This document shows positions 1 to 51,032 of a stretch of 51,032 bases of DNA, in pieces. Made by a program: the position numbers and the translations under genes. The notes beneath the pieces were generated by a model. That model did not search any database, was not told the origin of the DNA, and saw only the letters and a program-made list of their open reading frames with translations. Source of the stretch: Ruminiclostridium sp. (lineage in GTDB: Bacteria > Bacillota > Clostridia > Oscillospirales > Ruminococcaceae); NCBI GenBank assembly GCA_017941355.1, contig JAGAWN010000253.1, positions 1 to 51,032 of the forward strand. Reading direction: 5' to 3'. Numbering within the stretch: position 1 is the stretch's first letter; every line of letters starts with the position of its first letter.

Positions 1-914
1 CGCTTGTTCTCCTCGAAGAAGTGGATAGCGCGCAGCACTGCACGGTCTCCGAACTTCTCACGCAGCACGTTCACATTGAGGATTATATCGTGCTTGCAGA
101 GCTGACGCAGATTGCTTACCGAGAAGTAGTCGGAGATCTGCTTCATCTCATCGAGTATTGCGGCATACTCCGCGTTGCGGTCGCCGCTGCCGCCGTTGGT
201 GTCTATTATGCAGAGCGCGTGTCCGAAGCTTTCAAAATCAACGTCTATGTTCTCGATTATCGGGCTTTCCATATCCTTGAAATCTATCGTTACAAAGCCG
301 CCGACCGAGGAAGCCATCTGATCCATAAGTCCGCCGGGCTTGCCGAAGTAATTGTTCTCCGCGAACTTTCCGATCTGCGCAAGCTTTATCGGGTGGATAG
401 CGCCGCCGTTGTACAGGTAGGAATACACCACTCCCACAAACGTTTCAAAAGCCGCCGAGGACGACAGACCCGAGCCGCGCACAACGTTGGACACCGTGTA
501 CGCGCGGAATCCGCCGACCTTGAAACCGCGATCCTTAACGCCCCTTGTTATGCCGCGCATTATCGCTGTGGCGCGTAAATGCTCGTCCTCGCGGGGTTCG
601 AGTTCGTCAATGCAGATACGCGCTTCTTCATGCCCCTCGGATTTGATTATCGCGTAAGGCTCGTCTATAGGCTCCACCGCGCCGATAAGATCGAGGTCAA
701 CGCTTGCCGCAAGCACCTTGCCGCAGTTGTGATCGGTGTGGTTTCCGCCTATCTCGCTTCTTCCGGGAGCCGAAAAAATGCGGATATTCTCGCCGCTTGC
801 CGAAAAATAGCTCTTATAGCCGTCGATAAGCTTCTGATAGCGTTTCTTCTGATAAGGCAGGTTGTCTTCCCTGTACAGCTTTTCTATGCCTGCCAGAATT
901 GGTTTGACTGCCAT
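1..914 (-). CDS. galK: Galactokinase (partial, C-terminus beyond window)
   Basis: Phosphorylates galactose to galactose-1-phosphate with ATP, the first Leloir-pathway step, in the cytoplasm. Only the first 304 codons are inside the window. The start ATG (912-914) is preceded by GGAGG (924-928, read on the minus strand). Near the N-terminus is the substrate motif PGRSEIGGNHTDH, a clostridial variant of the galactokinase signature GRxNxIGEHxDY. Further on is the GHMP-kinase phosphate loop VRGSGLSSSAAFE, then MDQMASSVGG. It belongs to the GHMP kinase family (established). Lies upstream of nothing on its own strand except rodA, 47 bases away. Homoserine or mevalonate kinases share the fold, but the N-terminal signature favours galactokinase. 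Confidence 0.9.
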   Translation of the reverse strand, partial: MAVKPILAGIEKLYREDNLPYQKKRYQKLIDGYKSYFSASGENIRIFSAPGRSEIGGNHTDHNCGKVLAASVDLDLIGAVEPIDEPYAIIKSEGHEEARICIDELEPREDEHLRATAIMRGITRGVKDRGFKVGGFRAYTVSNVVRGSGLSSSAAFETFVGVVYSYLYNGGAIHPIKLAQIGKFAENNYFGKPGGLMDQMASSVGGFVTIDFKDMESPIIENIDVDFESFGHALCIIDTNGGSGDRNAEYAAILDEMKQISDYFSVSNLRQLCKHDIILNVNVLREKFGDRAVLRAIHFFEENK

Positions 915-961
915 TTCTTATTTCCTCCGGTTTGTTTATTGAGTGACCGATCCTTGCGGGA

Positions 962-2122
962 TCAGTCATATTTTTCTGTATAGAACATATGTTCTTCCTT
1001 TTTGCGGTGACTGTAAACGCTCATAACAAGTCCAACCGACGCGTACAGTGCGATCACCGATGTTCCTCCCGCACTTACCAGCGGGAGCGGTATGCCTATG
1101 ACAGGCATTACGCCGAGATCCATGCCGATGTTTATGAGAGAGTGGGAGAAGAACACCGCGAATACGCCCGCGCAGATGAGCCGTCCGAGGCTGTCCTTTG
1201 AGGAAGATGCAACGGACAGTATCTTTACGCATATCACTGCCAACACAAGCACGGTCACGATGCAGCCCACGAATCCCAGCGTCATTCCGATATAAGAGAA
1301 TATGAAGTCCGTGTCGATCTCCGGGACGTATGTGTACTTGTCGCTGCCGAAAATGCCAAGCCCCGTTATCCTGCCGGAGCCGAGAGCTTTCTTGCCGAGA
1401 TACTGCTGCATATATATCCCGAGCATCTCCTCCTGCTGCATCTCTGTGTCCCAAAGGATCTGTATGCGCTTTATCTGGTAAGGCTGCATAAGGTAGTTCC
1501 ATGCGGCATACACAACTGCCGGCACAGCTGCAAGTGCGGCAGCGATGTACTTCCACGATATCCCGGCGGCGAACATCATCACGGCGAATATCGAAATGAA
1601 TACCAGCGCGGAGCCGTCATCGCCCTGCTTCATTATCAGTGCCGCCGGAACAGCTCCGTGTATGCAGAGCAGCAGCACATTCAGCGGTTCGTTGAGGTGT
1701 GCGCCGACTTTGCTCAGATGCGTGGCAAAGGTCATAATGAACGCTATCTTCATAAGTTCCGAGGGCTGGAACTGAATAAACCCGAGGTTCAGCCAGCCGA
1801 TATCGTCCGCACCCTCAACTCCCCGCCCGAGGGACGTGAACAGCAGCAGCACAAGTATCAGCGAGACCGGTGCGTAAAGCCACCATATCTGCGAAATAAA
1901 CTTGTAATCTATCGCGGAAATGACAAGTGCCGCGCAAATGCCGATCACTGCGGCAGCGAGGTTTATCTTCCATTGTCTCGAGCTTACCTGTCCGCTGATA
2001 CCGTTCGCGTCAAGCGTGTACAGCAAAAACACGCTGAACGCGCTCATTGCCGTGCACAGGAGGAGAAGCGCCTTGTCCAGGTTTTTCCAGTAGTCCGATA
2101 TATAATGTAAGACCTTTTTCAT
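962..2122 (-). CDS. rodA: SEDS-family peptidoglycan glycosyltransferase, RodA-like
   Basis: Integral membrane protein of the RodA/FtsW/SpoVE (SEDS) family, which polymerises lipid II into glycan strands; RodA works in cell elongation with a class B PBP. 386 residues with about ten hydrophobic segments fits the family. Visible family marks are FQPSELMKIAFI near residue 120, QGDDGSALVF near 165 and VPEIDTDFIFSYIG near 270, and the late PVIGIPLPLVSAGGTS motif. RodA rather than FtsW is inferred from the absence of division genes nearby and from the single-gene setting. The ribosome binding site is weak (only GATCTGAA before ATG), but a good promoter lies at 2165-2193. No penicillin-binding protein or mreBCD is adjacent. 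Confidence 0.88.
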   Translation of the reverse strand: MKKVLHYISDYWKNLDKALLLLCTAMSAFSVFLLYTLDANGISGQVSSRQWKINLAAAVIGICAALVISAIDYKFISQIWWLYAPVSLILVLLLFTSLGRGVEGADDIGWLNLGFIQFQPSELMKIAFIMTFATHLSKVGAHLNEPLNVLLLCIHGAVPAALIMKQGDDGSALVFISIFAVMMFAAGISWKYIAAALAAVPAVVYAAWNYLMQPYQIKRIQILWDTEMQQEEMLGIYMQQYLGKKALGSGRITGLGIFGSDKYTYVPEIDTDFIFSYIGMTLGFVGCIVTVLVLAVICVKILSVASSSKDSLGRLICAGVFAVFFSHSLINIGMDLGVMPVIGIPLPLVSAGGTSVIALYASVGLVMSVYSHRKKEEHMFYTEKYD

Positions 2123-2164
2123 TTCAGATCAGCAAACTTTCTTATAACCGATATCTATACACAT

Positions 2165-2193
2165 ATTATATACCAAACCGACGCTTTTTGCAA
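2165..2193 (-). promoter_or_regulatory. Promoter for rodA
   Basis: On the minus strand, TTGCAA (2188-2193), a 17-base spacer and TATAAT (2165-2170), about 45 bases upstream of the rodA start. A sigma-A-type promoter by sequence only. Confidence 0.7.
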
Positions 2194-2223
2194 GGTGTTT
2201 GACAAATATTTGACCGACATTTA

Positions 2224-3504
2224 TCACACAGTTACCGCGATCTCTCTTATGCCGTACCGGATGAGCATTTCCGAAGCCTGTGCGGATACTATCTCTCCCG
2301 GCATAACGATCGGTACGCAGGGCGGGCAAGGAGAACAGATATCCGCGCATACCCGCCCGACAGCTTCTTTGACCGGGATATGCGCCTTCGCCGCAAGATA
2401 CGCTTCACGCGGCGCAGACATTCTTTCGGGGCGGATGACCGGCATAACGAGCGGTTCTGCCGGCTTCCCGCGGGGTATCCCGCACAGTATGCTTTCCGTC
2501 CGCCGGAAGTCCTCCTCCGGCTGCACCGCCGAGAACAGCAGCACCGCATACCGGCTGCCGCTCATTTCACATTCCGCACCGCGCTCCCGCATCAGCCGCG
2601 CGAGTTCGACGCCGGTATAACCCATAGCGTTTGCGTCCACGGTCACGCGCATTGCGTCGCTTCTGCGCAGCGGGATACCGGCTGCCGCAAGCCGTTCTTT
2701 CAGTTCACCGGTATGCACGATCGAACGTAGTGCGCGTTCCCGTTCTTCCGCAATAAAACGGCTGCACAGGTCAAGGCTGTCCAGCATGAGATAGGACGGG
2801 CTGGAACTGCCGAACAGCGCCATCCCCGCTTTCGCGGCACTCCGGAACGAACTGTCTTTCATGTGCAGATACGCTGTCCCTGTTATAGCCGGCAGGGTCT
2901 TGTGTGCGCTGTCCGCGGTCATATCCGCGCCGAGGGAAAGCGGGTGATCTCCGGTAAACACCTTGTACGCCCCGTGAGCGTTGTCAGCAAGCAGCAGCAC
3001 CCCGCGTTTCCGGCAGACTTCAGATATCCCCGCAATGTCCGACTCCCCGCCGAGGTAGTCGATAGAGTTTACGAACACGGCAGCCGTATCGCTGTCGATA
3101 GCCGCGTCAATATCTGCGGGTGACAGTCCGCAGCCGAGAAACTCCCCCGGGTAGATCCAGTTCACGTTCAGCCCCAGCAGTACCGCAGTGTTTATCAGGC
3201 TCTTGTGGCAGTACCGCCCTGCGGCTATCGTGTGCTTTCCGGTAACGGAAACGGCGGCATACAGCATTGCCTGTATCGCAAGCGTCGCCCCTCCGCAGGA
3301 ATAGCAGGTATCAGCCGCGCCGAACAGACCGGCAGTGTTCCTCTCGCTTTCACGTATAATACCGCTGCTGTCATACAGCTCGTCAGCTCCGTATATCTCG
3401 GTGATGTCGAACGGGTATTCAAGCCCTTTTCCGCCGGGCATATGCAGCCGCGCAGTTCTGCTTTCCGCGTAGCTTACCAGAAAATCATGTATCGGTGTAT
3501 TCAT
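2224..3504 (-). CDS. PLP-dependent Orn/Lys/Arg decarboxylase family enzyme
   Basis: Fold-type I PLP enzyme of the Orn/Lys/Arg decarboxylase major domain family (like Bacillus YaaO/SpeA), which makes cadaverine, putrescine or agmatine; the exact substrate cannot be read here. Evidence: HMPGGKG near residue 22, an AIQAML helix after CGGAT (cofactor phosphate region), LLADNAHGAY (Asp and His stacking on PLP), and SAHKTLPAITG with the Schiff-base lysine near residue 202. At 426 residues it is shorter than the usual 470-490, mostly at the C-terminus. GGGAG precedes the ATG. A terminator for the upstream gene overlaps its leader, so it may depend on readthrough or an unseen promoter. Confidence 0.8.
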   Translation of the reverse strand: MNTPIHDFLVSYAESRTARLHMPGGKGLEYPFDITEIYGADELYDSSGIIRESERNTAGLFGAADTCYSCGGATLAIQAMLYAAVSVTGKHTIAAGRYCHKSLINTAVLLGLNVNWIYPGEFLGCGLSPADIDAAIDSDTAAVFVNSIDYLGGESDIAGISEVCRKRGVLLLADNAHGAYKVFTGDHPLSLGADMTADSAHKTLPAITGTAYLHMKDSSFRSAAKAGMALFGSSSPSYLMLDSLDLCSRFIAEERERALRSIVHTGELKERLAAAGIPLRRSDAMRVTVDANAMGYTGVELARLMRERGAECEMSGSRYAVLLFSAVQPEEDFRRTESILCGIPRGKPAEPLVMPVIRPERMSAPREAYLAAKAHIPVKEAVGRVCADICSPCPPCVPIVMPGEIVSAQASEMLIRYGIREIAVTV

Positions 3505-3517
3505 TGTTTGTCTCCCG

Positions 3518-3546
3518 AAAAAAGCTCCCCGGTTATGGGGAGCTTT
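3518..3546 (-). terminator. Rho-independent terminator after the solute-binding protein gene
   Basis: A perfect 10-bp stem (3521-3530 with 3537-3546) and six-base loop, followed on the minus strand by a T-rich run (3517-3520 plus stem). It lies between the binding-protein stop at 3557 and the decarboxylase start at 3504. Confidence 0.85.
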
Positions 3547-3556
3547 CTGTGCCTTA

Positions 3557-5143
3557 TCAGCCGTTTGCTTCTTTTACAAGCTCACGATAGGGATCGAGAG
3601 CAGCTTCAACAACGGTGTTGTACTCTTCGAGCATATGAACGTAGGTGTCCTCGCCCTTGAGCGGGTAGTCGAAGATATCAATTACCTGCTGTCTCATATC
3701 CGCACCGAATCCGCGGTGGCAGTCGAATACGAAGTCGAACTTGGACGGGTCGGTCATGTCTCTGAATACCTGCATCTGCTCGGGAGTGTAAGTTACCTTG
3801 AACTTAGCTTTTCTTGCAGTTCCGCACTCGGGGCAGGTCTCACCGACTTCGCCGCGCTCGCTGTCAAATGCGTGCTTGCACTCCGGGCACTTGATGTAGT
3901 AGTAAGCGCCGTCGTACATAAGCTCGTCTTCACGCTTCTCGATAACTTCGGGATCTGTTCTGTAGATACGGCTTGCGAGGATCCACGCAGCAGCGCCCTG
4001 CATATTTGTAGCGCCGGACGGAACAAGATATCCGTATGTGTCGCCGAGGAGGTAGTATGTGTCGGAATCGGGGTCACGCGGGATCGGGACAGTTCTGATC
4101 TCACCGTCAAGGTTCTTCTTGAAGAGTGTGTTCTGTCCGCACTCCTCAGCCCACTCTGCGGGCATGATGAAGAACATCAGGTTATCCCACGAAGCGTCTG
4201 AGTCGGGTCCGCGCCACTCGGGGAATACAAGATCCTCACGGGAAAGCTTCTCCGCGAATTCCATAGCTCTCATTACGTTCGCATTCTTCATGTTGTTGAG
4301 TATGTCGGTGCCGGTGAACTCGATCGCGGGAGTACCGGTGGTAGCCGCAATATGCAGAGCCGAGCTTTCGCCCATGGAAATACCGATGTTGTCGGGGCTT
4401 ACGCTCTTCCACTTTACAAGTATCTCCTCAAACTGATCCCATGTCCATTCGCCTGCGAAGTACAGATCCATAGGATCCTTGCAGCCTGTGGCTTCAACAT
4501 TAAGCGTGTTGTATGTAACGCCGTAGTTTATAGCCATATTGGACGGCCAGTAGTAGTGCTTGCCGCCGTATGTGAAGTCGTCGATAACATCTGTAAGTTC
4601 AGACCATATCGGCGATTCGATATCCAGCCAGTCGTCAAGCGGCGCGAAACGGTTATTGATGATGTAGCCCGGCAGATAGTCCCAGCCGGATCTGATGATA
4701 TCCGGGGACTGACCGGAAGCCATAAGCACGCCGAGACGCTCAACCACTTCGAGCGAACCTACGATCTCGGTCTCAACGGTACCGCCGAAACGCTCCGCGT
4801 ACAGCTCGGAGATATCCACCTCAGGCGCAATGTTGTGGAAATCGTAGAAGCAGAGAGCGTGCAGCGTTCCCGCAGTCTTTCCGGACTCGTAAAGCTTGCC
4901 TGCGCCTTCCTCGTTGCTGGTATCGACTTCCTCGATGTTAGCCATGTCCTCGTAATCCACCTGAACGTCGATATCCTTGTTTGGATCCTCCGTTGTGGTA
5001 ACGGGTGCGGCGGTGGTCTGTGCAGCATCACCGCCGTCAGCGTTTCCGCCGCTGCTGGGACGTCCGCCGCCTCCGCAGCCCGCGGCTCCTATTATAAGCA
5101 CCGACGCGAGTGCGGCAGCAAGTACCTGTTTAGATGTTTTCAT
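3557..5143 (-). CDS. Extracellular solute-binding lipoprotein (family 1-like) with an inserted zinc ribbon
   Basis: Probably the receptor of a carbohydrate ABC importer, anchored outside the membrane. I start it at ATG 5143, because the TTG at 5155 would abut the ribosome binding site. Signal peptide residues 1-22 ends in a lipobox with Cys23, then a Gly/Ser/Thr linker to about residue 60. The family 1 lobes follow (SGQSPDII, WTWDQFEEI). Unusually, residues 419-440 form CPEC-x14-CPEC, a zinc-ribbon pattern normally found in cytoplasmic proteins. No permease or ATPase genes are adjacent, so it is an orphan receptor here. Nearby isomerase and galactokinase genes fit sugar use (inference). 528 residues is longer than the usual 420-450. 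Confidence 0.8.
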   Translation of the reverse strand: MKTSKQVLAAALASVLIIGAAGCGGGGRPSSGGNADGGDAAQTTAAPVTTTEDPNKDIDVQVDYEDMANIEEVDTSNEEGAGKLYESGKTAGTLHALCFYDFHNIAPEVDISELYAERFGGTVETEIVGSLEVVERLGVLMASGQSPDIIRSGWDYLPGYIINNRFAPLDDWLDIESPIWSELTDVIDDFTYGGKHYYWPSNMAINYGVTYNTLNVEATGCKDPMDLYFAGEWTWDQFEEILVKWKSVSPDNIGISMGESSALHIAATTGTPAIEFTGTDILNNMKNANVMRAMEFAEKLSREDLVFPEWRGPDSDASWDNLMFFIMPAEWAEECGQNTLFKKNLDGEIRTVPIPRDPDSDTYYLLGDTYGYLVPSGATNMQGAAAWILASRIYRTDPEVIEKREDELMYDGAYYYIKCPECKHAFDSERGEVGETCPECGTARKAKFKVTYTPEQMQVFRDMTDPSKFDFVFDCHRGFGADMRQQVIDIFDYPLKGEDTYVHMLEEYNTVVEAALDPYRELVKEANG

Positions 5144-5177
5144 CTGATGAAACAACCCCTTTCGTTGATTCGGGCTC

Positions 5178-5351
5178 TCACGCGTAGCCGCGCTTGTCGG
5201 GCGGAATATCGTTTCCGCCGCTCTGTACGGACTTCTTTTCGTAGTAGCAGCACGGAGAGCTTACCGCGTTTGTGATGACGGCTCTGCCCTCGAGGCAGCA
5301 GTAGCCGTCTTTCTGATAGCGGCAGTCACTGCCGCATACTATCATATTCAT
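5178..5351 (-). CDS. Small cysteine-rich protein of unknown function
   Basis: 57 residues starting at ATG 5351 (AAAGG ten bases upstream). The N-terminal half carries CGSDCRYQKDGYCCLEG and later SPCCYYEKK, seven cysteines in about 40 residues, which looks like a small metal-binding or disulfide module. Similar short Cys proteins are common in Clostridia, some annotated as DUF1540-like; I am not sure this is one. It lies between the isomerase and the binding-protein gene on the same strand, 34 bases from the latter, so the three may be co-transcribed. Confidence 0.6.
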   Translation of the reverse strand: MNMIVCGSDCRYQKDGYCCLEGRAVITNAVSSPCCYYEKKSVQSGGNDIPPDKRGYA

Positions 5352-5420
5352 ATAATCACAGCCTTTCGGGAATATCATGCGCCGTTAAACGCCGAATATC
5401 CCCGGGGCTGCAAAAATATC

Positions 5421-6899
5421 TCAGCAGAACGGATTCTCAGTCTTGTACAGCATTCCCTTGGGCTGATTGAACGCAATGTCCTTTACGCCGAGGAGTCTGA
5501 ATGTCTCGAACAGCAGTTTTCCGTAATGGCCGAAAGCAACTGCGCCGTGATGCGGATAGCGCTTCTCGATAAGAACGTGTCTGTAGAAGCGTCCCATTTC
5601 CTTGATAGCGAAGATGCCTATGCCGCCGAAAGAGCGGGTCTTGACGTCGAGTATCTCGCCCTCCGCTATGTAAGAGCGCAGAACGCCGTCGGAATCGCAC
5701 TGGAGGCGGTAGAATGTTACGTCGCTCGCGGCGATGTCGCCCTCAAGGGTTCCGCGTGTGAAGTCAGGCTCGCTTCCCTCGGGTTCAAGCAGTCTGTGCT
5801 GAATGAGCTGATACTTGACAGCTCTGTCGGAGCACATCTTGCACTCGGGAGTATTTCCGCAGTGGAATCCCATGAACGTGTCGGTGAGTGAGTAATCGTA
5901 CTTGCCCTTGATGTCCTCATCATAGATGTACTGCGGAACGGAGTTGTTGATGTCGAGCAGTGTCACAGCGTCGGCGGACAGGCAGATGCCGATGTACTCG
6001 CTGAGTGCGCCGTAGATGTCGACCTCGCAGGAGACCGGGATGCCGCGGCTGCCGAGGCGGCTGTTGACGTAGCAAGGCTCGAATCCGAACTGAGACGGGA
6101 ATGCCGGCCAGCACTTGTCAGCGAATGCCACATACTTGCGCGCACCCTTGTGCTTCTCAGCCCAGTCGAGCAGGGTAAGCTCGAACTGCGCCATTCTCTC
6201 GTTCATCTCGGGGTAGTATCTGCCCTCGCCCATTTCCTTTGCCATTTCGGCGCAGACATCGGGGATACGCGGATCTCCCGCGTGCTCCTTGAATGAAACC
6301 AGCAGATCAAGCTCGGAGTTCTCCTCGATCTCGACGCCCAGTTCATAGAGTCCCATGATAGGCGCGTTGCAGGCAAAGAAATCCTGCGGACGCGGACCGA
6401 ATGTGATGATCTTGAGGTTCTTTACGCCTATGTAAGCACGCGCGATCGGAACAAAGTCGGCGATCATCTTTACGATATCGTCGGCAGTTCCGACAGGATA
6501 AGACGGAATATAACCGGTAAGGTGTCTCATTCCCAGGTTGTAGGAGCAGTTCAGCATACCGCAGTAAGCGTCGCCTCTGCCGTTTATCATGTCGCCGTCA
6601 CCCTCGGCTGCCGCAACGAACATACACGGTCCGTCAAACTCTTTCGCTATCAGAGTTTCGGGGGTCTCGGGTCCGAAGTTGCCGAGGAATACCACGAGAG
6701 CATTGCACTCCTGCTTGTTCACGTCCTCGACCGCTTTCAGCATATCCAGCTCGTTCTCAACGGTCACGGGACATTCGTAAAGCTCGCCCTTGTACGCAGC
6801 CTTGATAGCGGCGCGTCTCTTTTCAGATAAAGCGATCGGGAAGCAGTCTCTCGAAACCGCGATAAGACCGAGCTTTACCTGTGGAATGTTTGTCATCAT
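5421..6899 (-). CDS. L-fucose/L-arabinose isomerase family protein
   Basis: Relative of FucI/AraA, manganese-dependent ketol isomerases that convert aldoses to ketoses in the cytoplasm. 492 residues fits the family. Marks include the N-terminal Rossmann-like region (VVFLGNFGPETPETL), the middle GPRPQDFFACNAP segment, and the catalytic-domain stretch CEVDIYGALSEYIG followed by LLDINNS and GFHCGNTP. The ribosome binding site AGGAGG precedes ATG 6899. This type is usually annotated only as 'fucose isomerase-related', and the true sugar is unknown. Neighbours are a Cys-rich protein and a binding lipoprotein downstream and gpsA upstream (34-base gap). Confidence 0.8.
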   Translation of the reverse strand: MMTNIPQVKLGLIAVSRDCFPIALSEKRRAAIKAAYKGELYECPVTVENELDMLKAVEDVNKQECNALVVFLGNFGPETPETLIAKEFDGPCMFVAAAEGDGDMINGRGDAYCGMLNCSYNLGMRHLTGYIPSYPVGTADDIVKMIADFVPIARAYIGVKNLKIITFGPRPQDFFACNAPIMGLYELGVEIEENSELDLLVSFKEHAGDPRIPDVCAEMAKEMGEGRYYPEMNERMAQFELTLLDWAEKHKGARKYVAFADKCWPAFPSQFGFEPCYVNSRLGSRGIPVSCEVDIYGALSEYIGICLSADAVTLLDINNSVPQYIYDEDIKGKYDYSLTDTFMGFHCGNTPECKMCSDRAVKYQLIQHRLLEPEGSEPDFTRGTLEGDIAASDVTFYRLQCDSDGVLRSYIAEGEILDVKTRSFGGIGIFAIKEMGRFYRHVLIEKRYPHHGAVAFGHYGKLLFETFRLLGVKDIAFNQPKGMLYKTENPFC

Positions 6900-6933
6900 A
6901 AATGTGTCCTCCTGATTTTGGTTAGATAAATTA

Positions 6934-7935
6934 TTAATTGGATTGCCAGTATTGTTCGCGCTCGGGTCTTTGCGGGCGCATCATAAGGTTGCGTACACTT
7001 TCTGTCGGTGTGCAGCCCTCATAACATATTTTGTACAGTTCGTCGATTATCGGGGTGCGGGTGCTGAGCCGGAGCGCCTGTCTGTAAGCGATCCTGCAGC
7101 AGTTGTAGCCCTCGACGGTACCCACATTTGCGACAGCTTCCTCCGCGGTCATGCCCTCGCCGATAAGGATCCCCGCTCTGTGGTTCCGGGAATGTTTCGA
7201 GGTGCAGGTAACGATCAGATCACCTATCCCCGCGAGTCCGGTAAAAGTCTCCCACTTAGCGCCCATTGCCACGCCGAGTCTCGTTATCTCCGCAAGCCCG
7301 CGGGTCATAAGCGAAGCCGTGGTGTTATCGCCGAGCTTCATGCCCTCGATCATGCCGCAGCTCAGCGCAATGGGGTTTTTGAGAGCGGCTGCTATCTCGC
7401 AGCCCGCGGTGTCGCTGTTGCCGTAAATACGGAATGTGTCAGTCTGGAGCCGTTCCTGCAGAAACTCCGCAGTCGTCATATCCTCCGAGGACATAACAAC
7501 GGTAGTCGGAATGTTCCGGCTCACTTCCTCCGCATGGCAGGGTCCCGCCATGACCGCGACCCGGTTATCCGGGAGTTCCTCGGCTATGACCTGTGAGAGC
7601 CGCTTTGCCGTACCCTCCTCGAAGCCCTTGCCGACATTCAGCACGACGGTTTCCGGTTTAACGAACGGAGCGGCTTTTTTCGCCACTTCCCGCACCGCCG
7701 GAGACGGTATTGCAAACACAAGAATGTCCGCCTGACCTGCGCAGCTTATATCCGATGTAAACGTTATCCTGTTTGAGACCGGTACCCCCGGGAGCAGGCG
7801 CTTGTGTTCGCCGCAGCGGAGTATATCCGCGATCTCTTCCTCGTTCCTCGTCCATGCGGTTATCTCATGCCCCGCCTTGTTCCAGAGAACGGCGAGCGCA
7901 GTCCCGAAACCGCAGCCGAGTATGGTTATTTTCAT
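6934..7935 (-). CDS. gpsA: NAD(P)-dependent glycerol-3-phosphate dehydrogenase
   Basis: Reduces dihydroxyacetone phosphate to sn-glycerol-3-phosphate for phospholipid synthesis. I start it at ATG 7935, which has GGGAG upstream and places the dinucleotide motif ILGCGFGTALA at the N-terminus as in the family. Other marks are VLNVGKGFE, MAGPCHAEEV and the catalytic-lysine helix AALKNPIALSCGM, then GIGDLIVTCTSKHSRN. 333 residues matches GpsA. The motif cysteines (GCGFG and GPCHAEE instead of the usual GAGxWG and GPSHAEE) are small departures. Runs in the same direction as glgA, 167 bases downstream of it, with a hairpin between. Confidence 0.93.
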   Translation of the reverse strand: MKITILGCGFGTALAVLWNKAGHEITAWTRNEEEIADILRCGEHKRLLPGVPVSNRITFTSDISCAGQADILVFAIPSPAVREVAKKAAPFVKPETVVLNVGKGFEEGTAKRLSQVIAEELPDNRVAVMAGPCHAEEVSRNIPTTVVMSSEDMTTAEFLQERLQTDTFRIYGNSDTAGCEIAAALKNPIALSCGMIEGMKLGDNTTASLMTRGLAEITRLGVAMGAKWETFTGLAGIGDLIVTCTSKHSRNHRAGILIGEGMTAEEAVANVGTVEGYNCCRIAYRQALRLSTRTPIIDELYKICYEGCTPTESVRNLMMRPQRPEREQYWQSN

Positions 7936-7964
7936 TTGTAACTCCCGATTTGAACAATATAACA

Positions 7965-7999
7965 CCGCACATCTCAGTAATATTGTTGAAGATGTGCGG
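7965..7999 (-). terminator. Hairpin between glgA and gpsA, likely terminator
   Basis: Ten-base stem (7965-7974 with 7990-7999) and a 15-base loop, followed on the minus strand by a T-containing tract. The run of T is poor, so termination may be partial. The rest of 8000-8102 shows only a weak six-base inverted repeat. Confidence 0.5.
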
Positions 8000-8102
8000 C
8001 GCCGTTGTCATTTCTCCCGGATCACACGGGAAAAGCTTCGGATGCGGGCAGTACGCTTCCGGACACGGGCAGTTGCCGGAAACTCTCCCGCGCGTTCGCG
8101 GC

Positions 8103-9539
8103 TCAGTTCTCCCAGCTGCAAAGTTCCTCGTAAAGACCGATGTACAGCTTTGCGGACTGCGTCCAGCTGAAATCCTTCTTCATGCCGACCTCAACGAGCT
8201 TCTTCCAGCGCGGCTGATCGTCATAGACTTCCTTCGCTCTGTTGATAGCTCCCAGCATATCGAGTGCGTTGTATGACTGGAACGTGAAGCCAACGCCTTC
8301 GCCGCTCGGATCGCCGTAGTCCATGATCGAGTCTTTGAGACCGCCGGTAGCGCGTACTATCGGGACTGTGCCGTAGCGCAGAGCAATCATCTGCGCGAGT
8401 CCGCAGGGTTCGCTCTTGCTGGGCATCAGGAACATATCCGCGCCCGCGTATATACGCTTTGCGTATGCGGGGATATATCCGCACTTGAAGCTTACAGCCT
8501 CGGGGTACTTGTTCTGCATATAGTAGAAGTAATCTTCATACTGCTTTTCACCGGAGCCGAGAACGACTACCTTTATGCCGGAGCATACCACGTCGTCGAG
8601 AACGCACTTGATGAGATCGAAGCCCTTATGCTCAACAAGACGGGAAATGATTCCGAGAACAGGCGAATTTCCGCCGGGAAGTCCCGCTTCCTCAAGCAGC
8701 TTCTCCTTGCAAGTAGCCTTGCCTGCCATTTTGCCCACGCTGAAGTTTGCGGGGATATCCTTGTCGGTCTTGCTGTTGTACATATCGGTGTCGATACCGT
8801 TTAAGAAGCCGCAGGTCTTGTACTGCTTGGTGTTCAGGCAGCGGTCGAGTCCGTGGGAGAACCACGGGTTGAGTATTTCTTTTGCGTATGTCGGAGAAAC
8901 GGTAGTTACCTTGTCCGCCATTTCGATAGCGCCCTTCATAAGGTTCGCGTCGCCGTCGTACTCGATGATCGAACTCAGATGTCTCGGGATAGAGAATATC
9001 TCTTCGGTAAGTTCCAGACCGTACTGACCCTGATAGCCGATGTTGTGGATCGTGAACACATTGCGGATACCCCACATATTGTGGTGATACTTGTAATAGA
9101 TGTTGTAATAGATCGGAACGAGGGCTGTCTGCCAGTCGTTGGAGTTGATGATATCGGGTTTTATCTCGAGGTGTTCGAGCATTTCGAGAATGGCTCTCGA
9201 GAAGAACGCGTATCTTTCGGCATCGTCGTAATATCCGTACAGACCGAAATCACGCTTGAAGTAATACTCATTGTCGATAAAATAGTATCTCACACCGTTA
9301 AGCTCGGTGGTAAAGATTCCGCAGTACTGGGAGCGCCATCCTACGGGAACATAGAAGTTGGTGATGTACTCGAGCTTCTCACGAACCTCGGGCTTGATAG
9401 TATTGATATAGTACGGCATAACTACCATACATTCGTGTCCTGCCTCAACGAGAGCCTTCGGCAGAGATCCCGCTACATCCGCGAGTCCTCCCGATGCTGC
9501 GAAAGGCTGCGCCTCGCTTGCGGCGTATAAAATCTTCAT
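8103..9539 (-). CDS. glgA: Glycogen synthase (ADP-glucose, GT5)
   Basis: Extends alpha-1,4-glucan chains from ADP-glucose (glycogen storage, cytoplasm). 478 residues is standard. N-terminus MKILYAASEAQPFAASGGLADVAGSLP carries the nucleotide-sugar loop; the usual lysine of KxGGL is replaced by serine, a form seen in several clostridial GlgA proteins as I recall. The C-terminal Rossmann domain has GIISRLVEHKGFDL near residue 300 and PSKSEPCGLAQMIALRYGT near 380, containing the catalytic ExFGLxxxE-type segment (here EPCGLAQMIALRYG). AGGAGG precedes ATG 9539. No glgC, glgD or glgB is in the window. Confidence 0.93.
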   Translation of the reverse strand: MKILYAASEAQPFAASGGLADVAGSLPKALVEAGHECMVVMPYYINTIKPEVREKLEYITNFYVPVGWRSQYCGIFTTELNGVRYYFIDNEYYFKRDFGLYGYYDDAERYAFFSRAILEMLEHLEIKPDIINSNDWQTALVPIYYNIYYKYHHNMWGIRNVFTIHNIGYQGQYGLELTEEIFSIPRHLSSIIEYDGDANLMKGAIEMADKVTTVSPTYAKEILNPWFSHGLDRCLNTKQYKTCGFLNGIDTDMYNSKTDKDIPANFSVGKMAGKATCKEKLLEEAGLPGGNSPVLGIISRLVEHKGFDLIKCVLDDVVCSGIKVVVLGSGEKQYEDYFYYMQNKYPEAVSFKCGYIPAYAKRIYAGADMFLMPSKSEPCGLAQMIALRYGTVPIVRATGGLKDSIMDYGDPSGEGVGFTFQSYNALDMLGAINRAKEVYDDQPRWKKLVEVGMKKDFSWTQSAKLYIGLYEELCSWEN

Positions 9540-9605
9540 GATAAGCTCCTCCTGTCATCAGCCGCCGGTTACGGCAGCATTTCGGGTTATTTATACCCAT
9601 TTATT

Positions 9606-9633
9606 ATTGTACCACATTTTCGGCAAATTGCAA
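9606..9633 (-). promoter_or_regulatory. Promoter for glgA
   Basis: Minus strand TTGCAA (9628-9633), 16-base spacer, TACAAT (9606-9611), about 65 bases upstream of the glgA start. Confidence 0.65.
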
Positions 9634-9695
9634 TGGTTTTATAAAAAATCATCATTTCTCACTAACAAATTCGTAAATTCTGCACAAACCTCCGG

Positions 9696-12434
9696 TTACT
9701 GCAAAAGCTGCTTCAAAGTTCCCCAATCCACGCTGTCCGCGGCGGCAGTGACCGCCTGCATCTTCCCGGCGAAGCTTTCCGGGATCCTGTAATCGTTAAG
9801 TTCATCAAGCACCTCACAGAGCACGTCGTAATCGAAGTTATCCGCCGCTGCGCGCAAATCCTCAAATGCGTCGAGCATCATCGCTTCGGTCGCCTCGGGC
9901 TTGTTATCGTCCGGCTTTGCATCGGCAGCCGCGCCGCGTCCGTACTTTTCCGGGACTTCGCGGTACATTTCGAGCAGTTCGGCGTTATGAGCGTGAATGA
10001 ACGCGGTATCTCCGCTGTCTCCCGCTTTTTCAAGCTGTTCCGCCAGCGCGCCTATGTTCTGCTCTCCCACAAGGCGGGAGGTGCTTTTCAGAGCGTGTAC
10101 CTTTATAGTGTAGTTCGTCCAGTCCCCGTTGTTGTACAGTTTCTCGATCTCCGCCGACATTCTCGCTATATCGTCAAGATAGATGTCAAGCAGCTCCGAG
10201 ATGTCCGCTCCGCCGTTCTCGTCCTCTGTGATCGCGGTATGCACCAGCGAGTCCGGAAGAAGTTCCACGATCATAGTTTCCAGCCGCACAGGGTCAATGG
10301 GCTTTGTCAGGTATTCGCAGAAACCGGAGGAAATATAGAACTCCCTCATTCCCGAGATCGCGTTTGCGGTAAGACAGACGGCGGGAGTATCGCGGTTCAG
10401 ACCGCCGCTGTCCGTGCGCAGTTCCTGCAAAGTCTCTATTCCGTCCTTATCCGGCATTCGGTGGTCGAGGAAGATAAGATCGTATTTGTACTGCTCCGCA
10501 AGATGTATTGCGGCATCTCCGCCAAGAGCCGTGTCTATGTGCATTTTCGTCTTTTTCAGCAGATTCCTGAATACCACCAGATTCATCTCGGTGTCATCTA
10601 CCACCAGCACCCACGCTTCCGGCGCGGTAAATGATTCGTGGTACTCTCTGCGGGAAGAGGCGCTCTTTCCGGCGGCTGCCGAGAAATCCCCTATCGGGGT
10701 GTTCTTTACCATTTTCTGTTTCAGAGTGAACCAGAAATCCGAGCCTTCCCCATAAACGCTGTCAACCTCCAGACGGCTTCCCATGAGCCGCAGAAGCCGC
10801 TGGGTTATCGTGATGCCGAGACCCGTTCCCTCGATAGAGCGGTTGCGCTCTTCCTCGATACGCTCGAACGCTATGAAAAGCTTGTCGATATCTTCTTTCT
10901 TTATACCTACTCCCGTATCGCGGACATGGATCGTGAGATATACGTCATCGCCGTTTCTCTCATGCTCGGCGGAAAGAGTCACGGTTCCCTGCTTTGTGTA
11001 TTTCACCGCGTTGGTGAGCAGGTTCATCACGATCTGCTTTATGCGTATCTCATCGCCGCGCAGATACTCCGGGATAGACGGATCCACCTTCACGGTGAAA
11101 GAAAGCCCCTTTTCCGACACCCGCGGCTCGATCATGCTGGAAAGATCGTTCAGCACGGAAGAAAGCTGATAATCCACAGGGATTATCTCGGTTTTGCCGG
11201 CTTCGATCTTAGAGAAGTCCAGAATGTCGTTTATCAGTCCGAGCAGCGTGTTTCCGGCCTTGCGGATATCCTCCGCGTACCGGAGAGTCTGCTCGTCCCT
11301 GCTTTCGCGCAGTATCATCTCATCCATGCCGAGTATAGCGTTGATAGGAGTCCGTATTTCATGCGACATATGAGCAAGGAAGTCGCCTTTTGCCTGCGAA
11401 ACGGCTTCGGCGGACTGACGGGCGTCCTGGAGCAGGTGGATATACCGGCGCTCGTCGGTATTGTCGTAAATGCTTATCTGGTAGCCTTTCTTTTTGCCGC
11501 CGATAAGCGTGTAATTCACGCCGATCTTATAGCTTATGCCGCCGCGTTCGAGATCGAATTCCGAGGGCTTGTTGTTCATGTCGGTGAGATCCAGCCACTT
11601 GTGGATCGTATCAAAGCACGGTTCCCCGCGGCGAAGCGGCTCGTCGATGTACATTTCCGCCAGTTCCGGCAGGCAGCTCAGCGCCGGGACGCTGCACCCG
11701 AGATAGTGCCGGGACATATCGAACGCGAAGAAACCGGTCTTTCCCTCATCGGTTATGGTATCCACCGCCATTTCCGTAACGGAGTACATTTTAAGCCTTC
11801 CGCTGAGGATTATCATAACGATCTGGGTGAGAATATACGCCGCCGGCTGCATCTCGACCGACAGATCGAACAGTTTTGTTCCGAAGAACGACACTATGTT
11901 TATAAGATATACCACGGCAAGTATCATTGCGTTCTTTTTGGATACGTCCCTACGGGTAAAGCCGTAGATAAGGACTCCCACATCGACTGCCATATAGAAC
12001 ACGATCATTATGTAGAAAACCGTATGCAGGGGGCCGTAAACCTTGCCGATATACGAAAGACCGTTTTCGCGGACAAGCCATGAATCTTCATACAGCAGAT
12101 GGTTGTGATTGGTGGTGAGCGCCATGCTGCCGAGAAAGGAATTCAGCACAAACAGAGGGACGCTCAGCAGACGCGGAAGCTTTACCCGGCAGAACGAAAA
12201 GACATACACCATTATCGCAAGCTGCAAAAAGCTTGAACACAGATAGCACAGCCCGTTGGCAAGTATTGCCTCCGTGTAGGATTCCGCGACTGCCACGCGG
12301 AGATATCCGACATTGATGATAGGCATCAGCAGGAATGCCACGGCGTAGCTCACCGATATGTATCTGTTCCATTTCCAGAGGAATAAGCCTGTCAGAGTAA
12401 TGGTAATATACAGCGACATCTGATAATACAGCAT
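9696..12434 (-). CDS. Hybrid sensor histidine kinase with receiver and HPt domains
   Basis: Membrane sensor with a full internal phosphorelay. Residues 1-215 hold about seven transmembrane segments. A linker domain follows (residues 225-335), then a dimerisation/phosphoacceptor helix SHEIRTP with His358, the ATPase domain (DTGVGI near 506, GTGLG near 537), a receiver domain with phosphoacceptor Asp657 in FLDHRMPD, and an HPt domain with His780 in VHALKSTSR. GGGGAGG precedes ATG 12434. No response regulator with an output domain is adjacent, so the phosphate target is unknown. The 7TM sensor resembles the intracellular-kinase N-terminal 7TM class, ligand unknown. 912 residues. Confidence 0.9.
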   Translation of the reverse strand: MLYYQMSLYITITLTGLFLWKWNRYISVSYAVAFLLMPIINVGYLRVAVAESYTEAILANGLCYLCSSFLQLAIMVYVFSFCRVKLPRLLSVPLFVLNSFLGSMALTTNHNHLLYEDSWLVRENGLSYIGKVYGPLHTVFYIMIVFYMAVDVGVLIYGFTRRDVSKKNAMILAVVYLINIVSFFGTKLFDLSVEMQPAAYILTQIVMIILSGRLKMYSVTEMAVDTITDEGKTGFFAFDMSRHYLGCSVPALSCLPELAEMYIDEPLRRGEPCFDTIHKWLDLTDMNNKPSEFDLERGGISYKIGVNYTLIGGKKKGYQISIYDNTDERRYIHLLQDARQSAEAVSQAKGDFLAHMSHEIRTPINAILGMDEMILRESRDEQTLRYAEDIRKAGNTLLGLINDILDFSKIEAGKTEIIPVDYQLSSVLNDLSSMIEPRVSEKGLSFTVKVDPSIPEYLRGDEIRIKQIVMNLLTNAVKYTKQGTVTLSAEHERNGDDVYLTIHVRDTGVGIKKEDIDKLFIAFERIEEERNRSIEGTGLGITITQRLLRLMGSRLEVDSVYGEGSDFWFTLKQKMVKNTPIGDFSAAAGKSASSRREYHESFTAPEAWVLVVDDTEMNLVVFRNLLKKTKMHIDTALGGDAAIHLAEQYKYDLIFLDHRMPDKDGIETLQELRTDSGGLNRDTPAVCLTANAISGMREFYISSGFCEYLTKPIDPVRLETMIVELLPDSLVHTAITEDENGGADISELLDIYLDDIARMSAEIEKLYNNGDWTNYTIKVHALKSTSRLVGEQNIGALAEQLEKAGDSGDTAFIHAHNAELLEMYREVPEKYGRGAAADAKPDDNKPEATEAMMLDAFEDLRAAADNFDYDVLCEVLDELNDYRIPESFAGKMQAVTAAADSVDWGTLKQLLQ

Positions 12435-12466
12435 TCCCGTTTTCCTCCCCTCATGTGAATAGATAT

Positions 12467-12496
12467 ATTATATCATAAAAACATATTATTTGTCAA
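12467..12496 (-). promoter_or_regulatory. Promoter for the hybrid histidine kinase
   Basis: Minus strand TTGACA (12491-12496), 18-base spacer, TATAAT (12467-12472), about 30 bases before the kinase start: a short leader and near-consensus promoter. Confidence 0.75.
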
Positions 12497-12505
12497 TAAA
12501 CACAC

Positions 12506-12557
12506 AGCGCCGTTACGGTGTGCCGGTAACGTAAAGCCGTTCTGGCGCGGCGCTTTT
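12506..12557. other. Branched inverted repeat in the divergent intergenic region
   Basis: An outer 7-bp pair (AGCGCCG 12506-12512 with CGGCGCT 12548-12554) encloses an inner pair overlapping it (CGTTAC 12511-12516 with GTAACG 12526-12531) and ends in TTTT on the plus strand. It could be a terminator of an unseen short transcript or an operator region between the divergent kinase and transporter promoters. The remaining bases of 12435-12730 hold only the two promoters and AT-rich DNA. Confidence 0.3.
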
Positions 12558-12634
12558 GCCCGGAATTGTTAAAAATAGCCCAAAAATTTTTCTGCGGAAA
12601 TCAATTATTGTATTTAAAAACCAAAAGTATCGTA

Positions 12635-12663
12635 TTGCAATTCGCCGGTTTTTGTTGTATAAT
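12635..12663 (+). promoter_or_regulatory. Promoter for the amino acid ABC transporter operon
   Basis: TTGCAA (12635-12640), 17-base spacer, TATAAT (12658-12663), about 65 bases upstream of the binding-protein start; AGAAAGGA lies just before ATG 12731. Confidence 0.75.
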
Positions 12664-12730
12664 AATTGTTGTCTGCAAGCAGAGACAAACAATACATAAA
12701 AAGGTATAAAAAAGAAAGGAATACATCACC

Positions 12731-13510
12731 ATGAAAAAAACAAGAATACTCGCCGGTATAGCAGCGGCAGCAGTAATGGGACTTTCCGCCTGCTCGGGCG
12801 CTCCCGCAAACACAGTCAATTCCCTCGATGACCTCGCGGGCAAGACAATAGGAACACAGCTCGGCACGACCGGATATATCCTCGCCGGCGACATCGAGAA
12901 CGCAACCGTCGAGGGCTACAATAAAGGCGCGGACGCTATACAGGCTCTCAAACAGGGCAAGAACGACGCCGTTATCATAGATATGGAGACCGCAAAGGCG
13001 TTCGTAAGCAAGAACCCGGATCTCAGAATACTCGATGAGCCTTTCGACAATGAGGAATACTCGATCGCTTACAGAATAGGCGACGACGAGCTTGGCGCAA
13101 AGCTTGAAAGCGCACTCACCGAGCTGAAGAGCGACGGCACTCTCGACAGCATAGTTTCCCACTGGATAGGCGACGACGCCGATCACGTCTCCTATACCCC
13201 GGACAGCTCGATAGAGAGAACAGGGACTCTCACAATGGCGACAAACGCCGAATTCCCGCCCTACGAAAGCATGGAGGGCGGCGAGATCGTCGGCATAGAC
13301 CCGGATATGATGCGCGCAGTATGCGATAAGCTGGGCATGGAACTTATCATCGAGAACATGGAGTTCGATTCGATCATAACAGCCGTTACTTCCGGCAAGG
13401 CAGATGTGGGAGTAGCAGGAATGTCCGTTACCGAGGACAGACTCAAAAACGTCAACTTCACACAGGGATATGCCGTTTCCACACAAGCTATCGTTGTAAG
13501 AAATTCATGA
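12731..13510 (+). CDS. Polar amino acid ABC transporter binding lipoprotein with permuted lobe order
   Basis: Receptor for an amino acid importer (SBP_bac_3 family), tethered outside the membrane. Signal peptide with lipobox LSAC ends near residue 21. The order of the two halves is reversed: residues 30-150 match the usual C-terminal half (SLDDLAGKTIGTQLGTTG, then LKSDGTLDSIVSHWIG), and residues 163-258 match the usual N-terminal half (LTMATNAEFPPYE, GIDPDMMRAV, MSVTEDRLKNVNFTQGY). In ordinary relatives the second block comes first. The protein ends where the hinge would normally continue. Both halves look intact, so a circular permutation rather than a truncation is inferred. First gene of a receptor-permease-ATPase operon. 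Confidence 0.88.
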   Translation: MKKTRILAGIAAAAVMGLSACSGAPANTVNSLDDLAGKTIGTQLGTTGYILAGDIENATVEGYNKGADAIQALKQGKNDAVIIDMETAKAFVSKNPDLRILDEPFDNEEYSIAYRIGDDELGAKLESALTELKSDGTLDSIVSHWIGDDADHVSYTPDSSIERTGTLTMATNAEFPPYESMEGGEIVGIDPDMMRAVCDKLGMELIIENMEFDSIITAVTSGKADVGVAGMSVTEDRLKNVNFTQGYAVSTQAIVVRNS

Positions 13511-13542
13511 TATTATCATAACGAAAACGGAGGTGACGGCAA

Positions 13543-14235
13543 TTGGACGCTTTTCTCCAGAAGCTCTATGAAACTTTTATTGTTGACGACAGGTGGAAAT
13601 ACCTTACCGAGGGACTTAAAACAACACTTGTGATAACATTTTTTGCCGTGCTTCTCGGCATGGTCATAGGCTTTCTTGTCGCAGTCATACGTTCAACACA
13701 CGATATGACGGGAAAAATGAAAGTGCTGAATTTCATATCAAAGATCTATCTTACCGTTATCCGCGGTACGCCTGTGATGGTGCAGCTTCTTATCATCTAC
13801 TACGTCATCTTCTCCTCGGTGAGGATCGACAAGACCTTTGTCGGTATCCTCGCTTTCGGCATAAACTCAGGCGCCTATGTGGCGGAGATCGTTCGCTCAG
13901 GCATAATGTCCATAGACCGCGGGCAGTTTGAAGCCGGAGCAAGTCTCGGAATGAACTACCCCAAGACCATGCTCTGGATAATCATGCCGCAGGCGTTCAA
14001 GACCGTTCTCCCGGCGCTGGCAAACGAGTGCATCGTGCTTCTTAAAGAAACATCGGTCGCCGGATATATCGCGCTGGAGGATCTGACAAAGGGCGGCGAT
14101 ATCATCAGAAGCGTAACATACGAAGCGTTCCTGCCGCTGATCGCCGTCGCGCTGATATACCTTATCATGGTCGTCGGGCTGAGCACGCTTGTCGGAAAGC
14201 TTGAAAGGAGGCTCAAACGCAGTGATAGAGGTTAA
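13543..14235 (+). CDS. Amino acid ABC transporter permease
   Basis: Inner-membrane channel subunit (HisM/GlnP family, BPD_transp_1). 230 residues with five or so transmembrane segments. The start is TTG 13543, chosen because CGGAGG lies eight to nine bases upstream and residue 1 then leads straight into the family's N-terminal helix. The EAA loop, which docks the ATPase, is seen as [20 protein letters not shown] near residue 127. Family signature [11 protein letters not shown] near 77. The last 14 bases overlap the ATPase gene. Confidence 0.93.
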
Positions 14236-14947
14236 AGGACTCAGAAAGAACTTCGGTGAGCTTGATATACTGAAAGGGATAGACACCACGGTGGAAAAGG
14301 GCGAAAAGGTTGTCGTCATCGGTCCCTCCGGCAGCGGAAAAAGTACGTTTCTTCGCTGTCTGAACCGCCTTGAAAAGCCGGATGCCGGCTCGGTGATATT
14401 TGACGGGACAGATCTTACCCGCGCCTCCGAAAAACAGCTTAACAAGGTTCGAGAGAAAATGGGAATGGTGTTTCAGCACTTCAACCTTTTTCCCCACCTC
14501 ACGATCCGCGGGAACCTCACCGTCGCTCCCGTGAAGCTCAGACTGATGAGCAGGGAGGAAGCGGATTCAAGGGCTATGGAAATGCTGAAAAAAGTCGGTC
14601 TTGAACAGAAAGCCGACAGCTACCCCAATATGCTTTCCGGCGGTCAGAAGCAGCGTATCGCGATCGCGCGGGCGCTGGTCATGGATCCCGAGGTGATACT
14701 GTTCGACGAACCTACCTCCGCGCTGGATCCGGAAATGGTGGGCGAAGTCCTGAGCCTTATGAAGCAGCTTGCCGCCGAGGGTATGACAATGGTTGTGGTG
14801 ACACACGAAATGGGCTTTGCACGCGAGGTGGCATCACGGGTCATGTTCATGGAAAACGGACTGATCGCAGAGGAAAATGAGCCGGACAAATTCTTCGGTT
14901 CCCCGGAAAGCCCGCGTCTCAGAGAATTTCTTTCAAAGGTTTTATAA
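14222..14947 (+). CDS. Amino acid ABC transporter ATP-binding protein
   Basis: ATPase subunit driving the permease (GlnQ/HisP/ArtP family). GTG start at 14222 with AGGAGG ten bases upstream, inside the end of the permease gene, so the two are translationally coupled. Walker [10 protein letters not shown] near residue 34, Q-loop [13 protein letters not shown] near 80, signature MLSGGQKQR near 138, Walker [15 protein letters not shown] near 158, switch VVTHEM near 193. 241 residues is typical. It may also serve the receptor-permease fusion at 27192-28751, which has no ATPase beside it (inference). Confidence 0.93.
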
Positions 14948-14961
14948 CAATACAACTGTAT

Positions 14962-15906
14962 ATGTCAGACAAACTCAAAGGAAACTTAATGCTGCTCATC
15001 ACGGCAGTAATCTGGGGGTCGGCTTTCGTTGCGCAGAGTGACGGAATGAACTATGTAGGGCCGTTTACATATAACGGCTGCCGTACTCTGCTGGGCGGGA
15101 TAGTGCTGATACCCGTAATAGCGCTGCTGCGCGGGATCTCACGAAAGGACGGCGGAAGTTCAGCCGCAGACAGGAAAGCTTCGCTTAAAACCACGATCGC
15201 GGGCGGGATCATCTGCGGTATCCTGTTCTTCTTCGCAAGTATGCTGCAGCAGTACGGCATAGCTATGACTACCGTAGGAAAGGCAGGCTTCGTCACCGCG
15301 CTGTATGTTGTCATAGTGCCGCTGATAGGTTTTATCATCTACCGGAAAGCCTCGCTCAAAGTATGGATATGCTGCCTTATCGCTATCGCAGGCTTCTATC
15401 TGCTGTGCATAAACGAGGGATTCAGCATTTCCGCCGGAGATCTGCTCGTACTGCTGTGTGCGGTGCTGTATGCCTGCCACATAATGACAGTGGATCACTT
15501 CAATTCAAAAAATGCGGACGGAACACTGATGTCCTGCATACAGTTCTTCACAGCGGGAACGATAATGCTGATCTGTATGCTTATCATAGAGAAGCCGGAT
15601 ATTGACAGCATCCTCGCCGCATGGCTGCCGATATGCTACGGAGGCATACTGTCCTGCGGAGTGGCGTACACGCTTCAGATCATCGGTCAGAGGTACACCG
15701 ATCCGACGATAGCCACACTGCTCATGAGTCTGGAATCGGTGTTTGCCGCGCTGTCAGGCTGGCTGCTGCTCAACGAAAGCCTGAGCTTAAAGGAGCTTGG
15801 GGGCTGTGCGCTGGTATTCATCGCCGTGATCGCCGCGCAGGTGAATATTCCGCTGTTCCGCAAAAAACGTGTAAAGAAAGCGGAGACTTCCGCAAGGAAC
15901 CACTGA
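14962..15906 (+). CDS. EamA/DMT-family transporter
   Basis: Ten-segment membrane protein of the drug/metabolite transporter superfamily with two EamA repeats (AVIWGSAFVAQSDGMNYVGPF at the N-terminus; the second repeat begins near residue 150 with LLVLLCAVLYACHIM). Substrate unknown; relatives move amino acids, nucleosides or other metabolites. I keep ATG 14962 because homologues typically begin with a short MSxxLKG-like tail, although ATG 14989 has a better ribosome binding site (AAAGGA). Starts 15 bases after the ABC ATPase, so may be in that operon. Confidence 0.87.
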   Translation: MSDKLKGNLMLLITAVIWGSAFVAQSDGMNYVGPFTYNGCRTLLGGIVLIPVIALLRGISRKDGGSSAADRKASLKTTIAGGIICGILFFFASMLQQYGIAMTTVGKAGFVTALYVVIVPLIGFIIYRKASLKVWICCLIAIAGFYLLCINEGFSISAGDLLVLLCAVLYACHIMTVDHFNSKNADGTLMSCIQFFTAGTIMLICMLIIEKPDIDSILAAWLPICYGGILSCGVAYTLQIIGQRYTDPTIATLLMSLESVFAALSGWLLLNESLSLKELGGCALVFIAVIAAQVNIPLFRKKRVKKAETSARNH

Positions 15907-15967
15907 AACCTAATATACAAGCCAAGTATTCTATTGACAAAGCAATAACCGGATAGGGAGGAAGAAA

Positions 15968-16921
15968 ATGGATATTGATTACTTACTGTTCCTGCAGGAA
16001 TTCAGAAACAACATAAACGACGCGTTGACTCCTTTTATGGAAATGATATCGCTGTTTGCGGTCACATATCTTGTGATAGTTCCCGCATTCATCTACTGGT
16101 GTGTAGATAAACGCAGCGGACTTTACACACTGGGTTCATACTGCGTCTGCGTCGCGGTGAACGCTGTGATAAAGCTTACAGCCTGTGTTTACCGTCCGTG
16201 GATACGGGACAGCCGTATCCTTCCTGCCGGCGACGCGATCACAACAGCCACCGGGTATTCGTTCCCCAGCGGACACACGACCACCGCGACACCGATATAC
16301 GGCGGAATGGCGGTAAGCGCATGGAAAAAGATGCGGTGGATCTCCGTCCTCTGCATTATCTGCATAGCGCTGACCGGATTTTCCCGCAACTATCTCGGTG
16401 TGCATACGCCTCAGGACGTGCTTGTGGGACTGACTCTCGGAATACTCACGCTGTTCGGAATGTCGGCGCTGTTCAGATACCTTGCCGCGCACCCCGAAAA
16501 AGAGAACATTTTCCTGTTTTCGGGCATAGCTCTTGGCATCTGCGGCATCATCTACATCTCACTTAAATCCTATCCCATGGACTATGTCGGTGACGAGCTG
16601 CTGGTGGATCCGCAGAAGATGATGAAGGACGGATTCGGCGATATAGGCATGATGACAGCTTTCTTTGCGGGACGTTTCATCGAGAAGACATGGATAAAGT
16701 TTGAACCCCGTTTCACAAAGAAAAATCTCGCTGCCGGACTTGTCGGCGCGGTGCTGACATTCTTCCTTATCGAGACCATAAAGACTCCTCTCCGCGAGCT
16801 GCTGGGTCTGCACTGGGGCTCTTTCGCCGCCAACGCGGTCATAATGCTGTTTGTCATTGCGGTATGGCCGGCGGTGATGAAAGCAGTCACCAAAGATCCC
16901 TCCGCCGCGGAAGCAGCGTAA
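15968..16921 (+). CDS. PAP2-family membrane phosphatase
   Basis: Integral membrane phosphatase of the PAP2 superfamily; relatives dephosphorylate undecaprenyl diphosphate or phosphatidic acid at the outer face. The three-part active site is complete: KLTACVYRP near residue 68, PSGH near 98 (FPSGHTT), and SRNYLGVHTPQD near 138 with the nucleophile-type His. The C-terminal half adds three more membrane segments, so 317 residues is larger than the minimal PAP2. GGGAGG precedes ATG 15968. It is followed 72 bases later by the partner-switch/NRPS block and could be part of the same transcript. Confidence 0.88.
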   Translation: MDIDYLLFLQEFRNNINDALTPFMEMISLFAVTYLVIVPAFIYWCVDKRSGLYTLGSYCVCVAVNAVIKLTACVYRPWIRDSRILPAGDAITTATGYSFPSGHTTTATPIYGGMAVSAWKKMRWISVLCIICIALTGFSRNYLGVHTPQDVLVGLTLGILTLFGMSALFRYLAAHPEKENIFLFSGIALGICGIIYISLKSYPMDYVGDELLVDPQKMMKDGFGDIGMMTAFFAGRFIEKTWIKFEPRFTKKNLAAGLVGAVLTFFLIETIKTPLRELLGLHWGSFAANAVIMLFVIAVWPAVMKAVTKDPSAAEAA

Positions 16922-16993
16922 AATACGATCGTTAATCCTCATTGTTAGTGTTACGGAGAGATATCTGCCGTATCCGGAAAGGAATACCAGTTT

Positions 16994-17290
16994 ATGACAA
17001 TCAATAAAACAACAAACGGAAAAGAAGTAATTATCGGCGTAAGCGGCAGGATCGACTCAAAGACGGCACCGGAATTTGAATCGCAGGTCAAAGAGTGCTT
17101 TGCCGAAGCCGACAGCATTGTGATAGACCTTGCGGATGTGAACTACATCTCCTCCGCCGGACTGAGGGTATTTCTGGCTGCCCACAAGGCTATGGATGCC
17201 AAAAAAGGCATGAAAGTGAAAAACGTGTGCAAAGAGGTCATGAATATATTTGTTGTCACAGGTTTTTCGGGAGTCCTCGATATCGAATAA
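16994..17290 (+). CDS. STAS-domain anti-sigma-factor antagonist-like protein (first copy)
   Basis: 98-residue single STAS domain, the family of SpoIIAA and RsbV. Such proteins are bound or phosphorylated by a cognate RsbW-type kinase, and dephosphorylated by a PP2C phosphatase. The phosphorylatable region DVNYISSAGLRVF near residue 48 has the usual serines. The gene is 10 bases upstream of an RsbW-like kinase gene, and a SpoIIE-type phosphatase lies further down the cluster, giving a complete switch in one locus. No sigma factor is present, so the output is probably not transcription initiation of the classical type (inference). Confidence 0.9.
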   Translation: MTINKTTNGKEVIIGVSGRIDSKTAPEFESQVKECFAEADSIVIDLADVNYISSAGLRVFLAAHKAMDAKKGMKVKNVCKEVMNIFVVTGFSGVLDIE

Positions 17291-17300
17291 AGGAGATGCT

Positions 17301-17732
17301 ATGGAAATACCGGTAAAAGAGCTTGTGACTGCCGCGTCAGTCGATAATCTGGAAACAGTTACGGAATTTGTGGACGAGCAGCTCGAAGCTGCGGACTGTC
17401 CGATGAATATACAGCTTCAGGTGGAACTTGCGGTTGAGGAGATCTTTGTCAACATCGCAAGCTACGCCTACGCCCCCGGCACCGGAAATGCCACGGTAAG
17501 AGTCGGCGTTTCCGGTGAACCGGCGACTGCCGAAATAACGTTCATGGACAGCGGCGTACAGTACGATCCGCTCGCAAAGGACGATCCCGATGTGAACCTG
17601 CCCGCGTCGGAAAGGGATATCGGAGGACTCGGCATATTCCTTACAAAGAAGAACATGGACGAAGTCGCCTATGAGTACCGGGACGGTATGAATGTATTCA
17701 CAATGAAAAAGATCCTGACGGAGCAACGATAA
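17301..17732 (+). CDS. RsbW/SpoIIAB-like ATP-binding kinase
   Basis: 143-residue HATPase_c_2 (GHKL) protein, the anti-sigma/serine-kinase part of a partner switch. Start ATG 17301 follows AGGAG by five bases; upstream in-frame starts lie inside the STAS gene. N box AVEEIFVNIASYAY near residue 45, G1 region FMDSGVQYDPL near 83, and GGLGIFLTKKNMDEV near 113. Expected substrate is the STAS protein next to it, and possibly the second STAS at 22789. The protein bound when the STAS partner is phosphorylated is unknown; the NRPS or zinc-ribbon protein is a candidate by position only. Confidence 0.9.
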   Translation: MEIPVKELVTAASVDNLETVTEFVDEQLEAADCPMNIQLQVELAVEEIFVNIASYAYAPGTGNATVRVGVSGEPATAEITFMDSGVQYDPLAKDDPDVNLPASERDIGGLGIFLTKKNMDEVAYEYRDGMNVFTMKKILTEQR

Positions 17733-17746
17733 CGGAGGAAAAACAA

Positions 17747-20719
17747 ATGGCACAGATAATCGAAAAGCTTGCCGGTTACGCACGCGAAAGCGGCAATACA
17801 GCGATACTGTTTGACGACGCACATTCCAAAGGTATAACATACTCACAGCTTGACGACATTACCGCCCGGATCTACGGCTGGCTGCGTGCAAAGGGCATCG
17901 GAAAAGAGGATTTCGTTCTTATAGACCTGCCGAGAGGCGTGCTTCCCATTGCGGCAATGCTGGGCGTCTGGCGTGCAGGAGCGGCTTTTGTGCTTGTGGA
18001 GGAAAACTATGCTCCGGAGAGAACGGAGTATATCCGCCGTGACTGCGGCTGCAAAATACGCATAAGCGCTTCCGTCTGGAACGAGATCATGCAGACTGAG
18101 CCGCTTGACGGCTTTGCGCAGACCGGCGATCACGATGCGGCATACGCAATATATACCTCCGGCACCTCCGGAAAGCCCAAGGGAGTCCTGCACGAATACG
18201 GAAGCCTGCAAATGAGCATAGATTCCATAAAGCTGGACGGGAAAGTGCCTTTCGGATCCGACGACAGGCTTGCTCTTCTTGTCCCGCTTAATTTTGCGGC
18301 ATCGGTAATTGTGGCTCTGGCAGCGCTCAACACAAAGAACGGAAAGATCTTCGTTGTCTCATACACAACGCTCAAAGACCCCGTACTTCTGCGGAATTTC
18401 TTCATAGAAAAGCAGATCTCCGTTACATTCCTCACACCGTCCTATGTGCGTGCAGTCGGCAGCAACGTCGGTCCTTACCTCAAGACCCTGTTTGTCGGCT
18501 CGGAACCCGCAAACGATGTATTTGTGAAGAATGTCCGGCTGATAAACGTATATGCCATGAGCGAGAGCGGTTTCGGCGTGAGCCTGTTTGAGATCGACAA
18601 GCCCTACAGGATCTGCCCGATAGGAAAGCCGACAGTAAAGACTTCGCTCATAGACGAGGAAGGCGAACCTGTACCTGAGGGTGAAACAGGCGAACTGTGC
18701 TTTGAAGTTCCCTATGTGCGCGGCTACATAAATCTCCCGGAGGAGACAGAAAAGACTTTCGTGAACGGTGTCTGCCGCACCGGCGATCTTGCGCGCATGA
18801 ACGAGAACGGCGATCTTCTGCTGCTGGGCAGAAGCACCGATATGATAAAGATCAACGGCAACCGCATAGAGCCTGCCGAAATAGAGGCAGCACTGCGCGA
18901 GGTGCTGCATATAGACTGGGCAGCCGCCAAATGCGTTGAGGACAGCGGGAAAGCCTATATCTGCGCCTACTATAAAGACAACATAAGGATAGACGCCAAC
19001 GCTCTGCGCGAGGTGCTGCTGGAATACCTGCCTTACTACATGATACCGTCGTATTATGTGCGGGTGGATCATGTACCGCTGCGCCCGAACGGAAAGCTGG
19101 ACAGAAAGGCTCTGCCGGTACCTGAGCCTAAGGATATGGTGAAAACCTACGCCGCGCCGGCAAACGAGACGGAAGAAAAACTCTGCACGGCAATGGCAAA
19201 GGTGCTGGGGCTGGAGCGCGTGGGAGCAAGAGACGATTTCTATGAACTGGGCGGAGACTCCCTCGGCTCGATACAGGTCATAACCGAGAGCGGACTCCCC
19301 GGACTCAATGCCTCGGAGATATTCAGAGGACGCACCCCGCAGAGAATAGCGAAGCTTTACACATCGCTCCATACCGCGTCCGGCAGTGAATCCAACGAGG
19401 CAAGGAACGCGAGAGCAATGAAAAAGGCTCACCCGCTTACACCGGAACAGCTTTACATGGTGGATTATCAGCTCTATACCCCGGAATCCACAATGTACAA
19501 TCTGTTCACGATGCTTAAATTCGACAAGACCCGGATAAGCGCCGAAAAGGCGGCGGCGGCTATGCAGGCGGCAATACTCAATCACCCCGCTTTGCTGACT
19601 GTGCTGGAATTCAACGACGACGGCGACATAGTCCAGAGGTACTCCCCCGAAAAGATGAAAAACATTGTCGTTGAGCAGCTTCACGACTGGGAATTCGACA
19701 CCGTGAAAGATACGCTGGTAAAGCCGTTCATGATCATCGGTTCCCTGCTGCACAGATGCAGAGTGTTTGAAACGGAATCTGCCGGATATGTGTTCTTTGA
19801 CGTTCATCATACTATGTTTGACGGAAGCTCATTCAGGGTGTTCATGGGAAATGTCATTCGTGCGGCAACGGGCGCGGCTCTGATCCCCGACAGCTACTAC
19901 CTCATGCTGGAAGATCGTGAAAACGCGGTGAACAGCGCGTTCTACGAGGAGAGCAAGCGCTATTTCGAGGAAAACTACGACAATACCGAATGGAGTACCT
20001 ACCCGACTCCCGACAACGAATCCCGCGAGAACGAAATGGGAGAGCTGATATGCAGTCTCGGCACGGAGCGGGACGAACTGCTGATACCGGAAGAAAGAAT
20101 GCGGATCTCACGCAGCGAGTTCTTCATAACAGCCGCCGGCTTTGCAGTCGCGTTCTACAATCATGCCGACAATATCCGCCTTTCGTGGATATACAACGGA
20201 CGTGATGATATGCAGATGATGAACGCGGTGGGACTTCTGTTCCGTGACCTGCCGGTGGGTTTCAGGCTGAATGACGGCGCAACCGTCGGCAGCATCTTTG
20301 AAAGCGTGCATCAGCAGGTATGGGGCGGCATAGAACACAGCTGCTATCCGTATGTCGATACCATCTCACAGGTGGGCGATGTGGAATCGGCTTATGTGCT
20401 GTACCAGAAAGATATGCGAGATATGAGCGAGATAAGATCGCTCGGCATCGAAACTGTGGATATACGCCAGAACCAGGCGGCATCGCAGACTATCCTCGAT
20501 ATGGAGATCCTTGACGGCGAGGAGGGCTTGCAGCTTATGATAGACTACGCTGCCAGCAGATACAACGACGAGAGCATAAAACGGTTCGCGGAACTGTTCG
20601 TGAAAACAGTCAGAACGCTTCTGAGAAACGGCACGGATATCACAGTGGGCGAACTGAGAAAACAGACGGAAGCCGATACGGAGAACAGCGGCAGCACCGT
20701 ATTCTCCAGAAAGAAGTAA
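17747..20719 (+). CDS. Nonribosomal peptide synthetase, adenylation-thiolation-condensation
   Basis: 990 residues, one A-T-C unit with no thioesterase or reductase. The adenylation domain (1-460) has A3 YTSGTSGKPKG at 136-146, A7 CRTGDL near 343, A8 GRSTDMIKINGNRIEPAEIE at 361-380 and catalytic lysine near 450 in NGKLDRKAL. The carrier domain has GGDSLG with phosphopantetheine site Ser505. The condensation domain has HHTMFDGS at 687-694 with the catalytic second His688. Motif A4 is NFAAS (182-186), lacking the Asp that holds an alpha-amino group, so the substrate may not be a standard amino acid. An acyl or aminoacyl unit on Ser505 would be handed to an acceptor bound by the C domain (inference). 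No phosphopantetheinyl transferase nearby. Confidence 0.9.
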   Translation: MAQIIEKLAGYARESGNTAILFDDAHSKGITYSQLDDITARIYGWLRAKGIGKEDFVLIDLPRGVLPIAAMLGVWRAGAAFVLVEENYAPERTEYIRRDCGCKIRISASVWNEIMQTEPLDGFAQTGDHDAAYAIYTSGTSGKPKGVLHEYGSLQMSIDSIKLDGKVPFGSDDRLALLVPLNFAASVIVALAALNTKNGKIFVVSYTTLKDPVLLRNFFIEKQISVTFLTPSYVRAVGSNVGPYLKTLFVGSEPANDVFVKNVRLINVYAMSESGFGVSLFEIDKPYRICPIGKPTVKTSLIDEEGEPVPEGETGELCFEVPYVRGYINLPEETEKTFVNGVCRTGDLARMNENGDLLLLGRSTDMIKINGNRIEPAEIEAALREVLHIDWAAAKCVEDSGKAYICAYYKDNIRIDANALREVLLEYLPYYMIPSYYVRVDHVPLRPNGKLDRKALPVPEPKDMVKTYAAPANETEEKLCTAMAKVLGLERVGARDDFYELGGDSLGSIQVITESGLPGLNASEIFRGRTPQRIAKLYTSLHTASGSESNEARNARAMKKAHPLTPEQLYMVDYQLYTPESTMYNLFTMLKFDKTRISAEKAAAAMQAAILNHPALLTVLEFNDDGDIVQRYSPEKMKNIVVEQLHDWEFDTVKDTLVKPFMIIGSLLHRCRVFETESAGYVFFDVHHTMFDGSSFRVFMGNVIRAATGAALIPDSYYLMLEDRENAVNSAFYEESKRYFEENYDNTEWSTYPTPDNESRENEMGELICSLGTERDELLIPEERMRISRSEFFITAAGFAVAFYNHADNIRLSWIYNGRDDMQMMNAVGLLFRDLPVGFRLNDGATVGSIFESVHQQVWGGIEHSCYPYVDTISQVGDVESAYVLYQKDMRDMSEIRSLGIETVDIRQNQAASQTILDMEILDGEEGLQLMIDYAASRYNDESIKRFAELFVKTVRTLLRNGTDITVGELRKQTEADTENSGSTVFSRKK

Positions 20720-20734
20720 GGAGGGAACTGCAAA

Positions 20735-22738
20735 ATGATCTGTCGTAATTGCAGCCGCAAGCTGCCTACAGGTTCCACATACTGCCCTTACTGCGGCGCA
20801 AAACAGGGAGCCGTTGATATATGCCCGAAATGCGGCACAAAAATTCCCGAGGGCGCTTTATTCTGTCAGAAATGCGGTGCCAATGTTCTTGAAGAAAGTC
20901 TTGAATTTGACTTGCCCGGCTCAGGCGAACCTTTTTACAAAAAGTGGATCGCGGAGCATAAGCAGCTTGCCGAGAACAAGCGTATAACCTGGATAAGCGA
21001 GTTCATGGACAACTACGCCGTGGCAATAGACGACACCGCACCCGGCAGAGATCTGCGTCCTTTCCTTGTGAGAGGCGAGCATATTGCCGAAGTGGTGGGA
21101 TACATGAGCTGGACAGGTGCCAACATGGCGAACGGCGTGCTTGAACGCGAGGGAGACTGCTTCCGCAACGGCACGCGCTTTATCAGCTTTATCCTGTTCC
21201 GGAGCGGCGGCATGATATCTTCCGCCGAGTACAGCAGGATCCTTACGGCATTCACCGGACTCACACAGGCGTTTGCCACATCGGGCATCGCTCTGGTCAT
21301 CGCCCGTAACGGGAAGATCCTGTTTGCGTCCCAGTATCAGGAAAACGTCACAGGTATAGCAGATGTGTTCCCTATCCGCATGATAGGCGGGAAATACTGC
21401 CTTTACACCTCTCCGGAGGAATATAACAAGATGACGAACCGCGAACGCTTCAATGCCGTTTCGGACGACATAAAGACGGCTTCGCAGAAAATTATAGACT
21501 GCGACACGGGCATGGCTGTTCTGGAGAATGTGTTCGTTCCGAAATACGACGGTGACCCGAGCGAGTATTTTGTAGAATACTTCCCATACAGCAAAGACAT
21601 GATCGACGTTCTGCACAGCTTCTCCGAAAAGAACAGGCAGAGATGTATCTTCAACCGCCGCACCGGAAAGATTTACACTGCCGGCAGGAACGCAAGATAC
21701 AAGACCGTCCGTATAGAAGGAGACAAAGCACACGAAAGATACTTCATGATGAGGATCACCGACATACAAGCCGAAGATGATCCCCGTGCAGGCGGCGAAA
21801 CGGGAACCGCGGAGATAATCGACGAAAACGACGGTGTTGTTCTGAACATCGGACGCTGCGATGTGCAATATACACCGGATATCATCGGCACCGGAAACAT
21901 GGTATTCATCTGCGTACACTCTCAAGTGTCCCGGAGCGCGGCGGGAGAACAGGCGGACAGCTTCAACTTCGTTTACAGCTTTGCCCGCGATCCTCAGGGC
22001 GGATATACCGAAGCCGTAAAGCGCAGGATCTCCGGAAATGCCGGCTTTGCCGACGGTATCGTGCATCTTCACACAGCGGATAAGACCGAACCGCTGAGCG
22101 GCGTGTTCACCGTAAACGGGAAATTGTATATCTCTTTCCTTAAAGAAGCGGACGAGATGTCCGACGAGAACGATATATGCCTTATCGTAGATGAAAAGTT
22201 CAATAAGATCCATTCGTTCGGCTACAAGCCTCATTACGGAAATCAGACTCCCTACGGTATCCATATCTTCGACAGCGGGCTATACTCACTTAGCAGCGAA
22301 AGCGACGATACCGGCAGCGAAAAGGCTGTGCTGAAGAACGTGCTTACCGGCGAAACGCTCTTCACTGCCGATCCCGCACAGCTTATATCAAACGCAAGCG
22401 CGGAATTCGGCACGGGACGGATCCGTCCGAGATACGAATTCGGCAGCTACAGAGCCGCCGGAAACATATACTTCCTTATCGGCAAACAGAACCGGGGACT
22501 GGGAATAATGGATTTTCACGGAAAACCCGTTATTCCCGTTGACAGAGAAAACTATTTCATAGTCTCCGCAGGAGCGCTCGGACTTGTGGGTGCAGGCAAC
22601 AAATACGCGAGACTGCCTGAAAACACGTTCCTTGTCATACTCGGCAGCTTCGACAGCGACAGATACAGGGTATGCGACATTACCGGGAAAAATATTTTTG
22701 AGGGAAGTATGGCTGAACTGACAGAGCATTTTTCGTAA
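20735..22738 (+). CDS. Large double-zinc-ribbon protein of unknown function
   Basis: 667 residues, not recognised beyond the N-terminus. Two zinc ribbons stand in tandem: Cys3, 6, 17, 20 and Cys30, 33, 44, 47. After a linker, residues 70-250 form a mixed alpha/beta region, and from about 250 the protein is rich in short beta strands and turns (for example GIHIFDSGLYSLSSES and RAAGNIYFLIGKQNRG), suggesting a propeller or repeated beta-sheet domain. No signal peptide or membrane segment, so probably cytoplasmic. Starts 16 bases after the NRPS with GGAGGG, hence same operon. It may be a scaffold or regulator for the switch (inference). Confidence 0.75.
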   Translation: MICRNCSRKLPTGSTYCPYCGAKQGAVDICPKCGTKIPEGALFCQKCGANVLEESLEFDLPGSGEPFYKKWIAEHKQLAENKRITWISEFMDNYAVAIDDTAPGRDLRPFLVRGEHIAEVVGYMSWTGANMANGVLEREGDCFRNGTRFISFILFRSGGMISSAEYSRILTAFTGLTQAFATSGIALVIARNGKILFASQYQENVTGIADVFPIRMIGGKYCLYTSPEEYNKMTNRERFNAVSDDIKTASQKIIDCDTGMAVLENVFVPKYDGDPSEYFVEYFPYSKDMIDVLHSFSEKNRQRCIFNRRTGKIYTAGRNARYKTVRIEGDKAHERYFMMRITDIQAEDDPRAGGETGTAEIIDENDGVVLNIGRCDVQYTPDIIGTGNMVFICVHSQVSRSAAGEQADSFNFVYSFARDPQGGYTEAVKRRISGNAGFADGIVHLHTADKTEPLSGVFTVNGKLYISFLKEADEMSDENDICLIVDEKFNKIHSFGYKPHYGNQTPYGIHIFDSGLYSLSSESDDTGSEKAVLKNVLTGETLFTADPAQLISNASAEFGTGRIRPRYEFGSYRAAGNIYFLIGKQNRGLGIMDFHGKPVIPVDRENYFIVSAGALGLVGAGNKYARLPENTFLVILGSFDSDRYRVCDITGKNIFEGSMAELTEHFS

Positions 22739-22788
22739 CCGTCCGGATACGTTCTGTTCCTTGTATCTCCCGAAAGGCAGACTATAGC

Positions 22789-23088
22789 ATGAAAATTGAA
22801 GGACAAATGAATAACAGGGTGTTGTCTGTGATCCTTGAGGGCAGACTCGATACGGATGCTGCGCCTTTGCTCGAAGAATTCCTGACAGAGAATCTTCCCG
22901 GGGCTGAATCCGTGGAACTTGATTTCTCAGGCGTGGACTACATATCTTCCGCGGGACTGAGAGTTATGGTATGGCTGAGCAGACATACCGGGATCAGTAA
23001 GGGTTTTATAAGGATCAGAAATATGAAATCGTCCGTAAAAGGCATTTTTGAACTTACGGGGATCTCGGATATGGTTGTTGTGGAATGA
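22789..23088 (+). CDS. STAS-domain protein (second copy)
   Basis: 99 residues, single STAS domain with the same phosphorylation region as the first copy (GVDYISSAGLRVM near residue 45). Overall similarity to the 16994 copy is moderate, so it is an old paralogue or a different specificity. The two copies could act on different partners of one RsbW-like kinase, or this copy may answer to the SpoIIE phosphatase further downstream. Ribosome binding site AAAGG-like before ATG 22789. Confidence 0.88.
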   Translation: MKIEGQMNNRVLSVILEGRLDTDAAPLLEEFLTENLPGAESVELDFSGVDYISSAGLRVMVWLSRHTGISKGFIRIRNMKSSVKGIFELTGISDMVVVE

Positions 23089-23128
23089 CCGTTCAGCCGT
23101 GTAAAGTACAGATTTAATGGAGCGATCT

Positions 23129-23734
23129 ATGGAAAATAACGAAATAAATATCAGGCAGCTGACTACCGAGGTCATGGAAGCGCTTGCGCATACAATAGAC
23201 GCAAAGGATAAATATACCAACGGTCATTCCGAACGTGTGGCTATATATTCCAGAATGCTCGCCAAAAGACTCGGACTCCCGGAAGAAGATCAGGAAAAGG
23301 CGTACTACATGGGGCTATTGCACGACATCGGGAAAATAGGTATCCCAAACGCGGTCATCAATAAAACCACAAAGCTTACCGACGAGGAATTTGAGCTTAT
23401 GCAGTCACACCCTATCTTAGGGTACAACATTCTGAAAGATATAAAAAGTATGCCGGAGCTTGCTCTCGGGGCGCGCTGGCACCACGAATACTACAACGGA
23501 AAGGGGTATCCCGACGGCAAAACGGCAGAGGAACTGCCGCTGCTGGTGCGGATAGTCTCCGTAGCGGACAGCTATGACGCTATGACTTCCAACCGCAGCT
23601 ACCGCCAGTATCTCCCTCAGGAGACAGCGAGAGCGGAGATCGAAAAAGGGATCGGGATCCAGTTTGACCCGGATATCGCAAGATGTATGCTTGAGATAAT
23701 TGATCTCGACACAGAATATTCGCTGCATGAGTGA
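23129..23734 (+). CDS. HD-GYP-type phosphodiesterase
   Basis: 201 residues, almost only the HD-GYP domain. HD-GYP proteins hydrolyse cyclic dinucleotides, mostly c-di-GMP. The metal and signature residues are present: GHSERVA, LLHDIGKIGIP near residue 68, HHEYYNGKGYP near 117 and SVADSYDAMTSNRSYR near 140. It lacks any sensor domain, so activity may be set by partners. ATG 23129 is preferred over 23117 because GGAG sits six bases before it. No diguanylate cyclase is in the window. Confidence 0.88.
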   Translation: MENNEINIRQLTTEVMEALAHTIDAKDKYTNGHSERVAIYSRMLAKRLGLPEEDQEKAYYMGLLHDIGKIGIPNAVINKTTKLTDEEFELMQSHPILGYNILKDIKSMPELALGARWHHEYYNGKGYPDGKTAEELPLLVRIVSVADSYDAMTSNRSYRQYLPQETARAEIEKGIGIQFDPDIARCMLEIIDLDTEYSLHE

Positions 23735-23808
23735 TCTGTTTACCCTATGGATACCGAAACTGTCACGCTGAGATGCCGGGGCGGATCTGCCGTCTAAGGA
23801 GAGAATGG

Positions 23809-25590
23809 ATGAAAGAAACTAAAAGCACCGTCACCGGTCAGATAACAAAACCGCTGACCGTATTTCTTATAATACTTATTATCATTACAATGGCTGCTAT
23901 GTTTTTATTCTCCATTCAGCAGACCTTTATCGAAAGACGTGACAAGGGTCAGCAGATAGCCGAGTATATGATAAACGAGGTCACGGATTACAGATCCGTG
24001 GGCTGGCTTGTGGATTTCTGGCTGAACAACCGTGACAGCATGGAGCTGATATATGACGAACCGGCAGCGAAAGAGACCGAAGCATATCTGGAAAGCAATA
24101 TCCCGCACTACACGCTGGCAAAGGACGTGACCGAGGCAACTGTGACATCACTGCCTGCCGAGGTGCAGATGAAATTCGCGGAATACTGCTACGCGGAAAT
24201 GTCGGCAAAATTCAACTGGGTAAAGCGCAGCTTTAAACCCACATACCTTGACGCGTTCATAATCAGGAACAATGAGTGCATTTTCATGGTATCCGGCTGC
24301 CGGGAAGGAGAAACGCATATAAGCGAGGGCGGCGGGATATTTGAGCTTGGCGTGACCACGCCGTTTGCAACAGGAACATACCCGGTGCTTGACAAAATAC
24401 TCTCCGACCAAACCACGGAATACAACATAGAAATCTCACTCTCCGCAGGTGCCGATCACAGCAATATCCGTACTTTCGCGCCGGTTTATGACGAATCCGG
24501 AGAAATGGCGATGCTGATCTCCGTGTCACAGGAATGGTACGATATACTTGCGCAGACGCTCAGGGTAACGCTTGCGATAACGCTGATCGTGCTTGTGCTG
24601 CTTGTACTTCTGGACGTGAGAATAGTACGGCTGGTGCTGAAATATGTAGTCCGTCCGATAAAAGCGGAAGAGGCTGTGCTGTCGGAGTACATATCCGATA
24701 AAAACGCGGACAAGGCAATGGAAGGGCTTGCCGGTATCAGATCGGGAAACGAGATACAGACGCTCGCGGAGAATTTCTCGTTCATGGCTTCGGAAATCGA
24801 CCGATATGTGCAGGAAATACGCACAGTCACAGCCGAAAAGGAGCGTATAGGCGCCGAACTCGATATGGCGGCGCGGATACAGGAAAGCCAGCTTCCAAGC
24901 GTTTTTCCGGCATTCCCGGACCGCGGCGAGTTTGATATCATCGCGTCCATGAACCCGGCTAAGGAGGTAGGCGGAGACTTCTACGACTTCTTCTTAATCG
25001 ACGAGGATCATCTCGCGCTTGTCATTGCCGATGTTTCGGGAAAGGGTGTTCCGGCTGCACTGTTTATGATGGCTTCCAAGATGCTGATAAACAACTATGC
25101 GCTGCCCGGAAAAACTCCCGCCGATATACTGAGCGAGGTAAACGAGAGGGTCTGCGAACGGAATGCCGACGATATGTTTGTGACTGTATGGCTCGGGATC
25201 CTTGAGATCAGCACCGGCAGACTCTCCTGCTGCAACGCGGGACATGAGTACCCGGCGATCAGAAAAGCCGGCGGAAGCTTTGAACTTCTCAAAGACAAGC
25301 ACGGTCCGGTCGTGGGAGCAATGGACGGAGTAAGATACAGGGCTTATGAGATACAGCTTGAACCGGGCGACACGGTTTTCGTATATACGGACGGCGTTCC
25401 GGAGGCTACAGACGCGAAACCTGAGCTTTTCGGGAACGAAAGAATGGTAAAGGCACTGAATTCCGTTCCCGACGGCTCGCTCGAAGAACTGCTGAAAGGC
25501 GTAAAGCGAACCGTCGATGAATTCGTCGGAGAAGCTCCGCAGTTCGATGATCTTACAATGCTTGCAATGCGTTATATCGGAAAGGACTGA
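23809..25590 (+). CDS. Membrane SpoIIE/PP2C-family phosphatase with extracellular sensor
   Basis: 593 residues. Transmembrane helix 16-38, an extracellular sensor domain of about 210 residues, helix 250-273, a HAMP-like linker with coiled coil, then the PP2C (SpoIIE) domain from about residue 360 with GGDFYD (388-393), ADVSGKG (407-413), a YTDGVPEA motif and DDLTML, all metal-binding features. Such enzymes remove phosphate from STAS proteins, so it should reset the two STAS proteins of this cluster when its sensor detects an outside signal. ATG 23809 follows AAGGAGAGA; the longer upstream reading has no ribosome binding site. Confidence 0.88.
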   Translation: MKETKSTVTGQITKPLTVFLIILIIITMAAMFLFSIQQTFIERRDKGQQIAEYMINEVTDYRSVGWLVDFWLNNRDSMELIYDEPAAKETEAYLESNIPHYTLAKDVTEATVTSLPAEVQMKFAEYCYAEMSAKFNWVKRSFKPTYLDAFIIRNNECIFMVSGCREGETHISEGGGIFELGVTTPFATGTYPVLDKILSDQTTEYNIEISLSAGADHSNIRTFAPVYDESGEMAMLISVSQEWYDILAQTLRVTLAITLIVLVLLVLLDVRIVRLVLKYVVRPIKAEEAVLSEYISDKNADKAMEGLAGIRSGNEIQTLAENFSFMASEIDRYVQEIRTVTAEKERIGAELDMAARIQESQLPSVFPAFPDRGEFDIIASMNPAKEVGGDFYDFFLIDEDHLALVIADVSGKGVPAALFMMASKMLINNYALPGKTPADILSEVNERVCERNADDMFVTVWLGILEISTGRLSCCNAGHEYPAIRKAGGSFELLKDKHGPVVGAMDGVRYRAYEIQLEPGDTVFVYTDGVPEATDAKPELFGNERMVKALNSVPDGSLEELLKGVKRTVDEFVGEAPQFDDLTMLAMRYIGKD

Positions 25591-25595
25591 AAAAT

Positions 25596-26726
25596 ATGTC
25601 CGCGAAACGTATCGAGGAACTTGATGTCATAAAAGGCATCGGAATGGTGATAATTATTACCGTGCATCTTGTTTACCGTACAAAGGCAGGAGCGGCGGAT
25701 CTTATCCTGCGTTCGCTGGGGTGGCTTTTCATAGCGGTGTATTATATGCTTGCGGGCTACTCGTACACAAACGGTAAGAGAACAGTCACGCAGAGCTGGC
25801 TGCACCGTCTGAAAACACTGGTTCTGCCTGCCGTATCGACAGAAGCGATAATGCTGGTGATCGGAGGTCTGTACTGTGCGCTTTTTCACGGTTACACTCT
25901 GACCGACTGGCTGCACGATGTGACAGTCACCGTTATCAGACCCGAACTTGGTATGATGATCTCGGAAGAATGGGGCAGAGGCGGCGTGCTTTTCGAGAAT
26001 CTGTCACCGTCATGGTTCGTGTGGACGCTCGCGTGGACGGAACTGCTGTTCTTCCCGCTTGCGCAGATAAGCACCGGCAAGGGCAAAGCCCGCTGGTGGA
26101 TCACGGCGGCGGCGCTGACGATTGTACAGATACTTCTATATGTCTTTGTATCTCCCGTATCGTGGCAGTTACAGCTTGTTCCGCTGTTCACGCTTTTCAT
26201 GCTTATGGGTGCGAAGCTGCGGGAAAGCGGACTTGCCGAACGGGAATGGAAACCGGGAACCGCGCTCACGGCACTTATTGCGGCAGGCTGTTTCGCTGTG
26301 CATTTCGGGCTGTTCATGCTCGGCGGTGATGAAAGCTACTACGCAGGCAAAATAGGACTGCTTGGCTGGCAGGACGTGCTGCTTACCATTGTGCAGCTTC
26401 CGGTGGGATTTGTCGGTATGTATGCTCTCGCAAAGCTTATCCTGAAAGCCGGAGCTGCCGCAAAACCGCTGAAATGGCTCGGAAGTCACACGCTGATCTT
26501 TCTTATGTGCCACTGCTTTTTCGGAATGGCTGCTGCCGATTTTCTGCACACATTCATCAAACCCGGCGCTATGTGGTATGTTGAGAACGCGGGACTTACG
26601 CTCACTCCCGAAATATTCTTCAAATCCCTTGCAGGTGCCGTTTTCGCGGCGGCTTGCTGCACCGGCATAGGACTGCTTGACGATGTTTTCAAATCAAAGC
26701 GTAAACAGACTGCTGCCGGAAAATGA
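25596..26726 (+). CDS. Acyltransferase-3 family membrane protein
   Basis: 376 residues with about ten transmembrane segments. The N-terminus RIEELDVIKGIGMVIIITVHL matches the acyltransferase-3 pattern (R-x-x-x-x-D-x-x-K-G, with a late His). These proteins move acyl groups onto sugars, lipids or peptides at the membrane. Starts 5 bases after the phosphatase stop, clearly the same operon. It could modify a product of the NRPS or the target surface molecule (inference). Transport rather than transfer is a possible alternative. Confidence 0.8.
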   Translation: MSAKRIEELDVIKGIGMVIIITVHLVYRTKAGAADLILRSLGWLFIAVYYMLAGYSYTNGKRTVTQSWLHRLKTLVLPAVSTEAIMLVIGGLYCALFHGYTLTDWLHDVTVTVIRPELGMMISEEWGRGGVLFENLSPSWFVWTLAWTELLFFPLAQISTGKGKARWWITAAALTIVQILLYVFVSPVSWQLQLVPLFTLFMLMGAKLRESGLAEREWKPGTALTALIAAGCFAVHFGLFMLGGDESYYAGKIGLLGWQDVLLTIVQLPVGFVGMYALAKLILKAGAAAKPLKWLGSHTLIFLMCHCFFGMAAADFLHTFIKPGAMWYVENAGLTLTPEIFFKSLAGAVFAAACCTGIGLLDDVFKSKRKQTAAGK

Positions 26727-26774
26727 TATCACGGGTTCACCTCCGTATGTGCTGCCGCTTCGTGCGAAGATAAG

Positions 26775-26873
26775 GGAACCGCTGATTAAATCGACATCAG
26801 AAATATAAGTGATTATATTATACGCTTTTCACGGTGTCGATTCTTGGGTAAAAGCGATTTAATCAGCGATTCC
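26775..26873. repeat. MITE-like inverted-repeat element
   Basis: A 19-base terminal inverted repeat with one mismatch (26775-26793 with 26855-26873, core CGCTGATTAAATCG) encloses about 61 bases with no open reading frame. Size and layout fit a miniature inverted-repeat element, but no target duplication was confirmed. Together with the hairpins and repeat listed separately it fills 26727-27191, which contains no gene that I can support. Confidence 0.45.
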
Positions 26874-26888
26874 TAAGAAATGTGTCCT

Positions 26889-26915
26889 CAACAACTGCCT
26901 TAATGGCAGTTGTTG
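26889..26915. other. Perfect 11-bp hairpin after the acyltransferase
   Basis: CAACAACTGCC pairs with GGCAGTTGTTG around a 5-base TTAAT loop. There is no T tract directly after it, so termination is possible but weak; it is the only hairpin near the 3' end of the plus-strand operon apart from the repeat at 26775. Confidence 0.4.
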
Positions 26916-26949
26916 TCTGAAAATCTGTTTTACAGAGATCGAAAACGAC

Positions 26950-26984
26950 AAAAAGAGCCGCTGTTCGCAATGAACAGCGGCTCT
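26950..26984 (-). terminator. Terminator for the receptor-permease fusion gene
   Basis: A 13-bp stem (26954-26966 with 26972-26984) and GCAAT loop, followed on the minus strand by TTTTT. It lies about 200 bases past the stop of the 27192-28751 gene. It can also close plus-strand transcripts. Confidence 0.75.
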
Positions 26985-27065
26985 CAGTCTGTCAATAAAG
27001 TCTTTTTTCTTTTCTCAGATGCTCGAATCTCCGTGAAACGGCATGGGTGCAGGGTGTCTCCCCGA
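26985..27065. repeat. Dispersed repeat, copy 1 (degenerate)
   Basis: Begins with CTGTCAATAAAGTC directly after a terminator hairpin, then contains CGAATCTCCGTGAAACGGC followed by ATGGGTGCAGGG. It shares the 25 bases 27024-27048 exactly with the copy at 37686. The right end is unclear; bases 27066-27191 share little with the other copies. Confidence 0.6.
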
Positions 27066-27191
27066 AAGCGGGGAGGTGGCGCTTGCGCCAGAGGGGCTGA
27101 CCGACAGACCTCCCTGCCGCGATATCAACGAATTCTTCATTGTGTGTCCGAAGATTATCCGCCATTTCGACACGCCCTTTGCCCGCGCGGC

Positions 27192-28751
27192 TTATTCTGC
27201 GGAAGCCCTTTTTCTCCGCGGATCGGCAGCTCTCAGCAAAAGCTTCAGCAGCATCGAAGCTAACCATGCGAGAATGAAGTATATTACAGCTGTGACGATC
27301 AGCGGGAAGAATGCTTCATAAGTGCGGCTGCGGATAATATCACTCATTTTCGTGAGATCCTGTATTGCTATGTAGCCGACCACAGAGGTTCCTTTAAGAA
27401 GAGAAATTATCTCCTGAATGTAAACGGGCGAGAACCGTTTTACAGCCTGCGGGAAAATAAAGCGGAAAAACGCAGCGTTTTCGCTGTAACCGAGAGCGAG
27501 AGCGGCTTCGCGCTGCCCGCCGTCTATGCTCTGTATGCCGGAGCGCATGATCTCCGACGCGTAAGCCCCGAAATTCAGCGAAAAGCCGACGATCGCCACC
27601 CACACCGCCGAAAGTCCGGACTTACCGAGGATAACATAGTAGAGTATCATCAGCAGGACAACTATCGGCGTACCCTGCAGCAGCTTGACATATATATTTG
27701 AGATCGCTGCCGCGAGAGCGCTTCCTGTACGCCGGAACATACATATCAGGAACGCCAGAACCGTTCCGAAGAGCGCAGACATCACGGTTATCAGGCAGGT
27801 GGTCACGATTCCCTCAAGTATGAGTTCCCAGCGATTCTCACGGATAAAGTTCTTTTCAAAGCTTGACGCTATCCCGACAAAGAAGCCATTGTTCTCTTCC
27901 CTGCCTGCGGCTCCGGCACTGCCGCAGGTGACTAACACAACATCGCTGCCGGATTCCCTGTCAGAGAAATACACGCTTTCGGCTCTCTCCGGTGTTACGG
28001 TGATGTTGGCGGAAGCCATGTCGTATTTTTCAGATGCTATACCGGGAATGACCGCCGAGAACGTCATTGTGTCGAATTTCGGCTGATAGCCGTATTGACG
28101 GCAGAACATTGTGACAAGCTCGATCTCATAACCGGTGAGTTCGCCGTTGTATGTGTATTCCCACGGGGGTGTTGCGCCGTCGCAGGCTATGTGCAGCGTA
28201 CCGTTCTCACCGCTGAATCCTGTCATATCGACCGACTGCTCCAAAGCGCCGTCCGTCCATTTGTCCAGCAGGCTTTCCATTGTACCGTCCGCGGAGACCA
28301 CGGCAATGAACTCATTTACCTTGTCCCGCAGCGCTGCACCCTTTTCGGTCTTTGGAAAGGCGAAAGCAAAGGGGGTCTCCTCAGCCTTTTCGTCGAGGCA
28401 AAACAGTCCGGGGTTCTCCGCGGTCATTGTCTTGGCCTGATCCGATGACATCAGGTATCCGTCTATTTTGCCGGTCACTGTGGCAAGAGCAAGATCGGCT
28501 GACGCATCGAAATACACATACTCCGCGTCCGGGAAAACTTTTTGTGCCGTAGGCTCATAGGCGCTTCCGGTAAGAATACCGATCCTCTTGTCGGCAAAAT
28601 AGGATAACGGGGTCTCTGTTGTGACTGCTGAGTCTGAAGATCCGTTTGTTTCACTGCCTGCAGAGATCACGGCAAAAATGACTGCTGCGGCAATAATTGC
28701 TGTTATAACGGCAATGATTATTATATCAACCGCTGTGGTTTTCTTTCTCAT
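27192..28751 (-). CDS. ABC receptor-permease fusion with a permuted binding domain
   Basis: 519 residues. Start ATG 28751 with AAGGAG seven bases upstream; the reading frame extends further but lacks a start signal. Residues 1-25 form a membrane/signal helix. A binding domain follows with the usual C-terminal half first (DKRIGILTGSAY near 50, then SADGTMESLLDKW) and the usual N-terminal half second (GTLHIACDGATPPWEY, ITVTPERAESVYFSD). A membrane permease domain of about 215 residues follows (LQGTPIVVLLMILYY, EAALALGYSENAAFFR loop). The fusion keeps receptor and channel together; no ATPase is adjacent, so the one at 14222 or a distant gene may serve it. Amino acid substrate inferred from family. 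Confidence 0.88.
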   Translation of the reverse strand: MRKKTTAVDIIIIAVITAIIAAAVIFAVISAGSETNGSSDSAVTTETPLSYFADKRIGILTGSAYEPTAQKVFPDAEYVYFDASADLALATVTGKIDGYLMSSDQAKTMTAENPGLFCLDEKAEETPFAFAFPKTEKGAALRDKVNEFIAVVSADGTMESLLDKWTDGALEQSVDMTGFSGENGTLHIACDGATPPWEYTYNGELTGYEIELVTMFCRQYGYQPKFDTMTFSAVIPGIASEKYDMASANITVTPERAESVYFSDRESGSDVVLVTCGSAGAAGREENNGFFVGIASSFEKNFIRENRWELILEGIVTTCLITVMSALFGTVLAFLICMFRRTGSALAAAISNIYVKLLQGTPIVVLLMILYYVILGKSGLSAVWVAIVGFSLNFGAYASEIMRSGIQSIDGGQREAALALGYSENAAFFRFIFPQAVKRFSPVYIQEIISLLKGTSVVGYIAIQDLTKMSDIIRSRTYEAFFPLIVTAVIYFILAWLASMLLKLLLRAADPRRKRASAE

Positions 28752-28802
28752 GGGCTTCTCCTTCAAAGGATATTCTTTCCTGTACTTTACGGTATAATGT
28801 TT

Positions 28803-28832
28803 ATTATAACACAAATCTGTGCAATAAAGCAA
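28803..28832 (-). promoter_or_regulatory. Promoter for the receptor-permease fusion
   Basis: Minus strand TTGCTT (28827-28832), 18-base spacer, TATAAT (28803-28808), 52 bases upstream of ATG 28751. Confidence 0.6.
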
Positions 28833-28929
28833 GCATATTAGTTTTTTATGATTCAGCAATACCTCATTTTCTGCATTATGCACAAAACATGAGTGTTTTC
28901 GGTTTTCATATTTACAATTCAGAAAACGT

Positions 28930-28958
28930 TTGCGTTTTATCCGATAATGTGCTATAAT
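28930..28958 (+). promoter_or_regulatory. Promoter for the tyrosine phosphatase gene
   Basis: TTGCGT (28930-28935), 17-base spacer, TATAAT (28953-28958), 43 bases upstream of ATG 29002, which has AAAGGAG. Divergent from the promoter at 28803. Confidence 0.65.
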
Positions 28959-29001
28959 AAAACAGTAACAGTCAGCATACGCATCGAAAGGAGAACACAG
29001 C

Positions 29002-29883
29002 ATGGCATTTGAACACAGGCAGAGCATAGGGCTTGTCGGGATCCGGAATGCCCGCGAACTCGGCGGATATCCGGCAGGAGACGGTCTATCCGTAAAAAAA
29101 GGCGTTTTTCTGCGCACGGCAAAGCTTTCAAGCGGAACGGAGGAAGATCTCGGACGGCTCAGAGATGTATATAAACTTGCCGAGATTATTGACCTGCGCT
29201 CTGCAGATGAGATAAACGGTTCACAGGAGAACTCCATGTATTCCGGAAGTACGGAGCCAGACCCGGATCCCGTCATAGAAGATGTGAAATACATAAATCT
29301 TCCGGTGCTGGATATGCGCAAACAGCTCGAAAAAAGCGCGGAACTCTATGCTTCCTTAAATATGGAAGAACTGAAAAAAATGGATATCGTCCAGATACTT
29401 ACACTTTCCATAGATGCCGGGATCATAGGGGACGAAATGTACAATGATTTCGTCTTTGAGGAAGCCGGAAAGAAGAATTACAGCCTGATGTTCCGGGAAT
29501 TGCTTTCGCTTGACGAGGGCAGATCTGTGCTTTTCCACTGCACGCAGGGAAAGGACAGGACAGGTATCGCCGCTATGCTGATCCTCTCCGCGCTGGGAGT
29601 GCCGGAGGATATGATCGTTGAAGATTATATGCTTACGAACGAATTCAACAGCGAACTGATAGAAAAGGAACGTATGATGCTCGAAAAGTCCGGAAGAGTC
29701 CCGCCCGAAAAACAGAGATCCTATATCATGGCGCTTGACGGAGTGGAAAGGTCAACCATGACGAATGTTATCGCCCGCCTCAAAGAGCGGTACGGCTCGG
29801 TCATAAACTATATTGTAAAGGAACTCGGGATATCTGAAAGCGAACTGGAGCAACTGCGCGAAAAATATCTGACCCGGGAATAA
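29002..29883 (+). CDS. Tyrosine-protein phosphatase (dual-specificity type)
   Basis: 293 residues. The loop HCTQGKDRTG near residue 180 is the C-x5-R active site, and the N-terminus RNARELGGYPAGDG matches the Y_phosphatase3 family (IphP/LipA-like). This family dephosphorylates proteins or phosphoinositides; the substrate is unknown here. No signal peptide, so cytoplasmic. The locus also encodes a BY-kinase at 33050, a possible partner, but it is 3 kb away and not in an operon with it. Confidence 0.88.
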   Translation: MAFEHRQSIGLVGIRNARELGGYPAGDGLSVKKGVFLRTAKLSSGTEEDLGRLRDVYKLAEIIDLRSADEINGSQENSMYSGSTEPDPDPVIEDVKYINLPVLDMRKQLEKSAELYASLNMEELKKMDIVQILTLSIDAGIIGDEMYNDFVFEEAGKKNYSLMFRELLSLDEGRSVLFHCTQGKDRTGIAAMLILSALGVPEDMIVEDYMLTNEFNSELIEKERMMLEKSGRVPPEKQRSYIMALDGVERSTMTNVIARLKERYGSVINYIVKELGISESELEQLREKYLTRE

Positions 29884-29938
29884 ATGCGGTACCGCGCCGG
29901 CGGAACTGCGCATCGACAGACATTAAGCACGCTGCCGG

Positions 29939-29968
29939 TTGACAAATGCCGGAGGTATCTGTTATAAT
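29939..29968 (+). promoter_or_regulatory. Promoter for the PNPOx-like gene
   Basis: TTGACA (29939-29944), 18-base spacer, TATAAT (29963-29968), 50 bases before ATG 30019. Confidence 0.75.
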
Positions 29969-30018
29969 AGTATCAGCGGCTTATAACCGTGATAATAACC
30001 ATTGGAGGTTCAGTTTAT

Positions 30019-30420
30019 ATGGAAAACATCGAAAAAGTATGCAGTTTTCTCGATAAGGCAGGAACATACTATCTTGCCACAACAGAAAATGACCAGCCGA
30101 GAGTAAGACCTTTCGGAACCGTTCTTTTACACGGCGGAAAGCTCTACATAGAAACCGGGAAGTCAAAGTCGGTATCCAAGCAGTTAGCAGCCAACCCGAA
30201 AGCGGAGATCTGCGCTTTTGACGGAGAAAAATGGCTTCGCGTGTCCGGAGAGCTTATAAATGACGACGACAGGGACGTAAAAGTTGCTATGCTTGAAAAA
30301 ATGCCGTCGCTTAAAGCCATGTACAGCCCGGACGACGGAAATATGCAGATGTTGTTCTTCAGAAACGCGACTGCTACATTCAGTTCATTCACGGCTGCGC
30401 CCGAAACATTTACTTTCTGA
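30019..30420 (+). CDS. Pyridoxamine 5'-phosphate oxidase-fold flavoprotein
   Basis: 133 residues in the small split-barrel PNPOx-like family, FMN or F420/heme binding. Start ATG 30019 is preferred because GGAGG lies ten bases upstream. Visible pattern: TYYLATTENDQPRVRPFG near residue 17 and GKLYIETGKSKSVSKQLAANPKAEIC. Function of the family in Clostridia is unclear, often redox or detoxifying. Followed 47 bases later by a YdcF-type lipoprotein with AAAGAGGTG, probably the same transcript. Confidence 0.8.
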   Translation: MENIEKVCSFLDKAGTYYLATTENDQPRVRPFGTVLLHGGKLYIETGKSKSVSKQLAANPKAEICAFDGEKWLRVSGELINDDDRDVKVAMLEKMPSLKAMYSPDDGNMQMLFFRNATATFSSFTAAPETFTF

Positions 30421-30467
30421 TAAAACTCATTCCGACCCGGCAATCCCGGATAAAGAGGTGATCGACA

Positions 30468-31382
30468 ATGAAAAAGCAGATCGCACTGATCGCCGCTGCC
30501 GCAGTTATGACTGTATCGGGCTGTTCCGCAGCACCCGCACAAAACGCACCGTCTGACACGACGATCTCCGGTGAAGCAGCACCGGAGCCGGGATCCGCAA
30601 ATACGCAGGAACTTATCGAACAGATAATCACATATCACGGCTGCTACGGAAGCGAAGCTGACAGCAAAGTCAGCGGACTGCTTGCGGAACTTTCCGCAAA
30701 GGACAGCAGGCAGGGCAAGCTGTGGACGGATATAATGGACTACTGGGATCACGCAAACACCGATCTCCAGGTCAATATCGACAAGCTGCCGGAGGGGCTT
30801 CCGGACGATGATACAATGGCTCTTACGGTTCTCGGGTTTGAACTGAACGACGACGGCACTATGCAGGACGAACTTATCGGGAGACTCACTGTGGCTCTCG
30901 CCTGCGCAAAGCAGTACCCCAATGCCTATGTCATCTGCACCGGCGGCGGAACCGCGAAAAACGCTCCCGATGTGACAGAAGGCGGTCTTATGGGAGAGTG
31001 GCTGCTTGAGCATGGTCTTGACGAGAACAGACTGATCGTTGAGGACAAGTCGCACACAACAGCGGAAAACGCGGTCAATTCCTACAACATTCTGCTGAAA
31101 GACTATCCGCAGGTAGATTCGGTAGTCCTTATCAGCAGCAGTTATCATATTGCTTGGGGTTCGCTGCTGTTTGAATCCGCGTTTATGAAGTCTGCGTCCG
31201 AAAACGGCACGCCGGATATCCATGTTATCTCGAACTGCTCATGCGAAATAGAAAATGACATCTATCTGCGGGAAGAAATACTGCGCTGGGAAACCGGCGG
31301 TATGCTGCAAATGGTAGGAAACGACGCTCTTGCAATGCAGTATTACTTCGACTATGAGAATGTGCAGAAGCCGATACTGTGA
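30468..31382 (+). CDS. YdcF/ElyC-family (DUF218) lipoprotein
   Basis: 304 residues. Lipobox SGC at residue 19 (Cys19), then a Ser/Ala/Pro linker to about 45. The DUF218 domain carries CTGGGTAKNAPDVTEGGLM near residue 160, LIVEDKSHTTAENAVN near 190 and LISSSYHIAWGS near 225, as in YdcF, SanA and ElyC, which act in envelope and sugar-nucleotide processes but whose chemistry is not settled. Membrane-anchored on the outer face by its lipid. Confidence 0.82.
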   Translation: MKKQIALIAAAAVMTVSGCSAAPAQNAPSDTTISGEAAPEPGSANTQELIEQIITYHGCYGSEADSKVSGLLAELSAKDSRQGKLWTDIMDYWDHANTDLQVNIDKLPEGLPDDDTMALTVLGFELNDDGTMQDELIGRLTVALACAKQYPNAYVICTGGGTAKNAPDVTEGGLMGEWLLEHGLDENRLIVEDKSHTTAENAVNSYNILLKDYPQVDSVVLISSSYHIAWGSLLFESAFMKSASENGTPDIHVISNCSCEIENDIYLREEILRWETGGMLQMVGNDALAMQYYFDYENVQKPIL

Positions 31383-31456
31383 CAATTCAGCAGGAATGTC
31401 CGGTGCCGCCTTTCCGGGGTTTCGGACATTCACTGCATTTTTATTTCAGTATCCAC

Positions 31457-31485
31457 TTGACATTTGCCGGATTTATTGGTATATT
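31457..31485 (+). promoter_or_regulatory. Promoter for tRNA-Ala
   Basis: TTGACA (31457-31462), 17-base spacer, TATATT (31480-31485), about 50 bases upstream of the tRNA. Confidence 0.8.
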
Positions 31486-31538
31486 ATTAGTAGTGAGTTC
31501 GGGAACGACAGTCTGCCGTACTTTAGAATCTCAGCAAC

Positions 31539-31614
31539 GGGGCATTGGCGCAGTTGGGAGCGCGCCACACTGGCAGTGTGGAGGTCACGGGTTCGAATCC
31601 CGTATGCTCCACCA
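31539..31614 (+). tRNA. tRNA-Ala (anticodon GGC)
   Basis: 76 bases including an encoded CCA. The acceptor stem GGGGCAT pairs with ATGCTCC and includes the G3-U70 wobble pair that identifies alanine tRNA. Anticodon stem CCACA/TGTGG encloses loop CTGGCAG, anticodon GGC. The T arm GTTCGAATC is standard. Its own promoter lies upstream and four terminator-like hairpins follow. Confidence 0.95.
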
Positions 31615-31633
31615 CGGGCATTCGCCCGTTTCA

Positions 31634-31667
31634 CCGTCCGTTACTTTTCAGTAACGGGCGGCTTTTT
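31634..31667 (+). terminator. First terminator after tRNA-Ala
   Basis: CCGTCCGTTAC pairs with GTAACGGGCGG (one G-U pair), loop TTTTCA, then CTTTTT. Strong intrinsic terminator. Confidence 0.9.
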
Positions 31668-31736
31668 CTGCCTCGCAGCCCGGAGTTTTCAAAGATCTAA
31701 AGCGTTCGGCAGATACACGGGCATTCGCCCGTTTCA

Positions 31737-31770
31737 CCGTCCGTTGCTTTTCAGTAACGGGCGGCTTTTT
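31737..31770 (+). terminator. Second terminator after tRNA-Ala
   Basis: Copy of the first inside the 103-bp duplication, with one base change in the left arm, again followed by CTTTTT. Confidence 0.85.
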
Positions 31771-31842
31771 CTGCCTCGCAGCCCGGAGTTTTCAAAGATC
31801 TAAAGCGTTCGGCAGAGACAGCAGCGTGACGCTGCACCCAGT

Positions 31843-31875
31843 CCGTATGGCAGTTATCTGCTATACGGTATTTTT
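31843..31875 (+). terminator. Third terminator-like hairpin
   Basis: CCGTATGGCAG pairs with CTGCTATACGG (one wobble), loop TTAT, then TATTTTT and CTGCCTCGC, the same tail sequence that follows the first two terminators. Confidence 0.75.
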
Positions 31876-31942
31876 CTGCCTCGCTGTCCGGAGTTCATAT
31901 ATACTATTTGCAGCGCAATCACAGCCCGCGACGGTGCCGCCG

Positions 31943-31978
31943 ATACCATGGGGCAGTTTACTGCTCCACGGTATTTTT
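31943..31978 (+). terminator. Fourth terminator-like hairpin
   Basis: ATACCATGGGGCAG pairs imperfectly with CTGCTCCACGGTAT, loop TTTA, followed by TTTTAT. Similar to the third hairpin in its inner arms GGCAG and CTGC. Confidence 0.6.
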
Positions 31979-32081
31979 ATTTCTCGCGGACGTTATTCTC
32001 TTCTTATGAAAAGCAGTTCACTCCGGTTTGTTTCTTGAAACGTCACAAACACACAATCGGATTTCCGGAAAGGAAGGCTAT

Positions 32082-32471
32082 TCACTTCGGTGCGTCCGCC
32101 GATCTCGCTTTTTCACATTCCTTTCTGTGAAACAATTCGCGGACACCGACGGCAATAAGAAGCAGTGCGAACACATACCGCAGCGCCTGCGCGTCCAGTG
32201 CGCTGCCCGCCAGCAGTCCAAGCACAGCGCCTATCGAGCCTGCCGCGGCAGCATAAGGTATGACCGAGCTGTCGATAAGCCCGCTTTTCATACTGATAAG
32301 CATGGACACAAACGCCGTCGGTATGAAGAACAGCAGATTGGCAGCCCGCACCTCAGGTGCGCTTATCCCCGTCCAAGTCAGATACAGTATAAGCACAAAC
32401 CCGCCGCCAAGCCCCATAGCGCCCGCCATTCCCGCGGCAAATCCCGCTATGACGGGAAATATCCAGCTCAT
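32082..32471 (-). CDS. Half-size TauE/SafE transporter, second of pair
   Basis: 129 residues and about four membrane segments, N-terminus GFAAGMAGAMGLGGGFVLI carrying the glycine-rich TauE/SafE (TSUP) repeat motif. Full transporters have two such repeats in 240-270 residues. It overlaps its partner (32468-32827) by ATGA, so the two are co-translated and likely pair as a dimer. Family members export sulfite, sulfoacetate or other organic anions; substrate unknown here. Confidence 0.82.
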   Translation of the reverse strand: MSWIFPVIAGFAAGMAGAMGLGGGFVLILYLTWTGISAPEVRAANLLFFIPTAFVSMLISMKSGLIDSSVIPYAAAAGSIGAVLGLLAGSALDAQALRYVFALLLIAVGVRELFHRKECEKARSADAPK

Positions 32472-32827
32472 TGCAGCAATATCCTCCCTCCCGAATATAT
32501 CAGCAAAACTCCGAAGATACGACGCAGTACATCATTGTCAGTCCTCCGGAGCAGCAATGCGCCTGCCGCCGCTCCGACAACTCCCGCCGGAAGCAGCGGC
32601 TTCACCGTCTCAACCGGAAAATACCCCAGCACCGCGTTTCCTACAGCGGAGACAATGCTCAAAAAAAACATTATCGCCGCCGAAAGCGCGTGGCATTTCT
32701 TCGCGTCTGCTCCGTCCCCTCCGAGGATCGGCACCGCTGCCGAACCTCCGCCTGAACCGAACAGTCCGTTCAATATCCCGCCGACGAATCCTGCGGCTGC
32801 CGCGCGGGGTTTTGTTATATCTTTCAT
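32468..32827 (-). CDS. Half-size TauE/SafE transporter, first of pair
   Basis: 119 residues with the repeat motif GFVGGILNGLFGSGGGSAAVPIL near residue 14 and three to four membrane segments. Its stop overlaps the next start by four bases. Both halves face the same way, and neither is a fragment of a frame-shifted single gene since each has its own start context. Confidence 0.82.
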   Translation of the reverse strand: MKDITKPRAAAAGFVGGILNGLFGSGGGSAAVPILGGDGADAKKCHALSAAIMFFLSIVSAVGNAVLGYFPVETVKPLLPAGVVGAAAGALLLRRTDNDVLRRIFGVLLIYSGGRILLQ

Positions 32828-32927
32828 AATTGCACCCGAATAACTTGTAGTATAATATCTCCACGGTCATATACAATATGTTGATAAAAATCGTGTGAAA
32901 CCAAAGAAAACTTGCAAAATCAACCTG

Positions 32928-32964
32928 TTCACATATTGACAAAATGTGAATAATGCTTTATAAT
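32928..32964 (+). promoter_or_regulatory. Promoter with overlapping inverted repeat, BY-kinase locus
   Basis: TTGACA (32936-32941), 17-base spacer, TATAAT (32959-32964). An inverted repeat TTCACAT / ATGTGAA (32928-32934 and 32944-32950) straddles the -35 hexamer, a placement typical of an operator. A leader of about 80 bases precedes the TTG start at 33050. Confidence 0.7.
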
Positions 32965-33049
32965 ATACTATGTAGCGGTACGCTCTGCGGTTAGATACAT
33001 CATACTGTACCCGGGCGCAAAGAATTTTCCGAAAGGAGCAGCTCAAGAC

Positions 33050-33790
33050 TTGCAAGGCTTTGATCCTGTTACAAGACAGTTTATCCTTAACGAGAATACA
33101 CCGTTTATTATTACCGAGTCATATTCAAAAATACGCACCAATATTCTGGCAGCATTAAATGACAGCCCTTACAAATCCGTTGTCATAACAAGTCAGTGCC
33201 GCGATGAGGGAAAAACTACCACAGCCATTAATCTTGCTCTGATGTTCAGCAGACTGGATAAGCGCGTTCTGCTTATCGACGCGGATCTGCGCCGCTCCGG
33301 AGTCCACGATATGCTGCGGCTCAAAAACCATTTCGGTCTCAGTACAGTTCTTACACGCGAAACCGATATCTACAGCGGCATAAGCGTTGATGTCAGGAAG
33401 AATTTCCATGTAATGCCGGCAGGTCCCGGCGCCGCAAGTCCCTCAGATCTTCTCGCGGGCGCGGAGACCGAGCGGTTGGTGCGCATGATGTACGATTATT
33501 ACGATTTTATTGTTATAGACACGCCGCCGCTGTGCATTGCGAACGATTCGCTGCTGTTCGGCGGATTTACAGGCGGCACAGCGCTTGTCCTGCGCGAAAA
33601 CAAAACCACCCACTCCGAACTTCGTGACGCGCTCTCAACCATATCCCTGTCAAAAGCGAAATTTCTCGGAGTGATAAAAACGTACTGTTCGGTTAAATAC
33701 GACAAGAGCAGCGACTATAAAAGCTCTATCGACGAGAATGCCGATCTTCCGGGTGACCGCGAGGGCGACAGTGCGTATGACGATATGTAA
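33050..33790 (+). CDS. CpsD/CapB-type BY-kinase (tyrosine autokinase)
   Basis: 246 residues. TTG start at 33050 with AAAGGAG upstream. P-loop SQCRDEGKTTTAINLA near residue 46, Walker A' VLLIDADLRR near 75, Walker B FIVIDTPPL near 158. The C-terminus has several tyrosines (TYCSVKY, DYKSS, AYDDM) as in the autophosphorylated tail of the family. These kinases tune capsule or exopolysaccharide polymerisation with a membrane activator (CapA/YveK type), which is missing next to it. The EpsG-like gene follows after 3 bases. Confidence 0.88.
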   Translation: MQGFDPVTRQFILNENTPFIITESYSKIRTNILAALNDSPYKSVVITSQCRDEGKTTTAINLALMFSRLDKRVLLIDADLRRSGVHDMLRLKNHFGLSTVLTRETDIYSGISVDVRKNFHVMPAGPGAASPSDLLAGAETERLVRMMYDYYDFIVIDTPPLCIANDSLLFGGFTGGTALVLRENKTTHSELRDALSTISLSKAKFLGVIKTYCSVKYDKSSDYKSSIDENADLPGDREGDSAYDDM

Positions 33791-33793
33791 CTG

Positions 33794-34873
33794 ATGATAA
33801 TTCTTGTTATTGTTCCGATCCTGCTTTGCGGATTCGGGATTGTCTGCGAAAAGACCGACAGACGGGGGTTTTTCTGTGCAGCCGCGGCACTGTGCGTTTT
33901 CGCGGTGTGCGGACTGTCAACTCTGGACGGCTTCAACGGAGATGAGGGAAACCGTTATTCGGTTCTTAATATGTTCGTCGGAGACATGAGTTTCAGCCAG
34001 CTGACGACTGCGGAGGCTCCCCCCGCGTACATGCTGATAATGAAGATCTGCATGAGTTACGGCGCGGATTTCATAGTGTTCCCGATAGTCGTCGCCTGCA
34101 TACAGTCGGTAATTGCGGCTTTTGCCGTTTACTCCTGCTGCGAAACGCCCTACGCGGGCGCAGCCGTTCTTGCGGCTTGCTTTCTGCCGGTGTTTTTCGC
34201 GGGTTCATCACTTTTCACTGCGGCTCTGATCTGTCTCGCAGGATCGGGATTTGTCAGAGAACGCCGTTTTTTCAGATTGGCGGCGGTAATACTCGCGGCA
34301 GCCTGCTTTGATACATCGGCACTGCTGCTGATACCGCTTTACCTTATAATTGCAATACCGGTACCGCTCGTATCGGCGCTGTGGTCTGCCGTTGCAGCGG
34401 TTCTCGCCGTGCTGTTCCCGGACGCGGTCACGGCAGTTACCGAAGCTCTCGGCAGCGGGCTTCATACGTCAGCCGACATTCCCGCCGGCTGCGCGGTGAT
34501 CGCGGTGATCGCCGCCTTGCTCGGACTGCTGATTTACCCGATGTATAAAAACCGCGGCGGCAGCTATGAGAAACTGGTGAATGTGCTGACCTGCGGAGCT
34601 TGTATGACTGCGGCAGCCGCGTTTGACGGCAGACTGTCGGGTGTCGCGCTTATGCTTATGATGATGTCGGCAGTGCCGCTCGCTCCCGAAGCTTACGCAA
34701 TAGGAAGCAGGTTTACCGGGATCGTTTTCCCGTCGGAAAAAGGGCTTTCGGGCAAGGTGTTCCTCGCGGTATGCACGGTTCTGATAACAGGGGTCTGCGC
34801 TTACTTCGTCTATGGCTGCGGCTTCGGAACAGAAGCATACGAAACGTCAATAAGGACGGTGCTGGGGCAATGA
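33794..34873 (+). CDS. EpsG-like polytopic membrane protein
   Basis: 359 residues, about ten transmembrane segments. The loop NGDEGNRYSVLNMF after segment two resembles the EpsG polysaccharide polymerase loop. I cannot exclude another polytopic family. It follows the BY-kinase by three bases and overlaps the next gene by ATGA, so it belongs to one operon. Role suggested: polymerisation of a surface polysaccharide (inference). Confidence 0.6.
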   Translation: MIILVIVPILLCGFGIVCEKTDRRGFFCAAAALCVFAVCGLSTLDGFNGDEGNRYSVLNMFVGDMSFSQLTTAEAPPAYMLIMKICMSYGADFIVFPIVVACIQSVIAAFAVYSCCETPYAGAAVLAACFLPVFFAGSSLFTAALICLAGSGFVRERRFFRLAAVILAAACFDTSALLLIPLYLIIAIPVPLVSALWSAVAAVLAVLFPDAVTAVTEALGSGLHTSADIPAGCAVIAVIAALLGLLIYPMYKNRGGSYEKLVNVLTCGACMTAAAAFDGRLSGVALMLMMMSAVPLAPEAYAIGSRFTGIVFPSEKGLSGKVFLAVCTVLITGVCAYFVYGCGFGTEAYETSIRTVLGQ

Positions 34874-35406
34874 TCGCAAGAACGATAGACAAACTTACTG
34901 CAGAACACCCGGCTTTCGCGGAGTTCTGCAAAAAACGCATAGAATATATCTTCGATACTTCCGCAGGCACGAACGTCGCGCTTTGCATTATATCCGCACT
35001 GGCGGCGGGGATATTCACCGGCGGAAACGACCTGCTGCCGAAGCTTGCGGCGATCATACTCGCGATCGCTGTATGGGCGGTCTGCGCTTTGCACGCGGGA
35101 TTTATGAAGCAGTGGAGCTTTGTGATATTCTCTGCTGTTTATCTGACGCTGCCGTATGTTTTTATAATAATACCGCAAAGTGCCGGTGAAGCATCGGCGT
35201 CCGACATTGCCCTTATGCTGTCGGATTTTGTGCAGTCTGTGATCCTGCGTCCTGTGCTGCTCATTTCCGGCAATGAGGATCCCCAGATCATATCGGTCAT
35301 CATATTTGCAATAAGCGCGGCGATTTTCCTTATCGGTATGTATATACGGAATAACGCGAAAAAATCTGATTTCTACTGCAGAACAAGACTCGATCAATTA
35401 ACATAA
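34870..35406 (+). CDS. Small membrane protein, unknown function
   Basis: 178 residues with four or five hydrophobic segments (LCIISALAAGIF, AAIILAIAVWAVCALH, SFVIFSAVYLTLPYVFIII, IISVIIFAISAAIFLIGMYI). Start ATG 34870 overlaps the previous stop. Not recognised. Cytoplasmic N-terminal part about 35 residues. Same operon as the kinase and EpsG-like protein. Confidence 0.75.
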   Translation: MIARTIDKLTAEHPAFAEFCKKRIEYIFDTSAGTNVALCIISALAAGIFTGGNDLLPKLAAIILAIAVWAVCALHAGFMKQWSFVIFSAVYLTLPYVFIIIPQSAGEASASDIALMLSDFVQSVILRPVLLISGNEDPQIISVIIFAISAAIFLIGMYIRNNAKKSDFYCRTRLDQLT

Positions 35407-35437
35407 ACGAAAATGTCTATGAAAGGACGGCTTTGAA

Positions 35438-37630
35438 ATGAAGTTCAGAAAAACGGTATCGGCACTGACTGCCGCGGCGGTTTCCGCAGTATGTGCGGCA
35501 GGAATGTTTTCTGTCGGAACAGGTGCGTTCTACGTTGCTCCGGCAAAAGCGGACGGCACGAGAATAGAATCTATGGCAGAGTACATAGACTACTATTTCA
35601 AAACAAACAACAATGTGTCGGAAATGAGGATCACCAACGAGATCGACTCCTCGACCTATCTCACCGGCGATACGCTGATGGTGATGAACGACTGGGCAAA
35701 CAAGTCCAAGCGTTTCAGAATAATCATCAACGACGGGGCAGCGCAGTACACTGTTATACTTGACAGAGCGTTCTTTGACAAGGCGAACAGTTCCGGACTG
35801 AACAAGATCAGCAATTCAGAGCCGTCCGGAATATACAGAAGCGGTATTGATCTCAGACTGAACCTCAGCAATGTGGAACTCAACAAAACCCTTTCCATTT
35901 CCAATACCGGTCTCGGCAGCGACAGTTCAGTAGAGATAAGCTATATCTTTACCGGCAACAGCACCCTTTACGATTTCTTTCTGAACCAACTCGATATGTC
36001 GAATCTTATCCGCGAATACTACCTTATCACGGATCCTCAGACCCAAAAGCAGACTCAGATAACCACGCGTGTTTTCACCAAAGACAGTCTTAACGCCGAA
36101 AAGGTGATAACTTTCAACGGTCAGGTCAGCAAGCGGTATTACACGATCGTGAAAAAGAACGAGGAAAGCTACTACAAGAAAGAATTCGTTGAACCCACGA
36201 TAAACGATTCGATCAAGAAGATAATAGGTTTTACGGACGATGACTTCCTGTATTATCCCGAAGTCAAGGCGTATGTGGAATCCGTCAAGGCGCAGTTCAT
36301 AGATGATCTCTATGATGAAGAGCTGAACTCACGCTACGCTACTCCCGAAGATGTCGAGAAAGAGATCAACAGCTATTTCTCCGCGGAGAATCCCGAAAAC
36401 CTCACCGCGCTTGCGGAGGCACTGATCGCAACACAGATAACCACCGTTGACAGCGAGGTTTACAAGGTTTTCGGTCTTGAGACTACCGAAGCATACGCGC
36501 AGGTCATCAGAGATTCCGTGATCGACAGCATTGCCGAATCCATAGTTGACACGCTTATCGGAACTCAGGCACCCATAAGCAACTACAGGACCGCTATCCG
36601 CTATTATCTTGACTCCACCGCCTATGATACGCTCACAGAGTTTTCCGGAGATCTGAAAACTATCATGTCCAGACTCACCAAAGCCGACGGACAGGCTTTC
36701 GGTTCGGTATATGAAGTGATAAGCGTACTCAAGGCATACGAAACCCAGCTTGAGGCTGCCGGTATATACGATATCTCCGTAAAGGACATTACCGACGGTA
36801 TTGCTGCACTTGCCGCGTCAAACGGCATCAGCGGAACTCTCACACAGGTGCTTGCAAACCTTCCGAATTATGTGAATACCAGCGATCTGAGAGCGCTGAA
36901 AGAGCTTGCGGTTTACGGTACGGTCACTCAGCCCTCCGGAGGTTATACGGCAGCCGGCAATTTCAGCTATTCCAACGGCAACTATGTCGAGACAAGCACT
37001 CTGAACAGCGGCTATATTACATATCAGGATCTCCAGCAGTACCTTTACAATCAGCAGTACGCTTACGAAAGCGAGATCTCGTCGCTCAACCAGCAGCTCG
37101 CGGTTCTGAAATCGAGTCTTGAATCCATGCAGAACGATATCAACTCCGTCAAGAACGGCAGCGGATATTACAGCAACGTCGATAACTTTGTGAATCTCGT
37201 TGCAAACGAGGTCATTAACCGCATAGGCGCAACCGGCTCGGCGGGCGAGTCCGCATACGATATCGCGGTGCGCAACGGCTTCAGGGGTACCGAGAGCGAA
37301 TGGCTCGAATCCCTCGTAGGCGAATCGGCGTATGAGATCGCACTTAAAAACGGATTCACCGGAACGGAATCTGAATGGCTCGAAACGCTCAAGAGCGCAG
37401 ACAGAGAGGGTAAGATCGTTTATGTTTACGGCAACAAGAACTCCTCAGCTCCGTCTGCGGAAAGCGGCAACGGCGGACAGAAAGCCGCAGCTGTCAGCAC
37501 GGATATGAATGGCAGCGAAAACTCTTCCGGCACAGCTACCGGCGTTGCGGCAGGCGTTCTTATCCCCGCCGCGGCTCTCGGTTCCGTACTGCTGTTAAAG
37601 AAAGACAAGCGCAGACGCGGAAGAAGATAA
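35438..37630 (+). CDS. Large surface protein with coiled coil, GxSAYEIA-type repeats and C-terminal anchor
   Basis: 730 residues. Signal peptide 1-30. Residues 40-500 are mixed and unrecognised. Residues 545-575 form a coiled coil (EISSLNQQLAVLKSSLESM). Two copies of a motif follow (GESAYDIAVRNGF, GTESEWLESL), as found next to collagen-like and fibre proteins. The C-terminus has a Ser/Gly linker, a hydrophobic segment (VAAGVLIPAAALGSVLLL) and KKDKRRRGRR; no LPXTG is seen, so it is probably held by the membrane helix. Starts 31 bases after the previous gene and ends at a strong terminator. The polysaccharide genes upstream suggest a cell-surface role (inference). Confidence 0.8.
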   Translation: MKFRKTVSALTAAAVSAVCAAGMFSVGTGAFYVAPAKADGTRIESMAEYIDYYFKTNNNVSEMRITNEIDSSTYLTGDTLMVMNDWANKSKRFRIIINDGAAQYTVILDRAFFDKANSSGLNKISNSEPSGIYRSGIDLRLNLSNVELNKTLSISNTGLGSDSSVEISYIFTGNSTLYDFFLNQLDMSNLIREYYLITDPQTQKQTQITTRVFTKDSLNAEKVITFNGQVSKRYYTIVKKNEESYYKKEFVEPTINDSIKKIIGFTDDDFLYYPEVKAYVESVKAQFIDDLYDEELNSRYATPEDVEKEINSYFSAENPENLTALAEALIATQITTVDSEVYKVFGLETTEAYAQVIRDSVIDSIAESIVDTLIGTQAPISNYRTAIRYYLDSTAYDTLTEFSGDLKTIMSRLTKADGQAFGSVYEVISVLKAYETQLEAAGIYDISVKDITDGIAALAASNGISGTLTQVLANLPNYVNTSDLRALKELAVYGTVTQPSGGYTAAGNFSYSNGNYVETSTLNSGYITYQDLQQYLYNQQYAYESEISSLNQQLAVLKSSLESMQNDINSVKNGSGYYSNVDNFVNLVANEVINRIGATGSAGESAYDIAVRNGFRGTESEWLESLVGESAYEIALKNGFTGTESEWLETLKSADREGKIVYVYGNKNSSAPSAESGNGGQKAAAVSTDMNGSENSSGTATGVAAGVLIPAAALGSVLLLKKDKRRRGRR

Positions 37631-37653
37631 CATTCAGAAATCTATATTAAGAA

Positions 37654-37690
37654 AGAGCAGGCTCCTACAAGTAAGAGCCTGCTCTGTTTG
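37654..37690 (+). terminator. Terminator after the surface protein
   Basis: AGAGCAGGCTC (37654-37664) pairs with GAGCCTGCTCT (37675-37685), loop of 10, followed by GTTTG. T tract is short. Confidence 0.7.
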
Positions 37691-37817
37691 TCAATAAAGC
37701 TGTATCGGGTGTTCTTTTTGCATAGTTACGAATCTCCGTGAAACGGCATGGGTCCAGCGTCACGCTGGCGCTGTCCGCGTAGGACGTCTGTCGAAAAAGT
37801 TCCTTTTTCGACAGACG
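37686..37817. repeat. Dispersed repeat, copy 2
   Basis: Starts GTTTGTCAATAAAGC right after a terminator and contains the 25-base block shared with copy 1 (37729-37753) and a 36-base block shared exactly with copy 3 (37764-37799). It ends in a hairpin (37785-37817, 15-bp stem, loop TTC). It lies between the convergent surface-protein and Cys-rich genes. Confidence 0.75.
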
Positions 37818-37849
37818 AAAACAAGGGAGCGTAAGCCCCCTTGTTTTTG
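37818..37849. terminator. Bidirectional terminator for the Cys-rich gene
   Basis: AAAACAAGGG (37818-37827) pairs with CCCTTGTTTT (37838-37847) with T/A tracts on both sides. Directly after the stop of the minus-strand Cys-rich gene. Confidence 0.75.
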
Positions 37850-37858
37850 ATTTTGCGA

Positions 37859-38002
37859 TCAGCAGCAGTTGTTGTCACAGCCGTTATTGCAGCCGTTGTT
37901 GCAGCAGCCGGTATTGCTTCCGAGAATGCCGTTGCCGTTACCGCAGCAGCAAAGGATAAGCAGAATGATGATCGCGAGTGTACAGTTGTTATTTCCGCAC
38001 AT
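37859..38002 (-). CDS. 47-residue high-cysteine membrane-type small protein
   Basis: Start ATG (38000-38002) with GGAGG eight bases upstream; stop TGA 37859-37861. Residues 9-17 are hydrophobic (LAIIILLIL), followed by three adjacent Cys (18-20) and a tail rich in Asn, Gly and paired Cys (CCNNGCNNGCDNNCC), 12 Cys in 47 residues. It resembles the tiny Gly/Asn/Cys proteins that some clostridial genomes carry under the name 'chorion class high-cysteine'; function unknown. The gene is followed by a terminator and preceded by an 18-bp palindrome near the clpC side. A coding reading is supported by the ribosome binding site and a regular composition. Confidence 0.65.
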   Translation of the reverse strand: MCGNNNCTLAIIILLILCCCGNGNGILGSNTGCCNNGCNNGCDNNCC

Positions 38003-38029
38003 AATATGTTCCTCCGGTTGATTAATAAT

Positions 38030-38047
38030 TTATGAAACGTTTCATAA
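38030..38047. promoter_or_regulatory. Perfect 18-bp palindrome between Cys-rich gene and clpC
   Basis: TTATGAAACGTTTCATAA reads the same on both strands, with a central CG as in LacI-family operators. It lies 28 bases upstream of the Cys-rich start and about 97 before the clpC start. Target regulator unknown; it does not match the CtsR or CIRCE consensus. Confidence 0.6.
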
Positions 38048-38143
38048 TATAATATATGACGGCGGGCGAAAAATGTTACCTGTCGGCGAAAAAATATGCT
38101 TGTACCGGTAAAATTGCTTTCCGGTACGGACGGAGGACAGATC

Positions 38144-40498
38144 ATGATCGAGTTCAAGGGGTTCACCGAAAAAGCCTGCTCCGCGCTGAACAAGGGTGTT
38201 GAAGCCGCAATGAGCATGGGCCACACATACATCGGGAGCGAACATATACTGTACGGGCTTCTGCGCGAGGAAAACAGCGCCGCGTTCACAGCTCTGACAA
38301 GGTACGGCATTACGGACAAGGACATTATGCGGAAAATGGAACTGATAATCGGCAAGGGGATCGCGACAAAGCTGTCCTCCGCAGACCTCACTCCCCGCAG
38401 CCGCCGGATCCTTGAAAACGCCCTGCGCACTTCACGCGGCGAGGGTAAAGCCTTTGTCGGCACAGAACATATCCTCATTTCGGTGATAAACGACGAGACC
38501 TGCTACGGCTCGGTATTCCTTAAAGAACTGGGAGCGGATACAAAGCAGATAGCCAGAGAATGCAGCGGCGCTCCCCGCAACGGCGAGACTGCCTCAGCAC
38601 CGGACAAGGAATACCGCGCGGGGAGTCTGGAACGCTACGGACGCGATCTCACAGCTCTCGCCCGCGAGGGAAAGCTTGACCCGGTAATATCCCGCGACCG
38701 TGAGATAGAAGAGTCCCTGCGGATCCTTATGCGCCGCCGCAAAAACAACCTCTGCCTTATCGGAGAAAGCGGAGTCGGTAAAACCGCCATTGCCGAGGGA
38801 ATTGCGATAGCCGCAGCATCGGGTAATGTTCCCGATGACCTGCGGGACGTGCGGATATTCAGCCTCGATGTTGCTTCAATGGTTGCAGGCGCAAAGTACC
38901 GCGGAGATTTCGAGGAACGCATAAAGTCGGTCATCGAAGAAGTCGGCGCTGACGGCAGAACAATACTTTTCGTAGATGAAATGCACATTCTTGCGGGAGC
39001 CGGTGCCGCCGAGGGCGCGATAGACGCTGCGAATATCCTGAAACCCGCGCTTGCCCGCGGGGAACTGCGGCTGATCGGCGCGACCACAGCCGACGAATAC
39101 AGAAGGTACATCGAGAAAGACGCTGCTCTCGCCCGAAGATTCTGTACGGTGTATGTCAAAGAGCCGGACGAGAGATCGGCAGTCGAGATACTCCGCGGAC
39201 TGCGCCCGAAATATGAGGAGCATCACGGAGTAACGCTGTCCGACAGCGCGATAGATGCGGCAGTCCGTCTTTCCGTGCGGTACATCGAGGACAGACGGCT
39301 GCCCGACAAGGCGATAGACCTTATCGACGACTGCTGCACCGCCGCGAGAATGAGCGCAAACGGAGATCATTCCGGAGAATACGGAATAAAGCAGCGTCTT
39401 GACAAGCTTTCACGGGAAAAGGAAAACGCGGTGCTGACGCAGGATTTTGAGCTTGCAGCGGAGATCAGAGACCGGGAACGCACACTTTGTTCCGAACTTG
39501 AAAGCCTGCAGCAAAGTGAAACCGAACGTTACATCGTGACTGCGGAGGACGTGGCGCGGGCTTTGAGCGCTTCGACGGGAATACCGGTTTCGGAACTGCG
39601 GGACAGCGACAATTCCCGTATCATGCGGCTTGAGGAGGAACTGAAAAAACACATCATAGGTCAGGACAGTGCGGTACACGCAGTCGCGTCAGCGATAAAA
39701 CGCAGTACAGCAGGTATTTCCCGGCATGACCGCCCGATAGGAAGCTTCATATTCGCGGGACCTACCGGTGTCGGCAAGACCGAACTGTCAAAAGCGCTTT
39801 CCCGGGCAATATTCGGGCGAGATGACGCTTTGATAAGATTCGACATGAGCGAATACATGGAAAAACACAGTGTTTCCGGGCTTATCGGTTCCCCTGCGGG
39901 ATATGTCGGTTATGAGGACGGCGGCAGGCTTATCGAAGCGGTCAGACGGCACCCGTACAGCGTTCTGCTGTTCGACGAGATAGAAAAGGCTCACCCGGAT
40001 ATCCCCGATCTGCTGCTGCAGGCTCTCGATGACGGGCATCTCACGTCTGCGGACGGGGTAAAGGTGAGCCTGAAAAACTGCATAATAATAATGACGACAA
40101 ATGTCGGAGCGGGAACTGCCGCGGAAAAATCACGTTCTCTCGGCTTTATTTCCGGGGAAAAGAGCGCTGATATCGTGCAGTCCGAGCTTATGAAAACATT
40201 CCGCCCGGAGTTTATCAACCGCGTTGACGGTATCGCGGTATTCTCACGGCTGACAGAACATGACATAGAAAAGATATGCGCAGATATGACCGAGGGACTG
40301 ATCCGGCGCGCTGCCGAGGCGGGAGTAAAGCTTGAGATCACAGAAGCGGCAGTGAGAAAGCTCGCAAAAGCGGGATATTCCGAAAAATTCGGCGCACGGG
40401 GACTGTACCGCACGATCGTTTCCAGAGTAGAAGAGCCGCTTGCGGATATGATCCTCTCCGGCGCAAAAGAAGCGGTATTTGACGAAAACGATGTATAA
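38144..40498 (+). CDS. clpC: ClpC-type AAA+ protease ATPase
   Basis: 784 residues, an unfoldase that feeds ClpP. Start ATG 38144 chosen because GGAGG lies seven bases upstream and the N-domain (FTEKACSALNKGVEAA) starts properly. Two N-domain repeats, then AAA1 with Walker [14 protein letters not shown] near residue 207 and Walker B FVDEMH, a UVR motif TQDFELAAEIRDRERTL near 431 (ClpC feature), and AAA2 with [13 protein letters not shown] near 540, ending in the C-terminal domain. Unusually, the ctsR-mcsA-mcsB genes that normally precede clpC in Firmicutes are missing; spmAB follow instead. Confidence 0.9.
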   Translation: MIEFKGFTEKACSALNKGVEAAMSMGHTYIGSEHILYGLLREENSAAFTALTRYGITDKDIMRKMELIIGKGIATKLSSADLTPRSRRILENALRTSRGEGKAFVGTEHILISVINDETCYGSVFLKELGADTKQIARECSGAPRNGETASAPDKEYRAGSLERYGRDLTALAREGKLDPVISRDREIEESLRILMRRRKNNLCLIGESGVGKTAIAEGIAIAAASGNVPDDLRDVRIFSLDVASMVAGAKYRGDFEERIKSVIEEVGADGRTILFVDEMHILAGAGAAEGAIDAANILKPALARGELRLIGATTADEYRRYIEKDAALARRFCTVYVKEPDERSAVEILRGLRPKYEEHHGVTLSDSAIDAAVRLSVRYIEDRRLPDKAIDLIDDCCTAARMSANGDHSGEYGIKQRLDKLSREKENAVLTQDFELAAEIRDRERTLCSELESLQQSETERYIVTAEDVARALSASTGIPVSELRDSDNSRIMRLEEELKKHIIGQDSAVHAVASAIKRSTAGISRHDRPIGSFIFAGPTGVGKTELSKALSRAIFGRDDALIRFDMSEYMEKHSVSGLIGSPAGYVGYEDGGRLIEAVRRHPYSVLLFDEIEKAHPDIPDLLLQALDDGHLTSADGVKVSLKNCIIIMTTNVGAGTAAEKSRSLGFISGEKSADIVQSELMKTFRPEFINRVDGIAVFSRLTEHDIEKICADMTEGLIRRAAEAGVKLEITEAAVRKLAKAGYSEKFGARGLYRTIVSRVEEPLADMILSGAKEAVFDENDV

Positions 40499-40555
40499 CA
40501 AACGGGAATAGAGCCGCGCGGCTGCACATATAAATGGTGTGGAGGTGCGGCTTGT

Positions 40556-41152
40556 ATGATGAAATGGATAATAACGGCACTTATTGTACTGTCGGTCATA
40601 TTCGCGGCTGCAACCGGCAGCATGAGCAGTCTGTCCGCCGCGTTTCTTGAAAGCTGCGGCGGCGCGGTGAGCCTTGCTATAACGCTTACCGGCATTATCG
40701 CGCTATGGAGCGGTATCATGCGCGTTGCACAAAGCTCCGGACTTACCGGAAAGCTTGCGAAGATCGCCGAACCGCTGCTTTCACGGCTATTCGGCGGACT
40801 GCAGAAAGGTGGGAAAGCCATGCAGTACATCACGCTTAACATCACCGCAAACATACTGGGACTCGGCAACGCTTCAACACCGTTCGGGATCGCCGCCATG
40901 CGTGAGATCGAACGAGAGGAACACAGCTCGGCTCCCGAATACGCATCTGACAATATGATACTGCTGACAGTGATGAACACGGCAAGTCTCCAGCTTGTTC
41001 CTACTACAGCTGCGGCGCTGCGGCAGGCGCACGGCTCGGCTGCGCCCATGGAAATACTGCCCTGCGTGTGGGTAACATCGGTATGCGCGCTTGCGGCTGC
41101 GGTAACCGCGTCGTTCGCCTTTCGCGGTCTGCGGAAACGGAGGCGGCTGTGA
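40556..41152 (+). CDS. spmA: Spore maturation protein A
   Basis: 198 residues, several membrane segments, nucleoside-recognition (Gate) domain family. In spore formers SpmA and SpmB take part in spore core dehydration. Marks: GLGNASTPFGIAAM, DNMILLTVMNTASLQLVPTT and the N-terminal membrane segments. GGAGGTG-like site precedes ATG 40556. It overlaps spmB by four bases (GTGA). Confidence 0.9.
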   Translation: MMKWIITALIVLSVIFAAATGSMSSLSAAFLESCGGAVSLAITLTGIIALWSGIMRVAQSSGLTGKLAKIAEPLLSRLFGGLQKGGKAMQYITLNITANILGLGNASTPFGIAAMREIEREEHSSAPEYASDNMILLTVMNTASLQLVPTTAAALRQAHGSAAPMEILPCVWVTSVCALAAAVTASFAFRGLRKRRRL

Positions 41153-41667
41153 ACATTTCGGATTACATAGTTCCGCTGCTGTTTGCCGGTGTACTGATAT
41201 ACGGGCTTTGCACCAAAACGGACGTGTTCGGGGAATTCACCGAGGGCGTGAAAGAGGGACTTCACACGGTTTATGAAATATTCCCGTCGCTGTTCTGCCT
41301 TGTTGTGACTGTGGGAGTATTCCGGGCTTCCGGCGGCGCGGAGCTGATAACGGATCTTATATCACCTGTTCTGAACGCTGCGGGCTTCCCGCCCGAGTGC
41401 GGAACACTTCTCATTCTGCGCCCTTTCTCCGGCAGCGGTTCAACCGCGATATTCGAGCAGCTGCTTACCGATTTCGGAGCCGACAGCTTCGCCGGACGTA
41501 CAGCATCTGTCATTCTCGGCAGCAGCGAAACAACGTTTTATACCCTGTCGGTCTATTTTGCAGCAGTAAAAGCCGGAAAGACCCGCTACGCTCTCGCTGC
41601 CGCCCTTATCGGCGACATCACCTGCGCAGTAATCAGCCCGCTCGCAGTGCGGCTTTTTCTGACATAG
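41149..41667 (+). CDS. spmB: Spore maturation protein B
   Basis: 172 residues with GTG start at 41149, inside the spmA stop, with GGAGG six bases upstream. Contains the second Gate half: LRPFSGSGSTAIFEQLL and GSSETTFYTLSVYF with YALAAALIGDITC. Partner of SpmA. Suggests the organism has sporulation genes, though presence alone does not prove spore formation. Ends at the terminator at 41668. Confidence 0.9.
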   Translation: MNISDYIVPLLFAGVLIYGLCTKTDVFGEFTEGVKEGLHTVYEIFPSLFCLVVTVGVFRASGGAELITDLISPVLNAAGFPPECGTLLILRPFSGSGSTAIFEQLLTDFGADSFAGRTASVILGSSETTFYTLSVYFAAVKAGKTRYALAAALIGDITCAVISPLAVRLFLT

Positions 41668-41707
41668 AAAACAGAAGTGAGGGACATACTTCCCTCACTT
41701 CTGTTTG
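41668..41707 (+). terminator. Terminator after spmB
   Basis: AAACAGAAGTGAGGG pairs with CCCTCACTTCTGTTT around ACATACTT, near-symmetric with A and T tails, so possibly bidirectional. Confidence 0.8.
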
Positions 41708-41850
41708 TCAATAAAGTCTATTATCTTTTCGCAGATGCTCAAATCTCCGTGGTACGGTATGGGTGCAGGGTCCGCCCTGCCGCGATCCAGCCGCGTAGGC
41801 TGGCGCTGTCCGCGTAGGACGTCTGTCGAAAAAGGAACTTTTTCGACAGA
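41702..41850. repeat. Dispersed repeat, copy 3
   Basis: Begins TGTTTGTCAATAAAGTC after the spmB terminator, shares 36 bases exactly with copy 2 (41799-41834) and ends in the same hairpin with stem 41822-41834/41838-41850 but loop GAA instead of TTC. It lies between convergent spmB and clpB. It is flanked by near-identical terminator sequences (41674-41700 and 41853-41879). Confidence 0.75.
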
Positions 41851-41853
41851 TTG

Positions 41854-41884
41854 AAGTGAGGGACATACGTCCCTCACTTGTTTT
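41854..41884. terminator. Terminator at the end of clpB
   Basis: AAGTGAGGGAC (41854-41864) pairs with GTCCCTCACTT (41869-41879), loop ATAC. Directly after the clpB stop on the minus strand, with T-rich sequence on the plus-strand side. Confidence 0.65.
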
Positions 41885-44480
41885 ATTCTGCTATTACAAG
41901 CTTGTCACCGTCACTGTCAACAGTAACTGTGCTGCCCGGAGCAAGCGTGTCGGATATGATGGCGCGGGCTATGAGCGTTTCAAGCTTGTGCTGAATGAAA
42001 CGTTTCAGCGGTCTTGCTCCATAGACCGGGTCATAGCCGTTGTCAATGATGAACTGTTTAGCCGCGCCGGTAAGTTTGAGAGTGAGCTGCTTGTCCTCCA
42101 GCCGCCTGCCGAGTGCCGCTGTCATAAGGTCAACTATGCTGCCGATCTCGGTCTTGGTAAGCGGTTTGTAGTAAACTATCTCGTCGAGACGGTTCAGGAA
42201 CTCCGGACGGAACGACTGTTTGAGCAGTGTATCTACCTGCTTTCTCGCGTCCTCCGATATCTCGCCGTTCTCGTTTATGCCCTCCAGAATGTAGGGGGAA
42301 CCGAGGTTAGATGTGAGTATGATTATTGTGTTCTTGAAATCCACCGTGCGCCCCTGACTGTCGGTGATACGCCCGTCATCGAGAACTTGCAGCAGGATAT
42401 TGAACACATCGGGGTGCGCTTTTTCGATCTCGTCGAACAGTACGACTGCATACGGCTTGCGGCGTACAGCCTCGGTGAGCTGACCGCCCTCATCGTATCC
42501 CACATATCCGGGAGGCGCTCCGATAAGGCGGGAAACGCTGAACTTCTCCATATACTCGCTCATGTCGATACGCACTATGCCGTTCTCGTCATCAAAAAGC
42601 GCTTCGGAAAGTGCCTTTGCAAGTTCGGTCTTGCCGACACCGGTGGGACCTAAGAACAGGAACGAACCCAGCGGTCTGTTGGGATCCTGAATACCTGCGC
42701 GGGAACGGATTATTGCTTCGCTGACCTTTTCTACCGCCTCGTCCTGACCGATAACACGCTTGTGCAGAATGTTCTCCATGTTGAGCAGCTTCTCGCGCTC
42801 GCCCTCCATAAGCTTCGACACCGGTATGCCCGTCCAGCGGCAGATGATCCGTGCTATCTCCTCCTCCGTTACCGCGTCACGCAGAAGGGTGTTGGATCTG
42901 CCGTTCTCTGCGGACTGCTCGGCAGCGTCAAGCTGTTTGCGCAATTCGGGGAGCCTGCCGTATTGCAGTTCAGCCGCCTTGTTGAGATCGTGGGTGCGCT
43001 TTGCCTTTTCGATGTCGGCAGTAACCTGCTCGATCTCCTTACGGATATCCTGCACATTGGTAATAGAGTTCTTCTCGTTCTCCCACTTTGCTTTCATCTC
43101 TTTGAAACGCTCCCGCATATCCGAAAGTTCTTTCTGTATCTCGGTAAGATGCTCTGCGGAAAGTCTGTCGCTCTCCTTTTTGAGTGCAGCTTCCTCGATC
43201 TCATGCTGCATGATCTTTCTCGAAAGCTCGTCAAGCTCCGACGGCATGGACTCCATTTCCGTCTTTATCAGCGCACAGGCTTCATCTACAAGGTCTATCG
43301 CCTTATCGGGCAGGAATCTGTCGGAGATATAGCGGTTGGAGAGCGTAGCCGCCGCGATAAGCGCGTTGTCGTGAATCTTGACACCGTGGAACACCTCATA
43401 CCGCTCTTTCAGTCCGCGCAGTATGGAAATAGTGTCCTCAACAGTCGGTTCACCTACAAGCACCGGCTGGAAACGTCTTTCAAGGGCAGCGTCCTTCTCG
43501 ATGTACTGCCGGTACTCGTTCAAGGTTGTAGCACCGATGCAGTGCAGTTCACCGCGCGCCAGCATGGGCTTTAAGATGTTGCCCGCGTCCATAGCGCCGT
43601 CTGTCTTGCCTGCGCCCACTATCAGGTGAAGTTCATCTATGAACAGTATTATCTTGCCCTCGGACTTCTTTATCTCCTGCAGTACCGCTTTCAGACGCTC
43701 TTCAAACTCGCCGCGGTACTTCGCGCCGGCAACCAGCGCGCCCATATCGAGGGAGAAGATACTGCGGTCTTTCAGCGTTGTAGGAACATCGCCGCGGACT
43801 ATACGAATGGCAAGCCCCTCGGCTATCGCTGTCTTGCCGACACCCGGTTCGCCTATCAGAACGGGATTGTTCTTGCTCTTGCGGGACAGTATGCGGATAA
43901 CGTTGCGGATCTCGCTGTCGCGCCCGATAACCGGATCAAGCTTGTTCTGACGGGCAAGTTCAACCAGATCCTGACCGTACTTTTTCAGCACATCGTAGGT
44001 GCTTTCGGGGTCGTCCGTGGTGACACGGGTGTTGCCGCGCACGGATTTCAGCACTTCAAGGAACTTGTTCTTTGTCACTCCGAACAGATTCAGTATATCT
44101 TTCGTTTTGTCCTTTGCCTTGTCGATAAGTCCGATAAACAGATGCTCAACGGAGATATACTCGTCGCCCATGTGCTTTGCGGTCTCCTCGGCGGCATTGA
44201 GCGCACGGTCGGTGTCCTGCGTAATATATACCTCGTCGGCTTTCCTGCCTGTACCTGTAACTTTCGGCAGCTGCGCAACGCAGTCCTCCGTCCTGTCGCG
44301 CACCGCCGATGCGTCTATTCCCATTTTCACCAGCAGCTCCGGTATCAGCCCGTTCTCGTCGCTGAGCAGAGCCTGCAATATATGAAGCTGATCTATTTGC
44401 TGGTTGGAATTGGAAATTGCGATGTTCTGCGCCTGCTGTATCACTTCGAGTGATTTTTGTGTAAGTTTGTTTGTATTCAT
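41883..44480 (-). CDS. clpB: ATP-dependent disaggregase ClpB
   Basis: 865 residues, rescues aggregated proteins with the DnaK system. N-domain, AAA1 with [13 protein letters not shown] near residue 200, a long coiled-coil M domain (about residues 405-520, [15 protein letters not shown]-like charged helices), and AAA2 with [13 protein letters not shown] near 607 and Walker [13 protein letters not shown]. The M domain distinguishes it from the ClpC above. GGGGGAAATGTT precedes ATG 44480. A ribbon-helix-helix gene lies 12 bases upstream in the same operon. Confidence 0.95.
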
Positions 44481-44492
44481 AACATTTCCCCC

Positions 44493-45155
44493 TTAAATGA
44501 TTATTCCGGCTGCTTTTATATATGCGCCGTAACGCTGTCTGATAAGCGCTTCTGCGGCATCTCGGTCTTGCGTGTTTGCGAAGTATATCTTTACCAGCTC
44601 ATCGAAAAGCTGCACATACCCGGAAAGCGCGTTTGCGATCTCGTCATTGCTCGGCTCATTTTCTCCCGCCGGACGGTAGAATGTCCGGACAAAGCGCCCG
44701 TTCTCAAAGGTATATGACACGCTTCCGGTTATGCGGTCGGATATGAATTCCCGTTCAGTCCCGGCAAGCAGTCTCAGGAAGTCGCTGAAAGATCCGATCA
44801 GGCTTTTCGACTGCGTTCGCAGCGATACTTTCAGCTTTCCCAGCGTTGTATCGAAGCTTCTGTAAAGTTCGATACTGTAGTTGATAACGGGATTGTATTT
44901 GTAGTGCAGTGCCGAGCGCATTGCGAGCGCTGTCTCGGACGGGCGCGGCATGATGCGGAAAATATCGCCGTTCATTAGCTGCTCGATCTCGGCGAAGATA
45001 TCATTCATGCGCTTTTCGGGGGTTGTGTAGGACACCGCCTCGGCAAGCACGTTATTGATATACGCTGACCGGCTGACTCCTGCTCTGTGCGCGGCGCGGT
45101 CAACTGCTTCCACGACTTCGTCCGACAGCACGAGACTATAGACACTCTTATTCAT
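44493..45155 (-). CDS. Ribbon-helix-helix domain protein in the clpB operon
   Basis: 220 residues. The first 45 (YSLVLSDEVVEAVDRAAHRAGVSRSAYINNVLAEAVS) match the CopG/Arc-type ribbon-helix-helix DNA-binding fold, and the rest (about 170 residues, mostly helical with an exposed FTYRPAGENEPS loop) is not recognised. A single near-consensus promoter precedes it, and clpB follows after 12 bases, so it may be a heat-shock or autoregulator of the pair (inference). Alternatively it is an unrelated protein with a chance operon position. Confidence 0.75.
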   Translation of the reverse strand: MNKSVYSLVLSDEVVEAVDRAAHRAGVSRSAYINNVLAEAVSYTTPEKRMNDIFAEIEQLMNGDIFRIMPRPSETALAMRSALHYKYNPVINYSIELYRSFDTTLGKLKVSLRTQSKSLIGSFSDFLRLLAGTEREFISDRITGSVSYTFENGRFVRTFYRPAGENEPSNDEIANALSGYVQLFDELVKIYFANTQDRDAAEALIRQRYGAYIKAAGIII

Positions 45156-45184
45156 CGGCTCACCTGCTTTCTGATTTCAACATC

Positions 45185-45213
45185 ATTATAGCACGCTCTT
45201 AATAATTTGTCAA
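45185..45213 (-). promoter_or_regulatory. Promoter for the RHH-clpB operon
   Basis: Minus strand TTGACA (45208-45213), 17-base spacer, TATAAT (45185-45190): full consensus at both hexamers. No CIRCE or CtsR box was seen around it. Confidence 0.85.
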
Positions 45214-45307
45214 TAGTTTTATATAATTTTTATTGCAAATTCATAATCAATTTGAAATTATTTTGAATAAGCGACAGATTTTTTGGCATTTCTCATTTTA
45301 GGGCATA

Positions 45308-45338
45308 CAAAAAACAGGGAGAACAAGTCTCCCTGTTT
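45308..45338 (-). terminator. Terminator after the prepilin pair
   Basis: An 11-bp stem AAACAGGGAGA / TCTCCCTGTTT with ACAAG loop, then TTTTTT on the minus strand. Five bases from the prepilin stop. Confidence 0.9.
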
Positions 45339-45342
45339 AGTG

Positions 45343-45975
45343 TCATATACCTGCGGGAAGCAGCGGCGAAGTGCCGACTACAATTCCGCTTTTGGTCACA
45401 CCCTGATTTCTGCCGTCCCATGAGTAAGAATCAACGTCCCAGCCCTGAGCAGATCCGAAATTCGGAAGTTCCGTCACGGCAGTAGTCTGTTCCTCGGTGA
45501 AGTACAGCACCGTGCATACGCCTCCGACAAGTCTGAACCTGACATACGCGTCATTTATCCCTCTGAAAATGTGCGCGAGGTACGAAGCGAGCCTTGTTTC
45601 TGCTGTTTCACTGGTGCCGTTGTTATCCTCAAACCAACCCGTTCCGTGTCCTTTCCACTTTGTTGTGTAGTGCTGAACAAAAACACTCGGATCGGACGTA
45701 GTAACATTCCACTTACCGGAGACTATAGAGATATCGACATCGCATACAGCCGTATGCGACATGAACATTCCATAACCCTCGGTATCGGCCTGAGTCAGAA
45801 AGTAGGTAACGTTATCACGCAGCTTACCCGCGACAGTATTCGCATTGCTTACATGCGAGCGTGTGACATAGTTGAGCAGCGTCGGAATAAGGATCGCGGC
45901 AAGCACGCCAATGATAGCTATAACGACGATCAGTTCAACTAACGTAAAGCCTTTTTTCTTATTAAATTTTTTCAT
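45343..45975 (-). CDS. Type IV pilin-like prepilin
   Basis: 210 residues. The class III leader MKKFNKKKG is followed by FTLVELIVVIAIIGVLAAILIP, with cleavage after Gly9 and Glu5 of the mature chain. Mature domain about 195 residues with two Cys that may form a disulfide (region ICDVDIS and VCTVLY). It resembles the prepilin at 49430 in its first 55 residues and in the C-terminal GVVGTSP-type ending. Follows the 46009 prepilin after 33 bases. No pilus assembly gene (pilB, pilC, pilD) is in the window. Confidence 0.88.
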   Translation of the reverse strand: MKKFNKKKGFTLVELIVVIAIIGVLAAILIPTLLNYVTRSHVSNANTVAGKLRDNVTYFLTQADTEGYGMFMSHTAVCDVDISIVSGKWNVTTSDPSVFVQHYTTKWKGHGTGWFEDNNGTSETAETRLASYLAHIFRGINDAYVRFRLVGGVCTVLYFTEEQTTAVTELPNFGSAQGWDVDSYSWDGRNQGVTKSGIVVGTSPLLPAGI

Positions 45976-46008
45976 TTCTTCAACACCGTCAGAAAATCGG
46001 CAGACCGC

Positions 46009-46656
46009 TTACTTTCCGCCGAACCACTTGCCCGCAACTGACAGCTTGGGCGGATAAGCGCAGCAGTACTGTCCGTTGTCGAGTATATTGTTGTCCGCGA
46101 AATATCCTGTAGAGCCGCCGGCAATAACGGGATAGGTCCCCTCCTTCCAGTACGCAGACTCAACTCTGTAAGCATCGTCGATTATGACATAGAGCGTTCC
46201 CGCCATATTATCGACAGAGGACAGATATCTCTGGAATGCTTCGAGCATCTTTGTCTTGAAGCAGTTCAGGTCATCTGCTGCGGAACCGTCGTGAACGATC
46301 GCTCCGGGAGCGGTAAGATCAAAACTCAGAGATGTCGCAGATGTTTCAGAAGCTTCTCCGACACCGGCAATATAACCGTTGTTCACGATAGTCCCGGCGT
46401 TGTCGATCTCTACGAAATACCCTACACGCTTGCCTTTGGCGATAGCCTGGGGATTGGTTATTTTAAGGCTCAGTGCCGCGTCCTGCGCGACATAGAAAAT
46501 GTCCTTAGCCATTCCCTTTCCAACCGTAGGTCTGTTGTCGTACGACATAGCCGATACGACGATAGAAGTCATGATCCCTATTATCGCAATTACAACGATC
46601 AGCTCGATAATAGTGAATCCCTTTTTTGCCCGAAGCCGGGCGATTCTGGAGATCAT
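46009..46656 (-). CDS. Type IV pilin-like prepilin
   Basis: 215 residues, ATG 46656 with AAGGAGG. Leader MISRIARLRAKKG, then FTIIELIVVIAIIGIMTSIV, cleavage after Gly13. The mature part is unlike the other two prepilins beyond the first 25 residues, so it may be a minor pilin or pseudopilin. It lies in the same direction as the toxin-antitoxin array upstream, 130 bases away. Confidence 0.87.
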   Translation of the reverse strand: MISRIARLRAKKGFTIIELIVVIAIIGIMTSIVVSAMSYDNRPTVGKGMAKDIFYVAQDAALSLKITNPQAIAKGKRVGYFVEIDNAGTIVNNGYIAGVGEASETSATSLSFDLTAPGAIVHDGSAADDLNCFKTKMLEAFQRYLSSVDNMAGTLYVIIDDAYRVESAYWKEGTYPVIAGGSTGYFADNNILDNGQYCCAYPPKLSVAGKWFGGK

Positions 46657-46786
46657 TGGAATTCCTCCTTAAAATATATTTATAATAAGGAGCGGCGGTG
46701 TTAAAGAAAAATTAAATCGGTATATCCGACTTTCCGCCTCAGCGGAAAAAGCGCCGCGCCGTATTATCGTGTTCAGTTGCAGGCGA

Positions 46787-47098
46787 TCACCATTCGCCTT
46801 TGTTTATGTAGTCCGTTCTTCCGTCAACTATCCGTCTTACATTGACGATATAGTCATTTACAATGTAAAAAATGAGATAAACACCGCAGACAAGTGTTCT
46901 GTATCCCTTTCGTGCAAGCTTTTTGTTTTTTGCCGAAAAACCCATGAATGGGGTGTCGCGAAGCATCATCACCAAATCGGTGACGGATTTATTAAAGTTG
47001 GAAGCAGAGAGTCTGCCCACATTCTCAGCCCGCCAGTCGATCAGACCGCCAAGTTCGGCTAAATAGGCTTCTTCAAGCCTCACCTCGTACTGCTGCAT
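46787..47098 (-). CDS. RelE/ParE-family toxin (module 3)
   Basis: 103 residues. The core LAELGGLIDWRAENVGR...IVDGRTDYINK matches the RelE/ParE mRNA-interferase or gyrase-inhibitor fold, with the family-like C-terminal RIVDGRTDYI strand. The last 26 bases of its antitoxin gene overlap its start. Its exact activity (mRNA cleavage or gyrase block) is not readable. Closest to the ParE-like toxins of modules 1 and 2 by the VDGRTDYI ending. Confidence 0.85.
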   Translation of the reverse strand: MQQYEVRLEEAYLAELGGLIDWRAENVGRLSASNFNKSVTDLVMMLRDTPFMGFSAKNKKLARKGYRTLVCGVYLIFYIVNDYIVNVRRIVDGRTDYINKGEW

Positions 47099-47360
47099 TT
47101 CGTATCCTTTGCTCCATCATCTTATCTACTTCTTCAATAGTATAAGTTTTTGAGGGGAACATTTTTTCCCGTTTTTCATCGGATTCAAGCATCTTTTCTA
47201 TAACTATATCCTCGATCTTCTCGTTGAGAAATTCTCTTGACACAAGAACAAGATCGTCCTTTCCCTCGTTCGAGATAAAGACAGCCTCCTTGCCCTTATA
47301 CGCCAATGCAGCTATATCTTCAAAGTTGTTTTTAACTTCATCGTAAGTTTTTTCTATCAT
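47073..47360 (-). CDS. Phd/YefM-like antitoxin (module 3)
   Basis: 95 residues, starting at ATG 47360 (SD AGGTGA; GTG 47369 is not needed). Sequence MIEKTYDEVKNNFEDIAALAYKG and VFISNEGKDDLVLVSREF match the Phd/YefM N-terminal dimer, which binds DNA and represses its own operon. C-terminal part neutralises the toxin gene that overlaps it by 26 bases. Unlike the antitoxins of modules 1 and 2, so module 3 has a different origin. Confidence 0.85.
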   Translation of the reverse strand: MIEKTYDEVKNNFEDIAALAYKGKEAVFISNEGKDDLVLVSREFLNEKIEDIVIEKMLESDEKREKMFPSKTYTIEEVDKMMEQRIRNAAVRGEA

Positions 47361-47365
47361 AACTG

Positions 47366-47686
47366 TCACCTATCTCTTAACAATCGCTTTATGTAATCCG
47401 TTCTTCCGTCAACGATATTTTCAACCTCAACAATATTGTCATTCACGCTATAAACACAAACATAATTCCCACAAATCTTCAATCTCAGACCCAACTCTTT
47501 AAGTCTTTCGTCTCTGGGTTCACTGCTGATAAAAGGAAAATCAGATAAGTAACCTATACTTTTTTTGATATCACTGACAATTTTTTGTGCCGAGTTCTTT
47601 CCCACAAGGCGCAGATGCAGCTTGTAAATTCTTCGGAGAGAATCTTTTGATCTCTGACTATATATAATTTTATACGTCTTCGCCAT
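47366..47686 (-). CDS. RelE/ParE-family toxin (module 2)
   Basis: 106 residues, paralogue of module 1 (both end in DGRTDYIKRLL with a final basic tail). The region YKIIYSQRSKDSLRRIYKL and KSIGYLSDFPFISSEPRDERLKELG fits ParE-type toxins. Starts inside its antitoxin gene (overlap 17 bases). Its stop codon TGA lies in the SD of module 3. Confidence 0.85.
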   Translation of the reverse strand: MAKTYKIIYSQRSKDSLRRIYKLHLRLVGKNSAQKIVSDIKKSIGYLSDFPFISSEPRDERLKELGLRLKICGNYVCVYSVNDNIVEVENIVDGRTDYIKRLLRDR

Positions 47687-47861
47687 TAAATAATCCCTGC
47701 AAAAAGTCCTCTATTTCTTCCTCCGAATACATTTTCATTTTTCCTGACACTATTTGTTTGTGTGTTTCGATCATATCCTTCACAAACGCCTCATAAGATT
47801 CCTGTCTCTGAAACGCGGGGTATTGTCTTAAATCTAAAGCTTCATTGCTGTTTTCTATCAT
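47670..47861 (-). CDS. Small antitoxin-like protein (module 2)
   Basis: 63 residues, paralogue of the module 1 antitoxin: LDLRQYPAFQRQESYEAFVK matches its LRTYPAFQRQESFEAFVK. Its tail is shorter and ends in EEIEDFLQGLFNGEDV. It has no clear DNA-binding fold, so autoregulation is uncertain. Start has SD AGGTGA. Confidence 0.75.
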   Translation of the reverse strand: MIENSNEALDLRQYPAFQRQESYEAFVKDMIETHKQIVSGKMKMYSEEEIEDFLQGLFNGEDV

Positions 47862-47867
47862 AACCTA

Positions 47868-48185
47868 TCACCTGTTTTCCAATAAACGCTTTATGTAATC
47901 GGTTCTTCCGTCAATGATATCAACTACTTCGACAACATTTTCTTTCAGTCTGTAAAAGCAGATGTAATTTCCGCAGTTCAGCTGTCTGATCCCCAATACA
48001 TCTAATTCTCTCTGACCGCATGTTTTTCCAATATACGGAACATACGCAAGATGTTCTATTGCTTTTTTGATTTTTCCCACAGCCGATACTGCCGAATCAA
48101 TGCCGACAAGTTCATTATAACGATCAAAAATATCGTTAAGCGCCTTTTGCGCGTTTTCCCGAAAATCTATCCTGAATTCTTGCAT
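47868..48185 (-). CDS. RelE/ParE-family toxin (module 1)
   Basis: 105 residues, starting inside the antitoxin gene (50-base overlap) with AGGAAG upstream. Features FRENAQKALNDIFDRYNELVG, KKAIEHLAYVPYIGKTCGQRELDVLG and the ending IIDGRTDYIKRLLENR. Paralogue of module 2. Confidence 0.85.
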   Translation of the reverse strand: MQEFRIDFRENAQKALNDIFDRYNELVGIDSAVSAVGKIKKAIEHLAYVPYIGKTCGQRELDVLGIRQLNCGNYICFYRLKENVVEVVDIIDGRTDYIKRLLENR

Positions 48186-48363
48186 TTTCTATCTTCCTGT
48201 CAAGTTCAGCCCATACCGTTTCAGAAGGTATCAGCTTTGCTGTCCCGTTGTCAAGCGCATCGCACGCGTCTTGTATGTGTTTCACGAACGCCTCAAAGGA
48301 CTCCTGTCTCTGAAATGCGGGATAAGTTCTCAGATCTGTAGTTTCATATCTGTTATCACTCAT
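48136..48363 (-). CDS. Small antitoxin-like protein (module 1)
   Basis: 75 residues from ATG 48363 (SD AAGGTG; the alternative GTG at 48372 is unlikely). Carries YPAFQRQESFEAFVKHIQDACDALDNG. Its C-terminal 17 codons overlap the toxin gene. The SD includes the TGA stop of the metalloprotease gene upstream. Confidence 0.75.
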   Translation of the reverse strand: MSDNRYETTDLRTYPAFQRQESFEAFVKHIQDACDALDNGTAKLIPSETVWAELDRKIENARIQDRFSGKRAKGA

Positions 48364-48368
48364 AACAT

Positions 48369-49304
48369 TCACCTTCTCTCAAAATGACTATGTACCATTT
48401 CCATGCCGTCAACATCAAACGGCGGTTCATTTATCCAACCTATGTAATAAGCGGTGATATCTGTTATCTCACGGGTTATGCGGTCTTTCAGCTTTTCGCC
48501 GGTTTCCGCGTCGGCAGTGGAAAGCATAATGTCTGTGGGATAGTTCTCCGTGCAGAAAATATCGAATCCGAACGGTTGACCGTAGCTTATCCCATACCCG
48601 TCAAAAGTGTAAAGATCCGTTGCACCGAATGTATGGAGCGTTTCATGCGCAACTACGGCGGGACAGCAGGAATTTGCCGGCAGCCACAGCATTTCATACG
48701 GATAAGCAAGTTTTTTTCTGAACGTCGCCAATGCCATAGCCGTATTGTAATAATCCGCGGGAGTGTTCAGAAAAATAGCGTAAACTACGTTATCACAGCC
48801 GTATTTCTCACGAATCGCTCCCGAATCTATGTTTTCATCAACGAAAAACCATTCATCGCTCGCAACACCGTTTATCTGCTTGTACTCCTTGCTGTCAAGC
48901 AGTTCCATATCAAATTTCGCTTCATAATACAGCAAACTGTCGTCCGGACTCTGCGCAAAAACAAATTCCGGCGAGAAGCCGTACTTCTTCCCCTCACCGG
49001 CGATCCATTCCGCAGCAACAGGGTAGTATGAAAGCATTTCATCGCGCAGATCGCAGTCCGCCTGTTTTGTGAAATCCCACGAACCCGAGCCGTCGGACGC
49101 AAATATCGACACCCACGCAGTCTTTCCGTCAAGGAATTTTGCGGAGCCGAGATCGTTATATTCGATGTCAATGTACTGCGGTACATACGGTTTGTCAATG
49201 TGTATAATGCCGAAATCAAAAAGCGATTTAACCGTAAGCCCGCCGCAGATCAGTACCACAGCAGCGAGAACGACCCAGATAAGCCAGTCCTTTTTCTTTT
49301 CCAT
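48369..49304 (-). CDS. Membrane-anchored HExxH zinc metalloprotease
   Basis: 311 residues. Signal/anchor helix 8-26 (LIWVVLAAVVLICGGLTV). The extracellular part contains HETLHTFGATD with His220, Glu221, His224 and Asp230, the HExxHxxGxxD zinc pattern seen in immune-inhibitor-A-like and some metzincin-type peptidases. Further down, FDGYGISYGQPFGFDIF and YYIGWINEPPFD support a peptidase fold. Function unknown; its place between a prepilin and toxin-antitoxin genes may mean processing of surface pilins (weak inference). SD for the next gene overlaps its stop. Confidence 0.78.
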   Translation of the reverse strand: MEKKKDWLIWVVLAAVVLICGGLTVKSLFDFGIIHIDKPYVPQYIDIEYNDLGSAKFLDGKTAWVSIFASDGSGSWDFTKQADCDLRDEMLSYYPVAAEWIAGEGKKYGFSPEFVFAQSPDDSLLYYEAKFDMELLDSKEYKQINGVASDEWFFVDENIDSGAIREKYGCDNVVYAIFLNTPADYYNTAMALATFRKKLAYPYEMLWLPANSCCPAVVAHETLHTFGATDLYTFDGYGISYGQPFGFDIFCTENYPTDIMLSTADAETGEKLKDRITREITDITAYYIGWINEPPFDVDGMEMVHSHFERR

Positions 49305-49359
49305 ATTGCTTTCTCATTTCAGCGCTATACCGTGTTAATTTTTATCACCTATAACAAAT

Positions 49360-49387
49360 TCCCTGACGAGGAAGTCCCCGTCAGGGA
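49360..49387 (-). terminator. Terminator after the 49430 prepilin
   Basis: TCCCTGACG / CGTCAGGGA with a 10-base loop and A/T-rich flanks; T content after the stem on the minus strand supports termination. Confidence 0.7.
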
Positions 49388-49429
49388 GAATTTGTTTAGT
49401 TAGCCATTAGCCTCAGAAGTTCAAGACTA

Positions 49430-50119
49430 TTATGATGTTTTCGTACCTGTGGAGATCGGAAGCTTGGGAGCTGTACCAACGATGTAACCCTTAGAGTCAA
49501 CACCTGCTGTAGCCTTGTTCCACTCAGAAGAACCAGCCTTGAAGTCTTTCAGTTCAACGGAGAAGTCAGCCTTGTCGCTGTCTGCTGTGTAAGCAACATA
49601 CATTGTCTTACCGCCTTCGAGGTATGCGCCAAAAGAAACACCCTTTACATCCGGGAATGCATCCATGAGTTTCCAAGCGAGCTGAGCTGTAGCGTCATCC
49701 TTAGCGTCAACTCTTGTCTTGCCATGCTCGATAGAAGCGGAAGCTTTCCATTCGCCGATACCCTTCTTGGTCTTGAAAGCAGCAATACCTGTTGTGCCGT
49801 CAGATGTAAGACCTGCGCCTGCGCCTATGGTAAGAGTCCACTTACCGCTCGAATCGCACTCGCCCTTAACAGAGCACTTAGCGGAACTGGAGAGGAGCAT
49901 TCCGTAACCAAGAGTATCAGCTTCTGTCAGGAAGTTATCGATAGTCTTCTTGATTTCCGATGCTGTTGTGTCAGCAGATGTAACACGAGAAGATGTTACA
50001 TAGTTGAGCATCGTAGGAATGAGGATTGCAGCAAGTACACCGATGATAGCGATAACAACGATCAGCTCAACCAGTGTAAAGCCCTTTTTAGCCTTGAGCT
50101 TCTGGAAATACTTTATCAT
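49430..50119 (-). CDS. Type IV pilin-like major prepilin
   Basis: 229 residues, ATG 50119 with AAAGGAGG eight bases upstream. Leader MIKYFQKLKAKKG, then FTLVELIVVIAIIGVLAAILIP, cleavage after Gly13. N-terminal 55 residues closely match the 45343 gene. It has its own near-consensus promoter and a leader of about 80 bases, suggesting high expression (major pilin; inference). The mature domain is rich in Ser, Thr, Ala and Lys and has two Cys about eight residues apart (AKCSVKGECD). Confidence 0.88.
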   Translation of the reverse strand: MIKYFQKLKAKKGFTLVELIVVIAIIGVLAAILIPTMLNYVTSSRVTSADTTASEIKKTIDNFLTEADTLGYGMLLSSSAKCSVKGECDSSGKWTLTIGAGAGLTSDGTTGIAAFKTKKGIGEWKASASIEHGKTRVDAKDDATAQLAWKLMDAFPDVKGVSFGAYLEGGKTMYVAYTADSDKADFSVELKDFKAGSSEWNKATAGVDSKGYIVGTAPKLPISTGTKTS

Positions 50120-50208
50120 AGTATATTCCTCCTTTAAAAATTTTTATTTATACCCCCGCAGGGATATATTACGTTGGTCGGGGTGGCTAATTCCCTTTCC
50201 GTAATTAC

Positions 50209-50237
50209 AGTATATCTCATATCGGAAAAAATTGCAA
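50209..50237 (-). promoter_or_regulatory. Promoter for the major prepilin
   Basis: Minus strand TTGCAA (50232-50237), 17-base spacer, TATACT (50209-50214); transcription would begin about 50202, leaving an 83-base leader with a short CCCTGCGGGGG hairpin near 50151-50161. Confidence 0.75.
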
Positions 50238-50268
50238 GCGTTTTTTTCAAAAAAATTGCGAAAACGCT
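50237..50268. promoter_or_regulatory. Inverted repeat beside the prepilin -35 box
   Basis: AGCGTTTT (50237-50244) and AAAACGCT (50261-50268) are perfect inverted repeats with a 16-base spacer, placed just upstream of the -35 hexamer, a usual site for an activator or repressor. A second one, CGGTTACAC / GTGTAACCG (50327-50359), lies 60 bases further upstream. The regulator is unknown. Confidence 0.5.
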
Positions 50269-50503
50269 CAAATTTATGACCATTTAACAATTGAGGAATG
50301 TGGTTTTTTAGCAAAATGCCCGTAAACGGTTACACAGTCGTTTTGTAAAAGTGTAACCGCAGACAGTTTGCAGCCGCTATTTTGTGGATTGATGCCGGAT
50401 CTGTAACCATACAGGCCGGTTTATGTACAAACAATGTATTATCAGTTGAAAGTTTTGAACAGGCTCTACAAATTTTTTCTTTTATACTAATGAGTAAGAT
50501 CAT

Positions 50504-50605
50504 AAAATAACCGCCGCTGCCAAAAGACTTGACAGCAGCGGGAAACTGTGGTATAATGATAGCAGCACCGGAGGAACAGCGGTTCGCTCCCGGAGCAGTT
50601 AGTTA
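50504..50605 (+). repeat. Repeat unit A of the small-RNA cassette
   Basis: 102 bases that recur as unit B at 50931-51032 with one mismatch and a period of 427 bases. It contains the promoter and 5' part of the small RNA. The match continues at least to the edge of the window. Confidence 0.9.
50529..50557 (+). promoter_or_regulatory. Consensus promoter for the small antisense RNA
   Basis: TTGACA (50529-50534), 17-base spacer, TATAAT (50552-50557): a perfect consensus. Transcription likely starts near 50564. Confidence 0.85.
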
Positions 50606-50661
50606 TCTATGTAAAAGAATAACCACCTGTCATTCGAAAGCGTAGGTGGTTATTTCTTTTT
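50564..50661 (+). ncRNA. Predicted small RNA convergent with the toxin-like peptide gene
   Basis: About 98 bases, from the consensus promoter to the terminator at 50619-50660. Its 3' end overlaps the 3' end of the peptide gene on the other strand. It holds GGAGGA but no real open reading frame (only AUG followed by a stop). Resembles antisense RNAs of type I toxin-antitoxin systems such as fst or txpA (inference from layout). Confidence 0.7.
50619..50660. terminator. Terminator shared by the small RNA and the toxin-like mRNA
   Basis: ATAACCACCT (50619-50628) pairs with AGGTGGTTAT (50644-50653) around a 15-base loop, followed by TTCTTTTT. The left arm sequence ATAACCACC also occurs at 50843-50851, so the small RNA's arm is complementary to the 5' leader of the peptide mRNA. 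Confidence 0.85.
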
Positions 50662-50781
50662 GCGTCCGAAACGGTCGCGTGTAAGAATAATCAACGCCCC
50701 AAGACCTGAAGCATTGAGAATCACAATATGTATAGCCTCGCCGATATGGTTCAGCAACACAGAAAGAAATTCCGTCTTCAT
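50650..50781 (-). CDS. 43-residue membrane peptide, putative type I toxin
   Basis: Starts at ATG 50781, preceded by a GAGGGGG ribosome binding site. It has a hydrophobic stretch (IHIVILNASGLGALIIL, residues 18-33) with a basic end RDRFGRKKK, a layout typical of small membrane toxins of type I systems. No known family recognised. It is read from its own promoter (50890-50918) and ends inside the shared terminator. Toxicity is not shown by sequence. Confidence 0.6.
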   Translation of the reverse strand: MKTEFLSVLLNHIGEAIHIVILNASGLGALIILTRDRFGRKKK

Positions 50782-50889
50782 CGCCCCCTCTCGCAGCCCT
50801 CTCCACATCTCATTGTGGGTCTGTAACTGCTCCGGGAGCGATATAACCACCGTCCGCCGGCAGTGCGCACGCACCGCAGCTTCACGTTT

Positions 50890-50918
50890 ATTATAACACA
50901 AAACCGCGGAAGTTGCAA
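50890..50918 (-). promoter_or_regulatory. Promoter for the toxin-like peptide
   Basis: Minus strand TTGCAA (50913-50918), 17-base spacer, TATAAT (50890-50895), about 110 bases upstream of ATG 50781. Confidence 0.8.
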
Positions 50919-50930
50919 TAGTTTGACAAA

Positions 50931-51032
50931 AAAATAGCCGCCGCTGCCAAAAGACTTGACAGCAGCGGGAAACTGTGGTATAATGATAGCAGCACCGGAG
51001 GAACAGCGGTTCGCTCCCGGAGCAGTTAGTTA
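50931..51032 (+). repeat. Repeat unit B of the small-RNA cassette (runs off the edge)
   Basis: Identical to unit A (50504-50605) at 101 of 102 positions and includes a second copy of the consensus promoter (TTGACA 50956-50961, TATAAT 50979-50984). A further cassette is expected just beyond the window. Confidence 0.9.

Follow-up and report, generated by a model that had tools for sequence, protein, structure and literature searches.

Genes of a partner switch, encoding STAS proteins, an RsbW-like kinase and a SpoIIE-type phosphatase, recur across many genomes around an NRPS-like A-T-C enzyme, and in the locus described here no sigma factor accompanies them. The constant core of the locus is the A-T-C enzyme together with a zinc-ribbon protein, and the switch parts shuffle around this pair. 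A switch beside a synthetase with no sigma factor nearby suggests that the switch governs the making or export of a compound. Our leading explanation, held tentatively and with somewhat less than even confidence, is a sigma-independent partner switch that controls how an acylated metabolite is made and exported.

An operon-like run of switch and biosynthetic genes

The window, by which we mean the whole 51,032-base stretch of DNA analysed (the entire contig C142), carries all eight co-directional genes listed in the initial annotation; we found each ORF on the + strand and confirmed the domains with Pfam. STAS 1 (16994..17290; 98 aa, anti-anti-sigma type; Pfam STAS 7e-14) is followed by the RsbW-like HATPase_c_2 serine kinase (17301..17732; 143 aa; Pfam HATPase_c_2 4e-22), the NRPS-like A-T-C enzyme (17747..20719; 990 aa; Pfam AMP-binding 2e-45, PP-binding 5e-6, Condensation 8e-31) and the double zinc-ribbon protein (20735..22738; 667 aa, with two N-terminal zinc ribbons by Pfam). 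Downstream lie STAS 2 (22789..23088; 99 aa; Pfam STAS 2e-11), an HD-GYP protein (23117..23734; 205 aa; Pfam HD_5, HD-GYP type, 7e-34), the SpoIIE-type (PPM) phosphatase (23731..25590; 619 aa from GTG; Pfam SpoIIE 7e-51, PF07228 173 bits) and an acyltransferase-3 membrane protein (25596..26726; 376 aa; Pfam Acyl_transf_3 9e-17). The kinase gene starts at the ATG at 17301 and not at the ORF start at 17250, and the real start of the phosphatase may lie further in than the GTG. Computed from the coordinates, the spacers between successive genes are as short as first described (10, 14, 15, 50, 28, -4 and 5 bp). Because they mostly measure 10 to 50 bp, with a single overlap of 4 bp, the gene run is operon-like. 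A promoter and terminator scan gave signal no better than shuffles and was not used.

Upstream, a PAP2 gene ends at 16921, leaving a gap of 72 bp before STAS 1, and has weak matches in only 2 of 80 related loci. The acyltransferase-3 protein had no match at E 1e-5 in these 80 loci, some of them short, and so seems local. Absent or nearly absent from the related loci, both were rejected as parts of the system.

The switch proteins retain the motifs of their families. STAS 1 scored 67 bits against TIGR00377, above the cut-off, and keeps the phospho-site serine in the motif YISSAGL, in which we take the second Ser of the pair to be the modified residue. STAS 2, which belongs to a different STAS lineage, also retains the serine, as do all 85 aligned rows (two of them duplicates). 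The N, G1 and G2 boxes of the kinase read EEIFVN, DSGVQYDP and GGLGIFL. Judged by eye, the phosphatase sequence has a pair of membrane helices and an external part; it scored 73 bits against the SiaA-family model NF038263, whose cut-off is 700, and is therefore not of the SiaA family. By sequence, the locus holds the Ser-bearing STAS, boxed HATPase_c_2 kinase and SpoIIE-type PPM phosphatase of a partner switch, and no sigma factor is encoded alongside.

The A-T-C enzyme and its zinc-ribbon neighbour

To compare loci we took the window plus 80 related stretches, the best of 310; many were on short contigs. The window enzyme has the A3, A8, A10, carrier GGDSL and condensation HHxxxDG motifs; among the 81 sequences, A3, the carrier GGDS and the A10 lysine are present in every one and HHxxxDG in at least 79. 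At the place we take to be GrsA position 235, mapped by motif and an LgrA alignment, all 81 A domains have Ala, Val or Ile and never Asp. Asp does stand there in two further NRPSs of the group that served as alignment controls. This Asp binds the alpha-amino group of the substrate and, since it is missing from 81 of 81 A domains, the peptide-type synthesis proposed in the initial annotation is doubtful. The product is probably a small acyl compound: the enzyme would activate a carboxylic acid other than an ordinary alpha-amino acid and load it onto its own carrier domain, and the condensation domain would hand the acyl group to an amine or alcohol. Orthologues are patchy: counting the own genome each time, 11 of 99 genomes have one in a search of relatives, and 2 of 398 in a phylum-wide search.

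The full-length zinc-ribbon protein was found in 9 of the 99 genomes (own counted), always directly 3' of the A-T-C enzyme, and it may be a dedicated partner of that enzyme. In a more distant enzyme group (~60% identity), a carboxylesterase mostly fills the zinc-ribbon slot. Eight Cys are invariant across 8 aligned homologues. The protein also has a large domain whose fold was not recognised from sequence. An attempt to name this domain was abandoned, as all five PDB matches (E 0.002 to 0.84) lay in residues 1-103, four of them inside the zinc-ribbon region.

Linkage of switch genes to synthetases

STAS, RsbW and SpoIIE genes recur around the enzyme in shuffled order across the 81 loci. Within 2.5 kb of the NRPS their densities were 0.160, 0.071 and 0.076 per kb, compared with 0.0085, 0.0043 and 0.0085 per kb beyond 4.5 kb. 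The expectation that the families would be kept together in other genomes thus holds for the switch genes and the NRPS but not for the eight-gene order, which differs among related loci, and we rejected a fixed eight-gene system. A STAS gene lies immediately 5' of the enzyme in 48 of the 81 loci. Of these 48 genes, 46 stop no more than 35 bp from the enzyme start or overlap it, nine overlapping by 4 bp. These enzyme-adjacent STASs do not form one clade: in a tree built on few columns, starred branches force at least two lineage changes in the slot upstream of the enzyme. We therefore rejected a single NRPS-specific STAS lineage; with more than one lineage in the slot, it is the slot that is kept and not one particular gene.

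No switch gene was found within 6 kb in 21 of the 81 loci, many of them short, nor in 8 of the 35 loci having at least 5 kb on each side, which indicates that the enzyme can manage without a linked switch. L062, from Ruminococcaceae bacterium P7, has SpoIIE, RsbW and STAS genes with the NRPS; L100, from Lachnospiraceae bacterium AC2029, has the NRPS and a carboxylesterase but no switch linked to them. No STAS-NRPS or RsbW-NRPS fusion occurred among the related loci examined, and such a fusion was accordingly set aside as proof of a direct link. MATE genes lie within 6 kb of the enzyme in 16 of the 81 loci, and recurrent neighbours include MATE exporters carrying a fused RsbW-like domain, whose lid (G2) motif is altered in the examples examined. 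The window itself contains no MATE-sized match.

Switch genes are also linked to other synthetases. Non-orthologous NRPSs lay near RsbW-type domains in 8 of 26 cases compared with 0.94 expected (the other 18 NRPS ORFs had no such domain within 6 kb), GH3 amide synthetases lay near SpoIIE in at least 9 of 15 compared with 0.68 expected, and an amylase control gave 3 of 88 compared with 2.87 expected; some of the ORFs counted are incomplete, the genomes are related and so not independent samples, and the expected numbers come from rounded genome sizes and ignore contig ends, which can only lower the observed counts. The NRPS count covers 20 chosen genomes, 10 taken from the 15 that had an NRPS match (leaving out G024, G050, G058, G061 and G091) and 10 from the genomes behind the 80 loci. 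G102 and G108 were dropped from it as their second NRPS neighbourhoods had already been seen; with both, the count is 10 of 28 compared with 1.04. The other-NRPS neighbourhoods of seven sampled genomes and of the window's own had been seen before the count, and were fetched for NRPS content alone. NRPS-like enzymes and GH3 are two distinct synthetase families, both adenylate-forming. Finally, switch domains are fused to pathway-type proteins, as MATE-HATPase_c_2, methyltransferase(LCM)-STAS and STAS-phosphotransferase(APH).

The system is undescribed only in part, as similar NRPS/switch clusters have been known in Methanobrevibacter ruminantium since 2010 (PMC2812497). Among the clusters of strain M1 (mru0066-0071, mru0512-0516; Leahy 2010, PMC2812497), one has an NRPS surrounded by a MatE exporter, an anti-sigma antagonist and two serine phosphatases, and another NRPS-associated cluster holds a PPTase, an acyltransferase, a phosphatase, an antagonist and an anti-sigma kinase; M1 has MatE at mru0069 and mru0352. 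Environment sensing and regulation of NRPS expression were proposed for these clusters at the time. The likeness lies in an NRPS beside phosphatase, antagonist and kinase genes. However, the M1 enzyme, compared by description only, is an archaeal two-module C-A-T protein with a terminal release domain, whereas the window has a solo A-T-C; the zinc-ribbon partner and HD-GYP belong to the window, and MatE stands beside the M1 NRPS but no MATE is in the window operon. A rumen gene-cluster survey counted 5,346 NRPS clusters, and the word STAS is absent from its main text (PMC8241843). Beyond the 2010 archaeal paper, we found no description of the wider switch-synthetase association in the open-licence literature.

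Two other systems offer partial likenesses. Indigoidine is the product of a single-module NRPS. TciR of Vogesella indigofera has an RsbW-like domain and acts in the genetic regulation of indigoidine production, but this domain is fused to a receiver domain, in a species that, according to the paper, has no RsbV homologue (PMC12826045). SypA/SypE of Vibrio fischeri place a STAS protein under kinase/phosphatase control with an output said to be post-transcriptional (PMC4517449, PMC12826045); however, this is a polysaccharide biofilm locus with no NRPS.

What the switch might control

In a sigma-independent switch, an outside signal would adjust the balance between the SpoIIE phosphatase and the RsbW kinase, and this balance would set the phosphorylation state of STAS 1, and perhaps of STAS 2. 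Rather than just releasing a sigma factor, the STAS proteins would then act on pathway proteins, perhaps by direct binding; the targets may be the A-T-C enzyme, the c-di-GMP enzyme or, in sister systems, a MATE-RsbW-type exporter. We favour this reading because 48 of 81 loci have STAS next to the enzyme, in a slot kept across STAS lineages, because the linkage recurs with other NRPSs and GH3 but not amylases and fusions exist, because 10 of the genome's 11 HATPase_c_2 matches lie on contigs, some of them short, that carry no sigma match, and because an archaeon shows a like association (PMC2812497) and SiaC-SiaD provides a precedent. Counting against it are the lack of an NRPS fusion and the 21 of 81 loci and 18 of 26 other NRPSs without a linked switch domain.

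The proposal that a c-di-GMP enzyme is part of the system was borne out: HD-GYP or GGDEF lies 3' of the zinc-ribbon gene in 8 of 9 zinc-ribbon-type loci. The translation of the window protein shows HD and HHE...GYP motifs, and its operon contains no GGDEF diguanylate cyclase; GGDEF takes this place in L040, L042, L043 and L045 and, as a 144-aa piece, in L044, and L150 has no such enzyme. STAS 2 and HD-GYP are neighbours both in the window and in L039, and elsewhere in the genome separate SpoIIE/STAS/RsbW sets stand beside GGDEF, EAL and HD-GYP genes. These arrangements would fit an unlikely alternative in which STAS 2 controls HD-GYP (GGDEF in relatives) and c-di-GMP, not STAS, controls the NRPS product, perhaps via the zinc-ribbon protein. 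SiaC of the Pseudomonas aeruginosa SiaABCD system binds SiaD and activates it directly (PMC8457831). That system likewise has a PP2C-like phosphatase, a kinase and an antagonist-type protein and controls an enzyme by direct binding, but SiaC is phosphorylated on Thr68 and the target is a diguanylate cyclase (PMC8457831, PMC7647112), whereas in the window the STAS is of the PF01740 family and bears Ser, the kinase is RsbW-type and the c-di-GMP enzyme is HD-GYP. Against this alternative, the other loci keep STAS by the NRPS but only 5 of 73 have a c-di-GMP enzyme within 6 kb (2 of 30 among those having at least 5 kb on both sides), and Pfam recognised no c-di-GMP receptor domain in the operon.

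Partner switching is textbook sigma-factor control, and RsbW-type proteins of Bacillus act in this way. RsbU/RsbV/RsbW and SpoIIE/SpoIIAA/SpoIIAB belong to the same three families with the same motifs, although the window has biosynthetic and c-di-GMP genes in place of a sigma gene. On this reading, RsbW would hold a sigma factor whose gene lies elsewhere, and STAS 1 would free it, leading to transcription of the operon and other genes. The canonical motifs or domains of all three switch proteins and their known role in Bacillus are in keeping with this, and the genome's 70 sigma-70 region 2 matches, all off contig C142, would allow action on a distant sigma factor. However, the window's lack of a sigma factor, reported at the outset, was confirmed by zero sigma-70 region 2 matches on all 51,032 bases. 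Furthermore, of the 11 HATPase_c_2 matches, some of which are on short contigs, a single one, spoIIA-like and on C195, has a sigma match on its own contig; others lie beside GGDEF, EAL, HD-GYP, GH3 and NRPS genes, and switch domains are fused to a transporter and enzymes. A like association also occurs in an archaeon (PMC2812497), and in Archaea bona fide sigma factors had not been identified (PMC2686161). We regard ordinary transcriptional control as rather improbable. That switch genes and synthetases both pile up in variable islands of gut bacteria with no joint function would agree with the patchy NRPS, but is very improbable given that 48 of 81 loci have a directly adjacent STAS whose spacer is short or overlapping, the linkage to two distinct synthetase families and not to amylases, and the domain fusions.

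If the switch does control synthesis and export independently of sigma factors, it could belong to a general unrecognised class, an extension we consider possible but doubtful. Partner switches of this kind would have adenylate-forming amide/ester synthetases (NRPS-like, GH3) and MATE exporters as outputs, reached by direct STAS binding. The MATE-fused RsbW-like domain, with its altered G2, would be a STAS-reading receiver, synthesis and export of a signal-like molecule would open together, and the archaeal SpoIIAA/SpoIIAB/SpoIIE-like proteins would be accounted for. The same switch families are linked above chance to two synthetase families, c-di-GMP enzymes and exporters, mostly without nearby sigma genes. 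If the link is direct, outside signals would control secondary metabolism post-translationally, which would offer a way into the small molecules of the rumen and an answer, open to testing, to the 2009 question of the targets of anti-sigma-like proteins in Archaea.

Switch genes around the synthetase

The operon at 16994-26726 comprises eight genes, all on the plus strand, whose domains are those of the initial annotation (STAS 1, RsbW-like kinase, A-T-C NRPS, zinc-ribbon protein, STAS 2, HD-GYP, SpoIIE phosphatase and acyltransferase-3). The spacers are, in order, 10, 14, 15, 50, 28, -4 and 5 bp, and the RsbW gene starts at 17301. Upstream, on the minus strand (9696-12434), lies a hybrid histidine kinase with 7TM, HisKA, HATPase, receiver and Hpt domains. 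A protein search placed orthologues (≥59% identity) of this A-T-C enzyme in 11 of 99 genomes; across the phylum, 2 of 398 genomes have one, the window's own genome being included in both counts. We compared the window with 80 related loci, the best 80 of 310 stretches from a scan of named genomes (identity 58-85%). Judging by their titles, most come from Clostridia, Ruminococcus, Lachnospiraceae and related groups, and some from Bacilli; the rumen or a different part of the gut is mentioned in many.

The proposed linkage of switch genes to the NRPS was borne out by this comparison. At least one STAS, SpoIIE or RsbW gene lies within 6 kb of the enzyme in 60 of the 81 loci, and a STAS gene is immediately upstream on the same strand in 48; in the window and locus L041, the RsbW gene sits between the two. 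Where 5 kb or more of sequence is available on each side of the enzyme (35 loci), 27 have a switch gene and 8 have none. Gene density near the enzyme (<2.5 kb) compared to far from it (>4.5 kb) was 0.160 versus 0.0085 per kb for STAS, 0.076 versus 0.0085 for SpoIIE and 0.071 versus 0.0043 for RsbW. The phosphorylation-site serine is kept in all 85 aligned STAS rows (2 are duplicates). In a STAS tree built on few columns, the enzyme-adjacent STAS proteins cluster, yet do not form one clade: adjacency changed 9 times compared to a shuffled mean of 28.2, with at least 2 changes forced. In this same few-column tree, window STAS 1 groups with L039, L041 and L151 of genome G024; the upstream slot in L042-L045 is filled by another STAS lineage.

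Two kinds of locus and the substrate pocket

The eight-gene order is not fixed, contrary to the initial annotation. Instead, there are two main kinds of locus, told apart by the gene downstream of the enzyme. In the first kind (the window, L039-L045 and L150 of G024), the zinc-ribbon gene comes next, after a gap of 14-21 bp. In the second, a carboxylesterase usually takes its place (for example L100, COesterase 4e-93); a carboxylesterase lies within 6 kb of the enzyme in 61 of the 81 loci. In the remaining loci, the enzyme is followed by other genes or the end of the contig. Nine of the 99 genomes match the zinc-ribbon profile over its full length. They are the same nine that have a first-kind enzyme, and in each the zinc-ribbon gene is directly downstream of that enzyme; two more genomes match the zinc ribbons alone (~55 residues). 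All eight cysteines are invariant among eight aligned homologues.

Of the nine first-kind loci, eight encode a c-di-GMP enzyme downstream: the window, L039 and L041 have HD-GYP, L040, L043 and L045 have GGDEF, L044 has a GGDEF piece of 144 aa, and L042 has both enzymes. L150 is the one exception. Of the 73 loci outside this kind, 5 have such an enzyme at a distance of up to 6 kb; among the 30 of them with long flanks, 2 do. Its near-constancy in the first kind argues that the window's version has a c-di-GMP branch, and its rarity elsewhere argues against c-di-GMP as the common output of all loci. In L039, the HD-GYP gene is followed by a 202-aa protein (15972-16580) without a Pfam match that by eye resembles a degenerate RsbW.

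Peptide-type chemistry, as first proposed, is probably wrong. The A3 motif, carrier GGDS and A10 lysine are present in all 81 enzyme sequences and HHxxxDG in at least 79. Pocket positions follow GrsA numbering, mapped by motif through an LgrA alignment. The residue at the GrsA-235 place is aspartate in amino-acid-activating domains, including both control NRPSs aligned (two others of the group); here, every one of the 81 sequences has Ala, Val or Ile instead. The ten-residue code is strongly conserved: 62 of the 73 sequences not of the first kind read VAISFGIFAK, and of the 8 first-kind sequences, 4 read AAISFGVFGK and the other 4 are close variants. These residues suggest that the family has one common substrate that is not an alpha-amino acid, and the predicted product is an amide or ester.

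Other synthetases and domain fusions

Linkage to switch domains extends to other synthetases. In 20 genomes, we counted condensation-domain ORFs of at least 590 aa, with orthologues of the window enzyme kept apart. Non-orthologous NRPS ORFs lay within 6 kb of HATPase_c_2 in 8 of 26 cases (0.94 expected) when two genomes already seen were dropped, and in 10 of 28 (1.04 expected) with both included. The enzyme orthologues scored 9 of 19 (0.62 expected), stand-alone condensation proteins 0 of 6 (0.19 expected) and the alpha-amylase control 3 of 88 (2.87 expected). Similarly, SpoIIE is encoded no more than 6 kb from at least 9 of 15 GH3-family acyl-acid amido synthetases (0.68 expected). GH3 enzymes form a distinct adenylate-forming family, but one usually assigned, together with NRPS A domains, to a single broad superfamily, and their fold is not unrelated. 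One such set in the window's own genome, on contig C183 (L125 5229-11100), comprises RsbW, SpoIIE, GH3, MATE and STAS; another (L042 10865-16593), with GH3, RsbW, SpoIIE, MATE and STAS, lies 4 kb downstream of the first-kind NRPS of L042.

Beside 6 of the 8 switch-linked non-orthologous NRPSs, a HATPase domain lies in a 593-626 aa frame; the four frames examined (G000, the own genome, G007, G034 and G039) are all MATE transporters with a C-terminal RsbW-like domain. Such fusions are found at L054 6433-8199, L046 7888-9657, L132 1140-2954 and L177 351-2108. The 21 tails compared, some of them from MATE proteins that lack a clear HATPase domain, often have an altered G2 box (for example KNIGIRM versus GGLGIFL), and the N box is often kept. 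SpoIIE is fused to HATPase in L054, and STAS to an APH-type phosphotransferase in L125 (490-1677), L083 (12405-13565), L132 and L177. An LCM-type methyltransferase-STAS fusion is present in L119 (7220-8449), L041 (15658-16887) and L039, the last assigned by sequence cluster and tree position, with its end 24 bp ahead of the enzyme. Among the loci examined, none has STAS fused to an NRPS.

The target of the switch

It is conceivable that the switch acts on a sigma factor encoded far from it. Searches of the own genome gave 70 matches to sigma-70 region 2 and 11 to HATPase_c_2, and sigma genes past contig ends would be missed because several HATPase_c_2 contigs are <16 kb (C18 is only 3.3 kb). 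The assembly has 4.5 Mb in 300 contigs with a contamination estimate of 3.97%, and its genome-wide counts may be inflated by mixing, since same-genus relatives are listed at 1.0-3.8 Mb. Contig C51 alone holds 11 of the 70 sigma matches, in an assembly that is large for the genus and may be mixed. Only one contig, C195, appears in both lists; on it, genes for STAS, kinase and sigma factor stand in a row, spoIIA-like. The window is the complete contig C142, and the reported lack of a sigma factor at the locus stands. Elsewhere, the HATPase_c_2 neighbors are GGDEF (C233), EAL (C193), HD-GYP (C151), GH3 (C183) and NRPS (C142, C44), and the domain is fused to MATE on C44, C11 and C159. SpoIIE, STAS and RsbW genes adjoin the GGDEF gene on C233 (L129 8656-12480) and the EAL gene on C193 (L127 5397-11511), an arrangement like SiaABCD but with parts of RsbW type. 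On C273 (L174 6331-8223), an RsbW-like gene is directly upstream of a CstA-like gene.

Three points argue most strongly that the switch does not have to work through a sigma factor: its linkage to synthetases of two families, the fusions of its domains to enzymes and transporters, and an archaeal case. For that case, the NRPS clusters of one archaeon, M. ruminantium, regulation of the NRPS by such genes was suggested in 2010 (PMC2812497). According to PMC8457831 and PMC7647112, SiaC binds and activates SiaD, a precedent for an enzyme as target, and PMC12826045 describes indigoidine production regulated by a protein with an RsbW-like domain. In our model, an outside signal would reach the SpoIIE phosphatase, the balance of SpoIIE and RsbW would set the STAS phosphorylation state, and STAS would act on proteins of the metabolite pathway. 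Candidate partners of STAS 1 are the NRPS, the zinc-ribbon protein, a MATE-RsbW exporter or HD-GYP; direct binding of STAS 1 to the NRPS is possible and, in our estimation, less likely than not. The association of the switch with synthetases is real, recurrent and under-described, and is a variant of partner switching.
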